Origin: Natrinema versiforme
Lineage (GTDB): Archaea > Halobacteriota > Halobacteria > Halobacteriales > Natrialbaceae
Reading direction: 5' to 3'
Assembly: GCF_005576615.1 (NCBI RefSeq)
Contig: NZ_CP040330.1
Span: forward strand, 3,534,001 to 3,598,000
DNA length: 64,000 bases
The position numbers were made by a program, and so were the translations under genes. Below are positions 1-64,000 of this stretch, one piece after another. Within the stretch, counting starts at the first letter, position 1, and each line of letters begins with the position of its first letter. The notes below the pieces were generated by a model. That model worked only from the letters and a program-made list of their open reading frames with translations, was not told the origin of the DNA and ran no database searches.

Positions 1-1
1 G

Positions 2-1684
2 GACGACAACGACTGGATCTGTCGGGACTGCGCCCGGCAGGAACTCGAGCGCCAGCTCTCGTTTTCCGGCGGCGGTGCGGTATCGGGCGCCGCAAAGGAA
101 CGACTCGAGGATCTCATGATGGAGGTCCAGGATCTCGAGCGGATCGTCAATCTGCTCAAGGGCCAGCTGGATCCCGATCTGACGAAGTTCGATACCATCT
201 CGGCGACGACGGACGAGGTCGATCCCGTCCGCACCGACTCGCTGAACCTGCATCCGGGGCTCCAGAACCTGCTCGAGGACCGGTTCGATACCCTGCTGCC
301 GGTCCAGAGCCTCTCCGTCGAGCACGGCCTTTTCGATGGTGACGACCAGTTGGTCGTCTCCGCGACGGCGACCGGGAAGACCCTCGTCGGCGAACTGGCA
401 GGGATCAATCGCGTGTTGAACAACAAGGGGACGATGCTCTTTCTCGTTCCCCTCGTGGCGCTTGCAAACCAGAAGTACGAGGACTTTCAGGACGAGTACG
501 GCCACCTCGTCGACGTCTCCATTCGGGTGGGCGCGAGCCGAGTCGCCGACGAGGGCGAGCGGTTCGACCCCAACGCCGACGTCATCGTCGGCACCTACGA
601 GGGGATCGACCATGCCCTGCGGACGGGCAAGGACATGGGCGACATCGGGACCGTCGTCATCGACGAGGTCCACACGCTCAAGGAGGAAGACCGGGGCCAC
701 CGACTCGACGGCCTGATCTCCCGGCTCAAGTACACCTGCGAACAGCGGGCGACGCGCCGGGACGACTACGGCGGCGCACAGTGGGTCTACCTCTCAGCGA
801 CCGTCGGCAATCCCGAACAGCTCACGGAGGCTCTCGAGGCGACGCTCATCGAGTTCGAGGAGCGACCGGTGCCGATCGAGCGCCACGTCACCTTCGCGGA
901 CGGCCAGGAGAAGGTCCGCGTCGAGAACAAACTCGTCAGACGCGAGTTCGACAGCGAGTCCTCGAAGGGGTATCGCGGCCAGACGATTATCTTCACCAAC
1001 TCCCGGCGGCGCTGTCACGAGATTTCGCGGAAACTCGACTACTCGGCCGCGCCCTACCACGCCGGCCTCGACTACAAGCGCCGGAAGGAGGTCGAACGGA
1101 AGTTCGGCGAGCAGGAACTGTCCGCGGTCGTCACGACCGCCGCGCTCGCGGCGGGGGTCGACTTCCCCGCCTCGCAGGTGATCTTCGACTCGCTAGCGAT
1201 GGGCATCGAGTGGCTCTCGGTCCAGGAATTCCACCAGATGCTCGGCCGCGCGGGCCGGCCCGACTACCACGACAAGGGCACGGTGTACGTCCTCGTCGAA
1301 CCCGACACGGCCTACCACAACTCGATGGAGATGACCGAAGACGAGGTCGCCTTCAAGTTACTCAAAGGAGAAATGGAGTCGGTCATGACCCACTACGACG
1401 AGGCCGCCGCCGTCGAGGAAACGCTTGCGAACATCACGGTCGGCGGCAAGGCCGCGAAGGCGCTCAACGACCGCATGCTCGGCGAAGTCCCCACGAAACA
1501 CGCCATCGGGAAGCTCCTCGAGTACGACTTCATCGACGGCTTCGAGCCCACGCCGCTGGGTCAGGTCGTCACCGAACACTTCCTGGAGCCCGGACAGGCC
1601 TTCATGATCCTCGACGGTATCCGGAAGGACGCCCACCCCTACGAACTCGTCGCGGACCTCGAGCTTCGCGATACCGATCTGTAA
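2..1684 (+). CDS. Ski2-family superfamily II helicase, archaea-specific (ASH-Ski2-like), 5' truncated
   Basis: The reading frame is open to the window edge, so the gene starts upstream; the first methionines seen (from 116) are probably internal. The visible N-terminal piece has a WICRDC knuckle, likely the end of a zinc-binding region. Helicase motifs follow in order: ATATGKT (motif I), VIDEVH (II, a DEVH box), LSATVG (III) and QMLGRAGRP (VI). The order and the zinc-containing N-terminus fit COG1202, archaeal Ski2-like helicases linked to RNA and DNA processing. The substrate cannot be read from sequence. About 560 residues are visible. Hel308 is an alternative, but the C-terminal part is short and lacks the long Hel308 ratchet domain. 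Confidence 0.85.
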   Translation, partial: DDNDWICRDCARQELERQLSFSGGGAVSGAAKERLEDLMMEVQDLERIVNLLKGQLDPDLTKFDTISATTDEVDPVRTDSLNLHPGLQNLLEDRFDTLLPVQSLSVEHGLFDGDDQLVVSATATGKTLVGELAGINRVLNNKGTMLFLVPLVALANQKYEDFQDEYGHLVDVSIRVGASRVADEGERFDPNADVIVGTYEGIDHALRTGKDMGDIGTVVIDEVHTLKEEDRGHRLDGLISRLKYTCEQRATRRDDYGGAQWVYLSATVGNPEQLTEALEATLIEFEERPVPIERHVTFADGQEKVRVENKLVRREFDSESSKGYRGQTIIFTNSRRRCHEISRKLDYSAAPYHAGLDYKRRKEVERKFGEQELSAVVTTAALAAGVDFPASQVIFDSLAMGIEWLSVQEFHQMLGRAGRPDYHDKGTVYVLVEPDTAYHNSMEMTEDEVAFKLLKGEMESVMTHYDEAAAVEETLANITVGGKAAKALNDRMLGEVPTKHAIGKLLEYDFIDGFEPTPLGQVVTEHFLEPGQAFMILDGIRKDAHPYELVADLELRDTDL

Positions 1685-1831
1685 CGCTCGATTCAGATCG
1701 AATCGGGACCGACCGATGGCGACCCGTTTCGCGGCCACAACCGTTTTTACTGACCTGTCGGCGGCCGGAACGGTAAAGAGCGAGAGGAACCAATCGATGT
1801 CCAACGCGGGGATGTCCCCGAGACTGTCACT

Positions 1832-2527
1832 ATGGAACCGAGTACGCCAGCCGCGATCGATCCGCCGGCAAACGTCCTGCTCGTCCACCCGAGCTGTGAC
1901 GAGTCGGCCGCCTGCGAGGAGCTGTGTCACGACGACGGCGGCACGGCCCATCTGACGGTGACCTTCGCGGACGAGGAGCCGGACCGGCCGGACGAGGAGA
2001 CGATCGACGGGAAACACGGGCTGCTCACCGTCGGGAACGTCCTGACCGACGGCGGCGAGCCGGTGCCGGACTTCACCGGACCGATCGTCACCGACTCGGT
2101 GACCGACCCGACCGACCTCTCGGAGATCGGCGTCGCCGTGAGCCGCTTTTGCAAGCACTGGGCCGACTCCGACGACGAGATCACGGTCTGTTTCGACTCG
2201 CTCGACGCCCTCCTTCGGCACGCCTCGCCGAAAGACACCTTCCAGTTCGCACACGTTCTCACGAACCGCCTCTCGAGCGTCGACGCCTACGCGCACTTCC
2301 ACTTCGATCCGACGCGCTACGAGGATCGGGTCGTCTCTACCTTCGGCACCATCTTCGACGAAGTCGTCGCCGACGACGACGACGGCTCGCTCCCGGAAGC
2401 GACCGACGCGGAGGTCGCCGCGCTACTCGCCGAGTGGGACGAGGAGTCGGCGATCGCACTCGAGCCGGATCCGGACCCGGTGACCGAAGCGACCGACGAG
2501 GATATCGCACAGACGCTCGGGAAGTGA
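1832..2527 (+). CDS. DUF7504-like haloarchaeal protein
   Basis: A 231-residue acidic soluble protein with no signal peptide or membrane segment. An early NVLLVHPS strand, a central TDPTDLSEIG stretch and a CFDSLDALL segment followed by FAHVLTNRL resemble the haloarchaeal DUF7504 family, which looks like a degenerate RecA/KaiC-type fold. No Walker A motif is present, so ATPase activity is unlikely. It follows the helicase gene on the same strand after 147 nt. The family name is from memory of family patterns. Function is unknown; a regulatory role is only a guess. Confidence 0.75.
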   Translation: MEPSTPAAIDPPANVLLVHPSCDESAACEELCHDDGGTAHLTVTFADEEPDRPDEETIDGKHGLLTVGNVLTDGGEPVPDFTGPIVTDSVTDPTDLSEIGVAVSRFCKHWADSDDEITVCFDSLDALLRHASPKDTFQFAHVLTNRLSSVDAYAHFHFDPTRYEDRVVSTFGTIFDEVVADDDDGSLPEATDAEVAALLAEWDEESAIALEPDPDPVTEATDEDIAQTLGK

Positions 2528-2538
2528 GTCGGCGGCGC

Positions 2539-2793
2539 TTAGGGCACGAACGCGACACCGAACAGCGACAGCGCGAGGACGAGCACCGAGCCCGGGACGC
2601 CGCCGATCGCGACGATCGCGATCACGATCGGCGTCACGACGATCCCGAGCCCGAAGACGACCTGCGCGACGTACAGCACCACCAGCCCGACCACCGCGTT
2701 GATGATGAAGGGACTGACCGCCCGGACGAGCTGTGCCGCGGCGAGGACGAGCACGAGCACGATAACTAACAGCAGGATCTCGAGGCCGGTCAT
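2539..2793 (-). CDS. Small membrane protein, BofA-like
   Basis: About 84 residues, almost wholly hydrophobic, with three likely membrane helices (LLLVIVLVLVLAAAQLV, the IINAVVGLVVLYVAQVVFGL region, and a C-terminal IVIAIVAI to LALSLFGVA region). The layout matches small archaeal proteins annotated as pro-sigma-K processing inhibitor BofA family. Archaea have no sigma K, so that name only marks similarity. The start MTGLEILLL (2793) is chosen over an upstream ATG at 2808, which would add five atypical residues. It converges with the preceding gene, ending 12 nt from it. Confidence 0.7.
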   Translation of the reverse strand: MTGLEILLLVIVLVLVLAAAQLVRAVSPFIINAVVGLVVLYVAQVVFGLGIVVTPIVIAIVAIGGVPGSVLVLALSLFGVAFVP

Positions 2794-2845
2794 AGCCGGC
2801 GCTACCACAGCATCCCGGAAAACCGTTCGGTTCGTAACGAAACCC

Positions 2846-2851
2846 TTTATG
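2846..2851 (+). promoter_or_regulatory. TATA box of tRNA-Pro
   Basis: TTTATG centred about 27 nt before the first base of tRNA-Pro, the usual archaeal TATA spacing. Confidence 0.6.
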
Positions 2852-2875
2852 ATGTGCGGGCGGTAAGGTAGGTAC

Positions 2876-2948
2876 GGGATCGTGGGTTAGCTTGGTATAC
2901 TTCGGGCCTTGGGTGCCCGTGACCCCGGTTCAAATCCGGGCGATCCCA
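2876..2948 (+). tRNA. tRNA-Pro (anticodon TGG)
   Basis: The acceptor stem GGGATCG (2876-2882) pairs with CGATCCC (2941-2947), followed by discriminator A. The anticodon stem CGGGC/GCCCG encloses loop CTTGGGT, giving anticodon TGG for proline CCA codons. The T arm is CCCGG-TTCAAAT-CCGGG. No intron is present and CCA is not encoded. Its 3' end borders an accessory region, and two further partial copies of the T arm lie within the next 130 nt. Confidence 0.95.
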
Positions 2949-3077
2949 TATTACTGCTGCGAGCAAAACCGCGAGCAGCAGGAATCGGAAAGAGCCCGGA
3001 TTTGAACCTCGGAAGTCGCAGCGCTCGAGCGAAGCGAGAGCGACCGTCTTCCATTGGTTCAAATCCGGGCAACCCCA
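2927..3077 (+). repeat. Three T-arm copies at the tRNA-Pro 3' end (direct, inverted, direct)
   Basis: GGTTCAAATCCGGG of the tRNA T arm (2927-2940) recurs as its reverse complement at 2995-3008 and directly at 3056-3069. The last copy runs on as CAACCCCA, which resembles an acceptor 3' strand but does not pair with this tRNA. This looks like an integration or recombination scar at a tRNA gene. No matching copy was found at the far side of the KAP island, so the element boundaries stay undefined. Confidence 0.7.
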
Positions 3078-3267
3078 TACTGTATAAAAGCAAAGCGGCT
3101 GCTGTTGCCGTTTTGCTCGGCCGTTCCCCCACCACTTAGCGACCGCTAACGGAGGTTGGCGATACTGTCGGTGGAGCTATCCAAGCGCTCCGCTGATTCG
3201 CAGTGCTGTCACTGTAATGTTCACGTTACGGAGCAATTTCGGCGCGTTTTCGGTGACGATGATGGTC

Positions 3268-3576
3268 GGGCCCGACGGCAGCGGTGTGTCCGTCGCAGAC
3301 GATCACTCTGACGCCGTCGCTCGCGATAGTCACGTCGAACTCTCCGAAGACCCGACGCCGCGCCTCGAGGCGAAGTCGGACCACCTGTTGCTGACGACGC
3401 TCCGAGACATGGAGTGAGATCACCCGGAATGTGATCGAGACGGTCGCGACCGACGGCGGTGCGACCGTCGACGATCTCGCCGAGATTCGACGGCACTCTG
3501 CGGCATTGAGTTGACCTGGAAGACCCCCGGCGGTGGGACCGAATCCGGATTCGTCGGCGCGGTCGCCGATCGCTGA
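3268..3576 (+). pseudogene. Decayed DUF7845 gene remnant
   Basis: The translation matches the intact DUF7845 gene at 55188-56807: GPDGSGV-VADDH, EDPTPRLEAKSDHLL and TTLRDM, then after a stop near 3417 the DNA of ETVATDGGATVDDLA, then GIELTWKTPGGGTE and GFVGAVADR ending at 3576. Compared with the intact copy it lacks the 5' part, has a frame break after TTLRDM and has an internal deletion of about 380 nt covering the HTH and coiled region. It cannot make a functional protein. It lies 320 nt after tRNA-Pro and just before the structured block and KAP gene. Confidence 0.85.
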
Positions 3577-3664
3577 AGCCACCCAGATAGTGGCAAGACT
3601 GTCATTCCCGCTCTTTTCTGCAAGTTTGGTTGACTACCTCCGTTTCTTTTGCAACACTGGTTGT

Positions 3665-3846
3665 AGCCAGCACCTCGAGGGCGGGGTCGCCATGGCGATC
3701 GCACCGCGACAGCTGCGGGGTCGTTTCACGCTGCGTGCGAAACGCCCCCTGCCGGGTGTCCCCAAGGGGACAGCGCCAAAAAATTACAGCGCCCCACCCC
3801 GCCTCCGCACGCAGATTTCCAGTTGAAGCACATGAAACAGGGGTTC
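3665..3846 (+). other. Conserved GC-rich structured non-coding block, copy A
   Basis: This non-coding DNA lies between the DUF7845 stop and the KAP gene and is shared with 54917-55110 in inverted orientation. It contains a stem GGGG-T-CGTTTC...GAAACG-CCCC (3717-3748) and a near-palindrome TGTCCCCAAGGGGACA (3757-3772), followed by an A-run and GC-rich tract. Both structures persist in the other copy despite substitutions. It could be a non-coding RNA, a terminator or a recombination/replication site; the sequence alone does not decide. Confidence 0.6.
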
Positions 3847-3949
3847 AGTCTCTCTACGACAGGTGAAACATGGTATAGATTCAGCCCTATTCCAGCGTAG
3901 AGTTGGCTAACCAATATTGATATGGATTTCTCCTTACTAACTAACCACA

Positions 3950-6073
3950 ATGAAAGGAGACGCTAAACTTCAGTCAGATTCGCCACTAGAATCCGTATCT
4001 GAAGACCGGCTTGGATACGGTAGTTTTGCTGATCAGTTAGCGGAGACCATCATATCAAGAACTCCTTCCGACGGATATACAATCGGAATATATGGTCCGT
4101 GGGGTTCCGGGAAAAGCACGATTCTCAACTTCGTTGGAGAAGAAATAGAGAAGAGAGATGTTGAAATCACAACAGTAAAATTTAATCCTTGGTGGTTCAC
4201 TGGTCAAGCGGACTTAATTGAAAAGTTCCTAACGCAGCTAGGGGCCAGTCTAGAATCGGACAGTGATATGACGAATATCCGCGAAAACCTAACCAAATTG
4301 TCCGGAGCTCTCTCTACACTCCCATTAAATGCCTTCACGGGTGTCCCGGCAGACCAACTTGTTGGAACTGCCCACCAACTATTAGATGAAGAGCCAGGGT
4401 CGGTAAACGAGATTAAGCAGGAGATTGAATCGGACTTACGAGAGTTGGACGGAACTATTGTCGTTGTAATAGACGATATTGATCGTCTTAATCCTCAGGA
4501 GACACTCCAGATGTTTCAAATCATCAAAAGTATAGCGAATTTCCCTAATGTAACCTATTTGCTTGCCTTTGACCGTTCCGTCGTCGTGGATGCTCTTGAA
4601 GAAGAGGGGAATATTAAAGATGGATATCTGTATCTGGACAAAATCATCCAGTTGCCTCTCCACATTCCAACCCAGAGAAGCGAAGCCTTAGAATCCCTAT
4701 TTTTGGATAGCCTCAAGTCGATCTCTGAAGAGCATCGTGTTGATACGGAACGTTGGAGTGTACTACTACATCAAGGACTGCTACCGATGTTAGATACGCC
4801 TAGAGATGTGATTCGACTTTCTAATACAGTGAGCGTGATGTCAGCCACGATAGGGACAGAGGTTGACTTTGTTGATCTAGTAGGACTTGAAGCGCTTCGT
4901 GTGTTCTACAATGATGTCTATCAGGAAATACGATCAACCCCACAGCGGTTTGTGGGCTATCGGAGTTCTGGTTACCGCCGAAATGAGGACCCCGACGAAT
5001 ATGTGGATATACTGCCTAATGAGGAGGAGGAGAAAGAAGCAGTACAATCAATCATGACTACTCTATTTCCAAATGTCTCTGATAACCTCAATAATAAATT
5101 CTCGTCATATGATAATTGGAATAAGAAAAGGGCACAACGGCGAATTTGTCATAGAGATAGATTCCCAGTTTATTTCCGGTTAGATATTCCCGAGGGTGAA
5201 TTAGCGACTCCTGAGATCGGCACTATTCTCTCAATAGCCACAGACTATAATGAACTTGAGAGTGAATTGAGGGAACTTTTGGATGAGCCAGGGAGAGAAC
5301 AAGCAACGAAGGCAAGCACCTTCTTCAGACGGCTTCCAGAACGGATGGACGAAATTCCTGACCAAGGTAAGAAGAATTTTATCCGGGCAATTTTCGAACT
5401 TGGGGACAAAATGGTTTCTTGTCAGCCGTTGAACGCCCAAGTTAATGAGGTACGTCATCTCACATTATTAGTTGAGACCCTAATCGGTGAATTGGATGAG
5501 GATGAAATAGAACTTCTCAAATCAGCCATTTCAGAAGGCAATTCCCCCTATTTGTCCTCTTGGTGTCTCAAACGATACCTCCGAGATTTAGAAGAAGAGG
5601 ATTCAGAAACCTATTCAAGGAAACCAGAATGGATCTCGAAGACGCAAATAGAGGAATTGAAACCTGCAGTAATTGAGTCCATTTCTACTGCTGCCGGAAA
5701 TGATAAACTTGTAGATATACCAAGTTTGAGGAAGCCTTTGGGCATATGGGTAGAATTTGGTGATACAGACGCACCCCAAGAGTGGGTTGATGATCTCACC
5801 GAATCAGATGAAGGACTTGTGAAATTCATTCATAAGATGAGTGGCATTACAATCGTCAATATGTCTCAACCCGTTTTCTATCTCGACCCGAAGTGGCTAT
5901 ATGATTATATAGAGAGAGACACGCTCGAAGAAAGACTCGAATCGATCGATACAGAGGAAATTGAGATGGCAAATGAAGTGATCGAAAGATACGAGACTGC
6001 AGTCGAGATGATTGAAAACGGGAAAGATCCATCTACCACTGAGAATTGGATATTCGGTGACAGACTCAATTGA
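3950..6073 (+). CDS. KAP family P-loop NTPase (possible antiviral defence)
   Basis: A 707-residue protein with Walker A GPWGSGKST (about residues 49-57), the family motif KFNPWWF, and Walker B VVVIDDIDRL followed by NVTYLLAFDR, all characteristic of KAP (pfam07693) NTPases. No convincing membrane helices are visible, so it is a soluble KAP member. The C-terminal half is unrecognised. The gene is far richer in A+T than its neighbours and uses AGA/AGG and A/T-ending codons, indicating recent transfer. It sits in an island next to tRNA-Pro and the decayed DUF7845 gene. KAP proteins occur in phage-exclusion and defence loci; the defence role here is inferred from family and location. Confidence 0.85.
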   Translation: MKGDAKLQSDSPLESVSEDRLGYGSFADQLAETIISRTPSDGYTIGIYGPWGSGKSTILNFVGEEIEKRDVEITTVKFNPWWFTGQADLIEKFLTQLGASLESDSDMTNIRENLTKLSGALSTLPLNAFTGVPADQLVGTAHQLLDEEPGSVNEIKQEIESDLRELDGTIVVVIDDIDRLNPQETLQMFQIIKSIANFPNVTYLLAFDRSVVVDALEEEGNIKDGYLYLDKIIQLPLHIPTQRSEALESLFLDSLKSISEEHRVDTERWSVLLHQGLLPMLDTPRDVIRLSNTVSVMSATIGTEVDFVDLVGLEALRVFYNDVYQEIRSTPQRFVGYRSSGYRRNEDPDEYVDILPNEEEEKEAVQSIMTTLFPNVSDNLNNKFSSYDNWNKKRAQRRICHRDRFPVYFRLDIPEGELATPEIGTILSIATDYNELESELRELLDEPGREQATKASTFFRRLPERMDEIPDQGKKNFIRAIFELGDKMVSCQPLNAQVNEVRHLTLLVETLIGELDEDEIELLKSAISEGNSPYLSSWCLKRYLRDLEEEDSETYSRKPEWISKTQIEELKPAVIESISTAAGNDKLVDIPSLRKPLGIWVEFGDTDAPQEWVDDLTESDEGLVKFIHKMSGITIVNMSQPVFYLDPKWLYDYIERDTLEERLESIDTEEIEMANEVIERYETAVEMIENGKDPSTTENWIFGDRLN

Positions 6074-6449
6074 AACCGAACTTTCCGTGAGTCCGACTAT
6101 CTCTCCTCATTGTCATTAATTCAGAACTGGGGTTCAGCGCAACCACCCCTGGGTTGTTCGTCGATAGAATCTAGTTCCTGAATATGCACACAAGGTGCGG
6201 CTCATCGTGTGCATCGCTCGAGTCGGCCCATCGTTTGAACCGCTGTTCGTTTCTGGATGACCGATACGGTTCCCGATTGGAAGCCGGAATGGACCGTTCA
6301 TAAGCCGGAAGCAAGGATATTGGAGGTCGTGTGTACGAATATGCGAATCAGAAGTTCCACTAGCGCCTCGAGCCCACCCACCAAAACCAATGAGCCCTCG
6401 AGCGAGAACCCCGAAAAGGACTATCCACAACGCTAGCAAACGGGAACGC
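6074..6449. other. Intergenic, no gene seen
   Basis: 376 nt after the KAP gene. It starts AT-rich and returns to chromosome-like composition by about 6350, so it probably holds the right edge of the island. I found no convincing coding frame and no copy of the tRNA-Pro 3' end that would mark an attachment site. Confidence 0.5.
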
Positions 6450-6611
6450 ATGATCAGAGACCAAACGCAGCAAGCGAAGAACGAGCGATCCGAGACGCGC
6501 CGGAGGAGACGACTGTTACAACCGGTACTCCTCGCGGGAGTCGCCCTCCTCGTCGCGCTCGTGTATCGGCTCCGTCGACGCGACGAGCCGCGACTCGAGC
6601 CGCCCTTCTGA
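6450..6611 (+). CDS. Hypothetical small basic single-pass membrane protein
   Basis: 53 residues from the ATG at 6450: a polar basic N-terminus with a run of arginines, one hydrophobic helix (LLQPVLLAGVALLVALVY), then a charged tail. This layout is common among short haloarchaeal membrane proteins. An upstream in-frame ATG at 6390 would add 20 basic residues. The basic charge is unusual here and frameshadow translation can mimic it, so the call is weak. Confidence 0.4.
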   Translation: MIRDQTQQAKNERSETRRRRRLLQPVLLAGVALLVALVYRLRRRDEPRLEPPF

Positions 6612-6683
6612 GGGCCCTCGACCGGCCGGAACCTGCCAACCCCACCCGTAGCTTTTCATGGCAGGTTGTGGGACTGGCAGGTA

Positions 6684-8288
6684 ATGAGCGAACGGAGCAG
6701 TGCGGCGGACGGAGCGCCCGCGGTCCGCGTTGCGGCGGGGTCGCGGCGCGAACGGCGGGCACAGCGCGCGCTCGACGAGATTCGGGCGGCGGCGACCGAC
6801 GCTCGCGTCCTCGAGACGGGACCGACCGGGGTCCGGAGTCACGAACCGCTCGTCCTGCTGACTCGCGACGGGCGGACGGCGTTCCATCCGGCACCGGTCG
6901 CGGGACGGCTCGAGTCGCTGGTCGAGACGCTCGAGCGGGGTGGGCTGCCGACCGACGGCGCGGCGGCGGTCGTCGAACACGGATCAGAGCCGGCGTCGCT
7001 TCCGACGCCGGACGACGGGCCGCTCTCCGTGGGCCGGCGGCGCGTCCTCGGCCGGTGTGGCTGGGTCGACCCCGCGGCGGTGCCCGACGAGTCGGCGGCC
7101 GAACTGGCGACCGAGCGGCCGGAGGCGGCGCGAGGTCGCGTCCGCGAAATCGGAATCCGGGGCCGCGGCCGGGGGGACTGGAGCGCCGACGATCCCGTCG
7201 CCGCCGAGTGGGACCTCGCCCGCGAGGCAGCCGAGAGCGGGGACGGCGGCGGAACGACGGCCGACGATGCACAAGCGCCGGTCGTCGTCGTCAACGCCAA
7301 CGACAGCGACGATCGCAACGAGACCGATCGCCTCCTGCTCGAGGCCGCGCCGGGCGAGGTACTCGACGGGGCGCTGGCCGTCGGGGAACTGATCGGGGCC
7401 GACGATGTCGTCGTCTACTGTAACGAGGCCGACGATCAGGCGCGCGAACGCGTCCACGAAGCCGCGCGCAACGTCGCGGAGACGGCCGAGGACCGACTCG
7501 GTCGCGCGGCGCGGCCGGAGGTCGTCGTCGGACCGAACCGGTACATCGCCGGCGAGCCGACGATGGCCCTCGAGGCGATGGAGGGCAACGACCGGCTCGA
7601 GGCCCGCCTCAGCCCGCCCTCGCCGGCCGAGCATGGGCTCTACGGACGGCCGACCGTCGTCCACACGCCGCGAACGGTGGCGCAGGTCCGCCGCGCGATG
7701 CTCCATCCCGAGGAGTTCGACGCCGACGACGCCGATCCCGGCACTCGCCTCCTCACCGCGACCGGCGACGTCGACGCGACGGCGACCGTGGAGCTGCCGA
7801 CCGGCGGGAGTCTCGAGGACGTGCGCGAGGCCGTCGACCTCGAGGGGCGGTTCAAGATGGCCTGCGTCGGCGGCCAGTTCGGCGGGCTTACCCGGTCGCT
7901 CTCGCACTCCCCGTCAGCGCCCGCCCTCGAGGGGGCGGGGCTCGGGACGGAGGGCGTGATCGAACTGCTGAACGAGGAGCGGTGCGTCCTCGCGACGGCG
8001 GGCCGGCGGGCCCGATTCGCGAAGGAGGAAAACTGCGGTCGCTGTGTCACCTGCCGGCAGGGAACGATCCAGCTCACGGAGATGCTTCGAGACGTCTACG
8101 ACGGCGCATACGAGGACGCGAAGATCCGCGAACTGTCCCGCGTGATGGGCGAGACGAGCATCTGCGGCTTCGGTCGCTCGGCGGTCCGCCCGGCCGTCAC
8201 GGGGATGCGCGAGTTCGAGACGGAAGTGACCGCTCACGCCGAGGGGCGCTGTCCCAGCGGCGAGTGCGAGGCCGGGGGGCGACGATGA
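6684..8288 (+). CDS. NuoF-like subunit of cytoplasmic formate dehydrogenase
   Basis: 534 residues from the ATG at 6684. The C-terminal half matches the complex I 51-kDa (NuoF/HoxF) family: GEPTMALEAMEG corresponds to the family GEETALIESLEG region, and GRCVTCRQG with a later SICGFG supplies the four cysteines of the N3-type 4Fe-4S cluster. The glycine-rich FMN/NADH motif is badly eroded: only IGIRGRGRGDW remains where RGRGGAGFPTG is usual. The protein therefore may not reduce NAD. Its last four bases (ATGA) overlap the start of the molybdoenzyme gene, so translation is coupled. It probably passes electrons from the formate dehydrogenase catalytic subunit to an unknown acceptor. Confidence 0.85.
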   Translation: MSERSSAADGAPAVRVAAGSRRERRAQRALDEIRAAATDARVLETGPTGVRSHEPLVLLTRDGRTAFHPAPVAGRLESLVETLERGGLPTDGAAAVVEHGSEPASLPTPDDGPLSVGRRRVLGRCGWVDPAAVPDESAAELATERPEAARGRVREIGIRGRGRGDWSADDPVAAEWDLAREAAESGDGGGTTADDAQAPVVVVNANDSDDRNETDRLLLEAAPGEVLDGALAVGELIGADDVVVYCNEADDQARERVHEAARNVAETAEDRLGRAARPEVVVGPNRYIAGEPTMALEAMEGNDRLEARLSPPSPAEHGLYGRPTVVHTPRTVAQVRRAMLHPEEFDADDADPGTRLLTATGDVDATATVELPTGGSLEDVREAVDLEGRFKMACVGGQFGGLTRSLSHSPSAPALEGAGLGTEGVIELLNEERCVLATAGRRARFAKEENCGRCVTCRQGTIQLTEMLRDVYDGAYEDAKIRELSRVMGETSICGFGRSAVRPAVTGMREFETEVTAHAEGRCPSGECEAGGRR

Positions 8289-11200
8289 GCGGCGAGGATC
8301 CGGCGAGTCACGTCGACGACGCGGAGACCGAGCGGCGGCCGACCGCCGTCGAACGACTCCCGTCGGTACCGGACGTGTCCGATCCGCGACCGAGTACCCC
8401 TCTCACCGAGCAGTTCGAGACCGGGACGGCAAACGACCCCGACGTGGGCACCGACGGGGACCGGATGACTCACCTCACGATCGACGGCACGCCCGTCGCG
8501 GTACCGCCGGGGTCGACGATCATCGACGCGATCGAGTCGACGGAGCCGGCCGACGAGCTCGCCGCGCTCTGTTACTACGACCGGGAGACGGAACAGGCGG
8601 ACGACATCGGTCCCCGCGGCGAGTGTCGGACCTGTACGGTCCACACGGACGAACACGGTCTCGTGCCGGCCTGTTCGTTCCCGGCCGAGGACGACCTCAC
8701 GGTCCGGACCGACGAGGACGCCGCGGCCGAGGCGCGGGACGTGAACCTCGACCTCCAGCTGTCGGGACACAACCTACGCTGTACGACGTGCGGACAGAAC
8801 GGCCGCTGTGAACTCCAAGACGCGTCCATCCAACAGGGCGTCGAAGAGCCCCGGTGGGGCGTCTTCGAGGACCGCGACGAGTACGAACCGCTCGACGACA
8901 CCTCGCCGGCCATCCAGATCGACCGCAACAAGTGCATCCTCTGTAACCGCTGCGTCGACGCCTGCAACGACGTGCAGGTCGAGGGCGTCCTCCGCATGGA
9001 GGGCAACGCCGACGAGACCCGCATCGCCTTCCAGAACGACGAGGAGACGTTCGACGAGTCCACCTGCGTCTCCTGCGGTCACTGCGCCACCGTCTGTCCC
9101 ACCGGCTCGCTGGTCGAGCAGGGGCTGGTCGACGCCGCGACGCTGCCGCTGCCCGGGTTCACGCAGGAGAACTCCGTCGGGAAGGTCCTCGAGAGCCCGA
9201 AGGCGGAGACGGCCGATCAGACCGAGGCACCGAACCGCGACGTACCAGACGGGCGGCGCGAACGGGAGGCGAGCGGGGCCGAGGTCGAGGACCTGTCGGG
9301 CGTCGCCCGTTACATGGCGAAAGCGAAGGCGCGCGCCGGGGACACGAAACGACGGGCGAGCGACACGCTGAAGCAGGCCGGCGATCGGGCGATCAAAGGG
9401 GCCGAACACGTCGCCGAGGGGGCCGCCAGCGAGGCGATGCCGGCAGGACGGCTGTTCGACGTCGCGACGACCGTCGGCGACGCGCGCCTCTCGCGGGTCA
9501 CGAAGGCCGAGACCACTTGCAACTACTGCGCGGTGGGCTGTCGCTTCGAACTCTACGGCAAGGACGGCGAGATACTCGGCGTCCGACCCGCAGACCCCGA
9601 GTCGACGCCGGCCAACGATTTCTCGACGTGCGTGAAAGGGAAGTTCGGCTACGACTACGTGGACGCCGACGACCGCCTCGAGACCCCGCTGGTCCGGAAA
9701 GAAGACGCGGGCGACGGCCCGGTCGGACGCGACGGGTTCCGCGAGGCGTCGTGGAGGGAAGCCCTCGAGCGCGTCTACGAGGGTCTCTCCGAAATCCGTG
9801 AGGAACACGGCAGCGAGTCCCTCTCGGTCATCTCCTCGTCGAAGACGACCAACGAGGAGAACTTCCTCAACCAGAAGTTCGCCCGGCAGGTGTTGGGGAC
9901 GCCCCACGTCGACAACTGCGCGCGGCTCTGTCACTCCTCGACGGTCGCGGCCCTCCAGCAGACGGTCGGCTACGGCGCGATGACCAACCGGATCAACGAG
10001 GACATCGGGGAGACCGACTGCTATCTCATCACCGGCTCGAACACGACCGAGTCCCACCCCGTCCTCGCGACGCGGATCAAGCAGAACGTCCGCGACGGGG
10101 CGGACCTCATCGTCATCGATCCGCGCGAGATGGGGCTGGCCGAGCACGCCGACCAGTACATCCGGACGACGCCTGGCGAGGACGTGGCCTGGATCAACGG
10201 GATGATCCGGTACATCATCGAGAACGACCTCCACGACGAGGCGTTCATCGAGGAGCGAACGAAACACTTCGACGAACTGGTCGAGAAGGTCGAGCCGTTC
10301 ACGCCCGAGCAGGTCGAGGAGCTGACGGCCGTCCCCGCCGAGGAACTGAAGACGGCCGCGGAGACCATCGCCACCGCCGACACCTGCATCTTCGGCTGGG
10401 CGATGGGGCTGACCCAGCACACCACCGGCACGCGGAACGTGCTGGCCATCGCCGACCTCGCGCTGGTGACGGGCAACCTCGGCAAGCCCCGCGCCGGGCT
10501 CTCGGCGTTCCGCGGACAGAACAACGTCCAGGGCGGCGGGGGCGACATGGGACCGGCGCCGCACACGCTCCCGGGGTATCAGGACCTCGGCGACGAGGAG
10601 GTCCTCCAGAAGTTCGAGGACGAGTGGGGCGAGCGCCCGCCGAACGATGTCGGCCTCCGTCTCCCGGAGCAGTTCCACGCCATCAACGACGGGGACCTCC
10701 GCGGGATGTTCATCATGGGCGAAAATCCGGTCCTCTCGGAGCCGGACCTCGACAACGCCGAGCAGGCGCTGGCGAAGGTCGACTTCCTCGCCGTCCAGGA
10801 CATCTTCCTGACCGAGTCGGCCGAGTACGCCGATGTCGTCCTCCCGGCCGCCTCCGCCGCCGAGAAGTCGGGCACGTTCACGAACACCGAACGGCGCATC
10901 CAGCGCGTCCGTCCCGCGGTCGACTCGCCCGGAAAGGCGAAACCGGACCAGGAGATTCTCATCCAGCTCGCCCGCCGGTTCGGCTACGACTGGGACTACG
11001 ACGGTCCGGCCGACGTGATGGACGAAATCAACGACCTCGTCCCCATCTACGGCGGCGTCACCTACGACCGACTCGAGGAGGAGACGAAGGGGATCCAGTG
11101 GCCCTGTTTCGACGAGGACGACCCCGGCACCCCCTACCTCTACGAGGACGAGTTCAACTTCGAGGACGGCAAAGCGCGGTTCGTCCCCGCCGACTACGCC

Positions 11201-11680
11201 AAGCCGCCGGACATGCCGGACGAGGAGTATCCGCTCACGCTCTCCTCGGGACGGGTGCTGTACCACTGGCACACGGGCACGATGACCCGCCGGGTTGGGA
11301 CGCTGATGGATCACGTCCCGGAGAGCTTCGTGACGATCCACCCCGAGATGGCCGACGAGTTGGGCGTCGAAAATGAGGAGTACGTCCGCGTCGAGTCGCG
11401 ACAGGGCGAGATCGTCGTGAAGGCCACCGTCGAGGACACCTCCGATCCCGGCGTCGTCTTCATCCCGATGCACTTCCCGCAGGGAGCGATCAACAAGCTC
11501 ACCCAGCACGAACTCGACCCGACGTCGTTCATCCCGCAGTACAAGGTGACGAGCGTCCGTATCTCGCCGCTCGACGCCGATCCCGAGGAGGTGAACGCGG
11601 ACGTTCACCCGACGCCCGGCCAGCTCGAGGGACAGGAAGGCGACACCGAGGACGTCGGCGGCCGCCAGGCCGACGACTGA
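8285..11680 (+). CDS. fdhF: Formate dehydrogenase alpha subunit (molybdopterin, NuoG-like N-terminus)
   Basis: 1131 residues from the ATG overlapping the upstream stop. Domains in order: 2Fe-2S ferredoxin-like region (GECRTCTVH); NuoG-type region with CTTCGQNGRCELQ; two 4Fe-4S clusters (CILCNRCVDACN and CVSCGHCATVCPTGS); a linker of about 110 residues rich in charged residues; then the bis-MGD domain starting with its own cluster CNYCAVGCRF. CARLCHSST carries the Cys that takes the selenocysteine position of FdhF, followed by the usual GAMTNRI and NNVQGGGDMG-type motifs. No twin-arginine signal is seen, so it acts in the cytoplasm. It oxidises formate to CO2 with a Mo/W cofactor. A related nitrate reductase is less likely given this domain order. 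Confidence 0.9.
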   Translation: MSGEDPASHVDDAETERRPTAVERLPSVPDVSDPRPSTPLTEQFETGTANDPDVGTDGDRMTHLTIDGTPVAVPPGSTIIDAIESTEPADELAALCYYDRETEQADDIGPRGECRTCTVHTDEHGLVPACSFPAEDDLTVRTDEDAAAEARDVNLDLQLSGHNLRCTTCGQNGRCELQDASIQQGVEEPRWGVFEDRDEYEPLDDTSPAIQIDRNKCILCNRCVDACNDVQVEGVLRMEGNADETRIAFQNDEETFDESTCVSCGHCATVCPTGSLVEQGLVDAATLPLPGFTQENSVGKVLESPKAETADQTEAPNRDVPDGRREREASGAEVEDLSGVARYMAKAKARAGDTKRRASDTLKQAGDRAIKGAEHVAEGAASEAMPAGRLFDVATTVGDARLSRVTKAETTCNYCAVGCRFELYGKDGEILGVRPADPESTPANDFSTCVKGKFGYDYVDADDRLETPLVRKEDAGDGPVGRDGFREASWREALERVYEGLSEIREEHGSESLSVISSSKTTNEENFLNQKFARQVLGTPHVDNCARLCHSSTVAALQQTVGYGAMTNRINEDIGETDCYLITGSNTTESHPVLATRIKQNVRDGADLIVIDPREMGLAEHADQYIRTTPGEDVAWINGMIRYIIENDLHDEAFIEERTKHFDELVEKVEPFTPEQVEELTAVPAEELKTAAETIATADTCIFGWAMGLTQHTTGTRNVLAIADLALVTGNLGKPRAGLSAFRGQNNVQGGGGDMGPAPHTLPGYQDLGDEEVLQKFEDEWGERPPNDVGLRLPEQFHAINDGDLRGMFIMGENPVLSEPDLDNAEQALAKVDFLAVQDIFLTESAEYADVVLPAASAAEKSGTFTNTERRIQRVRPAVDSPGKAKPDQEILIQLARRFGYDWDYDGPADVMDEINDLVPIYGGVTYDRLEEETKGIQWPCFDEDDPGTPYLYEDEFNFEDGKARFVPADYAKPPDMPDEEYPLTLSSGRVLYHWHTGTMTRRVGTLMDHVPESFVTIHPEMADELGVENEEYVRVESRQGEIVVKATVEDTSDPGVVFIPMHFPQGAINKLTQHELDPTSFIPQYKVTSVRISPLDADPEEVNADVHPTPGQLEGQEGDTEDVGGRQADD

Positions 11681-11727
11681 TCGCGGACGGACTCACGTCA
11701 GGTCCGCAGCGGCGCTGTAAGTACCCT

Positions 11728-11969
11728 CTACGCCGTATCAGACGGGTATGTCTCGGTCCATAAGTAGTCGAGGCAGTACTCGAGGACGTTCGCGGCGTGC
11801 AGTTTCGGAAGCGTGTGGTGCCGCCCGATTTCGTCGTCGAGGACGCCGTCCGGAACGTCATCGAGGAGACGTTGCTGTGACCATGCCGCGATCCGGCGAG
11901 CGCGCGGAAGAGTTCGCCGAATCGGTCGCTCTGACCGCCGGCAGCGCTTCCGGGATCGGACACGGACAC
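11728..11969 (-). pseudogene. Frameshifted DUF7344-like regulator remnant
   Basis: The minus strand begins MSVSDPG then DRFGELFRALAGSR, resembling the start of haloarchaeal DUF7344 winged-helix proteins. The frame then breaks, and the neighbouring frame continues VLDDEIGRHHTLPKLHAANVLEY, resembling the family C-terminal part, ending at 11728. The middle of the domain is missing. Two frames are needed, so this is a broken gene. It is convergent with the formate dehydrogenase operon. Confidence 0.5.
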
Positions 11970-12591
11970 GACCTCCGTCCAACGGCGATCGGCGTCCGTC
12001 TACGAAACTCGATACGTGAGTGCAGCGCGAACAGACAGGTACGATTCTATCCCAGATATCGGGTAGAATGACCGCGTATTGTGTGTAGTATCACTATCGC
12101 GCTATGACTGCGTAAAAACGAACGCCGAGGATCGAGGTATATCGGTGGCGGGAACAGCAATCGTCCGATGTGCGCCATGGCAGGGGTCGCACAGACGTAT
12201 GGTCACAATAGCCACAGAGGGTCACTTGTGGTCGGGGTGGGTTCGGTATTCGTTTTCATCACCTCATAACCAGTTAGCGTACGTCCAACAATAAAGCTTA
12301 TCGTCGGGGTAATTGCTATACACACTCGTCTAGAATAGGACATACAGAACCATATATGCACGAGTGGTTCGAGTATCTTCACTATTCGATCCGATGCCAG
12401 CTAAATTGTGGCTAGTTATCATTCAGCGGCCGAACGATACAGCGATCGGCAGTGCCGATTGACGTCGCCGATCGTCCACCGACGACCGGTGTCGTCCAGA
12501 CGGACAGTCACTTCGGACAGCATCGAGAAATCGCTGTCCGGACTCGAGCGACTCGAGACCCGCTCGCGCCGCTCGACGGACCACGGATCGC
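11970..12591. other. Intergenic, no supported gene
   Basis: 622 nt with mixed composition and an AT-richer stretch around 12285-12420. Several short frames exist, but none shows recognisable motifs or haloarchaeal acidic composition. It may contain regulatory DNA for the zinc-ribbon gene or remnants of decayed regulators. Confidence 0.4.
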
Positions 12592-12768
12592 TCACTGGAT
12601 GGACGCAGCGGGCTGCTCGAGTTGCGCGAAGGTGCCGTCACCGCAGACGCAGTCTTCGCTCGTCCCGAGCGGGCGGACGGAACCGTCCGGCTCGATCTCA
12701 GCGACGAGAATTGCACCACAGCTCTCGCATCGGACCGCGGCTCGCGTCTGATCGGATTGGGTTGACAT
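12592..12768 (-). CDS. Zinc-ribbon microprotein
   Basis: 58 residues, MSTQSDQTRAAVRCESCG... , with two cysteine knuckles, CESCG and CVCG, separated by about 30 residues and an acidic linker. This is the layout of the many small zinc-ribbon proteins of haloarchaea, several of which affect growth, biofilm or swarming. Start and stop codons and the acidic composition support a real gene. The partner and function are unknown. Confidence 0.6.
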   Translation of the reverse strand: MSTQSDQTRAAVRCESCGAILVAEIEPDGSVRPLGTSEDCVCGDGTFAQLEQPAASIQ

Positions 12769-13110
12769 AGGATCTAAATGATGCCCCTACGCGGCTATCA
12801 CTGTCGCTCCAAAGTGTGAAGGTGTCCGACGTGATACCCGCTGCTCGATCCGCCGATCCGAGCGTCGTTCGGCTCGAGCGGCGGCGATCTCCAAGCGTCT
12901 CAACGAAACTGAATCGAATTCCGGTATGAGGTGCTGACCGGAACTGTCCCTCGCTGTGACTACTCGAGGTACCTGTCGTCGAGAGAGGAGACGGGACTCG
13001 GAGACGGACACCCGTTACGGTCCCGACTAACACGCCGTTCCCGCGAGAGGTCGGCGACGAGTCCGCCCGCAAGCCCAACGGTTTCGGACTCATCCCGATT
13101 GTCAGAACAC
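12769..13110. other. Intergenic between divergent genes
   Basis: 342 nt holding the upstream regions of the zinc-ribbon gene (minus) and the DUF502 gene (plus). I see no convincing coding frame and no clear TATA box. Confidence 0.4.
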
Positions 13111-13761
13111 ATGGCCGATTCCGCCTCGAGAGTCCAGCGTTGGCTCATCAACGGAGTCGTGATTACGATTCCGCTGGTCGCGACGTTGCTCGTCGTCCTC
13201 GTCGTCCTCGATTTTATCCTCGGCGCGCTCTCGCCGATTATTACCGGCGTGACGTACGTCTGGCCCGACGAGCCGCCGGTTCCGGTCATCCAACTGGCGA
13301 CGCTGCTGTCCGTGGTCGGGTTCTTCCTCGCGGTCGGCATCATCGCCGAGCACACCCCCGGGAAGTACATCTCGAAACGCGTCCACGCGACGATGGAGAC
13401 GATTCCCGGCGTCAGCACCGTCTACGAGAGCGTTCGGCGAGCCAGCAAACTCCTGATCGACGACGAGACCGATCAGTTCCAAGACGTAAAGCTCGTCGAA
13501 TTTCCCCACGAGGGAGCGTACATGCTCGGCTTTCTCACCGCGGAGACACCACCCGTCGTCGAAGCCAGCGCGGGCGAAGACGAGATGGTGACGATCATGG
13601 TGCCGCTGGCACCGAACCCGGCGACGAACGGCTACGTGATGCACATGCCCACCGAGAAGGTCCACGAAGTCGATCTGACCGTCGAAGAAGCGTTCCGATC
13701 GATCGCAACGCTTGGCGTTGCGGCCGATACGCTGGGCGATGGCGAGTACAACGATACCTGA
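13111..13761 (+). CDS. DUF502 membrane protein
   Basis: 216 residues starting MADSASRVQRWLINGV. Two membrane helices (about residues 14-38 and 57-80) precede a GKYISKRV and PGVSTVYESVR segment and a soluble C-terminal domain with NPATNGYV, which together are diagnostic of DUF502 (COG2928). In-frame codons exist upstream to 12931, but the upstream translation is arginine-rich and unlike the family, so the ATG at 13111 is used. The function of DUF502 proteins is not established in archaea. It stands alone, upstream of mcm. Confidence 0.85.
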   Translation: MADSASRVQRWLINGVVITIPLVATLLVVLVVLDFILGALSPIITGVTYVWPDEPPVPVIQLATLLSVVGFFLAVGIIAEHTPGKYISKRVHATMETIPGVSTVYESVRRASKLLIDDETDQFQDVKLVEFPHEGAYMLGFLTAETPPVVEASAGEDEMVTIMVPLAPNPATNGYVMHMPTEKVHEVDLTVEEAFRSIATLGVAADTLGDGEYNDT

Positions 13762-14142
13762 ACGACGCCGGCACGGCCGCTTCCGCTCGCTCGAGGAACC
13801 CACCCAAAACAGATTGGCCGTGGCTACATTACGTCGGAACGGAAAGTACGTCTGTGGACACGTACCCGGCCAACGGGAATACGGGACACGGCGTGTCGGA
13901 CTCCGTAGCGACCCGGCAAACAGGGACCGGGTCGACGCGGCCCGAAATCGACCGGTTTCTCGGTGGTGGCTGTCCGCGTAGTCACAGCGGTTTCTCGAAT
14001 CGCAGCCACTCTCTCGAGCAGCAACTGCGACCGTGACAGCGACCGCGAGCGACTCGAGTCCGAGTATCACGCTCGGTCGTCGAGACGCGACTCGCCGCCG
14101 TTCGAACGACCGGTGAATCAGTTTCGCCCCGGTATACGACCA
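13762..14142. other. Intergenic upstream of mcm
   Basis: 381 nt with no convincing coding frame. The mcm core promoter lies at its right edge. Confidence 0.4.
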
Positions 14143-14149
14143 TTTATAC
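14143..14149 (+). promoter_or_regulatory. TATA box of mcm
   Basis: TTTATAC, centred 29 nt before the mcm ATG, predicting a transcript with a leader of only a few nucleotides. Confidence 0.6.
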
Positions 14150-14174
14150 CCGATGGCAGTCCTAGGAGAGTGCA

Positions 14175-16817
14175 ATGGCGCAAGCGGGAAATTCCGAACT
14201 CGTCGACTCTTTCGAGCAGTTCTTCCGCAACTATTACGATAACGAGATCAAGCAGCTTGCCCAGCAGTATCCCAACGAGCAACGCTCGCTGCACATCGAT
14301 TGGCAGGACCTCTACCGGTTCGATCCCGACCTCGCCGACGACTTCATCAACCAGCCCGAACAGCTCCAGCGCTACGCCGAGGAGGCGCTGCGGTTGTACG
14401 ACCTTCCGATCGACGTGAGCCTCGGGCAGGCCCACGTTCGAGTCCGGAACCTCCCCGAAACGGAGTCCCCCGAGATTCGGGAGATCCGCGCCCGGGACAT
14501 GAACTCCCTCGTGCAGGTCCACGGCATCGTCCGCAAGGCGACCGACGTCCGCCCGAAAATCGAGGAGGCCGCCTTCGAATGCCAGCTCTGTGGCACCCTC
14601 AGCCGCGTCCCCCAGTCCAGCGGCGACTTTCAGGAACCCCACGAGTGTCAGGGCTGTGAACGGCAAGGCCCCTTCCGGGTCAACTTCGACCAGTCCGAGT
14701 TCGTCGACTCGCAGAAGCTCCGCATTCAGGAGAGCCCCGAAGGGCTCCGCGGCGGCGAGACCCCGCAAGCGCTCGACATCAACATCGAGGACGACATCAC
14801 CGGCGAAGTCACCCCCGGCGACCACGTCTCCGCGACCGGCGTCCTCCGCCTCGAGCAACAGGGCGACCAACAGGAGAAATCGCCCGTCTTCGACTTCTAC
14901 ATGGAGGGAATGTCCGTCGAAATCGACGAAGAGCAGTTCGAGGACATGGACATCACCGAGGAGGACAAGAAGGCGATCTACGAAATTTCGAACCGAGACG
15001 GCGTCTACGAGCAGATGGTCGCCTCCATCGCGCCCTCGATCTACGGCTACGATCAGGAGAAACTCGCGATGATCCTCCAACTGTTCTCCGGCGTGACGAA
15101 ACAGTTGCCCGACGGCTCGCGGATCCGCGGCGACCTGCACATGCTCCTGATCGGGGACCCCGGGACGGGTAAGTGCGTCCGCGGCGATACGAAGATCACG
15201 CTCGCAGACGGCCGTGACGTGCCCATTCGCGACCTCGTCGAATCGAACCTCGACGATCCGAAACCGATCGACGACGGCTGGTACGACGAGATCGATATCG
15301 ACGTACCCTCCTTGCAAGAAAACGGAGAGATCGATGCACAGCGTGCGACAAAGGTCTGGAAACGAGAGGCTCCCGACCGGATGTATCGACTCCGGACTGC
15401 AGGCGGGCGGGAACTCGAGGTGACGCCGTCGCATCCTCTGTTCATCACGGCCGGTGATGACGTTCAGCCAGTCCGTGCCGAAGCGGTATCGGTCGGAGAC
15501 CGCGTCGCCGTAGCCGAGACCGAAACGGTATCGGTCAGCCAACCGACCACGGAAAACGCAGTGACCGACGGCGGAGTAACAGGTTCGAAAGACACCGTCG
15601 AATCTAGTCGAATCGTCTCGATCGAAACCGTCGAACCCGAGTACAACTGGGTGTACGACCTCGAGGTCGAAGGGACTCACAACTACATCTCGAACGGCGT
15701 CGTTTCGCATAACTCCCAGATGCTGGGGTACATTGAGAACATCGCACCCCGCTCGGTCTACACCTCCGGGAAAGGTTCGTCCTCGGCAGGTCTGACTGCC
15801 GCAGCGGTTCGCGACGACTTCGGCGACGGACAGCAGTGGAGCCTCGAGGCCGGCGCGCTCGTCCTCGCAGACCAGGGGATCGCGGCCATCGACGAACTCG
15901 ATAAAATGAGAAGCGAGGATCGGAGTGCCATGCACGAGGCCTTAGAGCAACAGAAGATTTCGGTCTCGAAGGCGGGGATCAACGCCACGCTCAAGTCCCG
16001 CTGTTCGCTGCTCGGCGCGGCGAACCCCAAGTACGGCCGCTTCGACCAGTACGAGCCGATCAGCGAGCAGATCGACCTCGAGCCGGCGCTGATCTCGCGG
16101 TTCGATCTGATCTTTACGGTCACGGACACGCCCGACGAGGAGAAAGACCGTAACCTCGCAGAACACATCATCACGACCAACTACGCTGGCGAGTTGACCA
16201 CCCAGCGCGAGGAGATGAACCAACTCGAGGTCAGTCAGGGCGAGATCGACGAGATGACCGATCAGGTCGATCCGGAGATCGATGCGGAACTCCTGCGGAA
16301 GTACATCGCGTACTCGAAACAGAACTGCCATCCGCGGATGACCGAGGCGGCCCGCAACGCGATCCGGGACTTCTACGTCGATCTGCGATCGAAGGGGACC
16401 GACGAGGACGCGGCGGTGCCGGTGACGGCCCGAAAGCTCGAGGCGCTAGTTCGGCTCTCGGAGGCGAGCGCCCGGGTTCGGCTGTCGGATACGGTCGAGC
16501 AGAGCGACGCCGAGCGGGTCATCGAGATCGTGCGCTCGTGTCTGCAAGACGTCGGGGTCGATCCCGAGACCGGCGAGTTCGACGCGGACATCGTCGAGGC
16601 CGGGACCTCGAAGTCCCAGCGCGATCGGATCAAGAACCTCAAACAGCTGATCGGCGATATCGAGGAGGAGTACGACGACGGCGCGCCGGTCGATATCGTC
16701 ATGGAGCGGGCCGAGGAGATCGGGATGGACCACTCCAAGGCCGAACACGAGATCGACAAGCTCAAACAGAAAGGCGAGGTTTACGAGCCGAGTACGGACA
16801 CGCTCCGAACGACGTAG
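14175..16817 (+). CDS. mcm: MCM replicative helicase, intein-containing
   Basis: The 880-residue precursor splices to about 700 residues, the usual archaeal MCM length. N-terminal domain A is followed by a zinc motif (CQLCG ... CQGCERQG), then the AAA+ core with GDPGTGK (Walker A, interrupted), IAAIDELDKM (Walker B), GAANPKYGRF (sensor 1) and LISRFDL (arginine finger), and a C-terminal winged helix ending the protein. It forms the hexameric replicative helicase unwinding DNA at the fork. The gene is monocistronic. Splicing of the intein is required for activity because the intein separates the P-loop lysine from the following serine. Confidence 0.97.
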   Translation: MAQAGNSELVDSFEQFFRNYYDNEIKQLAQQYPNEQRSLHIDWQDLYRFDPDLADDFINQPEQLQRYAEEALRLYDLPIDVSLGQAHVRVRNLPETESPEIREIRARDMNSLVQVHGIVRKATDVRPKIEEAAFECQLCGTLSRVPQSSGDFQEPHECQGCERQGPFRVNFDQSEFVDSQKLRIQESPEGLRGGETPQALDINIEDDITGEVTPGDHVSATGVLRLEQQGDQQEKSPVFDFYMEGMSVEIDEEQFEDMDITEEDKKAIYEISNRDGVYEQMVASIAPSIYGYDQEKLAMILQLFSGVTKQLPDGSRIRGDLHMLLIGDPGTGKCVRGDTKITLADGRDVPIRDLVESNLDDPKPIDDGWYDEIDIDVPSLQENGEIDAQRATKVWKREAPDRMYRLRTAGGRELEVTPSHPLFITAGDDVQPVRAEAVSVGDRVAVAETETVSVSQPTTENAVTDGGVTGSKDTVESSRIVSIETVEPEYNWVYDLEVEGTHNYISNGVVSHNSQMLGYIENIAPRSVYTSGKGSSSAGLTAAAVRDDFGDGQQWSLEAGALVLADQGIAAIDELDKMRSEDRSAMHEALEQQKISVSKAGINATLKSRCSLLGAANPKYGRFDQYEPISEQIDLEPALISRFDLIFTVTDTPDEEKDRNLAEHIITTNYAGELTTQREEMNQLEVSQGEIDEMTDQVDPEIDAELLRKYIAYSKQNCHPRMTEAARNAIRDFYVDLRSKGTDEDAAVPVTARKLEALVRLSEASARVRLSDTVEQSDAERVIEIVRSCLQDVGVDPETGEFDADIVEAGTSKSQRDRIKNLKQLIGDIEEEYDDGAPVDIVMERAEEIGMDHSKAEHEIDKLKQKGEVYEPSTDTLRTT
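15174..15713 (+). other. Mini-intein in MCM Walker A
   Basis: Encodes residues 334-513 of the precursor. Splicing block A begins CVRGDTKITLADG right after GDPGTGK, block B is TPSHPLF, block F is VYDLEVEGTHNYIS and block G is NGVVSHN followed by Ser. All catalytic residues (Cys1, TxxH, penultimate His, Asn180, +1 Ser) are visible. At 180 residues there is no room for a LAGLIDADG endonuclease, so it is a splicing-only mini-intein that can no longer home by itself. Confidence 0.95.
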
Positions 16818-16977
16818 ATACTGTACGTCGACTCGGCTCGAGCACGGTTCGAGACCCACAGCAAGATCTGTTAGAGGGCTCGAAGTGGGGCGGGGCTGTA
16901 CGACCAACGGATATCGGACCCCACGCTGTTGCGGAAGCAACTTTCGTCGCCGAGAACGGTCCGTTGAGACCGAGTCC

Positions 16978-17877
16978 TCAGCGGTCCTCGATGGTCGTAA
17001 CGGTCGACCGGATCGTCACCGCTGCCACGTCGGCGACATCGGCGGCTCTCGCTTGAGTTACCGTCGGCCACTCCTCGCGCTCGCCGGCGGCCTTGTAGAG
17101 ACAGGCCGCGGCGACGCCGCTTGGATTGCGGCCGACGACTTTTCCCGCCTCGAGCAGATCGGCGACGTGTTCGCTCGCGCGGCGTTCGACGTCGGTGCCG
17201 ACCTCGAGTTTCGAGGCGTATCGCGGCAGGTACTGGGTGGGATCGATCGGCCCCGTCGGGAGTCCGAGATCGCGGTTCAAGGCGTCGTAGGCAACGGTGA
17301 GTTCATCCGCATCTGCGCGAGCGACGTCGGCGATCTCCTCGCTCGTGCGGGCGACCGATCGGGTTCGACAGATCGCGTAGATCGCGGCGGCGGCGAACCC
17401 TTCGAGCGAGCGGCCCTGAAAGAGCCCCTCGGACTGGGCGGATTCGAAGAGAGCACAGGCCTGTTCTCTGGCGGAGTCCGGTAGCGAGAGCAACGCGGTG
17501 ATCCGCCTGATTTCGGCGAACCCGTAGACCTGATTCCGTTCGGCTTTCGACGAGATTCGAGCGCGATTGTGCTCCCGACGCAACCTGGCGATCTGGCGGC
17601 GTTTTCGACCGGTGAGCCGCGAACTGTAGCTCGAGTCGGAACCGGAGCCGTAGCCGATTTCCGTCGAGAGTCCCCGATCGTGTCTCGAGCGAGTGAGCGG
17701 TGCACCGGTTCGTCGCCGGTCGGTGTCATCATCTTCGAACGACCGCCATTCGGGACCGTGATCGATCGCATCCTCGGCGGAGATAAGTCCACATTCTTCG
17801 CAGATGGTTTCGGTACCCCTCCTCCGTAATCTGCCGTCACACTCGGGGCAGATCGCAGACGAATCGATATCTGCCAT
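16978..17877 (-). CDS. tfb: Transcription initiation factor TFB
   Basis: 299 residues. The N-terminal zinc ribbon is CPEC ... CEEC, followed by GPEWRSFEDDD, the B-finger region typical of TFB. Two cyclin repeats follow, the first with GRSLEGFAAAAIYAICR and the second with GRNPSGVAAACLYKAA, matching the TFIIB signature twice. It recruits RNA polymerase to TBP-bound promoters. Haloarchaea carry several TFBs with different regulons; this sequence alone does not show which one this is. A TATA box lies just upstream. Confidence 0.95.
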   Translation of the reverse strand: MADIDSSAICPECDGRLRRRGTETICEECGLISAEDAIDHGPEWRSFEDDDTDRRRTGAPLTRSRHDRGLSTEIGYGSGSDSSYSSRLTGRKRRQIARLRREHNRARISSKAERNQVYGFAEIRRITALLSLPDSAREQACALFESAQSEGLFQGRSLEGFAAAAIYAICRTRSVARTSEEIADVARADADELTVAYDALNRDLGLPTGPIDPTQYLPRYASKLEVGTDVERRASEHVADLLEAGKVVGRNPSGVAAACLYKAAGEREEWPTVTQARAADVADVAAVTIRSTVTTIEDR

Positions 17878-17913
17878 TGGCTATTGTTCTCTATATTCAG
17901 TTGTCTCCCCTTA

Positions 17914-17922
17914 GTATATAAA
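17914..17922 (-). promoter_or_regulatory. TATA box of tfb
   Basis: TTTATATAC on the minus strand, centred about 41 nt before the ATG, which predicts a leader of about 14 nt. A G/C-poor tract follows. Confidence 0.65.
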
Positions 17923-17971
17923 CTGTTGGGAGTCGGGAAGGAACGGGAAGGCGAAGCGAACGGGCGGGCGG

Positions 17972-18322
17972 CTACCGATCGATCAACTGCGCCAGCAGGG
18001 ACCGCGACCGCGAGTCCGACATGTCGGGTGACGACTCGGACGAGTCGTCCCGATCGGCCAAGAGCCGTTCGTACCGATCGATGACGGTCTGTCGGCGATG
18101 CTCGCTCGTTTCTAACGCACACTCGAGCGCGGCGATCCGGGCGAGGAGTCGCGTGCGTTCGATTCGGTAGGAAAGTGGCGGTTCTCGTCGATCCAGACCG
18201 GCATCGGGTCGTCGCAGCGGACTGCTGGTTCGGTCGTTCGACCCGGGAGTCAGGTGCGGGGAGATCCGGATCCGGTCATCGACGGAGCGGACGGGAGTGG
18301 GGCCTCGTTGCTCGGCGGACAT
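17972..18322 (-). CDS. Hypothetical protein with C-terminal coiled coil
   Basis: 116 residues. The N-terminal half is basic and low in complexity. The second half (YRIERTRLLARIAALECA followed by HRRQTVIDRYERLLADRD) is a heptad-like amphipathic helix expected to form a coiled coil. No known domain is recognised. It lies between tfb and thrC on the same strand. The coiled-coil part reads as genuine coding sequence; the N-terminal start is less certain. Confidence 0.6.
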   Translation of the reverse strand: MSAEQRGPTPVRSVDDRIRISPHLTPGSNDRTSSPLRRPDAGLDRREPPLSYRIERTRLLARIAALECALETSEHRRQTVIDRYERLLADRDDSSESSPDMSDSRSRSLLAQLIDR

Positions 18323-18460
18323 GGCTCGAGACAGACTACCACACAGGTTCGGAAAAAGGTCAGTCAGTCGGGCGTCAGACGCGTCCGACGCGGGGCAGAC
18401 GGCAAACGACGTTTTCGAAGGTTGCTCAAGAAGGCTGTCGGCTCTATCGATCCGAGCCGA

Positions 18461-19726
18461 TTACTCCTCGCTCGCGAGGTGCTCGAGAACCCCGTCGGTG
18501 TCGGCCGGCACGGGTTCCGGTTCGCTGCCGGCGGCGGCCGCGGCGTCGGGATCCTTGAGGAGGTGTCCGGTGGTGAGGCAGGCGACGCGTTCGTCGTCGG
18601 TGACGATCCCCTCGTCGCGGAGTTTCCGCAACCCGGCGATCGAGGCCGCCGAAGCGGGTTCGACCCCGATCCCTTCGGCCGCGATGTCGCGTTGGGCCTC
18701 GGTGATTTCCTCGTCGGAAACAGCGACGGCGGTACCGTCCGTCTCGCGAATGCCGGGCAAGGCCTTCGGCGCGTTGACGGGGTTCCCGATCCGGATCGCG
18801 GTCGCGCGGGTCTCGACGTCCTCCCAGCGGCGGACCTCGTCGGCACCGTTCTCGATGGCCTCGACCATCGGCGCGGCCCCCTCGGCCTGCACGCCGGTCA
18901 GTTTGGGGACATCGTCCTCGTCGAGTTCGCCCGCCTGAACGAGTTCGCGGAACGCCTTGTACAGCGCCGACGTGTTGCCCGCGTTGCCGACCGGCAGCAC
19001 GATCCGGTCCGGCACAGTATCGTAGTCCGCGAGGAAGCCCTCGAGGATCTCGAGGCCGATCGTCTTCTGGCCCTCGAGCCGGAAGGGGTTCAGCGAGTTC
19101 AGCAGGTAGGCCTCGCCCTGTCCCGCGAGTTCCTGGACGATGTCGAGACAGGCGTCGAAGTTGCCGTCGACCTCGAGAATGCGGGCCCCGTGGAGGCTCG
19201 CCTGTGCGATTTTCCCCGCGGCGACCTTGCCGGCGGGGAGGAGCACGAGCGTCTGCATCCCGCCGCGGGAGCCGTAGGCGGCGAGTGCGGCGCTGGTGTT
19301 TCCGGTCGAGGCGCAGGCGAGTCGGCCGACGCCCAGTTCCGTCGCGACCCGCACGCCGACGGTCATCCCGCGGTCCTTGAACGAGCCCGTGGGGTTCATC
19401 CCCTCGTGTTTGATCCGCAGGGCCTCGAGGCCGATCTCGTCCTCGAGGGACGGCACCTCGTACAGCGGCGTCGCGCCCTCCTGAATCGAGACGCCGGCCT
19501 CGAAGGGGAGCGCGTCGGCGTACCGCCAGACGCCCTGTCCCTCGAAGTCGTCGAAGGTGGGGAGGTCGGCGTAGCGGACCTCGAGCAGGCTATCACACTC
19601 GTCGCAGGTGTAGCGGACGTCGTCGAAGGGTGCGAACGTCTCGCCGCAGTCAATGCACTCGAGCCAGACGCCGTCGTCGGCGTCGGCGGGTTCTTCCGGC
19701 TGGTCGGCCGAGAGACTGAGACTCAT
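18461..19726 (-). CDS. thrC: Threonine synthase
   Basis: 421 residues from the ATG at 19726 (MSLSLSADQ). An N-terminal zinc ribbon (CIDCG and CDECD) is found in archaeal ThrC. The PLP lysine lies in NPTGSFKDRGM, and the phosphate-binding loop is GNAGNTSALYK. It converts O-phospho-L-homoserine to L-threonine. The last 30 residues are rich in Ala, Glu and Pro. A cysteate synthase paralogue is possible but less likely. Confidence 0.93.
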   Translation of the reverse strand: MSLSLSADQPEEPADADDGVWLECIDCGETFAPFDDVRYTCDECDSLLEVRYADLPTFDDFEGQGVWRYADALPFEAGVSIQEGATPLYEVPSLEDEIGLEALRIKHEGMNPTGSFKDRGMTVGVRVATELGVGRLACASTGNTSAALAAYGSRGGMQTLVLLPAGKVAAGKIAQASLHGARILEVDGNFDACLDIVQELAGQGEAYLLNSLNPFRLEGQKTIGLEILEGFLADYDTVPDRIVLPVGNAGNTSALYKAFRELVQAGELDEDDVPKLTGVQAEGAAPMVEAIENGADEVRRWEDVETRATAIRIGNPVNAPKALPGIRETDGTAVAVSDEEITEAQRDIAAEGIGVEPASAASIAGLRKLRDEGIVTDDERVACLTTGHLLKDPDAAAAAGSEPEPVPADTDGVLEHLASEE

Positions 19727-19889
19727 TGTCAGTCGGGAAGGCCGCAAAGGGGAAAAAGTGAGTGGATTTGACGGTGGGCCATCGCAGCGAGCGGTGTCGC
19801 CGTTACGCCACCCAGTCGTACACTGTCGCCGTCAGAAGCGCCGGCCTCGAGTATCGGTTCCGCTGTAATCTCGTGCTCGCTTGCGGCGA

Positions 19890-19937
19890 TTACTCGAGCA
19901 GCCAACTCAACAGCGCCTTCTGGGCGTGCAGGCGGTT
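19890..19937 (-). repeat. Orphan copy of the argF 3' end
   Basis: Reads NRLHAQKALLSWLLE-stop on the minus strand, identical in amino acids to the last 15 codons of argF (20034-20081) but with several synonymous differences (for example CGC/CGA, GCC/GCA, CTG/TTA, TAA/TAG). It lies 144 nt downstream of the true argF end and is preceded by an in-frame stop, so it is not translated on its own. Confidence 0.85.
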
Positions 19938-20033
19938 CTACAGCCCACCTTTTTTCGTTCGGGTTCGTCCACTCACCACTCACGAAAAAATCTGGACCAA
20001 AAAGCCGCCCGCTCGTTTCACTCGCGGTCGGTG

Positions 20034-20963
20034 CTACTCCAGTAACCAACTCAACAACGCCTTCTGTGCGTGGAGTCGGTTTTCCGCCTGATCGAAGACG
20101 ATCGAACGCTCACCCTCGATGACGTCGTCGGTGACCTCCTCGCCGCGGTGGGCCGGCAGACAGTGCATGACCGAGGCCTCGGGGGCGTGCTCGAGCAGGT
20201 CCGAACAGACCTGAAAGCCTTCGAAGTCGTTCATGCGGACGTCGCGTTCGTCCTCCTGTCCCATCGAGATCCAGACGTCCGTGTAGATAACGTCGGCGTC
20301 GGTGGCCGCCTCGACGGGGTCGGTCGTGACCGTCGGATCGCCGCCCAGTTCGCGGGCCCGCTCGAGGACCGCGTTGTCGACCTCGTAGCCCTCGGGCGTG
20401 GCGATCGTCAGGTCGATATCGGTCAGCGCACAGCCGAGCGCAAAGGACTGGGCGACGTTGTTGCCGTCGCCGATCCAGACCGCCGACACGTCCTCGAACC
20501 CGCCTTCGTGTTCGCGGATCGTCAGCAGGTCCGCGAGCGTCTGGCAGGGGTGGGCGTCGTCGGTGAGCCCGTTGACGATCGGTACCGAGGAGTACTCCGC
20601 GAGCACCTCGACGTTCTCGTGTTTGAAGACGCGGGCCATCACGGCGTCGACGTACCGCGAGAGCGCACGCGAGGTGTCTTTCAGCGGTTCGCCCCGGCCG
20701 AGTTGGATGTCGTCTTCCCCGAGGAAGATCGCGTGCCCGCCGAGTTGGGTCATGCCCGTCTCGAAGGAGACCCGAGTCCGGGTACTCGCCTTCTGGAAGA
20801 GCATTCCCAGCGTCTGTCCGGATAGATCGGAATGGTCGTCGCCGGCTTCGACGGCGCGTTTGTACTCGTCGGCCCTGTCGAGCACTGTGAACAGTTCCGC
20901 CTCGGAGAGGTCGTCGACGTCGAGGAAATGTCTCGGCTGCGTCTCGTTCGTTGCTGTTGTCAT
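20034..20963 (-). CDS. argF: Ornithine carbamoyltransferase
   Basis: 309 residues. STRTR binds carbamoyl phosphate, HPCQ and HCLPAHRGEEV are the ornithine-side motifs, and VWIGDGNNVAQS is typical of OTC rather than aspartate carbamoyltransferase. It converts ornithine and carbamoyl phosphate to citrulline. It is the last gene of the arginine cluster, 27 nt after argE. The ATG at 20963 gives MTTATNETQPRHFLD. A diverged duplicate of the last 15 codons lies downstream. Confidence 0.96.
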   Translation of the reverse strand: MTTATNETQPRHFLDVDDLSEAELFTVLDRADEYKRAVEAGDDHSDLSGQTLGMLFQKASTRTRVSFETGMTQLGGHAIFLGEDDIQLGRGEPLKDTSRALSRYVDAVMARVFKHENVEVLAEYSSVPIVNGLTDDAHPCQTLADLLTIREHEGGFEDVSAVWIGDGNNVAQSFALGCALTDIDLTIATPEGYEVDNAVLERARELGGDPTVTTDPVEAATDADVIYTDVWISMGQEDERDVRMNDFEGFQVCSDLLEHAPEASVMHCLPAHRGEEVTDDVIEGERSIVFDQAENRLHAQKALLSWLLE

Positions 20964-20990
20964 GGTCTGATAACTCGTCTGAAAATTCGA

Positions 20991-22058
20991 TTACTCACTG
21001 AGTGTCCGCGCGACGCGCTCGAGGACCGATACCGACTGGTCGAACTCCGACAGCGGCAGTCGTTCGTCGGGCGCGTGATCGAGGTCCGAGTTGCCCGGCC
21101 CGTAGGTGACCATCGGGCAGTCCCAGGCCCCGGCGTAGATGTTCATGTCGCTCGTCCCGGTCTTTCGCACCAAGCGGGGGTCGCCGCCTTCCTTTCGGAT
21201 GGCGACGCGAAACGCCCGCGCGACCTCGGTTCGCGAACTCATCATCACCGGCGGGACCTTGTCCTTCCAGGTCACGGTCCCGACCTCGAGTTCGGCTTCC
21301 GCGGCTTCCCGGACGGTTCCGACGTCGAGGGCCGGCGGCACGCGCAACTGGACGTCCATCGTCGCCTCGACGGAGAGGCCGTCCTCGCTGACGCCGCCCT
21401 CGATGTCGACCGGCTTGGTCGTCACCTGCTCGAAGACCGGTTCGTACTCGTCGCCTTCGAAGTACTCCTCGACGGCCGACCACCAGCGGACGGCGTGTTG
21501 GATCGCGTTCGGGTCCGGCCGGGACGTGTGGCCGGACTCGCTGGTCGCGACGTAGGTGCCGGCGATCAGGCCGCGGTAGCCGAGCGTGATCCCGTCGGCG
21601 CCGGATGGCTCGCCGTTGACGACGGCAGCCGGCGACTCCTCGCGGTCGTCGACCAGATAGCGCGACCCTTTCGAGTCGATCTCCTCGCCGACGACGCCGA
21701 CGAAGGAGACGCCGGTGCGGACCGCGGCGGCCGCCATCGCGGCCAGCGGCCCCGTCGCGTCGACGCTGCCGCGGCCCCAGAGGACCTCGTCGTCGCCGGT
21801 CTCTTCGACCTCGACGGGGATGTCCCCCGGCACGGTGTCGATGTGGGAGGTCAGCAACACGGCGTCGTCCGCCGGCGCGCGGACGTTCCCGACCGCGTCG
21901 ATCCAGACCTCCCGGTCGTGGGCCTCGAAGAAGTCCACGAGGCGTTTGGCTGCCTTGCGTTCCTCGCGGGTGGGCGAAGGGATCGAAACGAGATCGATCA
22001 GCAGCTCTCGGGCGTCCGCGGCCGTTACGTCCATCGGTTCGCTCGAGCTCGTGGTCAT
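20991..22058 (-). CDS. argE: LysW-ornithine (lysine) hydrolase, M20 peptidase family
   Basis: 355 residues from the ATG at 22058, which overlaps the argD stop by 4 nt. M20 metallopeptidase features: LTSHIDTVPG (first metal His and Asp), WGRGSVDATGPLA, VGEEIDSKGS (catalytic Glu pair) and GTSDMN late in the sequence. Homologues release ornithine or lysine from the LysW carrier. The surrounding argF, argG and argH point to ornithine as the product. The upstream frame extension is an arginine-rich overlap with argD and is not used. Confidence 0.92.
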   Translation of the reverse strand: MTTSSSEPMDVTAADARELLIDLVSIPSPTREERKAAKRLVDFFEAHDREVWIDAVGNVRAPADDAVLLTSHIDTVPGDIPVEVEETGDDEVLWGRGSVDATGPLAAMAAAAVRTGVSFVGVVGEEIDSKGSRYLVDDREESPAAVVNGEPSGADGITLGYRGLIAGTYVATSESGHTSRPDPNAIQHAVRWWSAVEEYFEGDEYEPVFEQVTTKPVDIEGGVSEDGLSVEATMDVQLRVPPALDVGTVREAAEAELEVGTVTWKDKVPPVMMSSRTEVARAFRVAIRKEGGDPRLVRKTGTSDMNIYAGAWDCPMVTYGPGNSDLDHAPDERLPLSEFDQSVSVLERVARTLSE

Positions 22059-23203
22059 GATTCGGTATCGGGTGCGACGACCGCGGTCAGCGCGTCCACG
22101 AGCTGGTCCGCCTCCGCCTCGTCGATCACGAGCGGCGGCAGCAGCCGCAGGACGGTCCGACCCGCGGGCAGCGCCAGTACCTGCTCGTTCATCGCCAGAT
22201 CGCGGGCGACGCGGTTCGCGCCGCGTTTCAACTCGATGCCGACGAGCAGTCCGTCGCCGCGGACCTCGCGGACCGAATCGCCCAGCGCGGACTCGAGTTC
22301 CGACGTGAGATAGTCGCCCATCTCGGCGGCGTGGGCGGGCCACTCCTCTTCGACCAGCGTCGAGACGGTGGCGTGGACCGCCGCGCCGACGACCGGGCCG
22401 CCGCTGAACGTGGCGTTGTGCGAGGCCGCGCCGTCGGCGATCCAGTCCTGCACTGCGACCGCGCCGACGGGCAGGCCGTTGCCCAGCCCTTTCGCCGTCG
22501 TGAGCACGTCGGGCGTGACGCCCGCGTTCTGGCAGGCCCACATCGAGCCCGTGCGGCCCATGCCGGTCTGGACCTCGTCGAAGACCAGCGCCGCGCCGGC
22601 CTCCTCGGTGCACTCGCGGGCGGTCTCGAGGTAGCCCGCTGGCGGGACGTTGATCCCGCCTTCGCCCTGAATCGGCTCGAGGATGACGGCCGCGGTTTCG
22701 TCGTCGACGGCGGCCGCGAGCTCCTCGCCGTCGCCGTAGGGGACGAACTCCATGTCGCCGGCCAGCGGCTCGTAGGGCTCCTTGTACTTGTCCTTCCACG
22801 TGGCCGCGAGCGATCCCATCGTCCGCCCGTGGAACGAGCGGGTCGCGGCGACGATCTTCGAATTCCCCGTCGCGGACCGGGCGAACTTCAGCGCGGCCTC
22901 GTTGGCTTCGGTTCCGGAGTTACAGAACCACGCGCTCTCGAGTCCGTCGGGTGCGGCCGCGACGAACGAGGCGTAAGCGTCCTCGCGGGACTGGACCGGA
23001 TAGGAGGAGTCGACGAACGTCAGCTCGCCGACCTGCTCCTGCACCGCGTCGACAACCGCGGGATGGGAGTGCCCCAGCGGCGTGCAGGCGAAGCTCGCGC
23101 CGGCGTCTATGTACTCCGTGCCGTCGGCGGTGTAGAGGTACGGCCCCTCGCCGCGCTCGAGTCCGATCGGCTTGCTGCCGGAGACGAAGTCGAGATCGCT
23201 CAT
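22055..23203 (-). CDS. argD: LysW-glutamate semialdehyde aminotransferase (acetylornithine aminotransferase family)
   Basis: 382 residues, class III PLP aminotransferase. FCNSGTEANEAALKFAR binds the PLP phosphate, VFDEVQTGMGRTG contains the PLP-ring aspartate and LTTAKGLGNG the Schiff-base lysine. It transaminates the carrier-bound semialdehyde. It overlaps argB by 4 nt and argE by 4 nt, so the set is translationally coupled. In other archaea the same enzyme can act in lysine synthesis; that role is not indicated by the neighbours here. Confidence 0.94.
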   Translation of the reverse strand: MSDLDFVSGSKPIGLERGEGPYLYTADGTEYIDAGASFACTPLGHSHPAVVDAVQEQVGELTFVDSSYPVQSREDAYASFVAAAPDGLESAWFCNSGTEANEAALKFARSATGNSKIVAATRSFHGRTMGSLAATWKDKYKEPYEPLAGDMEFVPYGDGEELAAAVDDETAAVILEPIQGEGGINVPPAGYLETARECTEEAGAALVFDEVQTGMGRTGSMWACQNAGVTPDVLTTAKGLGNGLPVGAVAVQDWIADGAASHNATFSGGPVVGAAVHATVSTLVEEEWPAHAAEMGDYLTSELESALGDSVREVRGDGLLVGIELKRGANRVARDLAMNEQVLALPAGRTVLRLLPPLVIDEAEADQLVDALTAVVAPDTES

Positions 23204-24072
23204 TGTTGGGCCTCCTGTGCGGTTTCGCCGTCGGTCTCGTCTTCGAGCGCGCCGGGCTCGAGGGTCGTCCCCTCGCCCGCGAGCGCGCTACTGATCGGTG
23301 CGTCGGCGTTGGCGGTCGCGACGATCACCGACGCCGCGCCGCCCTCGAGCGCTTCCTCGGCGGCCATGACCTTCTTCGTCATGAACCCTTCCGCGGCCGT
23401 CTTGACGGCCTCGAACTCCTCGGGGGTCGCGGCCGAATCGATCTTGGTCGACTCGTCGTCGGGGTCCTCGTAGATCCCCGAAACATCCGTGAGGACGACG
23501 AGGTCAGCCTCGAGTGCGCCCGCAATGGCTGCGGCCGCGCGGTCGGCGTCGGCGTTGACCGCCGTGTAGCCGCCGGACTTCTCCTTCCCGAGGACCGGGA
23601 CGGAGACGACGGGCGTGTAGCCGCCCGACAGCATCGTCTCGAGCAGGTCGGCGTTGACCGACTCGATCGTGCCCGAGTGGTCGCCGCGCTTGATCTTCTT
23701 CTTGCCGTCCTCTTTCACGCGGACGGCGGACTTGCGCTTGCCCTCGAGCAGTTTGCCGTCGGTACCCGAAAGGCCGACCGCGTCGACGCCCTCGTTGTGG
23801 AGGCTCTCGACCAGATCGGTGTTCAACTTGCCCGGCATGACCATCTTGAAGACGTCCATCGTGCGCTCGTCGGTGAAGCGCCCGACGACGCCGCCGGGCG
23901 TCTCGACGTAGGTGGGCTCCTCGCCGAGATCTTCGAGTGTCTCGTCGACGGCGGTCGAGCCGCCGTGAGTCAGAACGACGTCCTCGCCGTCCTCGACGAG
24001 GCTCGCCACGTCGGCGAGAGCGCCTTCGGGATCGACGGCGCGTGCGCCGCCGATCTTGACCACAGTGGTCAT
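23200..24072 (-). CDS. argB: LysW-glutamate kinase (acetylglutamate kinase family)
   Basis: 290 residues, amino acid kinase fold. The N-terminal VVKIGGA loop and LTHGGS bind ATP and substrate, and DVSGIY plus NADADRAAAAIA are family hallmarks. It phosphorylates the gamma-carboxylate of LysW-bound glutamate. The C-terminal about 20 residues are acidic low-complexity sequence. It starts 1 nt after argC and overlaps argD by 4 nt. Confidence 0.93.
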   Translation of the reverse strand: MTTVVKIGGARAVDPEGALADVASLVEDGEDVVLTHGGSTAVDETLEDLGEEPTYVETPGGVVGRFTDERTMDVFKMVMPGKLNTDLVESLHNEGVDAVGLSGTDGKLLEGKRKSAVRVKEDGKKKIKRGDHSGTIESVNADLLETMLSGGYTPVVSVPVLGKEKSGGYTAVNADADRAAAAIAGALEADLVVLTDVSGIYEDPDDESTKIDSAATPEEFEAVKTAAEGFMTKKVMAAEEALEGGAASVIVATANADAPISSALAGEGTTLEPGALEDETDGETAQEAQQ

Positions 24073-24073
24073 C

Positions 24074-25150
24074 TCAGGGTGCCCCCACGGGGTGGAGCCC
24101 CGTAAACTCGAGTCCGGCCGTCTCCTCGAGACCCAGCGCGACGTTTGCGGCGTGGACCGCCTGTCCCGCGGAGCCTTTCATCATGTTGTCGATGGCCGAG
24201 AAGACGACGATGCGCTTGTTCGACGGGTCGAGTTCGAAGCCAACCTCGGCGAGGTTGGTGCCGGCGACCGCCTTCGGTTCGGGGTAGCGGTAGACGCCGG
24301 AGCCGCCCGCGGCCATGCGGACGAACGGTTCGTCCTCGTAGCAGCCGCGGTAGGCCTGCCAGAGGTCGCCCTTCGAGACCGGTCCCGAGGGGAAGACGTG
24401 GTTCGTCGCGCTCGCACCGCGAATCATGTCCACGGCGTGGCAGGTGAAGGCGACCGAGGTGTCGAGGAACTGCTCGATCTCGGCCTCGTGGCGGTGGCCC
24501 GTCGGCGCGTAGGGACGAACGACGCCCGAACGCTCGGGGTGGCTCGAGGCCTCGCCGCCGCCGGCGCCTCCTTCGGAGGAGCCGACTTTCACGTCGACAA
24601 CGATCTGCTCGCCGCCCTCGAGAATGTCGTGTTCGAACAGCGGGTAGAGGCCCAGGATCGTCGCGGTGGCGTTACAGCCGCCGCCGGCGATCAGGTCCGC
24701 GCCCGCGAGGTTCTCGCGGTTGATCTCGGGCAGTGCGTACTCGGCTTTCTCGAGGTATTCAGGTGCCTCGTGGCCGTCGTACCACTCCTCGTACTGGACC
24801 TCGCTCTCGAGGCGGAAGTCCGCCGAGAGGTCGACCACCGTGTCCGCGACCTCGAAGAACTCGTCGATCTGGCCCATCGAGACGCCGTGGGGCGTCGCCG
24901 CGAACAGGACATCGACGTGCTCGAGGTCGTCGGGTTCGGTAAAGCGCAGATCCGACCCGCGAAGCGGCGGGTGGACGGAGCCGACGCTCTTGCCGGCCTT
25001 CGATCGGCTCGTAACCTCAGTGATCGCGAAGTTGGGATGCCCGGCGAGCAGTCGCAGCAACTCGCCGCCCGTGAATCCGGAGCCGCCGATGACGGTCGCG
25101 GTGACCGTCTCGGCGTTTTCGTCCGCGCCGGTCTCGGTACTGATCGCCAT
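24074..25150 (-). CDS. argC: LysW-glutamyl-phosphate reductase
   Basis: 358 residues. The NADP-binding motif is VIGGSGFTGGELLRLL, and the catalytic Cys is in AGGGCNATATI. A Gly-rich EGGAGGGEAS loop follows, then HRHEAEIEQFL, typical of ArgC/LysY. It reduces the acyl phosphate to the semialdehyde. The start ATG shares one base with the argX stop. The first about 15 residues (MAISTETGADENAE) are an acidic extension. Confidence 0.94.
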   Translation of the reverse strand: MAISTETGADENAETVTATVIGGSGFTGGELLRLLAGHPNFAITEVTSRSKAGKSVGSVHPPLRGSDLRFTEPDDLEHVDVLFAATPHGVSMGQIDEFFEVADTVVDLSADFRLESEVQYEEWYDGHEAPEYLEKAEYALPEINRENLAGADLIAGGGCNATATILGLYPLFEHDILEGGEQIVVDVKVGSSEGGAGGGEASSHPERSGVVRPYAPTGHRHEAEIEQFLDTSVAFTCHAVDMIRGASATNHVFPSGPVSKGDLWQAYRGCYEDEPFVRMAAGGSGVYRYPEPKAVAGTNLAEVGFELDPSNKRIVVFSAIDNMMKGSAGQAVHAANVALGLEETAGLEFTGLHPVGAP

Positions 25151-26034
25151 CAGGCGGTCACCTCGAGGTCCGGATCCGCCGCTTTCGCTTTCTCCTCGAG
25201 CCAGTCGACGACGGTGCCGGCGATGTCGGTCTCGACGGCCTCGTCGAGAGCTTTGAACTCGACGGTGTGGTTGACCTCGTGGACGGTATACCCATCGTCA
25301 GTCTCCATGAGGTCGATACCGAGCAGGCCGCCGCCGACGGCGTCGCTGGCTCTCTCGACGAGTTCCAGCGCCTCCTCGTCCGGTTCGAAGACGTCCGTCT
25401 CCGCTCCCTTGGCGGCGTTCGTGATCCAGTGATCCGACGAGCGGACCATGCCGGCGATTGGCTCGCCGTCGACGGCGAGCACGCGGATGTCGCGGCCCGG
25501 TTTCTCGACGAACTCCTGGATGTAGAACACCTTGTGCTCGTAGTGTCCGAGCGTCGCCTTGTGTTCGAGGATGGCCTCGGCGGCCGACTCGGAGTCAATC
25601 TTGGCCATCAGGCGACCCCACGACCCCACGACGGGTTTGAGCACACAGGGGTAGCCAAAGTCCTCGATGGCCTCCATGGCCGTCTCCTTCGTGAAGGCGA
25701 CCTTCGTCGCGGGGGTGGGGACCCCCGCCTTCTCGAGCGCGAGGCTGTTTTTCACCTTGTCCGCGCAGATATCCGCGGTCTCGTGGCTGTTGACCACGGG
25801 GATGCCGTAGGCCTCGAAGAACTGCGTGGCGTACAGGCTCCGGCTCGTGGCGAGACAGCGGTCGACGACGATGTCGAGGTCCGCGAACGCCGCGGGGGCC
25901 TCGCTGATGTCGAAGGTCTGCTTGCGGACGTCGATCTTCGTGACCTCGTGATCGCGGTCGCGAAGCTCGCTCAACAGGAGCTTCTCGTCCTTGCGAATCC
26001 GTGAGTAGAGTATTCCGACGTTCACGCGAGCCAC
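25150..26034 (-). CDS. argX: LysW-glutamate ligase, ATP-grasp (LysX/ArgX)
   Basis: 294 residues, RimK-type ATP-grasp: VNVGILYSRIRKDEKLL opening, the PCVLKPVVGSWGR nucleotide loop and HEVNHTVEFK metal/nucleotide residues near the end. It ligates glutamate to the C-terminal glutamate of LysW. Homologous enzymes use aminoadipate for lysine; the arg genes around it favour glutamate. Either GTG at 26034 or GTG at 26025 could start translation; the second gives the family-typical beginning. Confidence 0.92.
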   Translation of the reverse strand: MARVNVGILYSRIRKDEKLLLSELRDRDHEVTKIDVRKQTFDISEAPAAFADLDIVVDRCLATSRSLYATQFFEAYGIPVVNSHETADICADKVKNSLALEKAGVPTPATKVAFTKETAMEAIEDFGYPCVLKPVVGSWGRLMAKIDSESAAEAILEHKATLGHYEHKVFYIQEFVEKPGRDIRVLAVDGEPIAGMVRSSDHWITNAAKGAETDVFEPDEEALELVERASDAVGGGLLGIDLMETDDGYTVHEVNHTVEFKALDEAVETDIAGTVVDWLEEKAKAADPDLEVTA

Positions 26035-26060
26035 CTCTGATTGGGGGCCCCGGAGCTACG

Positions 26061-26074
26061 CGCTCCGCGGAGCG
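26061..26074 (-). promoter_or_regulatory. Palindrome between lysW and argX
   Basis: Perfect 14-bp palindrome CGCTCCGCGGAGCG in the 79-nt gap between lysW and argX. In RNA it could form a GC-rich hairpin that partly terminates transcription or protects the lysW end, allowing more carrier than enzyme. It is the largest internal gap in the argX-argF stretch. Confidence 0.35.
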
Positions 26075-26113
26075 TTGCGGCGGGGGACGGCAGTATCCCA
26101 GCCGTCTGCAAGG

Positions 26114-26278
26114 TCACTCACCCCAGTCCTCTTCCAGCTCGGGGGCCTGCTCGAGGACCGGCGGCTCGGTATCGACGACTTCGAGCTCGGCACCGCAGGT
26201 CGTACAATCGATGATCTCTCCGACTTCCAGATCGTCGTGCAGGGACACCTCAGCCCCACACTCGACGCATTCGGTCAT
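26114..26278 (-). CDS. lysW: LysW amino-group carrier protein
   Basis: 54 residues, MTECVECGAEVSLHDDLEVG and onward. The zinc ribbon is CVECG and CTTCG, the body is highly acidic, and the chain ends EDWGE, the exact C-terminal tail whose terminal Glu receives the substrate amino group. The carrier protects and presents glutamate-derived intermediates to ArgX, B, C, D and E. The ATG at 26278 is chosen; upstream in-frame sequence is basic and atypical. Confidence 0.96.
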   Translation of the reverse strand: MTECVECGAEVSLHDDLEVGEIIDCTTCGAELEVVDTEPPVLEQAPELEEDWGE

Positions 26279-26303
26279 TGTACTCGCACGTGGGGGCCGG
26301 GAT

Positions 26304-26312
26304 CCCTTAAAG
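26304..26312 (-). promoter_or_regulatory. Probable TATA box of lysW
   Basis: CTTTAAGGG on the minus strand, centred about 30 nt before the lysW ATG. It suggests a start point within 3 nt of the ATG and separate transcription from argGH. Confidence 0.5.
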
Positions 26313-26456
26313 CCTTCGAACTTAACAGCAAAATTATACTTCCGCACTCCACTCTAACGGACCGAGAACCCTACTATCCCGCTGTATCAGTTCGACATAT
26401 CATGAAGTCGGTATATTATCCCCTCGCGGGGATCGCGAACCGCTCGAGCCACCGGC

Positions 26457-28013
26457 TCAGACATAGCCGTTCACCGCCGAGCGGAGCGTCTCGTGGGCCG
26501 CCTCGAGCGCGTTTGTCGTGTTCGCGAGCGCTTCCTCGTCAGCCGTAAGCGCCTCGCGGGCCGACTCGAGTTGGGCGGCGACCGCCTCGGGCGCGGGACC
26601 GCCCTGCGAGTCGCGGCTCGCGACGCTTTTCGCGGGATCGAGCGCGTCTCCGACGGCGGCCGGGTCGACGTGAGCCGCGAGCGACTCGCCGAGCACCTCC
26701 TGGGCGGCGGACTCGAGGGCATCGTAGTCCGCCCCGTTTTCGGCCGCGATCGCGACGAGTTCGTGGGCCGTCCTGAAGGGAAGGCCGTTGGCCGCGAGCA
26801 GATCCGCGACGCCGGTCGCCGTCGAGAAGCCCTCGCCGGCCGCCGCGGCCAGCGTCTCCTCGTTCCAGTCGGCCGTCGCGACCGCACCCGCCGCGACCTC
26901 GCTCGCCTCGGTCACGGCGTCGACGGTCTCCCACGCGTGGGTCGTCGCCCGCTGTAAGTCGCGGTTGTACGCGCGGGGCAGTCCCTTCAGCGTCGTCGTC
27001 AGTCCCTGTACCCCGCCCGCCGCGTCGCCCGCGACCGCGCGGACGAGTTCCAGCGTGTCGGGATTCTTCTTCTGGGGCATGATCGACGACGTCGAGGAGT
27101 AGTCGTCCGCCAGATCGACGAAGCCGCGGTTCGCGAAGATGATCGCGTCCTCCGCGAGCCCCGACAGCGTCGTCGCGTGCGTCGACAGCGCTTGGGTCGC
27201 CTCGAGCAGGAAGTCCCGACTTGAGGCGGCGTCCATCGAATTTTCGACGACGCCCTCGAAGCCGAGCAGGTCCGCGGTGCGCTCGCGGTCGATATCGAAC
27301 GTCGTGCCCGCGAAGGCGGCACCGCCGAGCGGCGACTCGTTGACCCGGTCGTAGGCCGCGAGCAGGCGCTCGGTGTCGCGGCGAACGGCCCCCTCGTAGG
27401 CCAGCGCCCAGTGGGCCACGGTGGTCGGCTGGGCGGGCTGGAGGTGGGTGTAGCCGGGCATGATCGTTTCCCGGTGTTCATCGGCGACGGCTGCCAGCGA
27501 CTCGCGCAGCGCGAGCGTCGTCTCGATGGCCTCGAGAAGGTCATCGCGCAGGCGATACCGGATGCAGGCCGCGACCTCGTCGTTGCGCGAGCGCGCGGTG
27601 TGCATCTTGCCGCCCTCGGCGCCGATGCGCTCGATGACGGCCGTCTCGATGGCCTCGTGGACGTCCTCGCCGTCGGGCAGGGAGTCGTGGCCGTCGACCT
27701 CGATCGCGTCGATGGCGGTCAGGATCTGCCCCGCGACATCGTCCGCGATGATGTCCTGTTCGGCGAGCATGACCGTGTGAGCGCGGTCGACCTCGAGGTC
27801 GGCCGCGAAAATGCGTTCGTCCGCTGCGAGCGAGGAGAGGAAGCTCCGGGCGGGGCCGCCGCTGAAGCGATCCCGGCGGACGACGCCGTCGGATCCGAGA
27901 TCCGACGAGGATCGCGATCCGGTGGATCGCTCACCGCCCTCATCGTCGGAACCGCCGTCGGTAGCGACGTCCGACTCGAGTTCGGACCCGTCGTGAGCGC
28001 TCTCCTCCGTCAT
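26457..28013 (-). CDS. argH: Argininosuccinate lyase
   Basis: 518 residues from the ATG at 28013, 1 nt after the argG stop. The fumarase/ASL signature SSIMPQKKNPD is present, along with HLQPAQPTTVAHW. It releases arginine and fumarate from argininosuccinate. The first about 45 residues are an acidic and Ser/Gly-rich extension (rich in DGGSDDEGG-like sequence) before the conserved VVRRDRFSGG, which starts the normal protein. This makes it longer than most ASLs. Confidence 0.95.
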   Translation of the reverse strand: MTEESAHDGSELESDVATDGGSDDEGGERSTGSRSSSDLGSDGVVRRDRFSGGPARSFLSSLAADERIFAADLEVDRAHTVMLAEQDIIADDVAGQILTAIDAIEVDGHDSLPDGEDVHEAIETAVIERIGAEGGKMHTARSRNDEVAACIRYRLRDDLLEAIETTLALRESLAAVADEHRETIMPGYTHLQPAQPTTVAHWALAYEGAVRRDTERLLAAYDRVNESPLGGAAFAGTTFDIDRERTADLLGFEGVVENSMDAASSRDFLLEATQALSTHATTLSGLAEDAIIFANRGFVDLADDYSSTSSIMPQKKNPDTLELVRAVAGDAAGGVQGLTTTLKGLPRAYNRDLQRATTHAWETVDAVTEASEVAAGAVATADWNEETLAAAAGEGFSTATGVADLLAANGLPFRTAHELVAIAAENGADYDALESAAQEVLGESLAAHVDPAAVGDALDPAKSVASRDSQGGPAPEAVAAQLESAREALTADEEALANTTNALEAAHETLRSAVNGYV

Positions 28014-28014
28014 C

Positions 28015-29247
28015 TTATTCCTCGTCGGAGCCGCTGCCGTCGGTCGCGAGTTCGACTTCCTCGTCGGCGTTGGCGGCGATCGCCTCGTTCGCGAGGCGGC
28101 GCTGGAAGCCGTGGTACTTCGCGACACCGGTGGCGTCTTCCTGCTTGATCTTCCCGACCGTCTCCGTGTCGAAGGAGGCGTGCTCGGCCGAGTAGGCCGC
28201 GAACTTGCTGTCGCGTGCGACCGGACGGGCCTGTCCGCCCTCGAAGCGGATCGTGACGGTGCCGGTCACGCGTTTCTGGGTCTCGTCGATGAAGCCCTCG
28301 AGCGCGCTGACGAGCGGGGCGTCGATCAGGCCCTCGTAGCCCTTCTGGGACCACTGCTGGTCGATCTGTTGTTTGAACTGGCGCTCCTCTTGGGTGAGGA
28401 CGAGGCCCTCGAGGGCCTCGTGGGCGTTCAGCAGCGTCGTCGCGGCCGGGTGCTCGTAGTTCTCGCGAACCTTCAGCCCGAGCATGCGGTCTTCCATCGT
28501 GTCGGTGCGGCCGACGCCGTACCCGCCGGCGAGTTCGTTCAGGGACTCGATGAGCGCGACCGGCTCGTACTCCTCGCCATCGACGGCGACGGGGTAGCCC
28601 TGCTCGAAGGTGATCTCGATCTCCTCGGTCTCGCTGCCGGGCTCGTCAGTCCACTCGTAGATGTCCCGCGGCGGGACGTAGTTGGGGTCCTCGAGGTCGT
28701 CGCCCTCGACCGAGCGGCTCCAGATGTTGGTGTCGATCGACCAGTCGCCGCCGCTGCCGCCCTCGACGGGCAGGTCGCGCTCGGCGGCGTACTCCTGTTC
28801 CCACTCGCGGGTCAGGCCGAGTTCGCGCACGGGGGCGATGACTTCCAGATCCGAGCTGCGCCAGACGGCCTCGAAGCGCAGTTGGTCGTTGCCCTTACCC
28901 GTACAGCCGTGGGCGATACCGGTACAGTCCTGTTCCTCGGCGACCTCGAGGATCGCTTCCGCGATCACGGGACGGGCGAGCGCCGTTCCCAGCGGGTAGC
29001 CCTGATAGGTCGCGTTCGCGCGAACGCTCTCGAGACAAAGTTGAGCGAATTCCTCTCGCGCGTCGACGACGTAGTGGTCAAGGCCGAGCGCTTCGGCGGT
29101 CTCTTCGGCTTCGTCGAACTCTTCGGCCGGCTGGCCGACGTCGACCGTGACGCCGATTACGTCGTCGTATCCGTATTCCTCCTCGAGCAGCGGGACACAG
29201 ACCGTCGTGTCCAGGCCGCCCGAGAACGCGAGTGCAACGCGTGTCAT
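28015..29247 (-). CDS. argG: Argininosuccinate synthase
   Basis: 410 residues from the ATG at 29247 (MTRVALAFSGGLDT). SGGLDTT is the PP-loop ATP motif; GCTGKGNDQLRFE and GRTDTMEDR are family motifs. It joins citrulline and aspartate at the expense of ATP. It is first in the cluster. A TATA box lies about 60 nt upstream. The seven in-frame codons upstream are rejected because the conserved family start coincides with this ATG. Confidence 0.96.
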   Translation of the reverse strand: MTRVALAFSGGLDTTVCVPLLEEEYGYDDVIGVTVDVGQPAEEFDEAEETAEALGLDHYVVDAREEFAQLCLESVRANATYQGYPLGTALARPVIAEAILEVAEEQDCTGIAHGCTGKGNDQLRFEAVWRSSDLEVIAPVRELGLTREWEQEYAAERDLPVEGGSGGDWSIDTNIWSRSVEGDDLEDPNYVPPRDIYEWTDEPGSETEEIEITFEQGYPVAVDGEEYEPVALIESLNELAGGYGVGRTDTMEDRMLGLKVRENYEHPAATTLLNAHEALEGLVLTQEERQFKQQIDQQWSQKGYEGLIDAPLVSALEGFIDETQKRVTGTVTIRFEGGQARPVARDSKFAAYSAEHASFDTETVGKIKQEDATGVAKYHGFQRRLANEAIAANADEEVELATDGSGSDEE

Positions 29248-29301
29248 GTCGTACTCGAGTGAAGCCAAAGGAGAGACTTAAGCTCGTTGGTTTCAGTATC
29301 G

Positions 29302-29309
29302 TAAATAAA
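29302..29309 (-). promoter_or_regulatory. TATA box of argG
   Basis: TTTATTTAC-like box on the minus strand (plus-strand TAAATAAA) centred about 59 nt before the argG ATG, predicting a leader of about 30 nt. Confidence 0.55.
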
Positions 29310-29393
29310 GGGTAGAGCGGCCGCTAGCCGAAAATACTGGGATTTCGGGAACGTTGAAACGAACCGGAACAAGGGGAGTAGTATAGTGCGGGC

Positions 29394-29486
29394 TCAAAGG
29401 CCCGGTCGGAGTCGTCGCGGTCGCCGCCGAGCGACGGACCCGTCGGTACCGGGAACGGCGACCACGGTGCCGACGGACTGGCTCAT
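29394..29486 (-). CDS. Possible arginine-rich leader peptide upstream of argG
   Basis: A 30-codon frame begins MSQSVGTVV and ends in ARRRPRRLRPGL, with six arginines in the last eleven residues. A TATA-like TTTAATA (29511-29518 on the plus strand as TATTAAAT) sits 26-29 nt before the ATG, the right distance for a leaderless transcript. The frame is 146 nt upstream of argG and on the same strand. A basic peptide is unusual in this proteome, and its place before an arginine gene suggests a regulatory leader. GC-rich non-coding DNA also yields arginine by chance, so the call is tentative. Confidence 0.3.
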   Translation of the reverse strand: MSQSVGTVVAVPGTDGSVARRRPRRLRPGL

Positions 29487-29620
29487 TGTGATGAACCTAC
29501 GAAGCCACAGTATTAAATCCTGCTACATCGCGCGCTCCCGTCGTCAGCGCGGCGTTCGGTCGCTCCTGGGGAGATTATGATCGATATCTAGCAACGGAAA
29601 CGGGACAATCGGATCCCGGC

Positions 29621-30757
29621 CTACTCCTCGTCGGGCAACGACAGCACGTTCTCCCGGCCGATCCGGAACACTTCGATCTCGTCGTTTTCGCGCAGTTCGC
29701 CGACGACCTGACTCGTCTTGGCCTCGGTCCACCCCAGCTCCGAGACGACGGCCTGTTGTTTGATTCGACCGCCGCGTTCCTCGAGCAGGCGCAGGACTCG
29801 CTCCTCGTTGCTCAGCAGTTCCGTCGGGGGACCGTTGGCCCCGTTCGGCTCGGATTCGGGTGAGCCGTCGGCCCGGCGTGCGGTTTGCGGTTCGGCGCCG
29901 GCGGCCCCGCCGCCGGAGCGATCGCGCCCGAGTAACCAGCCGGCGACGCCGACCGTCGCGAGCAACGCGAGGGCCAAGACGACGATTACCCACGGCATCG
30001 CCGGCCCCTCGTCGGTCGTCGCCGGATCCGCGTTCACGGTGTCGTTCTTGATCAGAACGACCTGTGGTCCGCCGTCGGGCGTGTTCAACTCGTCCGTCCA
30101 CGTGACCGAACTGTTGGATCGGTCGTCCGGCGACGGTTGTACCTGCGGTGTCCCCTCGCTCTCGTGGATAGAATACCCCTCGGGCCAGCGGAACTGCAGC
30201 GACGTCCCCTCCTCGAGCGTGAGTCCGGACAGCGCGGTCCCGGCCTCGATTCGGTTCAGTTCGACCAGCGCGAAGTCGGACCAATCGAAGGTGACGACCG
30301 CGTGGCCGACCTCCCGCGGTGCGGTGTCCGTCTCCGTCGTGATCGACATGTTCGAGAGTTCCATCTCCCGATTAGTCGCGTTGATGCCGTCGGTGAGAGT
30401 ATCGTTCCACTTCGTCCGCTCCGCGGCGACGTACTGGTCCGGGTCGTCGGAGATGTTTTCAGACAGCGGCTCCCACTGCGGCGCGGAACTGTTCTCGCCG
30501 TAGAGATGGAACTGATAGTCGACAGTCACCCGCGCCGATCCGTCCTCGGCGATGAAGACATCGATGTGTATCTCATCGGCGTCCTCGAGTTGCGGGCTTT
30601 CGTTCGCATCGGTCTGTTCACCGCCCGAATCGGCCTGTAGCGCCGCTCGCTGGACACCGTTGTCCGCCACACCAGCGGTCGCGGCCGGAACGAACGCGAA
30701 CGAACACGCAACCACCACGAGCACGCAGATCAGGGCTCGCAACCCCCTCACGTCCAT
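29621..30757 (-). CDS. Membrane-anchored winged-helix protein (DUF7345/DUF7343-like)
   Basis: About 378 residues. An N-terminal signal peptide (ICVLVVVACSFAFVPAATA) is followed by an extracellular beta-rich domain, one membrane helix (MPWVIVVLALALLATVGVAGWLL) and a cytoplasmic C-terminal winged helix (LSNEERVLRLLEE, IKQQAVVSELGW, SQVVGELRENDEIEVFRIGRENVL). This domain order fits haloarchaeal one-component transmembrane regulators that sense at the cell surface and bind DNA inside. The targets and signal are unknown. An ATG at 30763 is a possible alternative start. Confidence 0.85.
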   Translation of the reverse strand: MDVRGLRALICVLVVVACSFAFVPAATAGVADNGVQRAALQADSGGEQTDANESPQLEDADEIHIDVFIAEDGSARVTVDYQFHLYGENSSAPQWEPLSENISDDPDQYVAAERTKWNDTLTDGINATNREMELSNMSITTETDTAPREVGHAVVTFDWSDFALVELNRIEAGTALSGLTLEEGTSLQFRWPEGYSIHESEGTPQVQPSPDDRSNSSVTWTDELNTPDGGPQVVLIKNDTVNADPATTDEGPAMPWVIVVLALALLATVGVAGWLLGRDRSGGGAAGAEPQTARRADGSPESEPNGANGPPTELLSNEERVLRLLEERGGRIKQQAVVSELGWTEAKTSQVVGELRENDEIEVFRIGRENVLSLPDEE

Positions 30758-30843
30758 TACCATGACATGCCGTAGCCGTCTAAATAGGTCTTTCCGACCG
30801 CGGTAGCGACGTGTTTTTCAAACAGTCAGCCGTACGTGAACGT

Positions 30844-31038
30844 ATGTCCGATACGCGCGGCGAACTCGAGGTCGAAACGCTCCTGAAAATCGTCCTCGGT
30901 CTGATCGCCGTTTTGCTCGTGATCGAGGTCCTCGAAGCGATACTCGGCACGCTCGCGAGCGTGTTCGGCCTGTTCGTCCCCGTCATCCAGCTCGCGATCG
31001 GCGTCCTGATTATTCTCTGGTTGCTCGACCAGCTCTGA
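30844..31038 (+). CDS. Small two-helix membrane protein (DUF7554-like)
   Basis: 64 residues, MSDTRGELEVETLLKIVLG and onward, with two hydrophobic helices separated by a short turn. A soluble acidic N-terminus leads into the first helix. The pattern matches short haloarchaeal membrane proteins grouped as DUF7554. It is divergent from the membrane HTH gene with an 86-nt gap. Function unknown. Confidence 0.7.
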   Translation: MSDTRGELEVETLLKIVLGLIAVLLVIEVLEAILGTLASVFGLFVPVIQLAIGVLIILWLLDQL

Positions 31039-31110
31039 GACGGGCCGCAGCGGCCGTTCGGCTCGCGAGACCACCAGACTGATAGCGATACTGGCCCTAT
31101 ACCGACCGAA

Positions 31111-31611
31111 GTGTACAGCGTCAACGTTCCGGTCCCCGGTCGCGTTCGCCAACTCGCGAACCGGCTCCATCCCGACCTCATCGGATTCGAGACCGTCCGC
31201 GAGGACCACTCGTGTCTGCTCAAGCGACTCGGCGAGGCCGACCACGTCGCACAGCTCCAGCACCGCGCCCACCGCGCGCTCGAGGGCTCCCCCGCCGTCG
31301 AAGCCGAAATCACGGGCATCGACTACTTCGACGACCCGCCGCTGGGCTCGGCACCGGTCGTCTACCTCGCCGTCGAGAGCCCCGGACTCGAGGGGATTCA
31401 CGCCGAACTCACCGAGGCCTTCGAGACCGTCGAGGGACTCGAGGGGAGCGACTACGTCCCGCACGTGACCCTCGCCCGCGGCGGCGACCTCGAGACCGCG
31501 AAGCGACTGGCCAGCCGCGAGATCGAGCCGATCCGGTGGACGGTCAGCGAACTCGAGTTCTGGGACGGGACGTACAAGCTGCCGGTGAGTCGCGTCTCGC
31601 TGCCAGCCTAG
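31111..31611 (+). CDS. 2H phosphoesterase / RNA 2',3'-cyclic phosphodiesterase family (LigT-like)
   Basis: 166 residues, from a GTG start. The second HxT motif is clear (YVPHVTLARGG). The first is weak (EDHSCLLKRL, with HSC in place of HxT), so the canonical pair of catalytic motifs is incomplete. The fold and length match the 2'-5' RNA ligase family, which cleaves cyclic phosphates at RNA ends. The missing Thr raises doubt about activity. Confidence 0.8.
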   Translation: MYSVNVPVPGRVRQLANRLHPDLIGFETVREDHSCLLKRLGEADHVAQLQHRAHRALEGSPAVEAEITGIDYFDDPPLGSAPVVYLAVESPGLEGIHAELTEAFETVEGLEGSDYVPHVTLARGGDLETAKRLASREIEPIRWTVSELEFWDGTYKLPVSRVSLPA

Positions 31612-31839
31612 CGCCCGTGTCCTGGGAGTACTGACAGCGGGGCGAAACCTCCGGGCCTGACGCGGTTTCGGCGGCTGCAAATACCGCTGCTATCTCCGCG
31701 ACCGACTACAGCGGTCGTTCCGCAATAGCGGCTTGCTCTGGCGACAGATCCGCCGTCGTCGGGGATCGAGCGCGTCAACGGTCGGGGTAGCGTCGTCCGG
31801 CTGGCCGCGGGTTAAGTCGTCGAGGCCCTTGGCATCGGT

Positions 31840-33012
31840 GTGGTCTCAACGCTACTCGTCGCAGCGATCGTCGGAATCGCCCTCGGAGCCTTTCTCCAGA
31901 AGGGGCGGTTCTGTTTCGTCAACGCCTTCCGGGACTTCTTCGCTTACAAGGACTCCCGGGTCACGAAGGGCGTGCTCGCCGCGACGCTTCTGACGATGGT
32001 CTTCTGGGGTATCGCCTACCAATTCGGCTACTATCAGGGATTCTGGACGCCCGACTGGGGGCTGACGGGCCTCGTCGGCGGCTTCATCTTCGGGGTCGGG
32101 ATGACCTACGCCGGCGGCTGTGCCAGCGGCACGCTCTACCGCGCCGGCGAGGGGTACCTGCAGTTCTGGCTCACGCTGCTGTTCATGGGCGTCGGCTACG
32201 CCGGCTTCACCGTCGCCTTCCCGACGCTCGAGAGCACGTACTTCGAGGGGCTCACGTTCGGGACCGGAGCGAGCCTGTTCGAACTCACGTCGGTCCCGGC
32301 GAGCCTCCTCGCGCTCGGGGTCGCGACCGCCGCCGTCCTCGTCTACGCCACGCTGGTCGGGCGCTCGGCGAGCGCCGCCGAGTTCGGCGAGCGGGCGGAC
32401 GTGGCGCAACTCAACCCGACGGCGCTGCTCGCGCCCGTCGTCGGCCTCCGCGGGTTCGTCCGCGGAACGGCAACGTATTTCCGCGGTCTCGCCCGGGCGT
32501 GGCGACATCCCATCGCCTCGAGCAAGCAGCCGTGGGACCCCCGCACCGCCGCGCTCGGGATCACCGCCGCCGCGGTGCTCTGGTTCAGCCAAGTCTCGAT
32601 CGTCGGCGTCACGGGTCCCGAGGCCCGCTGGACCGGTTACCTCCTCTCGCAGGTCGGCGTCGACGCGGGCTCGTTCGACTACTGGGGTTCGGTCCTGTTT
32701 CAGGGCCAGGGTGTCGGGGTAACCGTCGACATGGTGATGATCGGGTTCGTCATCGTCGGCGCGTTCCTCGCCGCCCTCTGGAGCGGGGACTTCTCGGTTC
32801 GGGTCCCGAAGCGCCGGCGGCTACCGAACGCCGTCGTCGGCGGCCTGATGATGGGCACCGGATCGCGACTCGCGCCCGGCTGTAACATCGGGAACATCTA
32901 CTCCGGCATCGCGGAGCTCTCGGTCCACTCCTTCATCGCGGCGGTCGGCATCGTCGCCGGCGTCTACGTGATGACCCACTGGATCTACCGCGAAGTCGGC
33001 TGTGCGATCTGA
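31840..33012 (+). CDS. YeeE/YedE (TsuA-like) thiosulfate/sulfur transporter
   Basis: 390 residues with about ten hydrophobic helices, starting at a GTG. Conserved cysteine motifs are QKGRFCFVNAFRD, YAGGCASGTLYR and GSRLAPGCNIGNIYSG, the residues thought to relay thiosulfate through TsuA. It is followed after 49 nt by a TusA-like carrier and a rhodanese, a set that would import and relay sulfane sulfur. Start choice is uncertain because other nearby codons are possible, but the first helix begins right after this GTG. Confidence 0.9.
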   Translation: MVSTLLVAAIVGIALGAFLQKGRFCFVNAFRDFFAYKDSRVTKGVLAATLLTMVFWGIAYQFGYYQGFWTPDWGLTGLVGGFIFGVGMTYAGGCASGTLYRAGEGYLQFWLTLLFMGVGYAGFTVAFPTLESTYFEGLTFGTGASLFELTSVPASLLALGVATAAVLVYATLVGRSASAAEFGERADVAQLNPTALLAPVVGLRGFVRGTATYFRGLARAWRHPIASSKQPWDPRTAALGITAAAVLWFSQVSIVGVTGPEARWTGYLLSQVGVDAGSFDYWGSVLFQGQGVGVTVDMVMIGFVIVGAFLAALWSGDFSVRVPKRRRLPNAVVGGLMMGTGSRLAPGCNIGNIYSGIAELSVHSFIAAVGIVAGVYVMTHWIYREVGCAI

Positions 33013-33061
33013 GATCGAATCGTTCGCCAACTACAAACCGCGACAACAGAGACACGAGACA

Positions 33062-33355
33062 ATGCCATCCATCGACGACGTTACCGACGCACCGGACGAA
33101 CTGAGCGACGACCGAGCCGAGGAACTCCTCGAGGAGGCGGACCTCGTCCAGGACATGATGGGCGAGGTCTGTCCGTACCCGCAGGTCGAGGCCAAGAAGG
33201 GGCTCCAGCAGATCGAGTCGGGCGATCTGCTCGTCCAGGAGACCGACCACGTCCCCTGTACCGAAAATGTGCCGCGAGCCGTCGGCGACGATGCCGACGC
33301 GCAGGTCTGGCGCAGCGGCGACGCGGTCTACCGCATCTACCTCCGGAAACGATAA
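33062..33355 (+). CDS. TusA-like sulfur carrier protein
   Basis: 97 residues from the ATG at 33062. The motif GEVCPYPQVEAKKGLQQIESGD is the TusA CPxP signature with the persulfide Cys. Its start spacing after the transporter and the 1-nt overlap with the rhodanese gene indicate an operon. It probably carries sulfur from the transporter/rhodanese to cytoplasmic acceptors. A second Cys (HVPCTEN) is not typical of the family. Confidence 0.88.
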   Translation: MPSIDDVTDAPDELSDDRAEELLEEADLVQDMMGEVCPYPQVEAKKGLQQIESGDLLVQETDHVPCTENVPRAVGDDADAQVWRSGDAVYRIYLRKR

Positions 33356-33672
33356 TGGTCGAGGAATTTACCCCCGAGACGGTCCGCGAACGAATCGAGC
33401 GCGACGACGAGTTCGACCTCATCGACATCCGCGGCGATGAGGACTACGCCGAGGGCCACCTCCCCGGGGCCGAACACGTCACCGTCGACGAACTCGAGGA
33501 GACCGTCGTCGACCGGGACTGGGCCGACGACGTGGTCGTTTACTGTTACATCGGTCAGACCTCGGTCCAAGCCGCACGGCTCATCGAGGAGTACGGCGAC
33601 GCCGAGCGGGTCGCGAGCATGGCCGGCGGCTACGACGCGTGGGAGCAGCAGAAAGCGTCGGCCAACGACTGA
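33355..33672 (+). CDS. Rhodanese-like sulfurtransferase
   Basis: 105 residues, single rhodanese domain. LIDIRGDEDYAEGHLPGAEH is the N-terminal signature, and the active Cys is in VVYCYIGQTSVQAA, followed by MAGGYDAWEQ. It forms a persulfide and hands sulfur to acceptors, probably the TusA protein encoded just upstream (start overlaps its stop: TAATG). Confidence 0.92.
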   Translation: MVEEFTPETVRERIERDDEFDLIDIRGDEDYAEGHLPGAEHVTVDELEETVVDRDWADDVVVYCYIGQTSVQAARLIEEYGDAERVASMAGGYDAWEQQKASAND

Positions 33673-33686
33673 ATTCGAACTCGAGC

Positions 33687-35858
33687 CTACGGTGCCGGCG
33701 GTTCGCCGTCGTACTCGTCGTGGCCGCCGTAGAAGTTGCGCATCGCGAACTTGAGTTTGTCCGGCGCGATGTCGATCAGTTCCTCGCGTTCCTCGTGCGG
33801 GAAGGTCCCGTTGACGCTGTACCTGCCCAGGTCCGACTTCGCCGACCGCGAGTAGCGCCGATCGAGGAGCGCGCGAACGCCGACCTCCTCCGGCGAGCGG
33901 ATGACGCGACCAAGCGCCTGTCTGGTCTTTCGGACCGTCGGGATCTCGACGGCGTAGCGCCAGCCGGTGTCGGTGCCGTCGAAGGCCGTGTCGTAGGCCT
34001 CCTGGACCGCCTCGGCGCGGTCGTCCAGATGCGGGTAGGGAACGCCGACGACCAGCACCGTGTGGGCGTCGTCGCCGTCGAAGCTCACCCCCTCCGCGAG
34101 GGTCCCCCACAGCGAGGTACAGAGCACCGCGCCGTCGTCCGCGACGAACTGTTTCCGGAGGTCCTCGACGGACTCGCCCGGCTCGTCCAGATAGACCGTC
34201 CGGTCGCTGCGGCGCTCGAGTCGGTCGGCGTACCGGCTCGCCTCGCCGTAGTTGGGGAAGAACGCGAGCGTGTTACCCGGAGTCATCCGGACGGCGTCGT
34301 GGATCGTCTCGGTCACGTCCTCTTGAACCGCGGGGTCGTCCCGATCCGAGGAGAAGAGCGGCGGCGTCTCGACGGCGAAGGTCCGGCGGTTCTCCTCGGG
34401 GAACTGGAGCCCGTAGGCCATCGTCACTACGTCCTCGAGCCCGAGGACGTTCCCGGTGACCTCGAACGGCTGGATAGTCGCGCTCATGAGGACGGTCGCG
34501 TAGATCTCGTCGAACAGTTGGCCGGTCACCTGCCGCGGGAGACAGGAGTACAGCTCCGCGCGGCCGTAGATCTCGTCGGTGCCGGCGTCCCGAGTGACGG
34601 AGACGACCGGGTAGAGCCCCTCCGCCGAGCCCTCGGCCATCCACGCGCTGACGAAGCCGGCGGCCTGCAGGGTCTGACACTCAGTTCGCGTCGCTGTCTC
34701 ACCCTCGCGGTAGGCTTCCTCGTACTGCTCGTCGAGTTCCTGTCCCAGCTTCATCGCGGCCTCGAGGTCGTCGTCGATCCCGCTGCCGGAGTACCGTTGC
34801 AGGAACTCGAGCGTGAGGTCGTCCTTGCGGTCCTCGTTGGCGATCGGCACGTCGGACCAGTTCTCGGTGATCGACTCGCGGTCGCCGAAGCCAAAGGAGT
34901 CCTCGTAGGTCTCGACGAGCGCGCGGTGAAACGCCGAGAGGACGTTCGCGGCGTCCTCCGAGCGCGGGTCGTCGGTATCGGCCAACTCGTCGAGCGCGGA
35001 GTCGAAGGTCCGCTCGGAGCAGGTCCGGGTCGCGTGCTCGCGGGCGGCGTCTTCGACGTTGTGGGCCTCGTCGAAGACGGCGATCACGTCGTCGGGATCG
35101 CGGCCGAGCCAACGGAAGAACTGCTCCCGAATGGTCGAATCGAGCAGGTGATGGTAGTTACAGACGACCAGATCGACGCCCTCGATCCCCTCTTTCAGGA
35201 GTTCGTAGCCACAGAACTGCTGCTGCTCGGCGTAGTCGTAAATATCGTCGGGCGTGCGGACGTCCTCGAAAAGCCAGCCGAAGAAGTCGTCCGTATCCTG
35301 CGTGAGATTGTTCCGGTAGTAGTCACAGACGTTCTGGTCTTCGAGGTCCTCGAGGCGCTCCTCGATGTCCTCGAGTTCGTCCATCACCGCCGAGCGGGCG
35401 TCGGCCGCCGAGCCGTCGCCGTCCTGGCTCTCGGCGAGGAGTTCGCGCTGGCGGCGCTCGAGTTGGTCGCGGTCGCGTTCGGCGTCGACGACGGCGCGCG
35501 TATTATCGCGGAGCGCCTGACACTCCTCGTAGCCGACGTCGATGTGACACATCGAGGACTTCCCCTTGAAGACGACCGCGCGGATGGACTCCTCGCGGGT
35601 GATCGCGCGGGCTTCGGCGACGAACTGGCGCATCTGCTGGTGGACGTTGGTCGTGATGACGACCGTCTTGTCCTGCTCGCGAGCGATCTCGAGCGCGGGG
35701 ACCAGCGACGAGAGGGTCTTGCCGGTCCCGCAGGCCCCCTCGAAGAGGACGTTCTGCCCCCGATGGAGGGAGTTGTGGATGCGGTCCATCGCCTCGCGCT
35801 GGTTCTCGTACGGCTGGTCGTACGGGAAAAAGCGCATGTACCCGGCTGTCTCGGACAC
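33687..35858 (-). CDS. XPD/Rad3-family DNA helicase
   Basis: About 723 residues from a GTG at 35858 (VSETAGYMRFFPYDQPY), with an ATG at 35837 as alternative. Motifs: GACGTGKTLSS (Walker A), VFDEAHNVED (DEAH box) and QALGRVIRSPEE (motif VI). Four cysteines between motifs I and II (SSMC, EEC, NVCDYY, QFCGYE) match the 4Fe-4S domain of XPD. It unwinds DNA 5' to 3' in repair. It converges on the rhodanese gene with 14 nt between ends. Confidence 0.92.
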   Translation of the reverse strand: MSETAGYMRFFPYDQPYENQREAMDRIHNSLHRGQNVLFEGACGTGKTLSSLVPALEIAREQDKTVVITTNVHQQMRQFVAEARAITREESIRAVVFKGKSSMCHIDVGYEECQALRDNTRAVVDAERDRDQLERRQRELLAESQDGDGSAADARSAVMDELEDIEERLEDLEDQNVCDYYRNNLTQDTDDFFGWLFEDVRTPDDIYDYAEQQQFCGYELLKEGIEGVDLVVCNYHHLLDSTIREQFFRWLGRDPDDVIAVFDEAHNVEDAAREHATRTCSERTFDSALDELADTDDPRSEDAANVLSAFHRALVETYEDSFGFGDRESITENWSDVPIANEDRKDDLTLEFLQRYSGSGIDDDLEAAMKLGQELDEQYEEAYREGETATRTECQTLQAAGFVSAWMAEGSAEGLYPVVSVTRDAGTDEIYGRAELYSCLPRQVTGQLFDEIYATVLMSATIQPFEVTGNVLGLEDVVTMAYGLQFPEENRRTFAVETPPLFSSDRDDPAVQEDVTETIHDAVRMTPGNTLAFFPNYGEASRYADRLERRSDRTVYLDEPGESVEDLRKQFVADDGAVLCTSLWGTLAEGVSFDGDDAHTVLVVGVPYPHLDDRAEAVQEAYDTAFDGTDTGWRYAVEIPTVRKTRQALGRVIRSPEEVGVRALLDRRYSRSAKSDLGRYSVNGTFPHEEREELIDIAPDKLKFAMRNFYGGHDEYDGEPPAP

Positions 35859-35997
35859 AGCGTATGATAGGTTCGCGCTACGATAAAAGGATTCGTCTCG
35901 ATTCGGTCTGCCCTTAAAAACTGGCCGGCGACGGCGGGGTCCACCGGCCGGCGAACGCGCGGTACAGGGACATGTGTCTCGAGTGCCTGCCCCCGGT

Positions 35998-36417
35998 ATG
36001 GCCATTCCGGGATACGATTCCAGCAGCGTCGCCGAATACACGCTCGAGCAGGCAGGGGCTCGCGTCGAACTCGTGGCGGGCGTCGTTCCCGACGCGTTCG
36101 GTCTCGCGAAAAGCGGCCGCGAACCGCCGGTCGACGCCCTCGGCGATCCCGTCGACCTCGTCGCGTGCGAGGAACTGAAGGCGATCGAAGCCGTCCGGAT
36201 CGCGCTCGTCTACGATCCGTCCCGGCTTCCCCCCGGCGCGAGTCCGACGGACGTGGCGGTCGCCGTCGACGCGGACGACGGCTGGGAGCCGCTCGAGTCG
36301 ACGGTGGACTTGGGGGAGACGACGGTCACGGCGGTCTTGAACGACCGGCCGCCGGGAACGACGGTCGTCGCGGGGTACGACGACACGGACGGAGAGAGCG
36401 GCAATTCGGCGACGTAG
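35998..36417 (+). CDS. Hypothetical acidic haloarchaeal protein
   Basis: 139 residues starting MAIPGYDSSSVAEYTLEQAG, with no signal peptide, membrane helix or recognised motif. Predicted beta-strands alternate with acidic loops (VAVAVDADDGWEPL, TVTAVLNDRPPGTTVVAGY). A GTG at 35974 could add eight residues. It stands alone between xpd (divergent) and the CDF gene (convergent). Codon use is normal for the genome. Function unknown. Confidence 0.65.
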   Translation: MAIPGYDSSSVAEYTLEQAGARVELVAGVVPDAFGLAKSGREPPVDALGDPVDLVACEELKAIEAVRIALVYDPSRLPPGASPTDVAVAVDADDGWEPLESTVDLGETTVTAVLNDRPPGTTVVAGYDDTDGESGNSAT

Positions 36418-36442
36418 TGCGATCAGAACTGAATCCGGCCGA

Positions 36443-37387
36443 TCAGGTCTCGGGTTCGATGTAGACCTTCTGTACCTGATCGTCGTGGGCTTGTAACGCG
36501 CGTTCGATCTCGGTGATTCGGTCGTCGATCGACGCCGTGTCGAGTCCGGGGTCGAACGCCACGTCGGCGGTGACGAGCAGTTCCTCGGCCCCGAAGTAGA
36601 CGGTCCGGAAATCGACGAGCTCGGCCACGCCGTCAGCGTCGGCGACGATCCGTCGCAGTTCGTCCTCGGCGGATTTCGAGAGGCTCTCGCCGAGGATGAG
36701 TCGCTTGTTCTCCCACGCGAGCGCGATCGCGAATCCCATGAGCATGATCCCGATCAGCAGGGCGGAACCGGCGTCGTACATCGGGTTTCCGGTGGTCCGG
36801 GAGAGGTAGACGCCGAAGAGGGCGATCCCCGCGCCGGCGAGCGCGATGGTGTCTTCGGTGAGCGCGGTCAGCGTCGTCACGTCGCTGGTCTTGCTGAACG
36901 CCTCGCGGAGGCTCGTCCAGCCGTGCTCGTCCATCTGGCGGCTGATACCCTGATAGGCCTTCCAGAGCGCGTAGGACTCGAAGGCGATCGCGCCGAGCAA
37001 CACGGCGTAGTTGACGAGGATCGGGTCGAACTGTGCGCCAAGCAGCGTGATGTCCTCGCTGGCCCGGTGGACGCCGCCCTCTCGCAGCGCACTGTAGCCG
37101 TGGCGAGCGCTCTCCCAGCCGGCGATGCCGAAGAGCATGACGCTCACGAGGAGGCTGTAGAAGAACTGCGCCTTCCCGTGGCCGAACGGATGTTCGCGAG
37201 TTGCCTCCTGTGCGCCGTATTTGATCCCGATCAGCAGGAAGATCTGGTTTCCCGTGTCCGAGATGGAGTGATACGTCTCCGACAGCATGGCGGGGCTCCC
37301 AGTCAGCGCGAAGCCACCGAACTTCAGAATCGCGATCGCGCCGTTCGCGAACAGCGCGGCGAGGACGACGGAGGTACTACTGGCCAT
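36443..37387 (-). CDS. Cation diffusion facilitator transporter
   Basis: 314 residues with about five to six membrane helices and a C-terminal cytoplasmic domain. The metal motif in helix 2 is SETYHSISDTGNQ (H-x3-D), and HPFGHGKAQFF is a family hallmark after helix 2. It exports divalent cations, often Zn or Mn, in exchange for protons. The C-terminal domain (IDDRITEIERAL) is the ferredoxin-like dimerisation unit. Metal identity cannot be read. Confidence 0.9.
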   Translation of the reverse strand: MASSTSVVLAALFANGAIAILKFGGFALTGSPAMLSETYHSISDTGNQIFLLIGIKYGAQEATREHPFGHGKAQFFYSLLVSVMLFGIAGWESARHGYSALREGGVHRASEDITLLGAQFDPILVNYAVLLGAIAFESYALWKAYQGISRQMDEHGWTSLREAFSKTSDVTTLTALTEDTIALAGAGIALFGVYLSRTTGNPMYDAGSALLIGIMLMGFAIALAWENKRLILGESLSKSAEDELRRIVADADGVAELVDFRTVYFGAEELLVTADVAFDPGLDTASIDDRITEIERALQAHDDQVQKVYIEPET

Positions 37388-37544
37388 CGACGGGGACTAC
37401 GAACCGGCGGTCCTAAAGTGTAAGCCGTTCTAGAGCCGGTTCGGACCCGATCCGGAGCCGGTCGGCACCGTTCCCGACCCCGATCCGGACGGCCGCGGCG
37501 ACCGCATCCGAAAGGAACCTGTCAGTGGCGGGCAAACGGCGACT

Positions 37545-38066
37545 ATGATCGCGATCTTCTCCGATACGCACAGCCGCCGGGACCACGAACTCGAGGGCGA
37601 TGCGCTGACCGCGGCCCGGGAAGCGGATACCGTCATCCACGCGGGCGATTTCACGAGCGAGGCGGCGCTCGAGGCGTTCCAATCGGAATGCGACCGCCTG
37701 TTTGCCGTCCACGGAAACGCCGACAGCGCGGCGGTTCGGGACCGCCTGCCGACGGCTCGCGTCGTCGAGGCGGGCGGCGTCCGGTTCGCCGTCACGCACC
37801 GGCGGGACGGCGGCGAGACCGGCCTCGCGATGTTCGGCCGCTCGCGAGGGGCGGACGTCGTCGTCTCCGGTCACACCCACCGGCCGACGATCGTTGAGAC
37901 CGACGAGGCCGTCCTGCTCAATCCCGGCAGCCACGCCGATCCGCGCGGCAATCGGCCGGGCTTTGCCGTGCTCGAGGAGCGCGATGATGGCGAGGAGGCC
38001 CTTGAGGGCGAGATTCGCGAACCGGACGGGACGGTGCTCGAGGCGTTCGACGTGCCGACGGCGTAG
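37545..38066 (+). CDS. YfcE/MJ0936-type metallophosphoesterase
   Basis: 173 residues. The five motifs are present: FSDTHS, HAGDF, HGNAD, VTHR (in place of GH) and SGHTHRP. A phosphodiesterase acting on small phosphodiesters, with a two-metal centre. Length is normal for the family. The region downstream to 38467 contains no supported gene. Confidence 0.92.
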   Translation: MIAIFSDTHSRRDHELEGDALTAAREADTVIHAGDFTSEAALEAFQSECDRLFAVHGNADSAAVRDRLPTARVVEAGGVRFAVTHRRDGGETGLAMFGRSRGADVVVSGHTHRPTIVETDEAVLLNPGSHADPRGNRPGFAVLEERDDGEEALEGEIREPDGTVLEAFDVPTA

Positions 38067-38467
38067 CTCGACGGGGACTCTCAAGGAGAACGTGTCGAGT
38101 CGGTATGAAGAGTGCGACGGAACGAGCAGCAGCGCCAGCGGGGACCGGCGGATCGGCGATCGGTATCGATCGGTTCCGGCCGCCCGCGTCGAGCCAGACT
38201 GTCAGACGGGAACGGGCACGAGCGGCCGCGCGATCGGGTGGGTGGAGGGGTGATCGTCGGGGACGGCGGCCTCGATCTCGAGGGTGATCCTCGAATCGGT
38301 GGTGGGGAGGCGATCGAGGCCTATCGCAATCGAGACGCCGGGCGACGTTATAGCCAGCGCAAGCTGAAAGACCGGTTTTAGTTACCGTTTCGGTCGTGAG
38401 ACGCCGGCACGGGGGCGACCGAGCGTGGTCGAAACGGTTAACCACATTGACAGTGTAGCCGCGACGT
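38067..38467. other. Intergenic, no supported gene
   Basis: 401 nt. A frame at 38112-38381 ends VIVGDGGLDLEGDP and reads locally like coding DNA, but its first half is arginine-rich and unrecognised. It may hold a decayed gene. Confidence 0.35.
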
Positions 38468-38614
38468 ATGCTGGATCCCATCATCGGTCTCATCCCCGAC
38501 GACCCCGTCATCATCGCGGTCGTCGTGATCCTGCTGTCGCTCGTCTTCTTCGGCTATCTCCTCGTGCGCCGGACCGTCCTCGAGTTCCGCGACGGAATGC
38601 GCGGCGACCGGTAA
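38468..38614 (+). CDS. Small single-pass membrane protein (DUF7859-like)
   Basis: 48 residues, MLDPIIGLIPDDPVIIAVV and onward. One helix (VIIAVVVILLSLVFFGYLL) is followed by VRRTVLEFRDGMRG, matching a short haloarchaeal family (DUF7859) with an acidic start and basic C-terminus. The next gene is convergent and ends 16 nt away. Function unknown. Confidence 0.7.
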   Translation: MLDPIIGLIPDDPVIIAVVVILLSLVFFGYLLVRRTVLEFRDGMRGDR

Positions 38615-38629
38615 CCAGCGACCGAGCCG

Positions 38630-39646
38630 TCAGTCGAACGCGTCCTCGAGTCGCTCGAGCGCCGCATCGATATCCTCGCGAGCGATGTCTCGGTGCGTAC
38701 AGAACCGGACCGTCGTCGGACCGAGCTGGGTCGCCAGCACGTCCCGCTCGCGGAGTCGCTCGACGACGGTCGCCGGCTCGAGTCCCGTTTCGGACACGTC
38801 CGCGAGGACGATGTTCGTCTCCGGTTCCTGCGCGTCGAACCCGTCGACGCCGTCGATACCGTCCGCCAACAGGCGCGCGTTTTCGTGATCCGTCTCGAGG
38901 TCGTCGACGTTCTCGAGGGCCTCGAGCGCGGGGCCCGCGAGAATCCCGGCTTGGCGCATCCCGCCGCCCAGCAGCTTGCGCGTGCGGCGGGCGCGCTCGA
39001 TGAACTCCTCGCTGCCCGCGAGCATCGAGCCGACGGGCGCACCCAATCCCTTCGAGAGCGAGACCATGACCGAGTCGACCGGCTCCGTGAGGTCCGTGAC
39101 CGGCACCTCGAGCGCTGTCGCGGCGTTGAACAGCCGCGCGCCGTCGAGGTGGACCGCAACGTCGCGCTCGCGTGCCGCCGTCGCCGCCGCGGCGATCTTC
39201 TCGGGGTCGATCGCGAGCCCGCCGCGGGCGTTGTGCGTGTTCTCGAGACAGAGCAAACCGGTCCCGGGCCGGTGCAGGTCTTCCGCGACGGTCGCCGCTG
39301 CGACCTGCTCGGGCGAAGGAACCCCGCGGTCGGCGTCGAGCATCCGCACCTGCAGTCCCGCGTGCTGTGCCAGCCCGCCGAGTTCGTACTTCACGACGTG
39401 GCTCTGGCGGTCGGCGAGCACCTCCTGTCCGCGCTCGGTATGCACCCGCGCGGCGGTCTGGTTCGCCATCGTTCCCGTCGGGAAATACAACGCGGCCTCG
39501 GTATCCAACCGGTCGGCGACCCGGGCCTCGAGGTCGTTGACCGTCGGATCCTCGCCGTAGACGTCGTCGCCGACCGCGGCGGTCGCGGCGGCCTCGCGCA
39601 TCACCTCGTCCGGTTTCGTCACGGTGTCTGAGCGAAGGTCGATCAC
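38630..39646 (-). CDS. Low-specificity L-threonine aldolase
   Basis: 338 residues from a GTG at 39646 ([13 protein letters not shown]). PLP Lys lies in [22 protein letters not shown] and [10 protein letters not shown] are family signatures. It cleaves threonine or allo-threonine to glycine and acetaldehyde. The frame stays open far upstream, but that extension is low-complexity and unlike the family, so the GTG next to the conserved start is used. Confidence 0.92.
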
Positions 39647-39797
39647 GCGTATCGATACCGCCACGACGGTAAAATAGCCCGTCATCTCTGCGGCGGGGTT
39701 CGATCGGCGTCTCACCGGACGGCCAGTATCGCCGTTCTCGAGCGGGCCGGCCCCTCCGACGGAAACGTTCAATATCCCGTCATGAGTACGGCGACGT

Positions 39798-40871
39798 ATG
39801 GTTCCCGATCCCGGTTTCGGATCGCCTCCGAGCGACGACCCGCCGCCGACGGCAAGTGGGTCCGGCGACGAGGGCTCGAGCCCGTTCACGCGCCACGCCT
39901 CCCGCGTCCTCGATCGGTTCGACGACCTCTGGCCGTTTGCCTCGGTCCCCCTGTTCGCCGCGTTGCTCGAGTTCGAGAAGGTGTGACGGGCGCTCGGTCC
40001 GACCGGGCGCGGGTTCTCGATCAACCTCGAGTTCGCCTTTCCGACGCCGCTCGTGACCCTCTGGCAGTTGGCCGACCCGCCGGAGCCGCCCGCAGTGACC
40101 ACGCGGTCCGGGTACGGGGAGCCGTTCAGTGGGGGACCCGGCGAGCCGGCTCCGACCGGCGGCTCGCCGGGCTCTGTCGGGTCGACCGGAGCCGGCGGCA
40201 CCGACGTGACGATCGAGACGGCCGTCGGCACCGTCGAGATGCCCCTCGAGGCCCTCAGCATGGGAATGCTGGGCTGGATCGGACTCGCGATCGTCGCGTA
40301 CGTGACGTTCTCGGGAATCCTGATGGCGGCGTACGTCGGCGGGATCGACCGGCGGCTCCGCGGCGAGCCGATCGCCGTCGGCACGTGCATCGCGACCTAC
40401 GCGCCCCGATACATCCTGTACAATCTCGTCGTCGCCGGCGCGTTTCTGCTCGTCTTCCCGCTGTTCGTGCTCGCGCCGCCGCTCATCCTGCTCGCGATTC
40501 CGGTAATCGTCGCCCTCAGCTACGTCTTCTATCCTGTCCCGTTCCTGTTCGTCGCGGCCGACGCGTCGCTGCTCGAGGCGTTTCGCCGGTCGGCCGATCT
40601 CACGACGGCGGGCGGGCAGGTCCTCAGCTTCGGGCTCTGGCACCTCGTCGCGGCGGTCGCCGCCTCGCTGGTGCTTTCCCTGCTCGTAAGCGCGGGCGGC
40701 GCGGGCTTCCTGCTCGCGCTGTGTGTCTCGGCCCCGTTGTCGCTCGTCCTGACCGCCGCGACGGTCTCGTTCTTCCGTGAAGAGACCGAAGACGAGGGCA
40801 CGGCATCGGCTGGCGGATTCGGCGACGACTCCGCAGCCGAAGCCGACGACTACGGGTGGGTCGCCGACTGA
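39798..40871 (+). pseudogene. Haloarchaeal membrane protein gene interrupted by an in-frame TGA
   Basis: The frame starts [14 protein letters not shown] and runs through an amphipathic [18 protein letters not shown] segment to a TGA at 39984-39986. The same frame then continues without break as [18 protein letters not shown] and on to a large membrane domain of about six helices ending at 40871. The second part could be translated from 40053 or later. The region on both sides of the stop reads as one protein, so a nonsense mutation (or sequencing error or readthrough) is the simplest explanation. The family (DUF7847/DUF7544 type) is uncertain. Confidence 0.65.
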
Positions 40872-40955
40872 CGGGGTCGGCGAGCGCCGACCCGCCCCCG
40901 GTCGGCGGGTTCTCCATTACGAACCGTTTTTTCCTCCCCCGATCAATACCGGGGC

Positions 40956-42101
40956 ATGGACCCGCGAATTCGCGAACACGCCCAGATCATCGCCAACCAC
41001 TCGGTCGACCTCGAGGAGGGGGACAACGTCGTCGTCGACGCCCACCCCGTCGCCGAGGATCTGGTCGTCGCGCTCCACGAAGTGATCGGCGAACACGGCG
41101 CGAACCCCGTCACCACGAGCCAGCGGACCGGAAAGCGCAGCCAGCGCGCGTACCTCCGCTCGTTCGGCGGGAGCGAGGCGCAAAGCGCCTCGGACGAAAC
41201 GAGCGGTGACGCCGCGAGTATCGAGTTCGAGACCCCCGAACACGAACTCGCGCTCATTCAGAACACGGACGTCTACATCGCCATTCGGGCGACGGACAAC
41301 GCCACCCAGACCAGCGATGTCGACCCCGAAACCAGCGCGGCCTACCAGCAGGCCCAGCGCCCGATCCTCGAGGACCGGCTCTCGAAGCGCTGGTGTCTCA
41401 CGCAGTTCCCCGCACCGGCCAACGCCCAGCTCGCCGAGATGAGCACGGAGGGCTACGAGAACTTCGTCTGGGACGCCGTCAACAAGGACTGGGACGCACA
41501 GCGCGAACACCAGGAGAACATGGTCGAGATCATGGACCCCGCCGAGGAGGTCCGCATCGTCAGCGGCGATACCACGGACGTGACGATGTCCGTCGAAAAC
41601 AACCCGACGCTCAACGACCACGGCGAACACAACCTCCCCGGCGGCGAGGTCTTTACCGCACCCCAGCCCGACAGCGTCGAGGGCGAGGTGCTGTTCGACA
41701 TGCCGCTGTACCATCAGGGCCGGGAGATCACAGACGTGTACCTCGAGTTCGAGGGCGGCGAAGTCGTCTCCCACTCGGCGGCGAAAAACGAGGATGTCCT
41801 CACGGAGGTCCTCAACACCGACGACGGCGCGCGCCGCCTCGGTGAACTCGGCATCGGAATGAACCGCGACATCGATCAGTTCACATACAACATGCTCTTC
41901 GACGAGAAGATGGGCGACACCGTCCACATGGCCGTCGGCCGCGCCTACGACGATACCGTCGGCGAGGGCAACGAGGCCAACGACTCCGCGGTCCACGTCG
42001 ACATGATCGTCGACATGAGCGAGGACTCGTACATCGAAGTCGACGGCGAAGTCGTCCAGCGGAACGGAACGTTCCGGTTCGAAGACGGGTTCGAAGAGTA
42101 A
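40956..42101 (+). CDS. M29-family aminopeptidase (AmpS-like)
   Basis: 381 residues. Metallopeptidase M29 features: EGDNVVVDAHPVAEDL near the start, NLPGGEVFTAP (metal and structural region), LGELGIGMN and NMLFDEKMGDTVHMAVGRAY (metal ligands). It removes N-terminal residues from peptides. An acidic, Ser-rich insertion (about residues 70-85) is specific to this sequence. A diverged copy of the last codons lies 125 nt downstream. Confidence 0.9.
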   Translation: MDPRIREHAQIIANHSVDLEEGDNVVVDAHPVAEDLVVALHEVIGEHGANPVTTSQRTGKRSQRAYLRSFGGSEAQSASDETSGDAASIEFETPEHELALIQNTDVYIAIRATDNATQTSDVDPETSAAYQQAQRPILEDRLSKRWCLTQFPAPANAQLAEMSTEGYENFVWDAVNKDWDAQREHQENMVEIMDPAEEVRIVSGDTTDVTMSVENNPTLNDHGEHNLPGGEVFTAPQPDSVEGEVLFDMPLYHQGREITDVYLEFEGGEVVSHSAAKNEDVLTEVLNTDDGARRLGELGIGMNRDIDQFTYNMLFDEKMGDTVHMAVGRAYDDTVGEGNEANDSAVHVDMIVDMSEDSYIEVDGEVVQRNGTFRFEDGFEE

Positions 42102-42330
42102 CGACCGCGAGCGAGCAGCCTTTTTCATCGAAGTTTTTGCGCGAGTGGTAGCGAACGGAGTGAGCTACCCGAGCGGAAAAAGTTCGAACTGGGACGTTCC
42201 GGTTCGAGGACGGCTTCGAAGCGTAATAACCGCGACGAGAGGAATAGGCCGCGACCTTTTTCATCGAAGTTTTTGCGCGAGCGGGAGCGAACGGAGAGCA
42301 AGCCTAGTCGAAAAGGTCGGAGTGATTCGC
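42071..42330 (+). repeat. Tandem repeat of the M29 gene 3' end and downstream region
   Basis: The unit GTTCCGGTTCGAAGACGG ... CCTTTTTCATCGAAGTTTTT (from 42071) recurs from 42196 in diverged form. In the second unit the same frame reads TFRFEDGFEA-stop versus TFRFEDGFEE-stop in the gene. GAA/GAG and GGG/GGC are synonymous changes; the last codon changes Glu to Ala. Each unit ends with the T-run and GCGCGAG motif. Confidence 0.85.
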
Positions 42331-42453
42331 TCATCGATGGAGGCGAGACCGCGATTGAGAAACCGGGACGTATCGCCGAAGCGTACCGCTTTCCCGACTA
42401 GCCCGACCCAAACCGGCCACAATCTCCTTCACTGACCAGTTCGAGTCTGAGAT

Positions 42454-42966
42454 ATGTCACAGAGTACCGACCGCGTGCAACGGTACATGACGAACAGCGA
42501 GGAGATTTCGTACCAACTCTCGTTCCGTCCGCGGGGCCTCCTGAACTGGATCAAGTCCCTGTTCGGGTTCGGAGTTACGACGTGGTATCTCACGGACGAG
42601 CGACTGATTCAACAGACCGAGGTCGGGGGCGGATTCAACTTCCAGTACATCCCCCTCGAGAAAATCAGTTCGGTCGAATACGGAACGAAACTCAATTTCC
42701 CGGCCCTGATATTGGGTTCCATCGCCGCGCTCATCGGACTATCCGGCGTCCTCTCGGACGCGAGTGATGCGGGCGTCCTCTTCCTTCTCATCGGGGCCGC
42801 GAGTATCGGATACGCGTACTATCGTCGCCGACAGGTCCTGGCGGTGTCTGCAAGCGGGTCCGCCTCGTTCTCGTTAACCATCTCGAGCGGCGATCAGGTC
42901 GACGAATTCCTGTGGTACATCCACGCCGAGCAACAGAAGCAATCGGAACCGGTCCTCCGCCACTAA
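42454..42966 (+). CDS. PH-domain membrane protein
   Basis: 170 residues. The N-terminal half (YLTDERLIQQTEVGGGFN and IPLEKISSVEYG) matches bacterial-type PH domains. Two helices follow (FPALILGSIAALIGLSGVL and VLFLLIGAASIGYAYY). A C-terminal soluble part resumes the PH-like fold (SASFSLTISSGDQVDEFLWYI). It probably sits at the membrane with the PH region facing the cytoplasm. Function unknown. Confidence 0.8.
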   Translation: MSQSTDRVQRYMTNSEEISYQLSFRPRGLLNWIKSLFGFGVTTWYLTDERLIQQTEVGGGFNFQYIPLEKISSVEYGTKLNFPALILGSIAALIGLSGVLSDASDAGVLFLLIGAASIGYAYYRRRQVLAVSASGSASFSLTISSGDQVDEFLWYIHAEQQKQSEPVLRH

Positions 42967-43018
42967 CGGGGCGCGATCGACTCGAGCCGTCGTGAGTGAC
43001 CGCTCACTACCGGTCGAA

Positions 43019-43025
43019 TTTATAC
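43019..43025 (+). promoter_or_regulatory. TATA box of uspA-like gene
   Basis: TTTATAC centred 26 nt before the ATG at 43048, the spacing expected for a leaderless transcript. Confidence 0.65.
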
Positions 43026-43047
43026 TCGTGAAAGACCAGTTATACGT

Positions 43048-43467
43048 ATGGCAATCCTCGTCGCCTATGACGGCTCGGAACCCGCACAGAAGGCGGTCGA
43101 ACATGCGTTCACGACGTATCCCGACGACGAGATCGTGTTGTTGCGCGTCATCGAGGCCGCGGACGGCTCGACGGGAGCCGGGATCATGGCCGCACAGGAG
43201 TGGCTCCGAGACCGCGAGGAGGAAGTCTCGACGGAACTGCCCGAGGAAATCGCGGCGATCGTCAGCGATCCGGATCGGGATTTTCGGACCGAGACCGCGG
43301 TCGGGAAACCCGCGCGCGAAGTCGTTCGCTTCGCGGAGGATAACGACGACATCGATCACATCGTCATCGGAAGCCACGGCCGGTCGGGGCTCTCGAGGGT
43401 CCTGCTCGGCAGCGTCGCCGAAACGATCGTCCGTCGCTCGCCCGTCCCGGTCACAGTAATGCGCTGA
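43048..43467 (+). CDS. Universal stress protein (UspA family)
   Basis: 139 residues. MAILVAYDGSEPAQKA opens the alpha/beta fold, and IVIGSHGRSGLSRVLLGSVAETIVRRSPVPV is the ATP-binding signature (G-2x-G-9x-G(S/T)). Probably an ATP-binding USP acting in stress responses. It is monocistronic, with its own TATA box, and converges with the esterase gene 18 nt downstream. Confidence 0.92.
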   Translation: MAILVAYDGSEPAQKAVEHAFTTYPDDEIVLLRVIEAADGSTGAGIMAAQEWLRDREEEVSTELPEEIAAIVSDPDRDFRTETAVGKPAREVVRFAEDNDDIDHIVIGSHGRSGLSRVLLGSVAETIVRRSPVPVTVMR

Positions 43468-43485
43468 GTCGGTGGGAGATCGCGG

Positions 43486-44139
43486 TCAGTCCACCAATTC
43501 GGCGACCATGCCGGAGACGTACTCCATCTCGTCCTCGTTGATGCCGTGGCCCATCCCCTCGTAGAGGCGCTTGGTCACGTCGGCGTTCATCGACTCGAGG
43601 ATGTCAGCCGTGTCGTGGACCCGCTCTGCGGGGATGTGCGGGTCGACATCGCTACAGCCCAGAAAGACCGGGGTGTTCTCGAGGTCGCCGGGGTACTCGT
43701 CGTCGAGGTCCTCGCCGATGAGCCCGCCGGAGAAGGCGGCGAGGCCGCCGTAGCGTCGCGGGTTTCGCGCGAGGTACTCGCTGGCGAGACAGGCGCCCTG
43801 CGAGAAGCCGACCAGCATGATTCGCTCGGTCGGGATACCGGCGTCGTTGGCCTCGGCGATCGCGTCGCTGATCGCCTGCAGGCCCGAGGAACGGCCGGGC
43901 TCGTTGCGCTCGACCGGTGCGAGAAACGAGTTCGGATACCACGTCTGGCGAGCGGCCTGCGGGGCGAGGAGGGCGACGCCGTCCCGATGGATCTCGCCGG
44001 CCATCTGGATCATCCCGCGGGCGGTCGCACCGCGGCCGTGGGTGAGCACGAGCGCCGCCTCGGCGTCCGCGAGATCGGTCCCGCCCGTGACGAGTTGCTG
44101 GTTCTGGTGGGGGCCGTCGACGCGGTCGTCGGCGCTCAT
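43486..44139 (-). CDS. Carboxylesterase/phospholipase family hydrolase
   Basis: 217 residues, alpha/beta hydrolase. Nucleophile elbow GFSQGACLA, catalytic Asp in GCSDVDPHIP and His in GMGHGIN. LTHGRGA is the oxyanion region. It is related to YodD/MhqD esterases. It overlaps the VOC gene by 4 nt and so is translated with it. Confidence 0.9.
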   Translation of the reverse strand: MSADDRVDGPHQNQQLVTGGTDLADAEAALVLTHGRGATARGMIQMAGEIHRDGVALLAPQAARQTWYPNSFLAPVERNEPGRSSGLQAISDAIAEANDAGIPTERIMLVGFSQGACLASEYLARNPRRYGGLAAFSGGLIGEDLDDEYPGDLENTPVFLGCSDVDPHIPAERVHDTADILESMNADVTKRLYEGMGHGINEDEMEYVSGMVAELVD

Positions 44140-44759
44140 TCGACACCACCGACGCCGGCGCTGGCCTCGGGAAGATCGTGTTCGACGAGTTCGATGCCGA
44201 GTGCCTCGATCGCGCCGCGGAGGTGTTCGTCCTTGGCGTATTCGGCCCCATCTGCCTCGCGGAGTTCCTGTGCCTTCGCAAGCACTTCGCCGCGTCGCTC
44301 GTCGGGGAACTCGTACTTGTCCGTCGAGAGTTCGATGACGAGGCCGTTGTTGTCCGTGGTGTAGATCGAGTGGAAGATCCCCCGATCGAAGACGTTGTAC
44401 TGGTGGCCCGCCTCCTCGAGTGCCTCCATCGTGTCCTCGTACTCGTCGGGATCGATGCTGAAACAGAGGTGGTGGACGGCACCGGTGCCGCCGCGCTGGC
44501 CGCGGCGGTTCGACGGCCGGTCGTCGCTGACGAAGAACGTCAGGATGCGCCCGTCGCCCGTATCGAAGAAGAGGTGGGTCTGCGAGGGGTCGTCGAGGTT
44601 CGGCTGGCGAAGGACCAGCGGCATCCCGAGGATATCCTGGTAGAACTCGATCGTGTCCGCCTCGTTGCTCCCCCAGATGGTGATGTGGTCGGTCCCCCTC
44701 GTGTGGACGGGGCTGTCGGGCAGTTCGGGCGTGACTGGGTTGGTGGGTTCGTTAGACAT
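44136..44759 (-). CDS. VOC-family (glyoxalase/ring-cleaving dioxygenase-like) protein
   Basis: 207 residues from the ATG at 44759. Metal ligands are visible as TDHITIW, VHHLCF and LVIELS (His, His, Glu). One VOC module pair is present, with a helical C-terminal extension of about 50 residues. Members cleave aromatic rings or act as glyoxalases. Together with the esterase and upstream flavoprotein it resembles the Bacillus mhq quinone-detoxification set, an inference from gene content. Confidence 0.85.
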   Translation of the reverse strand: MSNEPTNPVTPELPDSPVHTRGTDHITIWGSNEADTIEFYQDILGMPLVLRQPNLDDPSQTHLFFDTGDGRILTFFVSDDRPSNRRGQRGGTGAVHHLCFSIDPDEYEDTMEALEEAGHQYNVFDRGIFHSIYTTDNNGLVIELSTDKYEFPDERRGEVLAKAQELREADGAEYAKDEHLRGAIEALGIELVEHDLPEASAGVGGVE

Positions 44760-44814
44760 GGTGAATCGAATCGGTGGTGGATCAGCGCTGCTCGATCGCG
44801 GGTCGTCGCCGCGA

Positions 44815-45423
44815 TTACTCCGCGACGTGTTCGCCGAAGACGCGCTCGGCGTCCGCGGGAACGTCGAAGTCGTGGTAGTGTTCTCCCTTAATGCTCGAGA
44901 GGATGTTGAGTGCTGCGGCGGCGCCGTCGCCGACGGCGATCGCGGCCTGCCACTCCTCGGGACGGACCATCGCGCCGGTCGCGTACGCGCCCTCGACGCT
45001 GGTCTCCATCTCGACGCCGACGTCGACGGTGCCGTCCTCGGCGAGCTCACAGCCGAGGTCCTCCGCGAGTTCGCGGTTCGCACCCGTCGCGAGGACGACG
45101 AAGTCGGCCTCGTACTGGTCCTCCTCGGTCTCGACCGCGAAGCCGTCGCCGGTCTCGCTGACGCCGGTCACGGCTTCGCCCTGTCGTCGGTCGACGCCGA
45201 AGTCGTCGACCTGCTGGCGGGCCGTCGCCATGAACTCGCTGCCGCCGACCGAGCCGATGCCGAGGTAGTTGAACAGGTGGGCCTTGTGCATCCACGTCTC
45301 GTCTGTATCGAAAACGGTCGTCTCGAGCCCGTTCTTCCGGGCGAAGAGAGCCGCACTCAGTCCGGCGGGGCCGCCGCCGACAACGATCACTGACGCATCG
45401 TCCGCAGTCGCTTCGTCGCTCAT
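44815..45423 (-). CDS. FAD-binding thioredoxin-reductase-like protein, short
   Basis: 202 residues from the ATG at 45423. The dinucleotide motif is VIVVGGGPAGLSAALFARKNG, and DFVVLATGAN and GAYATGAMV are FAD-family motifs. The protein ends where the second (NADPH) domain would be expected, and no redox CxxC is present. It therefore lacks the parts needed for disulfide reduction and may use another partner or act as a quinone/flavin reductase. It lies 55 nt upstream of the VOC gene on the same strand. Confidence 0.85.
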   Translation of the reverse strand: MSDEATADDASVIVVGGGPAGLSAALFARKNGLETTVFDTDETWMHKAHLFNYLGIGSVGGSEFMATARQQVDDFGVDRRQGEAVTGVSETGDGFAVETEEDQYEADFVVLATGANRELAEDLGCELAEDGTVDVGVEMETSVEGAYATGAMVRPEEWQAAIAVGDGAAAALNILSSIKGEHYHDFDVPADAERVFGEHVAE

Positions 45424-45747
45424 GTAGTTACACGATGTTACCACAGAAGTATCAATCCAGTAGCAACCCTCGAGCAACCGGGTGACATCGATGTTAGTGG
45501 CCCTGAACGTAACGCGATCCGAGCGGACGGCTGTAGTCACGCTGTGACCGAATCGCACGACCTGCGCACGCAGGCTCAATTCATTCGCTCGGGTCGGCCC
45601 TACGATCACATCCAACGAGAGAACTGCCGGCGGGCAGCCCGGTGACCCCGACCCTCTTCGGGTGTTCGGTCGCCGACCGCCGTCCGCCAGTCACGGCCCA
45701 GTGACGGCTTGCTCGAGGGCCGTTCGCCACGCTCCAGAGAGACATCC
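45424..45747. other. Intergenic between divergent genes
   Basis: 324 nt containing the upstream regions of the flavoprotein operon (minus) and the gshA-like gene (plus). I see no coding frame with family features. Confidence 0.4.
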
Positions 45748-46857
45748 ATGAACACAAGCCTCGAGGTGGAGTACTGGGTCGTCGATATCGACGGCGATCT
45801 CGTCCCGCCCGACACACTGCTCGACGTTTCGGATCAGGTCGATCCCGAGTTCGTCGAGCCGATGCTCGAGATCAAGACAACCCCCTGCCGGTCGATGGCC
45901 GAGCTCCGCGAGGAGTTCCGCGGTCGGATCGGTCGCGTCGTCGACGCGGCACGCGAGCAAGACAAGCGACTCGTCCCGCTGGCGACGCCGCTGTACGCCT
46001 CGCCCGACGACATCCCCTACCGCGAGAAGGAGAGCACCGACCTCCAGCGGCGGATCGTCGGGCCGGCCTTCGACGACGCCCGCGTCTGTGCCGGGACGCA
46101 TATCCACTTCGAACAGTCGAACGTCGCCGACCAACTCAACGCCCTGACCGCGATCGATCCGGCCTTCTCGCTGGTCACCAGCGCCGCCCACCACCGCGGC
46201 GAACGCATCCTCGAGTGCGCCCGTCCGTACCTCTACCGGCGCTCGTGTTACGCGGCCTGTCCCGAACAGGGCCAGCTTCAGCCCTACGTCGACAGCGTCG
46301 CCGAGTGGGAGCAGCGACTCGAGCACGATTTCGACTCGTTTCGCGAGCGCGCGCTCGAGCGCGGCGTCGCCCCGGGGACTGTCGAAGACGAGTTCAGTCC
46401 CTACGAGGCGGCGTGGAACCCGGTCCGGCTGCGAGAGGCGATGCCGACGGTCGAGTGGCGCTCGCCCGACGCGGCCCTGCCGGGTCAGGTGCTCCAACTC
46501 GCAGCAGCGGTCCGTTCGATCGTCACCCGCGCGGACGACTGCGGGACGGTCATCGGCGGGTCGGACTCACCCAGTCGGTCGGACGCGATCATCGATTCGA
46601 ACGCGGCCGGCGAACCGCTCTCCCTCCCCGACTTCGAGACCGTCGAGACGATCACCGACGCGGCCATCCGCGACGGGCTCGAGAACCCCGCGGTTCGAAA
46701 CTACCTGCGCGGACTCGGCGTTACGCCCGCGGAGTACGATCCGCTCGTCGACCGCATGCCTGACGATCGGCTCTCCGAGCGGCGCGCGAAGCAGTTGCGA
46801 CTTCGGGCTGCCGATCAGCTCGAGGCCGACCTCGAGCAGCGCCGCGTCCGGGCCTGA
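45748..46857 (+). CDS. gshA: Glutamate-cysteine ligase family protein (YbdK/GshA-like)
   Basis: 369 residues from the ATG at 45748. MNTSLEVEYWVVD carries the family ExE motif; GTHIHFEQ and VEWRSPDAA are further active-site motifs of the GCS2/YbdK family. Haloarchaea accumulate gamma-glutamylcysteine rather than glutathione, made by such an enzyme. The gene symbol is given on that basis. Upstream in-frame codons to 45709 give a basic extension and are not used. Confidence 0.8.
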   Translation: MNTSLEVEYWVVDIDGDLVPPDTLLDVSDQVDPEFVEPMLEIKTTPCRSMAELREEFRGRIGRVVDAAREQDKRLVPLATPLYASPDDIPYREKESTDLQRRIVGPAFDDARVCAGTHIHFEQSNVADQLNALTAIDPAFSLVTSAAHHRGERILECARPYLYRRSCYAACPEQGQLQPYVDSVAEWEQRLEHDFDSFRERALERGVAPGTVEDEFSPYEAAWNPVRLREAMPTVEWRSPDAALPGQVLQLAAAVRSIVTRADDCGTVIGGSDSPSRSDAIIDSNAAGEPLSLPDFETVETITDAAIRDGLENPAVRNYLRGLGVTPAEYDPLVDRMPDDRLSERRAKQLRLRAADQLEADLEQRRVRA

Positions 46858-46954
46858 CGATCAGCGACGAGAGTCCCAGATTTCTGTGGTGAAATAGCGG
46901 TCAGCTCATCGAAGCTAGTCCAGAGCGACGCCGACGCGGAGAGCCCCCGCTCGG

Positions 46955-48154
46955 TCAGCGATTCGACGGGACCTCGCGGTCCGATCGCAGCCGCTCGAGC
47001 CACCGGTCGCCAGTCCGCAGCGCCATCGGAACCTCGTCGCCGAACGAACACCGCGTCGGCTCGGTCTCGCAAGGGTTGCCCATCGCGACCTCGACCGTCG
47101 GCGACCCGCCCTCGAACACCGCCGCGCTCGCGGTCGTGAGCTGGCCGAAGGCGTAGTCGTCCGTTTCCGGTTCCGGATGCCGGCAGATCGACTTATCGCC
47201 CGGCCCGTTCGCGTGATCCGCCGCGAACCGCCAGAGGGACTCGCGATCGATCTCGTCGCCGCCGTCCGCGAGCAACTCCATCGCTCGCCGCCGCCGGCGG
47301 CGCGAACTCTCGGTCTCGGCCGACCGCGACTGCACGAAGTGGTTCGTCCGGGTGACGGCGTCCCCGTCGTCGACCGCGATCCGCTCCTCGAGGGGGTTTA
47401 CCTCGAGCAAGACGGCATCGGTTTCGTCGGCCAAAAACAGCGTCTGGGCCATCAGCTGTCGCGTCGGGATCGACTCGAGCAGCGTCCGGGCGTCCGCGAC
47501 GGTGGCACACTCCTCGAGTACCCGTCGGATAACCGTGCCGTTTCGGTACTGGTCCTCGAGTTCGATATCGTCCCGGTTCGCATCGATATAGGTGTTCGCC
47601 GCGACCAGCCCCCGATCGTTGACGCCCTTGTAGAGCATGACCGTGCCGCAGGTGTCGACCGTGAGAAAGCCGTAGTAGTCGTCGATCGGCGGCTGTTCGA
47701 CGATCGATTTGGGCCGGGCACCCCGCCCCGCGATATCGCGGTTCTTGAGCACGAGCGAGCCGTCCCGGCCGGTCCGCGGCGGCGACACGAGCGCGTTCGT
47801 ACACCCGCGGGAGGGATCGGCGGCCGGCTCGTCGGCCAGTTCGTCACAGAGGTCGCTGTACGCGAGGGCGTAGACCTCGTAGACGGCCGGATCGATGTCG
47901 AGGGTCTCGGCCATCGCCTCGTAGGCTCGCAAATGCCGGTCCGGGAGGCTCTCTCGGCTCCGCCGCGCATAATCGAGCAGCGGCTCGAGGTCGACATCGG
48001 CGTCGGCGATCAATGACTCGAGTTCGGCGACGGCCCACTCGATGGCCTCACGTTCGGTTTCGGCGCGCCGGCGCGCCTGCTCGACGTACGTGTCCGGTTC
48101 GGCCGTCGCGTCGGGGCCGGTGTAGACGGTCGACTCGAGGTCCGTGTCCTCCAT
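46955..48154 (-). CDS. C45-family acyltransferase/peptidase-like protein
   Basis: 399 residues. The Ntn-hydrolase nucleophile is expected at Cys in SRGCTNALVSPP, where the Gly-Cys bond would be cleaved during maturation. LVLKNRDI and YYGFLTVDTCGTVMLYKGVNDRGL are C45 family motifs. Relatives include isopenicillin N acyltransferase and acid ceramidase-like amidases. The substrate is unknown. No signal peptide is seen. The first about 100 residues would be the released propeptide. Confidence 0.85.
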   Translation of the reverse strand: MEDTDLESTVYTGPDATAEPDTYVEQARRRAETEREAIEWAVAELESLIADADVDLEPLLDYARRSRESLPDRHLRAYEAMAETLDIDPAVYEVYALAYSDLCDELADEPAADPSRGCTNALVSPPRTGRDGSLVLKNRDIAGRGARPKSIVEQPPIDDYYGFLTVDTCGTVMLYKGVNDRGLVAANTYIDANRDDIELEDQYRNGTVIRRVLEECATVADARTLLESIPTRQLMAQTLFLADETDAVLLEVNPLEERIAVDDGDAVTRTNHFVQSRSAETESSRRRRRRAMELLADGGDEIDRESLWRFAADHANGPGDKSICRHPEPETDDYAFGQLTTASAAVFEGGSPTVEVAMGNPCETEPTRCSFGDEVPMALRTGDRWLERLRSDREVPSNR

Positions 48155-48810
48155 ACGGGCAAAAGGAGGTGCAACGGGTTGTATCGCCGGCCTGAATGTG
48201 TCGTCCGGTGGTCAATGGCGAGGGGTTCGTTAGAGGGGGTGTGGATCGCTCGAGGCGATAGCCGTCGCTTCCGGGTAACTGTCGGGTACGGAAAGGGTGT
48301 ACACGTCGGCAGCAGGGATGGTGATCGTCGCGTGGCGATGATCCGTGTCCCCCATATCCCCTGTGATGCCATCGGTCGGCTCTGCCGACATTCTATTTAA
48401 CGTTAGTGGCCGACATTAGTGTATCGGATACTCTTAAAATAGTAACAAATATAGGAAGGATACGTTGCTTCGAATGAGCAGTATCAATAAGGCCACTGTG
48501 TAGATAGGAAGACGATACGGCCTATGATATAGATGACAGAAATACGAGTGAAAGAGTGATTAACTCACAAGCGGCCGGAATTGGGCTGCCTTACACTATA
48601 TTATTTTATTTTTCGACTTATTTTATTGAGGATATATAGACGCTAAAACACGATTATAATCCCGATCTACATAATTAGACAGTGTCATCAATCCACTCAC
48701 GGGAAAATCAGTCCATCTAATCCAGACTCAATTTTTATGTGACAAACTTATATTGTTTTGGTTTCTTTATAATTATACAAGTAGAAACATTCATATAATA
48801 ATAACTTATA
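48155..48810. other. AT-rich intergenic DNA
   Basis: 656 nt. Normal composition to about 48380, then clearly A+T-rich. The boundary near 48400-48420 is the likely left edge of the accessory region. No coding frame is supported. The promoter of the following Tat gene should lie within the last 60 nt, which contain TTTATAATTATAC. Confidence 0.45.
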
Positions 48811-49809
48811 ATGGGAAGTATGCCACATGAACTTGGCAATAGCCGTCGGAAGTTGCTAGGAGTAATCGGATCAGCAGGTGCGATACTAACAGCAGGTTCT
48901 GGGAGAGTACTGGCAGCTGATACTGGAGAAAAACATCCAGAAGTTGATGTTACGATCTATAATGAAACGGTCCGGGAAATTGCATCACATACTGATGGAT
49001 TTGATAGTGTACCCGGAGTGGATAAACATCTAACGCAAAATCGAGTGGCTTTCATTTCTCCATATGGAGAAGGTACACTCAACCTATTTGTTGCCGAGGG
49101 AATTCAATCATCCACAGATAAAGCAGATAAAGTTTACCGCATTACAGATTCACCGAAGGCGGGAGTATATGATCCAAAATGGTATAATGAAGACCATCTG
49201 TTGTTCCAAAAGAATCTAACACGATATTCACTTAAAATACCACAATCATATGTTGTAAATGATGAAAAGGTATTAGAAGAGAATGTTGTGGAGAGGAACG
49301 AGATTACAGCAGATTTCTCCCTCGGAAGTCTACCCAAAGTACCCACCTCACTCCCATTTAATATCTGTGTTCCATTTGGGAGGTCAAAATGGTGTGTGCA
49401 AGCTGAAGATCTCGCTGTTGGTAAACCGAGGGAGTGTAATCAAGGAAAGACCCCTCCACTTGCTTCGTCAACGGTTCATCTTCAACAAGAAAAACTCAGT
49501 CTGGATGGATGGAGTCTTGAAACAGATATGGATATATGGGCTGGTGTTGAAGAAGATGGTAAGACGGTTTGGGTTGGTGCTCCAGATGGAGAATGTGCTA
49601 GGTATGATGTAGATCCACCAAATCCTGGTGCGAGTATTGATGATGTCATTGATTCACTTGATGACATTGAGGTAGATCTACAAGAATGGATCGAGAAACA
49701 CGGGGGGCCAAATAAGGGAACAGCGTCAAATTCTTTCCTTGCTCTTCTCCTTCTAGTCGTGGTGGCTATTATTTTCGTAGTAGAGATTCTATCGGGGACT
49801 GCAGGATAA
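48811..49809 (+). CDS. Tat-exported, C-terminally membrane-anchored protein of unknown function
   Basis: 332 residues, low in GC compared with neighbours. A twin-arginine signal (SRRKLLGVIGSAGAILTAG) is followed by a mature domain of about 260 residues with five cysteines spread through its second half (ICVPFG, WCVQAE, ECNQGK and ECARYD among them). A single hydrophobic helix (FLALLLLVVVAIIFVVEIL) at the end would anchor it, outside facing. No domain is recognised. A small multi-pass membrane protein is encoded 40 nt downstream, and the pair is A+T-rich, so both were probably acquired together. A toxin-immunity type of arrangement is possible but unproven. Confidence 0.75.
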   Translation: MGSMPHELGNSRRKLLGVIGSAGAILTAGSGRVLAADTGEKHPEVDVTIYNETVREIASHTDGFDSVPGVDKHLTQNRVAFISPYGEGTLNLFVAEGIQSSTDKADKVYRITDSPKAGVYDPKWYNEDHLLFQKNLTRYSLKIPQSYVVNDEKVLEENVVERNEITADFSLGSLPKVPTSLPFNICVPFGRSKWCVQAEDLAVGKPRECNQGKTPPLASSTVHLQQEKLSLDGWSLETDMDIWAGVEEDGKTVWVGAPDGECARYDVDPPNPGASIDDVIDSLDDIEVDLQEWIEKHGGPNKGTASNSFLALLLLVVVAIIFVVEILSGTAG

Positions 49810-49849
49810 TATCATAAGATTAATATTATTAGATTAATCTTGAGTAGAT

Positions 49850-50164
49850 ATGGGCATAACTGATAAGATACGCATTCCTCATGTATTTGGGTCTCTGATT
49901 ATTTTACTAGGTGTTATCTCCGTCTATGATAATACATTTCCTATATCTTTCAAGATCATTATTTTATCTCTTATCCTATCTTCGATATTGATTTCAATTA
50001 AGGGGGCGGAAGAATACCAATTTCAGCTGGCAATTAGCGTCCCAATCCTTATTTCAGGTGGATTAATAATATACAATGGAACACTACCATACATATATGG
50101 TATTATTACAGTCATAATTGGTGTATCTTCATCAATTCTATTTAAGCTAGCTTCATCAGAATAG
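49850..50164 (+). CDS. Small multi-pass membrane protein, accessory
   Basis: 104 residues with three to four hydrophobic helices (VFGSLIILLGVISVY, KIIILSLILSSILISI, AISVPILISGGLIIYN and YIYGIITVIIGVSSSILF). Strongly A+T-rich, like the preceding gene. No family recognised. Its place behind an exported protein would suit an immunity or export partner; this is inference. Confidence 0.65.
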   Translation: MGITDKIRIPHVFGSLIILLGVISVYDNTFPISFKIIILSLILSSILISIKGAEEYQFQLAISVPILISGGLIIYNGTLPYIYGIITVIIGVSSSILFKLASSE

Positions 50165-50296
50165 CTTATCCGATATTTTAAAATATATAAAATAGGACAA
50201 AATTCCTCGTTCGAGGAGGCAATGAGCCGAATCTCTGCTTGTAATCTGACACAGTCAATCAGTCCACCCAACATATTGTTGAGGGTGTGACACACA

Positions 50297-50309
50297 GGCA
50301 CGATGGGAT
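50297..50309. repeat. Putative attachment site, distal copy
   Basis: 13-bp exact copy of the tRNA-Arg 3' end sequence (57643-57655), next to the integrase 3' end. It marks the outer end of the element. Confidence 0.65.
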
Positions 50310-50355
50310 CGGAGCACCTCGGGATTCGCGACGTTAGTAGTGGCAATCATGGGAA

Positions 50356-51408
50356 TTACAGGTCGGGGAGGTAATCGCTACGCTGTTCAGCCTGTTCGCG
50401 GTCCGACCGGCGGTCATAGTGCCGATCGAGAATATCCTCGCTCGCGTTGAGGCGATCTTTGACGACTCGTCGAGGAACGTCCTCGCGTCGGTAGAAGGTC
50501 ACCCGGCCGCTTCGGAGATCGTGCGGCGACCGCGACGACGGGCACTTGCTCGCGTGATCGAGATGGGTCGCGTCGCAGGTCTCGACATCCCGGTCGTGCG
50601 GGCACGCTTCACCGCGCCAGCAGGGACGGGTAACGCGGTACAGAGTCGTCCGGAACGTGTTGCTGGCCGGACGACCGTACTCGGTCGTGAGAAGCGGCTC
50701 ACGGCCGTGATCGTCGGTCACATCGTGACGGTGGTACTCGATATAGTCCTCGAGGTAGCTGGCCGTCTTTTCGCTAATCCGGTTCCAGCGCGTCCCCTTA
50801 TCCTGATTCTTGAGCGGCGTCCCGGTGTCGGGACGGTGAACGAATTGCACTGCGGGACCAGTCACCCGCGGGTGGCTTCCGTCGAGATCGAGATCACGGA
50901 GATCGAGTCCACGGACGGCACCGGTTCGAGCGCCGGTCCGCCACAGCAGGAGAACGATGATGTGATCGCGAGACGCGGGCTGTGCGTGTTCGAGGTAGTC
51001 GAGGATCTCGATTGCCCGTTCGGGCTTCAGAGTCGTTTCCGATACGTCCTCGCCGTTTTTCATCGTCGGCAACGTGACCTGCTCGTACAATTCCGCGGGG
51101 ACGGCATCGATGTTCGCCGCGAATCGCAGGAATCGACGTAACGACGCGAGTTGACCCTTGAGCGTGACCAGCTTGATCGGACCGCGACCGTCGCCTTTCC
51201 CCTCGCGACGCCACGTCCGGTACTTGTACAAATCCCGCCCGGAGAGGGTTGTTAGATCCGCTATGTCGTTCTCATCGCAGAACTGAATGAACGCCTCGAG
51301 TCGGTATCGCTCGCTCTCACGAGTCGAATCCGCGTGCTCGTCGCGCATCGCATCGTGATACATTTCGACCGCTTCGTGCGGCGGAATGGGCTCGAGGTCG
51401 TCACTCAT
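50356..51408 (-). CDS. Tyrosine recombinase/integrase
   Basis: 350 residues from the ATG at 51408. An N-terminal SAM-like domain (about residues 10-105) is followed by the catalytic domain with R in TGARTGAVRGL (about 160), H-x-x-R in SPHDLRSGR (about 296-299) and the tyrosine in DRHYDRRSDRE (about 331). A cysteine/histidine-rich insertion (CWRGEACPHDRDVETC) lies between them. It would catalyse integration at the tRNA-Arg 3' end. It is transcribed toward the adjacent att copy. An upstream 53-residue gene overlaps its start. Confidence 0.95.
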   Translation of the reverse strand: MSDDLEPIPPHEAVEMYHDAMRDEHADSTRESERYRLEAFIQFCDENDIADLTTLSGRDLYKYRTWRREGKGDGRGPIKLVTLKGQLASLRRFLRFAANIDAVPAELYEQVTLPTMKNGEDVSETTLKPERAIEILDYLEHAQPASRDHIIVLLLWRTGARTGAVRGLDLRDLDLDGSHPRVTGPAVQFVHRPDTGTPLKNQDKGTRWNRISEKTASYLEDYIEYHRHDVTDDHGREPLLTTEYGRPASNTFRTTLYRVTRPCWRGEACPHDRDVETCDATHLDHASKCPSSRSPHDLRSGRVTFYRREDVPRRVVKDRLNASEDILDRHYDRRSDREQAEQRSDYLPDL

Positions 51409-51562
51409 CGCGATCGCCCCACGTCGTGCCACCATCAGCTACGAGCCGCTGATCAGAAACAGTCGATACGTCGGTCGTGTCGGGACTTTCAAGGCCCCGT
51501 AAATTGCCATCATACATGGCTTGCGTACCACAGTTACGCGAGCCGCGCGGACCCGGTGTCAT
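51401..51562 (-). CDS. Small ORF coupled to integrase
   Basis: 53 residues, MTPGPRGSRNCGTQAMYDGN and onward, with an acidic tail. Its stop overlaps the integrase start by 8 nt, which favours coupled translation. The frame continues upstream as CPLGPFRKCG, so a longer form starting at another codon might complete a zinc-knuckle. No family recognised with confidence. Confidence 0.45.
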   Translation of the reverse strand: MTPGPRGSRNCGTQAMYDGNLRGLESPDTTDVSTVSDQRLVADGGTTWGDRDE

Positions 51563-51672
51563 CAGCACCGGCCCGCATTTTCTGAACGGACCCAACGGAC
51601 AGTCGGGCCCACGTGGAACTCGCGTTACCCGACCAATCTCGAGTCCACTGTAATAAATTCTCTCACTAGTCG

Positions 51673-51688
51673 TTGAGCTATATCTCAA
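51673..51688. promoter_or_regulatory. Candidate operator between integrase and repressor
   Basis: Near-palindrome TTGAGCTATATCTCAA in the intergenic region between divergent integrase-side and PhiH1-repressor-like genes. A dimeric winged-helix repressor would bind such a site. Confidence 0.4.
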
Positions 51689-51751
51689 TTTACATTGTCT
51701 TTGCAATAGCGTATCGATAGGCGTATTGAGCCGTTTTAATAGAACGAGATT

Positions 51752-52018
51752 ATGCGCAATCCTGGCGATTGGATGCAGATGCCCACCGATGAGAGAATTC
51801 TCGAAGCGTTGCAATCGTCGGGAATGATCCTGTCGCCAGCGGTGATTGCAAAGAATATCGATCGAAGCCGAGAGGAAGTCACTCGCCGACTGACTGTTCT
51901 CGTCGAATATGGTTTTGTCACTCGAGTCGAGCGCGGGTATTATGAGATTGCCGAGCCCGGTGCGCAATATCTCGCCGGAGAACTCGATGCGAGTGAGATT
52001 GATCCGATCGAGGACTAA
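51752..52018 (+). CDS. PhiH1-repressor-like winged-helix protein
   Basis: 88 residues, MRNPGDWMQMPTDERILEAL and onward. The helix-turn-helix (SPAVIAKNIDRSREEVTRRL) and wing (GFVTRVERGYYEI) match the haloarchaeal phage PhiH1 repressor family. It is probably the regulator that keeps the integrative element quiet, acting on the divergent integrase promoter. The gene is opposite in orientation to the integrase, with the candidate operator between them. Confidence 0.85.
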   Translation: MRNPGDWMQMPTDERILEALQSSGMILSPAVIAKNIDRSREEVTRRLTVLVEYGFVTRVERGYYEIAEPGAQYLAGELDASEIDPIED

Positions 52019-52445
52019 GCTCGTCAGATTTCGATTCTCCTTACGACCGCCCCGTCGGAGCAGCGGCTCAAGCCAGCGGGAGCTCTCGTTAACGGATTGA
52101 ACAGCCTCAAGTTCCGGACTCAACCGCCATTCACTCGGTTTCGACTGGCCTGTTCGAACAGACATGGTCGAGTGAAAGTCGCAGATATAGATAAGACCAG
52201 AGCGGAGATGAACGGAAAACATCCGAAAACCGTTCTGAGGGGAGATAATAGCCGGTACAGTGTCTCTATTCCGGTGAGCGGAAAACGGATAGAATGAACG
52301 GAAAACTCAGAAGTCGGGGACGGCGTAGACTTTTCTTTTTCGTTCCCGCTCAGTCCGCTTACAGTGGTCTCAATTCCGATATCGGATAATTATCACTTCT
52401 GATATTGTCCAGAAGCTAGAAGTTAAGCTAAGGCTAGATCTAGCT
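52019..52445. repeat. Intergenic DNA with three TGARCGGAAAAC repeats
   Basis: 427 nt between the repressor and lipoprotein genes; no coding frame is supported. Twelve-base direct repeats TGAACGGAAAAC (52209-52220), TGAGCGGAAAAC (52275-52286) and TGAACGGAAAAC (52295-52306) lie within 100 bp. A related ACGGAAAAC occurs upstream of the DUF7563 operon. They may be operator or iteron sites. Confidence 0.5.
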
Positions 52446-53033
52446 ATGGCTTCAAGACGGGAAATACTCGGAGGAACAGGGGTTCTAACGGCGTCAGTAG
52501 TGGCCGGTTGTCTTGACGAACTTGAAAACGACAGTGAAGACGGAAATACCAACCCTTCGGAACAAGAAACGAGTTACACTGAGAGGCTTCAAGACCAGAC
52601 AACTGACGGTCCAAAGAAACACGAAGAAATATCGAGTTTGTATGAGAGTGGTGATCGATCATATACAAGCGGCTTTGTCGCCTATATGGACGCCGTTCGA
52701 TGGTACAATGCTGAGGAATTCAGCCGAGCACAAGTAGAGTTAGTTACTACTACATCCGACTTAGAGAGCGCCGAAGATGACTTCTCGGAAGCTCTTGATA
52801 TTGCGATGGATATTGACCACGCTGCAGCTATCTCTATTCTTGAGGAAGCGAAAGAAACATCAAGTGCATATCGGCAAGCAGCAGAACTCTTAAACGAAGC
52901 CGCAGAGTTAGCTGGCGAAGGATCTTTCGCAGCAGCTGATAGTAAATCAGACAAAAGTAACGCAGCTCTAGAGGATGTTGAGATGGGTATTGAAGATCAA
53001 GAAGTTATAGACTCGGCACTCGATCTCGATTAA
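52446..53033 (+). CDS. Tat lipoprotein, accessory
   Basis: 195 residues, MASRREILGGTGVLTASVVA then the lipobox AGC. The twin-arginine lipoprotein signal (RREILGG ... VVAGCL) sends it to the outer face of the membrane. The mature protein is acidic and largely helical, with an SSLYESGDRSYTSG stretch. It converges with the RHH gene, sharing 4 nt. Function unknown. Confidence 0.75.
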   Translation: MASRREILGGTGVLTASVVAGCLDELENDSEDGNTNPSEQETSYTERLQDQTTDGPKKHEEISSLYESGDRSYTSGFVAYMDAVRWYNAEEFSRAQVELVTTTSDLESAEDDFSEALDIAMDIDHAAAISILEEAKETSSAYRQAAELLNEAAELAGEGSFAAADSKSDKSNAALEDVEMGIEDQEVIDSALDLD

Positions 53034-53290
53034 CGATAGCGACTCTCAATACTCGTCCGATACCGAAGACCGATTACTGAGGTGTTCGCGATCATCTGGA
53101 TTGTCTCGGGGTCGTACTCTCCTCGAGCATCGTCGATGTTCTCCTCTGATTCGAGTAGGTGCGTGAGTGCCGCGTCGATCACGACGGACATCGGAGGGTC
53201 GTCGTACTCGTCTTTGGCTACGATCGCACTAGCACGGTCAAGTTTTCGCTGTCGTTCATCGGTGAGCTTCAGACTGGTTCGCTTGGTCAT
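53030..53290 (-). CDS. DUF7386-like ribbon-helix-helix protein
   Basis: 86 residues. MTKRTSLKLTDERQRKLDRA is a ribbon-helix-helix N-terminus, and the EYDDPPMSVVIDAALTHLLES part matches haloarchaeal DUF7386 proteins common on plasmids and integrated elements. Probably a small DNA-binding regulator. The gene ends at the stop of the lipoprotein gene. Confidence 0.8.
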   Translation of the reverse strand: MTKRTSLKLTDERQRKLDRASAIVAKDEYDDPPMSVVIDAALTHLLESEENIDDARGEYDPETIQMIANTSVIGLRYRTSIESRYR

Positions 53291-53506
53291 GTTTTAACTG
53301 ATGGTATGCACGGGGGGCCGGTTCGCGTCGCTCGAGGGTGAGCGACCGGCCGGTTCTTTATGAACAGCGGTTGGGAGTCCGGCATGATCACAGCGTGACG
53401 GCTGGATTGGTTCAGATTCTATGCACCTTTTGAGCCCATCGCCCACGGTAGGATGCATACATTGAGGTCTCCCGATACATCTGAGCGCGACCCCACGGGG
53501 TCGGAT

Positions 53507-53719
53507 TCAAACACCCTGTTTCGGCGGCTTGGATTGATCGTCGATCTCGTCGACAAGCGTGAGCGACCACTCCCCGTCGTCGACGTGACGGATATGAACG
53601 TGATGTTCTCCCTCGAGGTCGCCATCCTCGTCGAGAAGACCCTCGAGTCGGAGGTCGTCTTTCGGTAACGTCACACCGGCCGAGCTTCGGTCTAACTTCC
53701 GGAGCTTGTTCAGCGCCAT
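53507..53719 (-). CDS. DUF8053-like (AbrB-like) protein
   Basis: 70 residues from the ATG at 53719, MALNKLRKLDRSSAGVTLPK and onward, with acidic beta-hairpin continuation. This beginning is typical of haloarchaeal DUF8053, an AbrB/SpoVT-like swapped-hairpin fold. Probably a DNA-binding regulator or antitoxin-like partner. It stands alone on the minus strand. Confidence 0.75.
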   Translation of the reverse strand: MALNKLRKLDRSSAGVTLPKDDLRLEGLLDEDGDLEGEHHVHIRHVDDGEWSLTLVDEIDDQSKPPKQGV

Positions 53720-54072
53720 GCAGCGGGCGGCAACCCGCCTTGGTATAAAATTTTCTGAGCCTTGCCTTTCCGATTGAAACGGTGAGAGACTATTGGTTGA
53801 GTTTCCTGAACACTGTCGAACCGGAAATCGCACGACTGCGCGGTGATGTTCAGGTGTAACCGTTCAGCAACCCCCCTTTAGTATAGTGAACACTGGCCCA
53901 TCGCGCTCCCGATCGGGAGTGACTCGAACGATGGGCGCACAGTGTGAGGTCAGCGGAGGAGTATATATAACAGCGCGCAACGCGCGTAGTCCGCGTGAAT
54001 CGTTTGACTTGGCCAGCAATACATGTATTTCAAACTATGACTGAGTGATTTTGATGGTTATACGGAAGAAAT
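53720..54072. other. Intergenic with palindromes and a TATA box
   Basis: 353 nt, no supported gene. Contains CTCCCGATCGGGAG inside a larger CCCATCG...CGATGGG arm and a TATATATAA box near 53963, which could serve the HEPN-like gene or an unseen RNA. GCGCGCAACGCGCG follows. Confidence 0.4.
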
Positions 54073-54729
54073 ATGATAGGATGCGAAATAGATATGAACT
54101 CAATCTACATATCAGGAACCATGACAGATGTGGAAGAGGGACTGGACCGTGCTGAGAGAATGCTCAAAGCGTCTTATGCTGGATTGAATCAATTTCAAAA
54201 GTCGGAGGGGGAAGAGAAAATTATCGGGTTAATGAATTCTGTTTCAAATGGGAGAAATGTGACGTTTGCTCTACAGAAGAATCTGAAAGGTGAAGCGGAA
54301 GGATTCGAAGAGTGGTATCAAGAACGTCAAGCTGTTCTCAAGGAAGACCCGGTTTGCAGTCGAATGAATGAGGTGCGGACAAATATCGTACATGAAGGGG
54401 ATGAAAGCGTAAGCAATTACGCATCGATCAGCGGCAATTCTAGTGAAATTTATAGAGTTATGCCGCCATGGGCAGACGGTGCATTCATCGGAGATCAATA
54501 TGGGGGGTCTGGATTCTATATCGAAAAAGACGGTGGAGAACAAGCCAAATTTTATTATGATTTTTCTGACGCAAATATGCATATTGAGACTGGTTTATTC
54601 TTCAAAGACCAATCCGGTTCAGAGGATATTCCTTACTCCGAAATTACAGACGCCGAAGAAGATCTGAAATACTATGTGAAAATACTAGCAGAATTGGTTC
54701 AAGATGCCAAGGACGAATTCGGAGATTGA
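54073..54729 (+). CDS. HEPN-motif-like protein, AT-rich accessory gene
   Basis: 218 residues (or 211 from the ATG at 54094). The region around residue 100 reads RMNEVRTNIVHEG, an R-x4-H arrangement like the catalytic motif of HEPN RNases, within an all-helical N-terminal half. The C-terminal half is beta-rich and unrecognised (GSGFYIEKDGGEQAKFYYDF). The gene is clearly richer in A+T than its surroundings, marking it as recent cargo of the integrative element. No minimal nucleotidyltransferase antitoxin is adjacent. A defence or toxin role is inferred. Confidence 0.65.
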   Translation: MIGCEIDMNSIYISGTMTDVEEGLDRAERMLKASYAGLNQFQKSEGEEKIIGLMNSVSNGRNVTFALQKNLKGEAEGFEEWYQERQAVLKEDPVCSRMNEVRTNIVHEGDESVSNYASISGNSSEIYRVMPPWADGAFIGDQYGGSGFYIEKDGGEQAKFYYDFSDANMHIETGLFFKDQSGSEDIPYSEITDAEEDLKYYVKILAELVQDAKDEFGD

Positions 54730-54916
54730 ACAACCAGATAAAGAAATACAGTTAATATTGTCAGCATTCTCAAGTTGTTCATTGAGTTTGGCAATTTGGC
54801 TCTCGTGAGCAAAGACCGAAATATCGACTCACAATTCATTTATTCGTACTCAGTAAGCAGAATTCGTCTGCGATAGGTTGTTGTCAAATAACTACTCAAA
54901 ATTCCGATAGGGTTCC
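54730..54916. other. Short AT-rich gap after the HEPN-like gene
   Basis: 187 nt, low GC, leading to the shared structured block. No coding frame seen. Confidence 0.4.
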
Positions 54917-55877
54917 AATGAACCCTGTTTCGTCTGTTTCAACTGGAGATCTGCGTGCAGGGGTGGGGTGGGGCGCTGTAATTTTTGGCGCAGTCCCCTT
55001 GGGGACACCCGCCAAGGGGGTTTTCGCGCGAAGCGCGAAACGACCCCGCCGGCGTTGCGGTGCGATCGCCGTGCCGACCCCGCCCTCGAGGCGCTGGCTA
55101 CAACCTAGGTTTCATACGCAACGGTGGTATTCAAGCAAACTTGTAGAAAAGAGTGGGAACGGCAGTGTTGCCACTATCTGGGCCGCTTCAGCGATCGGCG
55201 ACCGCGCCGACGAACCCTGTTTCAGTCCCACCGCCGGGAGTCTTCCAGGTCAACTCGATCCCGCGCAGTGCCGTCGGATCGTTGCCTGACTTCGACCACT
55301 TCTCGAGGGCCTCGCTCGCGATCGTCGCGACGTTCTCAAAGCTGTCCGACTTCAGTCGGGAGAGAATCGTATCGATCCGCATCTGCCGAGGATCGCCGTT
55401 TTCGTCGAACTCGAGGTCAGCGCCGTTCTTCGCGAGCCACTCCTGGAAGGGCGACGACTCGGCAACGTGGTCGGCCAGTCCCATAATGTGCTGCATTCGA
55501 TCGGCGTAACTCTCGATCGCGTACTCGGCTGACTCGACGAGCGCTCGAAGCTCCTCGCGATACTTCCGGGCCCGGAACGACACGTCGCCTTGATCGAGAT
55601 CTAGGACTTCACCGAGATCTTCGATCGCCCGGTAGATCGTCGCGGGATGTTTCCCCAGCTGGTCGGCGAGATCGTCGACGGTCGCACCGCCGTCGGTCGC
55701 GACCGTCTCCGTGATATCGCGAGCGGTCTCGCCCATATCTCGCAGCGTCGTCATCAACAGGTGGTCCGACTTCGCCTCGAGGCGCGGCGTCGGGTCCTCG
55801 TAGAGTTCGACGAGATCGTCACGGGCGACCGCGTCGAAGTGATCGTCCGCGACGTACACACCGCTGCCGTCGGGACC
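54917..55877 (-). repeat. Long inverted repeat, copy B (partner 3268-3846)
   Basis: Reverse complement of 3268-3846 with divergence. It includes the non-coding structured block (54917-55110, containing GTCCCCTTGGGGAC at 54993-55006 and GTTTTCGCGCGAAGCGCGAAAC at 55020-55041) and the 3' part of the intact DUF7845 gene. Confidence 0.9.
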
Positions 55878-56807
55878 AAGCGGAATATCTTCCCAGTGGA
55901 GCGCATTCAACAGTGTCTCCTCGATCTGCTCGGTCACCTCGTGGCGGTCAGCCCACGCCCACGCCTCGCCGTCGTTCATCGACTTGTTCACTAAGACCTC
56001 CACTTTCGGATGGTAAGACGGGTGATTTTTCGACACCGCGTCCGGGTCTTTCAACTGGTAGATCTCGAACTTTCGTCCGTAGGTGTGGCCGGGGAGTAGT
56101 TCGCTGGCCGACGTAGGGTTCAGGAACAGCCGGTTCTGGTGATTAACGACCTCCCGGTTGTCGATATGGAGTTCGGCTTTCACGCCCTCGAGGTCGGAGA
56201 GGTAGTGCGCGACTTTCTGCAGTACACCGGCCGACGAGAGCTTTTCCGCCCACTCGCGACGGATTCGAACGTAGCGTTCGTACGCCCACATCCGGCTCGC
56301 CGGGTGTGGTTCCGTCCGGAAATACTCCGAGTGAACGCGCTCGCCAGCGTGATCGAACGCCGCCGCGAAGAATTCCGGCAGCAACTCGAGTCCGCGCTCG
56401 GGCTCGAGGTTACTCAGATGGAATTCAACATCGACGCCGTCGACTTCGCCGACCTGATTCTCCCACGGGAGTTGCAGTCGCTCACCGCTCTCCCAGTGGC
56501 GCATATCCGGGAACCGGGGGGAGATATTGAACGATGCTTTCCGCTCACCGCGCCCGCGACCGACAATATCCCACTCGTAGAGCCGTTCAGCGTTGATTCC
56601 GTCCGACAGTCGCGGAGCGAATCCCGACTTGCTGTACCGGACCTCGAGGTGCCAGGGCTCGCCGTCGATCTCGGTGTCGATCTCGAGGTAGCCCTCGAAG
56701 GGAGGTCCGAGCATGACCGACGAGAGCGCGTCGTACGGACCGCGGCCCCAATCGGGCCACTTCCAGCGCCCTTCGATTTCGTGCGGCGTCGTCTCGACCT
56801 GCGACAC
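55188..56807 (-). CDS. DUF7845 protein of integrative elements
   Basis: 539 residues. The first about 300 residues are a beta-rich domain without known motifs (GYLEIDTEIDGEPWHLEV, WENQVGEVDGVDVEFHL). In the middle, ATVDDLADQLGKHPATIYRAI is a winged-helix segment. The protein ends in a helical region and GIELTWKTPGGGTETG. The family is common on haloarchaeal plasmids and integrated elements; a replication-initiator or regulatory role has been suggested by location but I cannot confirm it. It is last in an operon with DUF7563 and zinc-finger genes. A decayed partial copy is at 3268-3576. Confidence 0.8.
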   Translation of the reverse strand: MSQVETTPHEIEGRWKWPDWGRGPYDALSSVMLGPPFEGYLEIDTEIDGEPWHLEVRYSKSGFAPRLSDGINAERLYEWDIVGRGRGERKASFNISPRFPDMRHWESGERLQLPWENQVGEVDGVDVEFHLSNLEPERGLELLPEFFAAAFDHAGERVHSEYFRTEPHPASRMWAYERYVRIRREWAEKLSSAGVLQKVAHYLSDLEGVKAELHIDNREVVNHQNRLFLNPTSASELLPGHTYGRKFEIYQLKDPDAVSKNHPSYHPKVEVLVNKSMNDGEAWAWADRHEVTEQIEETLLNALHWEDIPLGPDGSGVYVADDHFDAVARDDLVELYEDPTPRLEAKSDHLLMTTLRDMGETARDITETVATDGGATVDDLADQLGKHPATIYRAIEDLGEVLDLDQGDVSFRARKYREELRALVESAEYAIESYADRMQHIMGLADHVAESSPFQEWLAKNGADLEFDENGDPRQMRIDTILSRLKSDSFENVATIASEALEKWSKSGNDPTALRGIELTWKTPGGGTETGFVGAVADR

Positions 56808-56809
56808 CG

Positions 56810-57106
56810 CTACTCACCTCGCTCGCGTTCGCTCTCGAGCAAGCCGGTGAGGATGGCGATCGGGTTCCACCACGTGATGGCCCGGCACGAGCGACAGACG
56901 TGCTTGAACGACGTGCAGTCCGCCGCATCAATATCCGAGAGAGCAGCCCGAGGGTCGATCTCCATCGCCTCGAGGCTGGTCCGCGTGACTCGAATTCGCC
57001 CACAGCCCACGCAGACTGCGTCGACGGGAACACGGACTCGACCGGACGTCGAAGTGCCGGGGTCGGCCTCGAGGTCGCGATCGTCACGATCGGCGTCGGC
57101 ACTCAT
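56810..57106 (-). CDS. Zinc-ribbon protein in DUF7845 operon
   Basis: 98 residues. Two knuckles, CVGCG and CRSC, are 35 residues apart (VDAVCVGCGRIRVT and SFKHVCRSCRAITWW). Acidic N-terminus, basic tail. It ends 2 nt before DUF7845 and starts 4 nt inside the stop of the preceding small gene, so all are coupled. Function unknown; a DNA- or RNA-binding accessory protein is plausible. Confidence 0.75.
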   Translation of the reverse strand: MSADADRDDRDLEADPGTSTSGRVRVPVDAVCVGCGRIRVTRTSLEAMEIDPRAALSDIDAADCTSFKHVCRSCRAITWWNPIAILTGLLESERERGE

Positions 57107-57237
57107 CGCGACTCACCCTGATTTTCGAGCGCGCGCCGGACCTGCTCGTCAGTAGCTTGCGCCGCGGGATGGGTGATGGGCGTCCGGCTTTCGAGGTCGT
57201 ACAGTTCGCTCGCCCGGACGAACGGCCGATCACACAT
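57103..57237 (-). CDS. Small hypothetical protein in DUF7845 operon
   Basis: 44 residues from the ATG at 57237 (MCDRPFVRASELYDLESRTP), overlapping DUF7563 by 8 nt and the zinc-ribbon gene by 4 nt. No motif recognised. The tight overlaps on both sides support translation. Confidence 0.5.
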   Translation of the reverse strand: MCDRPFVRASELYDLESRTPITHPAAQATDEQVRRALENQGESR

Positions 57238-57469
57238 CGGGCTCACCGCCGTGACGGCCGGGCGACGTTTCCGGGTCCGGAATCGATACGTCGACGCCAG
57301 CACCGGAGCCGCGGCTCAGTCGAGCGTACGTATCGCACTCGCCACAGCGATGGGCTCGATCGTCATCGTCACCGAAGACCCGACGGAACTGATCCGTGAC
57401 GTAGGCTCCGCAGTGCTGGCACGTCGATCGATCAGCCGACGGCCACGGAGCGACCGTCACGCGGACCAC
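57230..57469 (-). CDS. DUF7563-like zinc-finger protein
   Basis: 79 residues. CQHCGAYVTDQFRRVFGDDD and AHRCGECDTY form the CxxC...CxxC zinc finger typical of haloarchaeal DUF7563, found beside DUF7845 on many elements. First gene of the operon. The promoter region upstream holds GTTCAAC/GTTGAAC repeats. Confidence 0.8.
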   Translation of the reverse strand: MVRVTVAPWPSADRSTCQHCGAYVTDQFRRVFGDDDDRAHRCGECDTYARLSRGSGAGVDVSIPDPETSPGRHGGEPDV

Positions 57470-57476
57470 CCCGTGA

Positions 57477-57531
57477 GTTGAACAACAACGGAAAACGCAC
57501 GCGGGCGAGAGGGTGCGTTCAACTGTTGAAC
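57477..57531. promoter_or_regulatory. Operator-like GTTGAAC repeats upstream of DUF7563 operon
   Basis: GTTGAAC (57477-57483) and the palindrome GTTCAACTGTTGAAC (57517-57531) flank the expected promoter of the operon. A dimeric regulator could bind. AACGGAAAAC lies between them. Confidence 0.45.
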
Positions 57532-57540
57532 GGAATCCCC

Positions 57541-57638
57541 ATTCTCAGAATGGCTACCGAATCGGTAATCCGTTGAATCTGAACGGTACCGTTCGTAATA
57601 CGGACTTCTGGGTAGAAGTCCGAAAACGATAGTTTTCG
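57541..57638. repeat. Cluster of five hairpins after tRNA-Arg
   Basis: ATTCTCAGAAT (57541-57551), ACCGAATCGGT (57556-57566), GAACGGTACCGTTC (57581-57594), CGGACTTCT-GGGT-AGAAGTCCG (57601-57622) and CGAAAAC-GATA-GTTTTCG (57621-57638) follow each other within 98 bp, immediately beyond the 3' end of tRNA-Arg. They may be integrase arm sites or a terminator array. Confidence 0.75.
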
Positions 57639-57640
57639 TA

Positions 57641-57715
57641 CGGGCACGATGGGATTTGAACCCACGACCGTCGGATTAGAAGTCCGACGCTCTTTCCGGA
57701 CTGAGCTACGTGCCC
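57641..57715 (-). tRNA. tRNA-Arg (anticodon TCT)
   Basis: Minus strand: acceptor GGGCACG pairs with CGTGCCC; the anticodon stem TCGGA/TCCGA encloses CTTCTAA giving anticodon TCT for AGA codons. T arm GTGGG-TTCAAAT-CCCAT. The discriminator is G at 57641. Its 3' end is the insertion target of the adjacent integrative element, and it remains intact. Confidence 0.95.
57643..57655. repeat. Putative attachment site within tRNA-Arg
   Basis: GGCACGATGGGAT inside the tRNA-Arg 3' end, matching 50297-50309 exactly. Confidence 0.65.
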
Positions 57716-57883
57716 TCGAGTCGAAATCCACGACGGAACGGCATAAGCGGTTGGGATTTCCGGTCACGGTTCGCAGCGGGTTGCAGAACCGATCGAAGGG
57801 CACCACTCCGGGCGGAAGTCACCGCTGTGTGAGACGCGCTGAAAAAAGAAGGTGCCCCTGAGCGTGACCGTCACTGCCGACCG

Positions 57884-58282
57884 TCAGAATTCGACGGTCG
57901 AATCCTCGTCGCTACTGGTGTTGTCAGTGTCGTCCGATTCGGTGTCCGTGCCATCGCTCGTCTCGCTGTCGGACTCGTTGCCGGTCTCGCTGTCGGACTC
58001 GTTACCCGCGTCGCCCATTCCGTCGTCGGATTCGTTGCCGGTCTCACCCATGCCGTCATCGGACTCGGTGTCCGTCTCGTTGCCGGTTCCGGCGTCGGTG
58101 TCGCCGCCCGCGCCGCCGTCGGACTCGCCACCGCCATCGGAGCCGAGATCGTCGCTGCTTCCGTCGTCGGAGTTTTCTGACGACTCGTCGCTTCCTTGGT
58201 CCATACATCCCGCAACCGCAGCGACCAGCCCGGCACCGAGCCCGGCCGTGAATCGACGCCTGTTGAGAGTCGTGTCTGTCAT
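57884..58282 (-). CDS. Low-complexity acidic Tat lipoprotein
   Basis: 132 residues from the ATG at 58282. Twin-arginine lipobox signal: NRRRFTAGLGAGLVAAVAGC. The rest is almost entirely Asp, Ser, Gly, Glu, Asn and Thr, with repeats of the type ETGNESDDGMG and SDSETGNE. Extracellular, lipid-anchored, highly charged; perhaps an ion-binding or surface spacer protein. Repeats suggest slippage-driven length variation. Confidence 0.8.
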   Translation of the reverse strand: MTDTTLNRRRFTAGLGAGLVAAVAGCMDQGSDESSENSDDGSSDDLGSDGGGESDGGAGGDTDAGTGNETDTESDDGMGETGNESDDGMGDAGNESDSETGNESDSETSDGTDTESDDTDNTSSDEDSTVEF

Positions 58283-58665
58283 GATGCGACACCTGTCTCG
58301 GCAACGGACGACCACATAACGCCGAGAGTCCGTTTCAGCGATTCGTTCGAATTCACTCGGATTGGCTCGAGTTCCGACGATTGCACGAATCGTTGCCGAC
58401 GCGACCACCGTTTCGGCGCGTGAAATCGGCCGGAGCGGCGACCGATAGCCGACAGGTAAGGCGAGCCGCCTCGAGCGGGCTCCAGTCCCACAGATCCCGT
58501 CTCGAGCGGCGGTTCGACCCGAAATGCGACACGCAACAATCGTTGCGAAACCGTTGCAGCGAGACAAGGGAGAGGGAAACGACGAGTTCGTCGGAAACGG
58601 TGCTCGAGACCCGCGGGAGACAATCCCCGACGCCCACTCGGAAACGGTGAACGGCGAGCACAGCG
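58283..58665. other. Intergenic, no gene seen
   Basis: 383 nt between divergent genes. No supported coding frame. Short CAACGATTGTT-like inverted sequences occur, significance unknown. Confidence 0.4.
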
Positions 58666-58672
58666 TTTATGC
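58666..58672 (+). promoter_or_regulatory. TATA box of UPF0200 gene
   Basis: TTTATGC centred 28 nt before the ATG at 58697, consistent with a leaderless transcript. Confidence 0.65.
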
Positions 58673-58696
58673 ACGTCTCGCCGGTACGTGGACTCG

Positions 58697-59281
58697 ATGC
58701 ACGTCATCGGAACGGTGGGACTCCCCGGGAGCGGCAAGGGCGAGGCCGCCACCGTCGCACGCGAGGACGGAATCCCGGTGGTGACGATGGGCGACGTCGT
58801 CCGCCAGGAGACGGCCGACCGCGGGCTCGACCCCGCGAAGGATCACGGGACGGTCGCGCAGGCGCTGCGCGAGGAGAACGGCCCGGCGGCGATCGCCGAG
58901 CGGTCGCTGCCCATGATCGAGGACCGCCTCGAGACCCACGAGACGGTGCTGGTCGACGGCATCCGCTCGGACACCGAGATCGACGTCTTCGAGGAGCGGT
59001 TCGGCGACGCGTTCACGCTGGTCAGTATCGAGGCTCCCTTCGAGACCCGAGCCGAGCGGATCGACGAACGCGGCCGGGACGCGAACGAGGCCGACGGCGG
59101 CGAGGGGTTGGCCGCTCGCGACGAGCGCGAACGCGGCTTCGGGATGGACGACGCGATGGACCGCGCCGACGTCGTCGTCGAGAACACCGACTCGCTCGAG
59201 GCCTTCCACGAGCGAATCCGCGCGATCGTTCGGAACGGAACCGATGGACGGAAACCCGCCGAAGCGGATGCTGACTCATGA
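58697..59281 (+). CDS. UPF0200 nucleotide-kinase-like protein
   Basis: 194 residues from the ATG at 58697. Walker A GLPGSGKGEAA, lid-type RDERERGFGMDDA and a kinase-like core VLVDGIRSDTEID. It belongs to the archaeal UPF0200 family related to dephospho-CoA and adenylate kinases; the substrate is unknown. It overlaps the next gene by 4 nt, a conserved pairing of UPF0200 with UPF0201 in archaea. Confidence 0.88.
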   Translation: MHVIGTVGLPGSGKGEAATVAREDGIPVVTMGDVVRQETADRGLDPAKDHGTVAQALREENGPAAIAERSLPMIEDRLETHETVLVDGIRSDTEIDVFEERFGDAFTLVSIEAPFETRAERIDERGRDANEADGGEGLAARDERERGFGMDDAMDRADVVVENTDSLEAFHERIRAIVRNGTDGRKPAEADADS

Positions 59282-59691
59282 GCGAGATCTACCGCGTCGA
59301 CGTCGAAATCACGGCCCCGGTTTACGATACCGAGGTCACGGACCGCGTGATCGACGCCGTGGCGAACATCTTCCCCAACGCCGACCTCGAGGAGGAGTTC
59401 GGCGAGGTCAGGGGCGAAGCCCACGCGCTCGATCACTTCTCGGAACTGCTCCACAAACAGGAGATCCTCGACACCGCCCGCGGCGAGTTCTTCGCCAACC
59501 GCGAGGGCGACACCTTCACCTTCGCGCTGAAAAAGCAGGCGGCCTTCGAGGAGTACGTGAACTTCTCGGTCGGAAAGCCGGACGAACTCGGCGAGATCGC
59601 CGTTCGGGTCCGCGTCGAGGAGCCCACCCTCGAGGAGTACGTCGACCACATCGCGCCGCCGACGGAGGACGGGCGGCCGGTCGACGCCTGA
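59278..59691 (+). CDS. UPF0201 RNA-binding-type protein
   Basis: 137 residues, MSEIYRVDVEITAPVYDTEV and onward. The family fold resembles ribosomal L5-like/RNA-binding proteins (COG1325). RVRVEEPTLEEYVDHIAPPT near the end is typical. Coupled to the kinase-like gene by ATGA overlap. Role unknown; a link to RNA processing is suggested by family. Confidence 0.85.
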   Translation: MSEIYRVDVEITAPVYDTEVTDRVIDAVANIFPNADLEEEFGEVRGEAHALDHFSELLHKQEILDTARGEFFANREGDTFTFALKKQAAFEEYVNFSVGKPDELGEIAVRVRVEEPTLEEYVDHIAPPTEDGRPVDA

Positions 59692-59813
59692 ATCGGCTCG
59701 GGTTATCGGTTGCGCGTGGCTGCGTTTCTCGTCGACTGTTTCGAATCGGTGGTCTCCGTTCCGGTTCGGCTCGAGCGTCGCCTCGGGACGATACTGCGGA
59801 GCCTCGATAGCGA

Positions 59814-60818
59814 TTAGCTCGTACAGTTCCCGACGTTATCGAGAGCGGTTTCGCCGTCGTCCTTCCGGCGTTTCGCAGTGACCGCGTCGCCCTCGGCCGC
59901 GGCCCCCGCCGCCTCGGCGAACGCCGACGCTGCATCCCGCAGGTGTCGGGTCTGACACTCCGCCGTGTCGAAATGGCCGGCGAGTCCGTCGGGCGCGTTC
60001 GCCGTGCCGTCCTCGAGTTGCTGGTGTGCCGTCGAGAACGTCGAGTCGGCGGTTTCGAACGCCGCCTGTGCGTCCTCGTACGCACCGTTTTCGAAGTCGT
60101 CTCGGCCCTGCTCGAGCGCGCCGTACCCCTCGTCGGGGTCCAGCGTCGCGTCGTAGGCCGCGGCCAGCGTCTCGAGCGAGGTGACGACATCGCCGAGAGT
60201 GGCGGCTCCCGCCTCCAAGTCGGCGATATCGATGCCAGCAAGGTCGTTAAGCCTGTCGCCGTCGAGGCCCTGGATCGTCGCGTTCGCCTCGTCCCAGCGC
60301 TCGTGGGCGTCGGCGATCTCGGTGTGGCGCTCGCCGACGGTTTCGCTCGCGCCCTCGATATCGCCCTCGTCTTCGATCGCTGCGGTGACCTCCTCGATGT
60401 CCGCGGAGATTCCCTCGTCGGTGACCGTCGCCGTGACAGCGACCAGCCCCTCGATGGCGTCCGCGTACGCCCGGAGCGTGTCGATGTCGGCCTGCCGGTC
60501 GTCACCCAGTTCGGACTCGGCGGTCTCGAGGTGGTCTCTGGCGTCGGCGATCCCCGTCCGCGGTTCCTCGGGATCGAACTCGACCGTTTCGGGGTCCTCG
60601 AGGTCGCCGAGTTCGTCCAGCGGTTGGGCGGCCTCGTTCAGCCTGCCGGCGGCCCGATCGAGCGCGCGTTCGCCGGTCCGGCTGCCGGTATCGCCGGAAT
60701 CGGCGTCGTTCGTCTCGGACGACCCGCCGAGGTCGTCGAGGCAGCCGGCGAGTCCCGCGAGAAGTCCGGTGCTCGCGCCGGCCGCGCCGGTCCGAGCGAG
60801 ATACTGTCGACGGTTCAT
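59814..60818 (-). CDS. Tat lipoprotein, helical
   Basis: 334 residues. Signal MNRRQYLARTGAAGASTGLL then lipobox AGC. The mature chain is almost all helical, acidic and Ala-rich, with repeated DLEDPET and ADAHERWDEANAT-type segments, and it ends in a Cys (NVGNCTS) that could pair with CQTRHL. No enzymatic motif. Similar in style to the accessory lipoprotein at 52446. Confidence 0.8.
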   Translation of the reverse strand: MNRRQYLARTGAAGASTGLLAGLAGCLDDLGGSSETNDADSGDTGSRTGERALDRAAGRLNEAAQPLDELGDLEDPETVEFDPEEPRTGIADARDHLETAESELGDDRQADIDTLRAYADAIEGLVAVTATVTDEGISADIEEVTAAIEDEGDIEGASETVGERHTEIADAHERWDEANATIQGLDGDRLNDLAGIDIADLEAGAATLGDVVTSLETLAAAYDATLDPDEGYGALEQGRDDFENGAYEDAQAAFETADSTFSTAHQQLEDGTANAPDGLAGHFDTAECQTRHLRDAASAFAEAAGAAAEGDAVTAKRRKDDGETALDNVGNCTS

Positions 60819-60947
60819 TCCTACTCGAGGGTACGTCTAGAGGTGCATTAACGTAGTGGCACAGTGAGTGTCACTCGGCGCGACCGGACTGTGCGCTCGA
60901 GGTGAAAGCGAGGGAATCGATGCCTCGAGTCGAAAACGGGCGGTAGA

Positions 60948-62342
60948 TTACCCGAACGGACCCATCCCGCCCATGCCACCGCCTCCGCCACCGCCGCCCT
61001 GTTGCATCTGCTGCATCATGCGCTGCATCTCCTGTTCGGAGCCCATGCCTTGGAACTGCTTCATCGTGCGTTCCATCATCTTGTACTGCTGGAGCAGTTG
61101 GCGGACCTGCTCTTCTTCGGTGCCGGAGCCGCGGGCGATGCGCTGGATCTGGCTCGCACCGATGGCCTTCGGATACTCCTTTTCGGCCTCGGTCATCGAG
61201 TCCATGATCACCGTAAACGTCTGCATCCGCTCTTGGGTGACGTCCATGGCGTCCTCGGGAAGTTGGTCCTTGATCCCGCCGCCGAGCCCGGGGATCATGT
61301 CCATGACCTGATCGAGCGGCCCCATGTTGTTCATCGCCTCCATCTGCTTTTGCATGTCGTTTAAGGTGAACTGGCCCTGCAGCATGTCCTCGGGGTCCCA
61401 GTCCTCTTCCTCCATGTCCGTCTGCTCCATCGCGCGCTCGACGCGCTCGGCGAGCTGGCTGAGATCGCCCATGCCGAGCAGCCGCGAGATGAAGCCGTCG
61501 GGCTCGAAGCGCTCGACGTCTTGGACCTCCTCGCCGGTCCCGAGGAAGGCGATCGAGGAATCGGTCTGGTCGACGGCAGTCAGCGCGCCGCCACCTTTCG
61601 CCGTCCCGTCTAACTTCGTGATGACGACGCCGTCGATGCCGATCGACTCGTCGAACTGCTGGGCCTGCTCTTTCGCGCCCTGTCCGATCGCCGCGTCGAG
61701 GACGAGCAACGAGGTATCGGGGTCGACGACGCCCTCGATCTGCTCGATCTCGTCGATCAGGTCGTCCTCGAGCGCGTGGCGACCGGCCGTGTCCACGATG
61801 TGGATGTCGGCGTCGCTCGTCTCCTCGAGTCCCTTCCGGGCGATCTCGACCGGGTCGTCGTTGTCCGGGTTGCCATAGAAGTCGACCTCGGCGCGCTCGG
61901 CCATCTCCTCGGCCTGATCGTACGCGCCGGGGCGGAAGGTGTCCGTCTGGATGACCGCCGGTCGCAGCCCCTTCGTGGAGAACCACCACGCCATCTTCGC
62001 GGCGGAGGTCGTCTTCCCCGACCCCTGCAGTCCCGCGAGGAGGATCGTCTGTTCCTCGAGGGGCAACTCCGTGGAGTCGCCGATGAGATCGACCAGCTCC
62101 TCGTAGACGATGCGGAGCACGAAGTCCCGCGCCGGCGTGCCGGCGGGCGGTTCCTCCTCTAAGGCGCGCTCCTCGATGTTGTCCGACAGCTCCATCACGA
62201 GCGAGACGTCGACGTCGGCGGAGAGCAGCGATCGCTGGATCTCCTTGACGATCTCCTCGATATCTTCTTCGCTGAGTCGCGACTTCCCGCGGAGCTTGTC
62301 CAAGGTCCCCCGCAGAGACGTCCCGAGATCGTCGAGTACCAT
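60948..62342 (-). CDS. srp54: Signal recognition particle 54 kDa protein
   Basis: 464 residues from the ATG at 62342 ([20 protein letters not shown]). N domain, then G domain with [26 protein letters not shown] and [13 protein letters not shown], then the methionine-rich M domain ([27 protein letters not shown]) and a Gly-rich tail. It binds signal sequences and 7S RNA and drives cotranslational targeting by GTP hydrolysis. A TTTAACG box lies 27 nt before the ATG. Longer upstream frame extensions are rejected. Confidence 0.97.
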
Positions 62343-62364
62343 TTGCTCGGTATACGTGGCGATG

Positions 62365-62373
62365 GCGTTAAAG
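62365..62373 (-). promoter_or_regulatory. TATA box of srp54
   Basis: CCTTTAACG on the minus strand, centred 27 nt before the srp54 ATG; consistent with a leaderless transcript. Confidence 0.55.
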
Positions 62374-62480
62374 GCTTTTTCTACGACCGACACGAACGAT
62401 CCGGTTCGAACGGGACCGAGACACGGCGGACCGCGTGCGTCGTCGATGCGTATTTCACTCGAGCGGGCCAATCCCCGCCC

Positions 62481-62702
62481 ATGAGTTCCGATGCAGACGT
62501 CGACCCCTCGGAGTACGAGGCCCTCGCCGATGCGGACGTGACCATGCGACAAAACGACCACGGGCTCCACATCGCCGACGACGAGGCCACCGGCGTCTCG
62601 AGTCAGGGCCAGACGCCGGAAGACGCCCTCGAGAACCTCGCGGCGGCGGTCGAGTCCTACCGGGAGGCATCGGCGGACGATACGGGCGACGACTGGCTGT
62701 AA
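62481..62702 (+). CDS. HicB-like protein, no HicA partner seen
   Basis: 73 residues from the ATG at 62481. The region [25 protein letters not shown] matches the HicB antitoxin core (GxxTQGDTxEEAxxN). No HicA-like toxin is adjacent. Haloarchaea often carry such orphan HicB-like proteins; a housekeeping regulatory role is possible. Confidence 0.75.
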
Positions 62703-62778
62703 GACGGCTAACGGGCCGTGTTTTCTACGATTGGACCAGAGTGACTATCGGATAGTGCAGCGAACGATAGCCCGACGT

Positions 62779-63285
62779 ATGGACGACTCACGACAGGCTT
62801 CGACGGAACGAACTGCGTCCTCGATCGCTCGTCGACGCGTCCTTCGAGCGGGAACGGGGCTTATAGCAACGGGTCTCGGAATCGCGACGCTCGGCGGCCA
62901 GGCGGCCGCACACTTCCCGCCGGAACTCGAGATCGAGGTCAGGCCGGGCAGCGACACGGCACCGATCAATCCCGACAGCTGCGGCATGGTTCCCGTCGCG
63001 GTCGTACAGACTGACGAGTTCGACCCGACGAGCGAGGCCGTTCGGTACCGGTTCGGCGCACCCGACATCGTCGCCGACGGCGGCGGTGCGCGACCGGTCC
63101 ACGACACGGTCGCTGACGTGACCGGCGACGGTCAGGAGGATCGTCTCCTGCACTTCCGGACCGACGAGACGGGATTCGACGGCGACGAATCGATGGGACG
63201 ACTCGAATGGGAACGCAGCGACGACGGGAGCCACGGATACGCCGGCACTGCGCCCATAACCATCGTCGGTCGACGAAGCAAGTAG
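62779..63285 (+). CDS. Tat-exported calcium-binding-like protein
   Basis: 168 residues from the ATG at 62779. Signal SIARRRVLRAGTGLIATGLG to QAAAH. The mature part has an ELEIEVRPGSDTAPINPDSCG beginning and DTVADVTGDGQEDRLLHFRTDE, a pattern found in bacterial secreted proteins with Asp-rich, calcium-loop-like DxTGDG motifs. Secreted in soluble form; function unknown. Confidence 0.78.
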   Translation: MDDSRQASTERTASSIARRRVLRAGTGLIATGLGIATLGGQAAAHFPPELEIEVRPGSDTAPINPDSCGMVPVAVVQTDEFDPTSEAVRYRFGAPDIVADGGGARPVHDTVADVTGDGQEDRLLHFRTDETGFDGDESMGRLEWERSDDGSHGYAGTAPITIVGRRSK

Positions 63286-63342
63286 CGCTGCCCGTCGCCC
63301 CCACTGGCGAACGAGGAGGGTGTCGGGCATAGCAGGCGCTCG

Positions 63343-63349
63343 TTTTAGG
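63343..63349 (+). promoter_or_regulatory. TATA box of flavin disulfide reductase gene
   Basis: TTTTAGG centred about 28 nt before the ATG at 63374. Confidence 0.5.
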
Positions 63350-63373
63350 CGGCCGTCCGTGGTCGGGTGGGGT

Positions 63374-64000
63374 ATGGACGCGTACGATATCGTCGTGCTC
63401 GGCGGCGGCTCGGGCAGTCAGGTCGCGACCGCGGCCGCCGACCGGGGCCTCGAGGCGGCCGTCGTCGAACCCGGGCCGCTCGGCGGTGCCTGTATCACTC
63501 GCGGCTGCGTGCCCTCGAAGGCGCTCATCCACCGCGCGGATATCATGGAGGAGGTCCGAGGGGCCGAAACGTTCGGCATCCCCGCGGAGTTGCACGACCA
63601 CGAGTACGGCGAGATCACGGCCTCGATCCACGACACGGTGTACGAGAAGGCGGAGCACCAAGAATCGAGCCTACAGGACAGCGAGAACGTTACCCTCTAC
63701 CGCGGCGAGGGCCGATTCGTCGACGACCGAACGATAGAAATCGACGCAGCGGACGGCGAGAGAGGGGACGACCGAATCCGCGGCGACGCCGTCGTCATCG
63801 CCGTCGGCGGCCGGCCGATGGTCCCGCCGATCGACGGCCTCGAGGACGTGGATTTTCTCACGAGCGACGACGCGCTCTTCCTCGAGGAGCGACCCGACGA
63901 ACTCGCGATCGTCGGCGGCGGCTACATCGGTGCCGAACTGGGCTATTTCTTCGGCGCGCTCGGAACCGACGTGTCGATCGTCGGCCGCAGCGACCGGCTC
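63374..64000 (+). CDS. Pyridine nucleotide-disulfide oxidoreductase (dihydrolipoamide dehydrogenase/mercuric reductase-like), 3' truncated
   Basis: 209 residues are visible. MDAYDIVVLGGGSGSQVATA binds FAD, and GGACITRGCVPSKALI holds the redox-active cysteine pair. VVIAVGGRP and IVGGGYIGAELGYFF mark the second FAD motif and the start of the NAD domain. The gene continues past the window. Family members reduce lipoamide, mercury or other disulfides; which one is not shown. Confidence 0.92.
   Translation, partial: MDAYDIVVLGGGSGSQVATAAADRGLEAAVVEPGPLGGACITRGCVPSKALIHRADIMEEVRGAETFGIPAELHDHEYGEITASIHDTVYEKAEHQESSLQDSENVTLYRGEGRFVDDRTIEIDAADGERGDDRIRGDAVVIAVGGRPMVPPIDGLEDVDFLTSDDALFLEERPDELAIVGGGYIGAELGYFFGALGTDVSIVGRSDRL

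What the first reader, a model, noticed from the sequence alone, without database searches (positions are those of the whole stretch)
3665..3846. Conserved structured non-coding block beside DUF7845
Seen: stem GGGG-CGTTTC/GAAACG-CCCC (3717-3748) and near-palindrome TGTCCCCAAGGGGACA (3757-3772) recur in the other copy at 55020-55041 and 54993-55006. In the first stem a G-C pair of one copy is G-T in the other, keeping pairing, while one position becomes an A-C mismatch. The conservation of non-coding DNA in a decayed locus suggests function in recombination, replication or as RNA.
Basis: partly seen in the sequence, partly recalled or inferred. Interest (0 to 1): 0.6.

Follow-up and report, generated by a model that had tools for sequence, protein, structure and literature searches.

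The report
Viral replication origin bordering defence cassettes
The conserved hairpin block is very probably the rolling-circle replication start site of an archaeal virus-like element, and it also marks one exact edge of a slot that holds a different, often antiviral, gene set in almost every copy examined, so viral replication may help shuffle defence genes between haloarchaea.

Summary
In detail: hairpins at 3717-3748 and 3757-3772, repeated at about 54993-55046, with covarying relatives in 94 of 125 Natrialbaceae genomes.

The block matches no known RNA family. It lies downstream of DUF7845, now known as the Rep-Arvir rolling-circle initiator, and its second hairpin matches the SNJ2 origin tested by mutation (GTGTGGCTAAGGCCA). 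Copy 1 has lost most of rep; copy 2 keeps the residues essential in SNJ2.

Not described in the papers I could search: the block is a base-sharp border. After ...CCAGTTGAAGCACATGAAACRGRGGT homology stops and an AT-rich insert (43 bp to 5.4 kb) begins, different in nearly every copy; most inserts end at a second conserved element (A or B). Many large inserts resemble defence genes; here it is a PifA-like KAP ATPase. About 22 copies start exactly at the hairpin in unrelated backbones. One cargo occurs in two backbones with homology starting at the hairpin. A cargo-free allele exists.

Best reading: a rolling-circle origin that is also one end of exchangeable, often defence-bearing cassettes, resembling staphylococcal DSO-gene-SSO elements. 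The origin identity is strong; how cassettes move is inferred.

The parts
3665..3844 (+). Origin block, copy 1 (left border of the cargo); homology ends at base 3844
3717..3748 (+). Upstream inverted repeat/stem (candidate Rep bind site)
   Evidence: the bind-site role is by analogy with SNJ2
3757..3772 (+). Nick-site hairpin TGTCCCCAAGGGGACA; left limit of the copies found in unrelated backbones
3777..3788 (+). CAAAAAATTACA, conserved A-rich tract, as in the SNJ2/HRPV-3/HHPV3 origins
3819..3844 (+). Border motif CCAGTTGAAGCACATGAAACAGGGGT
3265..3573 (+). Decayed rep (DUF7845 protein) remnant: parts matching residues 310-391 and 512-539 of the copy-2 Rep; catalytic part absent
3845..6142 (+). 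Cargo insert, 43% GC
3950..6073 (+). KAP P-loop NTPase, PifA-like, 707 aa
   Evidence: PADLOC PifA E 9.7e-117
6143..6258 (+). Right border element A, with an inverted repeat of the ATGCACACA...TGTGTGCAT kind
54922..55115 (-). Origin block, copy 2
54993..55008 (-). Nick-site hairpin, copy 2
55016..55046 (-). Upstream stem, copy 2
54921..54946 (-). Border motif, copy 2
55188..56807 (-). Rep-Arvir (DUF7845) gene, 539 aa, with E10, Y250, E270 aligned to SNJ2 E25, Y283, E303
54073..54729 (+). Cargo ORF of copy 2, 218 aa, no family match; its right border is not type A or B

Best explanation
The block is the double-strand (nick) origin of a Rep-Arvir rolling-circle replicon related to betapleolipovirus proviruses: an upstream inverted repeat for Rep binding, a hairpin with an AA loop for nicking, an A-rich tract, then a 26-nt border motif. 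The same origin forms one end of an exchangeable cassette: [hairpin ... border motif] - cargo - [element A, often followed by a DUF7692 gene, or element B]. Shown by sequence: homology to the SNJ2 origin, the base-sharp borders, variable and often defence-like cargo, the unit starting exactly at the hairpin in unrelated backbones, and tandem arrays. Inferred: Rep nicking at the hairpin yields single-stranded or nicked DNA that starts at the origin, carries the cargo and ends near A (perhaps a single-strand origin), and this DNA is joined into another locus by Rep or by host recombination, as proposed for staphylococcal DSO-gene-SSO elements.
For: Origin: position directly 3' of DUF7845; SNJ2 GTGTGGCTAAGGCCA and HRPV-3/HHPV3 GTGTGGCTAAGGCCACA against GTGTCCCCAAGGGGACA here, each followed by an A-rich tract. 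SNJ2 loop and stem mutants abolish replication while the paired swap 188/195 is tolerated; nature makes a C-G/G-C swap at the equivalent pair here. Catalytic residues are kept in copy 2. Border: over 72 copies information falls from 1.3-1.5 bits to about 0.05 bit within two bases of the motif end; GC 65% left against 42% right; about 80 inserts. Left limit: in 25 copies classed as lacking the rep-side stem, upstream positions carry mostly under 0.4 bit, then 1.9 bits from the first hairpin base. Movement: L041 and L068 share 1.26 kb at 93% starting at the hairpin, with unrelated DNA to the left. G060 and G061 have about 95% identical flanks with different inserts. Cargo-free allele L175 with 9 nt between motif and ORF18 stop; L173 carries about 3 kb there. 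Cargo: 9 of 10 large cargo proteins match PADLOC at 1e-8, against 1 of 10 window controls.
Against: No nicking, replication or movement was tested. Only one clear case of the same cargo in two backbones was found. The SNJ2 minimal origin lacks the 26-nt motif, so the role of the motif is unknown. That element A is a single-strand origin is a guess: window A does not fold better than shuffles, and A precedes a DUF7692 gene, so it may be a promoter or operator. Copy 2 has no A or B. G061 has cargo at the same place without the block. Homologous recombination between conserved flanks could spread cargo with no Rep chemistry. The PADLOC control is small and some control ORFs may not be genes.
Confidence: 0.7

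Rival explanations
1. Origin only: the block is a Rep-Arvir origin, and the cargo beside it is an ordinary accessory-gene hotspot exchanged by homologous recombination in the conserved flanks; the sharp border merely marks where functional sequence ends.
For: Conserved flanks of hundreds of bp on both sides in proviruses; G060/G061 share about 95% identical flanks with different inserts; hotspots of this kind are known in phages and their satellites (general knowledge).
Against: About 22 copies have the hairpin as the first shared base with unrelated left DNA, where left-flank homology cannot have served; L041/L068 homology starts at the hairpin; modules recur in tandem arrays.
Confidence: 0.3
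2. A structured non-coding RNA expressed from the block acts on replication or on the cargo genes.
For: Stable, covarying stems; the SNJ2 paper places a conserved motif near the transcript end of the rep operon.
Against: No Rfam match; the palindrome is equally a DNA hairpin and matches a tested DNA origin; copies without rep upstream have unrelated upstream sequence, so no shared promoter is apparent.
Confidence: 0.05
3. The border motif is a site for a tyrosine recombinase (integron-like cassette insertion), and the origin only happens to lie beside it.
For: Base-sharp border, tandem modules with complete genes between repeated elements; a tyrosine integrase lies at 50356-51435.
Against: None of the protein groups shared by the loci examined was recognised as a recombinase next to the block; in copies without rep the conserved unit runs from the hairpin, not from the motif alone; no clear inverted core sites were seen by eye.
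Confidence: 0.12
4. The border motif is an Orc1/Cdc6 origin recognition box that loads the host helicase.
For: Loose likeness to haloarchaeal boxes, which end in a G-run (the likeness itself is recalled, not measured).
Against: Flanks of 11 of 12 orc1/cdc6 genes in this genome hold no good match to the motif; one does.
Confidence: 0.04

Closest known systems
Rep-Arvir (DUF7845) origin of Natrinema virus SNJ2 and other betapleolipoviruses (PMC13107129)
   Same: Position 3' of rep, upstream inverted repeat, hairpin GTGTNNCYAAGGNNACA with A-rich tract, same tolerated base-pair swap
   Different: Here 70 more bases follow, ending in a 26-nt motif and a base-sharp border with cargo; many copies stand without rep and in other backbones; SNJ2 has its ORF18 shortly after the origin
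DSO-gene-SSO elements of staphylococcal rolling-circle plasmids (qacC, lnuA; PMC5037232)
   Same: Cargo gene placed directly beside the double-strand origin, same cargo in different backbones, no transposase needed, proposed nicked or single-stranded intermediate
   Different: Archaeal proviruses and plasmids; Rep family unrelated or only distantly related; cargo highly varied and often defence-like; arrays occur; single-strand-origin role of element A untested
Defence-gene hotspots of phages and satellites (general knowledge)
   Same: Fixed position, ever-changing defence cargo between conserved sequences
   Different: One border is the replication origin itself, and the unit starts at the nick hairpin outside its usual backbone
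Integron cassette arrays (general knowledge)
   Same: Tandem units separated by a repeated hairpin-bearing element
   Different: No integron integrase tied to the block; the repeated element is a rolling-circle origin of about 92 nt or a 0.35-0.5 kb module

Membership tests
Rep-Arvir rolling-circle origin | Lies directly downstream of a DUF7845 gene | tested here: met
   Copy 2: 55188-56807 then block; copy 1 next to a rep remnant
Rep-Arvir rolling-circle origin | Conserved distal hairpin with the (C/T)AAGG core and paired arms | tested here: met
Rep-Arvir rolling-circle origin | Inverted repeat upstream of the hairpin | tested here: met
   3717-3748, paired in 96.7% of cells
Rep-Arvir rolling-circle origin | Rep with essential Tyr and Glu residues | tested here: met
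   Copy 2 Y250, E10, E270; copy 1 Rep has lost this part
Rep-Arvir rolling-circle origin | Supports autonomous replication with Rep | not testable with these tools
   needs a transformation assay
DSO-gene-SSO element | Cargo between a double-strand origin and a single-strand origin | tested here: inconclusive
   DSO side supported; element A as SSO not shown
DSO-gene-SSO element | Same cargo unit in different backbones | tested here: met
   L041/L068; one clear case only
DSO-gene-SSO element | No transposase in the unit | tested here: met
   Among the 25 commonest Pfam families of 110 cargo proteins one is a transposase, in one protein
Known structured RNA family | Covariance-model match | tested here: not met
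   Only two tRNAs in the window
IS91/Helitron-like transposon | HUH transposase | tested here: not met
   No HUH family among the 25 commonest families listed for the cargo; Rep-Arvir is not HUH

The most novel reading that the evidence does not exclude
Rep-Arvir rolling-circle origins double as the mobile end of defence-gene cassettes: Rep chemistry at the hairpin moves origin-cargo units between proviruses, plasmids and chromosomes of haloarchaea and stacks them in tandem, an archaeal gene-capture system driven by a replication initiator rather than a transposase or integrase.
Probability: 0.35. Interest if true: 0.82.

Novelty: new variant of a known kind. Interest (0 to 1): 0.62.

Why it matters
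The origin itself follows a 2026 paper. If the cassette reading holds, it would explain how haloarchaea pass antiviral genes around, extend gene movement through rolling-circle origins from staphylococcal plasmids to archaea, and give a base-precise marker with which to find new defence genes: cargo is different in nearly every copy, and much of it has no informative family match.

Tried and rejected
Rfam search of the window: only tRNAs. BLASTN of the block against phage records: none, because viral origins share only the short hairpin. Orc1/Cdc6 box idea: 11 of 12 orc1 flanks lack the motif. CRISPR-repeat likeness of GTTGAAGC: dropped, since variants with GATCC or GAAAC occur at that place. 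A strict empty site for copies without rep: not found; G060/G061 gave a replaced insert instead. Structure prediction of the copy-2 cargo ORF: mean pLDDT 41, unusable; no plasmid relatives of it. PDB sequence search for the PifA-like protein: none.

Full report
What is there. The two hairpins stand at 3717-3748 and 3757-3772 and recur on the minus strand at about 54993-55046. BLAST matches lie on plasmids of Natrinema, Haloterrigena, Natrialba and other Natrialbaceae. A 281-base query finds five places in the genome itself, and a 301-base query finds matches in 94 of 125 genomes of the family.

What it is. DUF7845 beside copy 2 (55188-56807) is the domain of Rep-Arvir, a rolling-circle initiator family described in 2026 from virus SNJ2 (PMC13107129). 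That paper shows that a 210-bp region downstream of rep is needed for replication, with an upstream inverted repeat and a distal hairpin; breaking the stem or loop abolishes replication and one paired swap is tolerated. I read the regions downstream of rep in SNJ2, HHPV3 and HRPV-3: GTGTGGCTAAGGCCA, GTGTGGCTAAGGCCACA and GTGTGGCTAAGGCCACA, each followed shortly by an A-rich tract. The block has GTGTCCCCAAGGGGACA followed by CAAAAAATTACA. Across 74 copies the pair equivalent to the SNJ2 swap changes C-G to G-C in 21 copies. With other families added, arms such as TGTGCCT/GGGCACA and TGCGCCT/GGGCGCA appear, and four of seven pairs change on both sides. The copy-2 Rep aligns Y250, E10 and E270 with SNJ2 Y283, E25 and E303. 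Copy 1 keeps only parts of Rep matching residues 310-391 and 512-539.

The border. Lined up on the motif CCAGTTGAAGCACATGAAACRGRGGT, 72 copies agree to the final T and then turn random within two bases. The DNA beyond has 42% GC against 65% on the block side. In 54 of the 72 a second stretch shared with five or more other loci begins within the DNA held. It is usually of two kinds: A, starting near CCCTGGGGTTGCACGTCGACAGAATCC with a TGCACACGA...TCGTGTGCA repeat, or B, starting TGCCCCTAAGGGGGCAGGG. Elements follow a fixed order and orientation: block, cargo, then B-block-cargo units in some loci, then A. Window copy 1 has A at 6143-6258. Bordered inserts run from 43 bp to 5.4 kb and hold up to about four genes. 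A is followed in many loci by a gene for a DUF7692 protein, and similarity ends near its stop codon. In the proviruses a 127-aa gene like the SNJ2 gene after rep, then a pleolipovirus NTPase gene, follow. L175, from another family, shows the arrangement without cargo: nine bases between the motif and the stop codon of that gene, while L173 of the same family has about 3 kb there.

Signs of movement. In 25 copies classed as lacking the rep-side stem (about 22 truly so; L021, L077 and L089 look misclassed), upstream positions carry little information until the base before the hairpin (1.1 bits) and 1.9 bits from its first base. Their upstream DNA is unrelated apart from a few pairs. L041 and L068 share 1.26 kb at 93% from the hairpin into the cargo, with unrelated DNA to the left. 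G060 and G061 have flanks about 95% alike with different inserts; the G061 insert lacks the block, so the site is used by other DNA too.

Cargo. The window cargo is a KAP NTPase with a strong match to the PADLOC model of PifA, a phage-exclusion protein. Ten large cargo proteins were scanned singly: nine match PADLOC models at 1e-8 or better, among them type IIG restriction-modification, a reverse transcriptase of type UG21, HEC-05, a Lamassu LmuB-like protein and a kinase like PD-T4-6; of ten long window ORFs one did, a helicase. Many PADLOC models are broad, the cargo set was picked by size, and some control ORFs may not be genes, so this suggests rather than proves enrichment. In the whole set of 110, Pfam named 67 families, of which 13 were seen in more than one protein.

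How it may work. Shown: origin likeness, borders, cargo variety, unit starting at the hairpin. Inferred: Rep nicks the hairpin, and a strand that begins there carries the cargo; it is rejoined at another locus by Rep or by host recombination. The nearest described case is the DSO-gene-SSO element of staphylococcal plasmids, itself a model without experimental proof (PMC5037232). Whether A is a single-strand origin, an operator or something else is open.

Extent. The covariance model found matches in 97 of 292 genomes of the class, 61 in this family and 36 in others. All nine read from other families carry the motif, with the same kind of end, eight with GGT and one with GGA.

Literature. I found no description of this cargo site in the open-access papers searched. 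Subscription papers and preprints were not covered, so novelty is provisional.

Noticed in passing
window 2927-2950 and 3056-3079: The 3' end of tRNA-Pro is repeated 129 bp downstream (92% identical), the usual mark of an element integrated at this tRNA.
   Followed up: partly
window 3950-6073: PifA-like KAP NTPase in an archaeon; PADLOC PifA model E 9.7e-117 over almost the full length.
   Followed up: partly
window 50356-57715: Tyrosine integrase, an ORF similar to the winged-helix regulator found beside element A in other loci, cargo, origin and Rep up to tRNA-Arg: a probable integrated element without clear repeats at its ends.
   Followed up: partly
window 53700-54060: The right side of the copy 2 cargo has another kind of shared border, different from A and B.
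   Followed up: no
L059, L039, L047, L107: Module B-(small gene)-block of about 0.35-0.5 kb between two cargoes; the small gene encodes MRxPQDDLLVV...IADQHGL-type proteins.
   Followed up: partly
L051 around 4930-5090 and L054 around 4870-5090: Two different Rep-Arvir-type origins stand in tandem less than 150 bp apart.
   Followed up: no
L189, minus strand, about 3328: Border motif without the origin hairpin near an orc1/cdc6 gene at the start of contig C2.
   Followed up: partly
L085:8251-9879: Cargo reverse transcriptase of defence type UG21 (E 3.7e-164) directly after the block.
   Followed up: no
own genome G000: Eighteen Orc1/Cdc6 matches over the curated cut-off in one genome.
   Followed up: no

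Follow-up and report, generated by a model that had tools for sequence, protein, structure and literature searches.

Inverted repeats in the attachment-site arm of an SNJ2-type element integrated at a haloarchaeal tRNA-Arg gene

Lambda-type attP sites consist of a short core accompanied by extra arm sites that lie tens to more than 100 bp away. This core-and-arm organization is outlined in a 2021 review, which leaves open whether the 14-nt stem-loop-free att site of SNJ2 is sufficient for recombination (PMC8371274). A coding sequence (CDS) that bridges attP was described in 2021 for pleolipovirus-like proviruses (PMC7911831). According to a further study, the bridging gene of SNJ2 is orf26, which is translated (as a GFP fusion) and needed for replication, nonsense mutations in it abolishing replication, and the SNJ2 operon, whose start has been mapped to a position within int that precedes attP, is co-transcribed across attP (PMC13107129). 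The same study provides the function of the DUF7845 Rep family and places SNJ2-like origins at hairpins near rep, with the SNJ2 ori downstream of rep (PMC13107129).

The element and its excision-dependent reading frame

The window analyzed here is a 64,000-nt stretch of a Natrinema versiforme contig (NZ_CP040330.1) and contains a 7.35 kb element with an SNJ2-type integrase, a DUF7845 Rep, and 13-bp repeats at both ends. The right core repeat, GGCACGATGGGAT (57643–57655), lies inside the 3′ end of tRNA-Arg(TCT) (57641–57715, minus strand), the integration target, and the left copy (50297–50309) lies beside the 3′ end of the integrase gene, giving a spacing of 7346 bp between the two; like cores occur in the relatives G015, G018, G051, and G056. 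The tyrosine integrase (359 aa; 50356–51435, minus strand; Pfam PF00589/PF02899) is 63% identical to the SNJ2 integrase over 99% of the query and falls in the SNJ2 family. Also on the minus strand are the DUF7845 (Rep-Arvir type) replication protein (55188–56807; PF25227, E 3e-105) and a CxxC zinc-finger gene (DUF7563; 57230–57469), which is 85% identical to SNJ2 gp25; viral contigs searched with the CxxC protein yielded no relative. A winged-helix regulator gene is located at 51752–52018, and the remaining recognizable genes encode small proteins. A candidate replication origin, inferred from the SNJ2 ori, occupies 54993–55040 on the minus strand (hairpin 54993–55006 and inverted repeat 55022–55040) and has the SNJ2 layout with a different stem sequence.

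The SNJ2 structural genes gp12–gp18 (spike, membrane protein, NTPase) have no matches in the window element, which is thus not classed as a Betapleolipovirus provirus, yet most of them are present in the same four relatives, which are larger (15.9–22.1 kb), so the window element looks like a reduced derivative. The helper genes orf2 and orf3 were likewise not found beside int in the window element. Directly upstream of int, 51413–51517 retains a 35-residue match (83% identity) to SNJ2 Orf3 (gp03), with no match to Orf2, and the genes for both helpers seem to have been deleted. Many SNJ2-like operons are described without orf2/orf3 (PMC8371274, in part), so these genes are not required for membership in the SNJ2 type.

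Two further loci carry traces of related insertions. Near tRNA-Pro(TGG) (2876–2948) in the window, a second CxxC/rep module is present in fragments (3189–3771; rep pieces 59–93% identical), and beside these fragments the candidate origin hairpin recurs letter for letter (3758–3771); this locus is a decayed related element. In G015, further core-like copies together with int and rep fragments lie to the left of the intact element (approximately 6386–7674 as oriented), which suggests successive insertions at one tRNA-Arg.

When the ends of the element are joined in silico, a 79-codon frame opens on the minus strand, running from an ATG just past the integrase stop through the core and the inverted repeats described below (P1–P6) into the CxxC gene, the first gene beyond it. 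The 5′ portion of this frame lies at 50297–50350 and the 3′ portion, which holds P1–P6, at 57457–57655, where its TGA stop (57459–57457) overlaps a GTG of the CxxC gene. On this in-silico junction the arrangement is that of an attP-bridging CDS, an open frame on the same strand that links the int stop, via attP, to the gene that follows. The frame spans 79–82 codons in the window element and three of the four complete relatives (G056 is frame-shifted) and was found in all seven examined genomes of viruses with such integrases (SNJ2, HHPV4, HRPV9, Harhisp1, Halfgib1, Humcor2, and LSV-48N). The bridging gene is already known, and the window copy is a further example that encodes a putative protein. 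The original prediction had placed the repeats between the element operon and tRNA-Arg, overlooking that the frame of the attP-bridging gene is open across this stretch.

The spacers between CxxC genes and tRNAs provide a broader sample. The CxxC protein was found in 89 of 125 genomes of the family by protein search; 80 CxxC places without a locus were fetched from among the matches listed and, with the addition of 17 loci from named genomes and earlier loci, there were 119 distinct places. All except three could be tied to a tRNA (116/119), in ten groups (Arg-TCT, Arg-TCG, Arg-CCG, Met, Tyr, Ala, Trp, and three Pro), and spacer length is near-constant inside each group. Exclusion of the three unassigned places and of 17 that deviated by more than 12 nt from the family mode in length or exceeded 95% identity left 99 spacers, 55 of them in long-spacer families. 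Alignments used all kept rows in four cases and 11 of the 14 kept rows for Ala. At a few places (e.g., L162, L125, L173, and L141), the tRNA and the CxxC spacer are separated by a partial tRNA copy and intervening sequence, as would result from insertion of another element at that tRNA.

The bridging frame is open in 95 of the 99 filtered spacers, compared to 3 and 7 for the other two frames, and in 166 of 1100 shuffled long spacers. Its dN/dS ranges from 0.48 to 1.01 by tRNA group, often no lower than that of the other frames, and its GC3 is not increased, so amino-acid constraint is weak; strong protein-level selection on the frame was considered and is given no support by dN/dS. The attP-bridging gene accounts for the open, ungapped state of the region but leaves the repeats themselves unexplained.

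Inverted repeats and their positions in related spacers

Within 57516–57638, a scan for arms of at least 6 nt and loops of at most 6 nt returned six inverted repeats, all of them perfect. P1 (57516–57532) has 8-nt arms and a 1-nt loop and is centered ~116 nt from the tRNA 3′ end, at what is termed site B; it is followed by the palindromes P2 (57539–57553; arm 7, loop 1), P3 (57555–57567; arm 6, loop 1), and P4 (57581–57594; arm 7, loop 0). P5 (57601–57622; arm 9, loop 4) is centered ~29 nt from the tRNA 3′ end, at site A, and overlaps by 2 nt with P6 (57621–57638; arm 7, loop 4), which adjoins the attachment core at a gap of two bases from tRNA-Arg(TCT). Since the loops of four of the six repeats are 0–1 nt, 'palindrome' is a more fitting term than 'hairpin'. 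Five perfect inverted repeats had been predicted from 57541 onward, and these are P2–P6 (P2 starts two bases earlier); the five are real, and the count was short by P1, a sixth repeat just outside the predicted range.

The predicted density, far above background, was borne out. At arms of at least 6 nt this is the richest 130-nt stretch in the window, with six repeats compared to four in the next best, and it remains so at arms of at least 7 nt (five compared to three); at arms of at least 5 nt it is not the densest of the 130-nt stretches. Six repeats in the 184-nt spacer were reached in none of 5000 dinucleotide shuffles (mean 0.35), 5000 synonymous randomizations (mean 0.53), or 5000 synonymous permutations (mean 1.52), the latter two null models preserving the encoded protein. 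Single-strand folding of the region is also stronger than that of dinucleotide shuffles (z of −3.5 on the minus strand and −4.6 on the plus strand), and an Rfam search of the window returned two tRNAs as its sole matches, placing P1–P6 in no known RNA family. The cluster is genuine and unusual, and it stands in a genetic setting already described.

The repeats belong to the element and adjoin its attachment core, as had been proposed: the sequence is found again next to related elements or what remains of them, a match extending from the tRNA into the repeat region being present in at least 8 of 99 other genomes (G015, G009, G001, G018, G051, G003, G006, and G045, among the matches listed), and the repeat region is absent from 19 loci with a tRNA-only match (L014–L030, L032, and L033), where the adjoining sequence is unrelated. 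Five of the genomes (G009, G001, G003, G006, and G045) keep the region with no int or rep match in the 17–25 kb examined on the element side and, for this reason, look like remnants. The occurrence of the array at tRNA-Arg in strains without the element, named beforehand as an observation that would count against the proposal, is thus seen only in part, in these five genomes, which appear to keep the leavings of an element.

The six repeats differ in how well they are kept among the 11 Arg-TCT spacers. Pairing holds in 93% of cells for P1, five of whose eight pairs are invariant, compared to 77.9% for P6, 67.7% for P5, 63.6% for P2, and 59.7% for P4; P5 and P6 have no changes on both sides of a pair, and P3 has three such pairs. 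P6 was rejected as a family-wide stem, one of its pairs being broken in 8 of the 11 spacers. Related spacers carry 0–3 repeats compared to six in the window lineage, and a single conserved module of six was rejected, P2, P4, P5, and P6 being often unpaired in relatives. Given this breakage, the prediction of five equivalent sites in one conserved array is not supported; P2, P3, P4, and P6 look lineage-specific. Among the site-A stems of other families, those of Pro-GGG and Pro-TGG have compensatory changes (in one of the two, helix 1 alone is 86.1% paired, with four of six pairs changed on both sides), the Met stem has nearly invariant arms and variable loops, and the Ala stem is paired no more than shuffles. 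The Ala site-B stem was left unscored due to a shifting bulge.

Position is kept where sequence is not. The spacers contain 80 inverted repeats compared to 22.5–23.9 expected, more than threefold over the synonymous-codon null, in counts that are inflated by relatedness within families. In the 55 long spacers, repeats of unrelated sequence peak at about 20–49 nt and 110–119 nt from the tRNA end, the positions that P5 (site A) and P1 (site B) occupy. A repeat is centered 12–52 nt from the tRNA end in 23 of these spacers (4.9 expected) and 100–132 nt from it in 27 (4.4 expected), both ranges having been chosen post hoc; 26 repeats are centered at 110–119 nt compared to 1.9 expected, with related sequences counted separately. 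Site B is common in ArgTCT (8/11), Met (11/14), and Tyr (5/7) and rare in ArgTCG (1/6), ArgCCG (1/3), and Ala (1/14). Its sequences are GTTCAAC/GTTGAAC in Arg-TCT, GAACCAG/CTGGTTC in Met, and TGGAAC/GTTCCA, GTGGAG/CTCCAC, and others in Tyr, with single cases in Arg-TCG and Arg-CCG. In all, nine arm classes (approximately seven once shifted versions are merged by eye) fall inside one 7-nt window at 112–119 nt, compared to six classes, anywhere, in the best of 300 null sets. Site B holds a near-constant distance both to the CxxC gene and to the core, and its loops are mostly 1–3 nt, which favors a DNA rather than an RNA structure. Site A is absent from the Tyr, ArgTCG, and ArgCCG long spacers, most short-spacer groups are too short to hold site B, and the Pro-CGG spacers have neither site. 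Helical phasing of site A was considered and dropped.

Among the viruses, SNJ2 and HHPV4 share a tRNA-Met core and have unrelated palindromes centered 27 and 116 nt (SNJ2) and 21 and 115 nt (HHPV4) from the core end; these are the only two of the seven with both sites. Halfgib1 has one repeat, centered 51 nt from the core end, and Humcor2 has one at 75 nt and one on the other side. No inverted repeat was found in Harhisp1 or LSV-48N, and no core was defined for HRPV9.

Possible functions of the palindromes

P1 and P5 are probably attP-arm sites, embedded in coding sequence, at which a dimeric protein of recombination or regulation binds. P1–P6 lie in the element-side arm of an SNJ2-type attachment site, and excision, by joining the ends, would make the stretch the 3′ portion of a small gene spanning from the integrase to the CxxC/rep genes. 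P5 and P1 would then be double-stranded candidate sites for a dimeric protein, which may be an integrase accessory factor, a directionality factor, or an element regulator, and the sequence preference of this protein would change between lineages. Once bound, the element protein could aid the integrase, set the direction of recombination, or control the operon, its sites being fitted into a frame that would have to stay open for the post-excision operon, while P2–P4 and P6 would be lineage-specific additions or chance. A role in recombination is favored since the sites neighbor the core and reappear with integrases of a single family. The lack of compensatory changes in P5, the rarity of site B outside three long families, and the presence of both sites in two of seven viruses count against binding sites of this kind. 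The original prediction of sites for recombination proteins fits P5 and P1, which stand at recurrent palindrome positions of SNJ2-type elements.

The strongest competing interpretation, though a rather unlikely one, treats P1 as an operator of the CxxC/rep operon, bound by a repressor or by the CxxC protein and keeping rep silent when the element is integrated, with the other repeats incidental. P1 is positioned ~50–65 bp upstream of the CxxC gene, to which the distance of site B is near-constant, the element has a winged-helix regulator gene, and palindromes suit dimeric repressors. The positional data are also compatible with recombination sites, and position alone cannot separate the two. 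No sigma-70-like promoter was found, by a model that is uninformative for an archaeon, the SNJ2 operon start is reported inside int, upstream of attP (PMC13107129, in part), and an operator at P1 leaves site A unaccounted for.

It is improbable that the stretch is coding sequence and nothing else, kept open for translation of the operon after excision and palindromic by chance. The frame open in 95 of 99 spacers would be explained in this way, in keeping with the published attP-bridging genes and with the SNJ2 orf26 nonsense mutations that stop replication (PMC13107129, in part), but not the more than threefold excess of repeats over the synonymous-codon null, their clustering by position, or the near-invariant arms of P1 despite weak amino-acid constraint.

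RNA hairpins that work in the trailer of the tRNA or the leader of the operon are very unlikely, as is a terminator that insulates the tRNA. The region folds stably on both strands, and compensatory changes are found in the site-A stems of Pro(GGG) and Pro(TGG), but the loops of 0–1 nt in four of the six repeats and the wholly different sequences between families are at odds with these readings, and the SNJ2 transcript crosses the region (PMC13107129, in part). No intrinsic terminator (a G+C-rich stem followed by a T-run) is present in 57500–57640 on either strand, and the predicted strong terminator is contradicted both by this and by the co-transcription of the SNJ2 operon across the equivalent stretch in the excised circle (PMC13107129, in part). 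Hardly any credence can be given to P1–P6 as the replication origin since, though hairpins near rep serve as origins in such elements (PMC13107129, in part), P1–P6 lie upstream of the CxxC/rep genes where the SNJ2 ori is downstream of rep, do not form the hairpin with upstream inverted repeat, downstream of rep, of a Rep-Arvir origin, and are ~2.5 kb from the layout that does match SNJ2, at 54993–55040.

Returning to attP-arm sites at P1 and P5, a broader proposal can be put forward tentatively, at slightly less than even chances: SNJ2-type att sites may comprise more than a 13–14 bp core, with up to two palindromic candidate binding sites on one arm, kept in position and replaced in sequence by lineage, inside a gene that is whole only once the element has been excised as a circle. 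As part of this two-palindrome attP, the same DNA would be both a recombination or regulatory scaffold and coding sequence. The positional regularity, which concerns two of the six repeats (P1 and P5), is apparently unreported; the available portions of PMC13107129, PMC8371274, and PMC7911831 make no mention of palindromes at fixed attP positions.

Comparison with described attachment sites

Were the palindromes bound as proposed, the functional attP would extend for ~130 bp to one side of the core, and excision, an excision-only gene, and replication would be linked via one short stretch of DNA. An attP of this extent is directly testable and would help the design of haloarchaeal integration vectors. 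With the published attP-bridging CDS (PMC7911831, in part) and SNJ2 orf26 (PMC13107129, in part), the window copy shares a frame that leads from the integrase stop across attP up to the CxxC gene start and is split by integration; it differs in being packed with palindromes and in belonging to a 7.35-kb element whose target is tRNA-Arg(TCT). With SNJ2 itself, a Betapleolipovirus at tRNA-Met, the element shares its integrase (63% identity), its CxxC protein (85%), the gene order round the circle, and, approximately, the two palindrome distances. Conversely, it is located at another tRNA, its palindromes are unrelated in sequence, and Orf2, most of Orf3, and gp12–gp18 are undetected. Like a lambda-type attP, it would combine a short core with extra sites at distances of tens to more than 100 bp, but here the candidate sites are palindromes that lie inside coding sequence.
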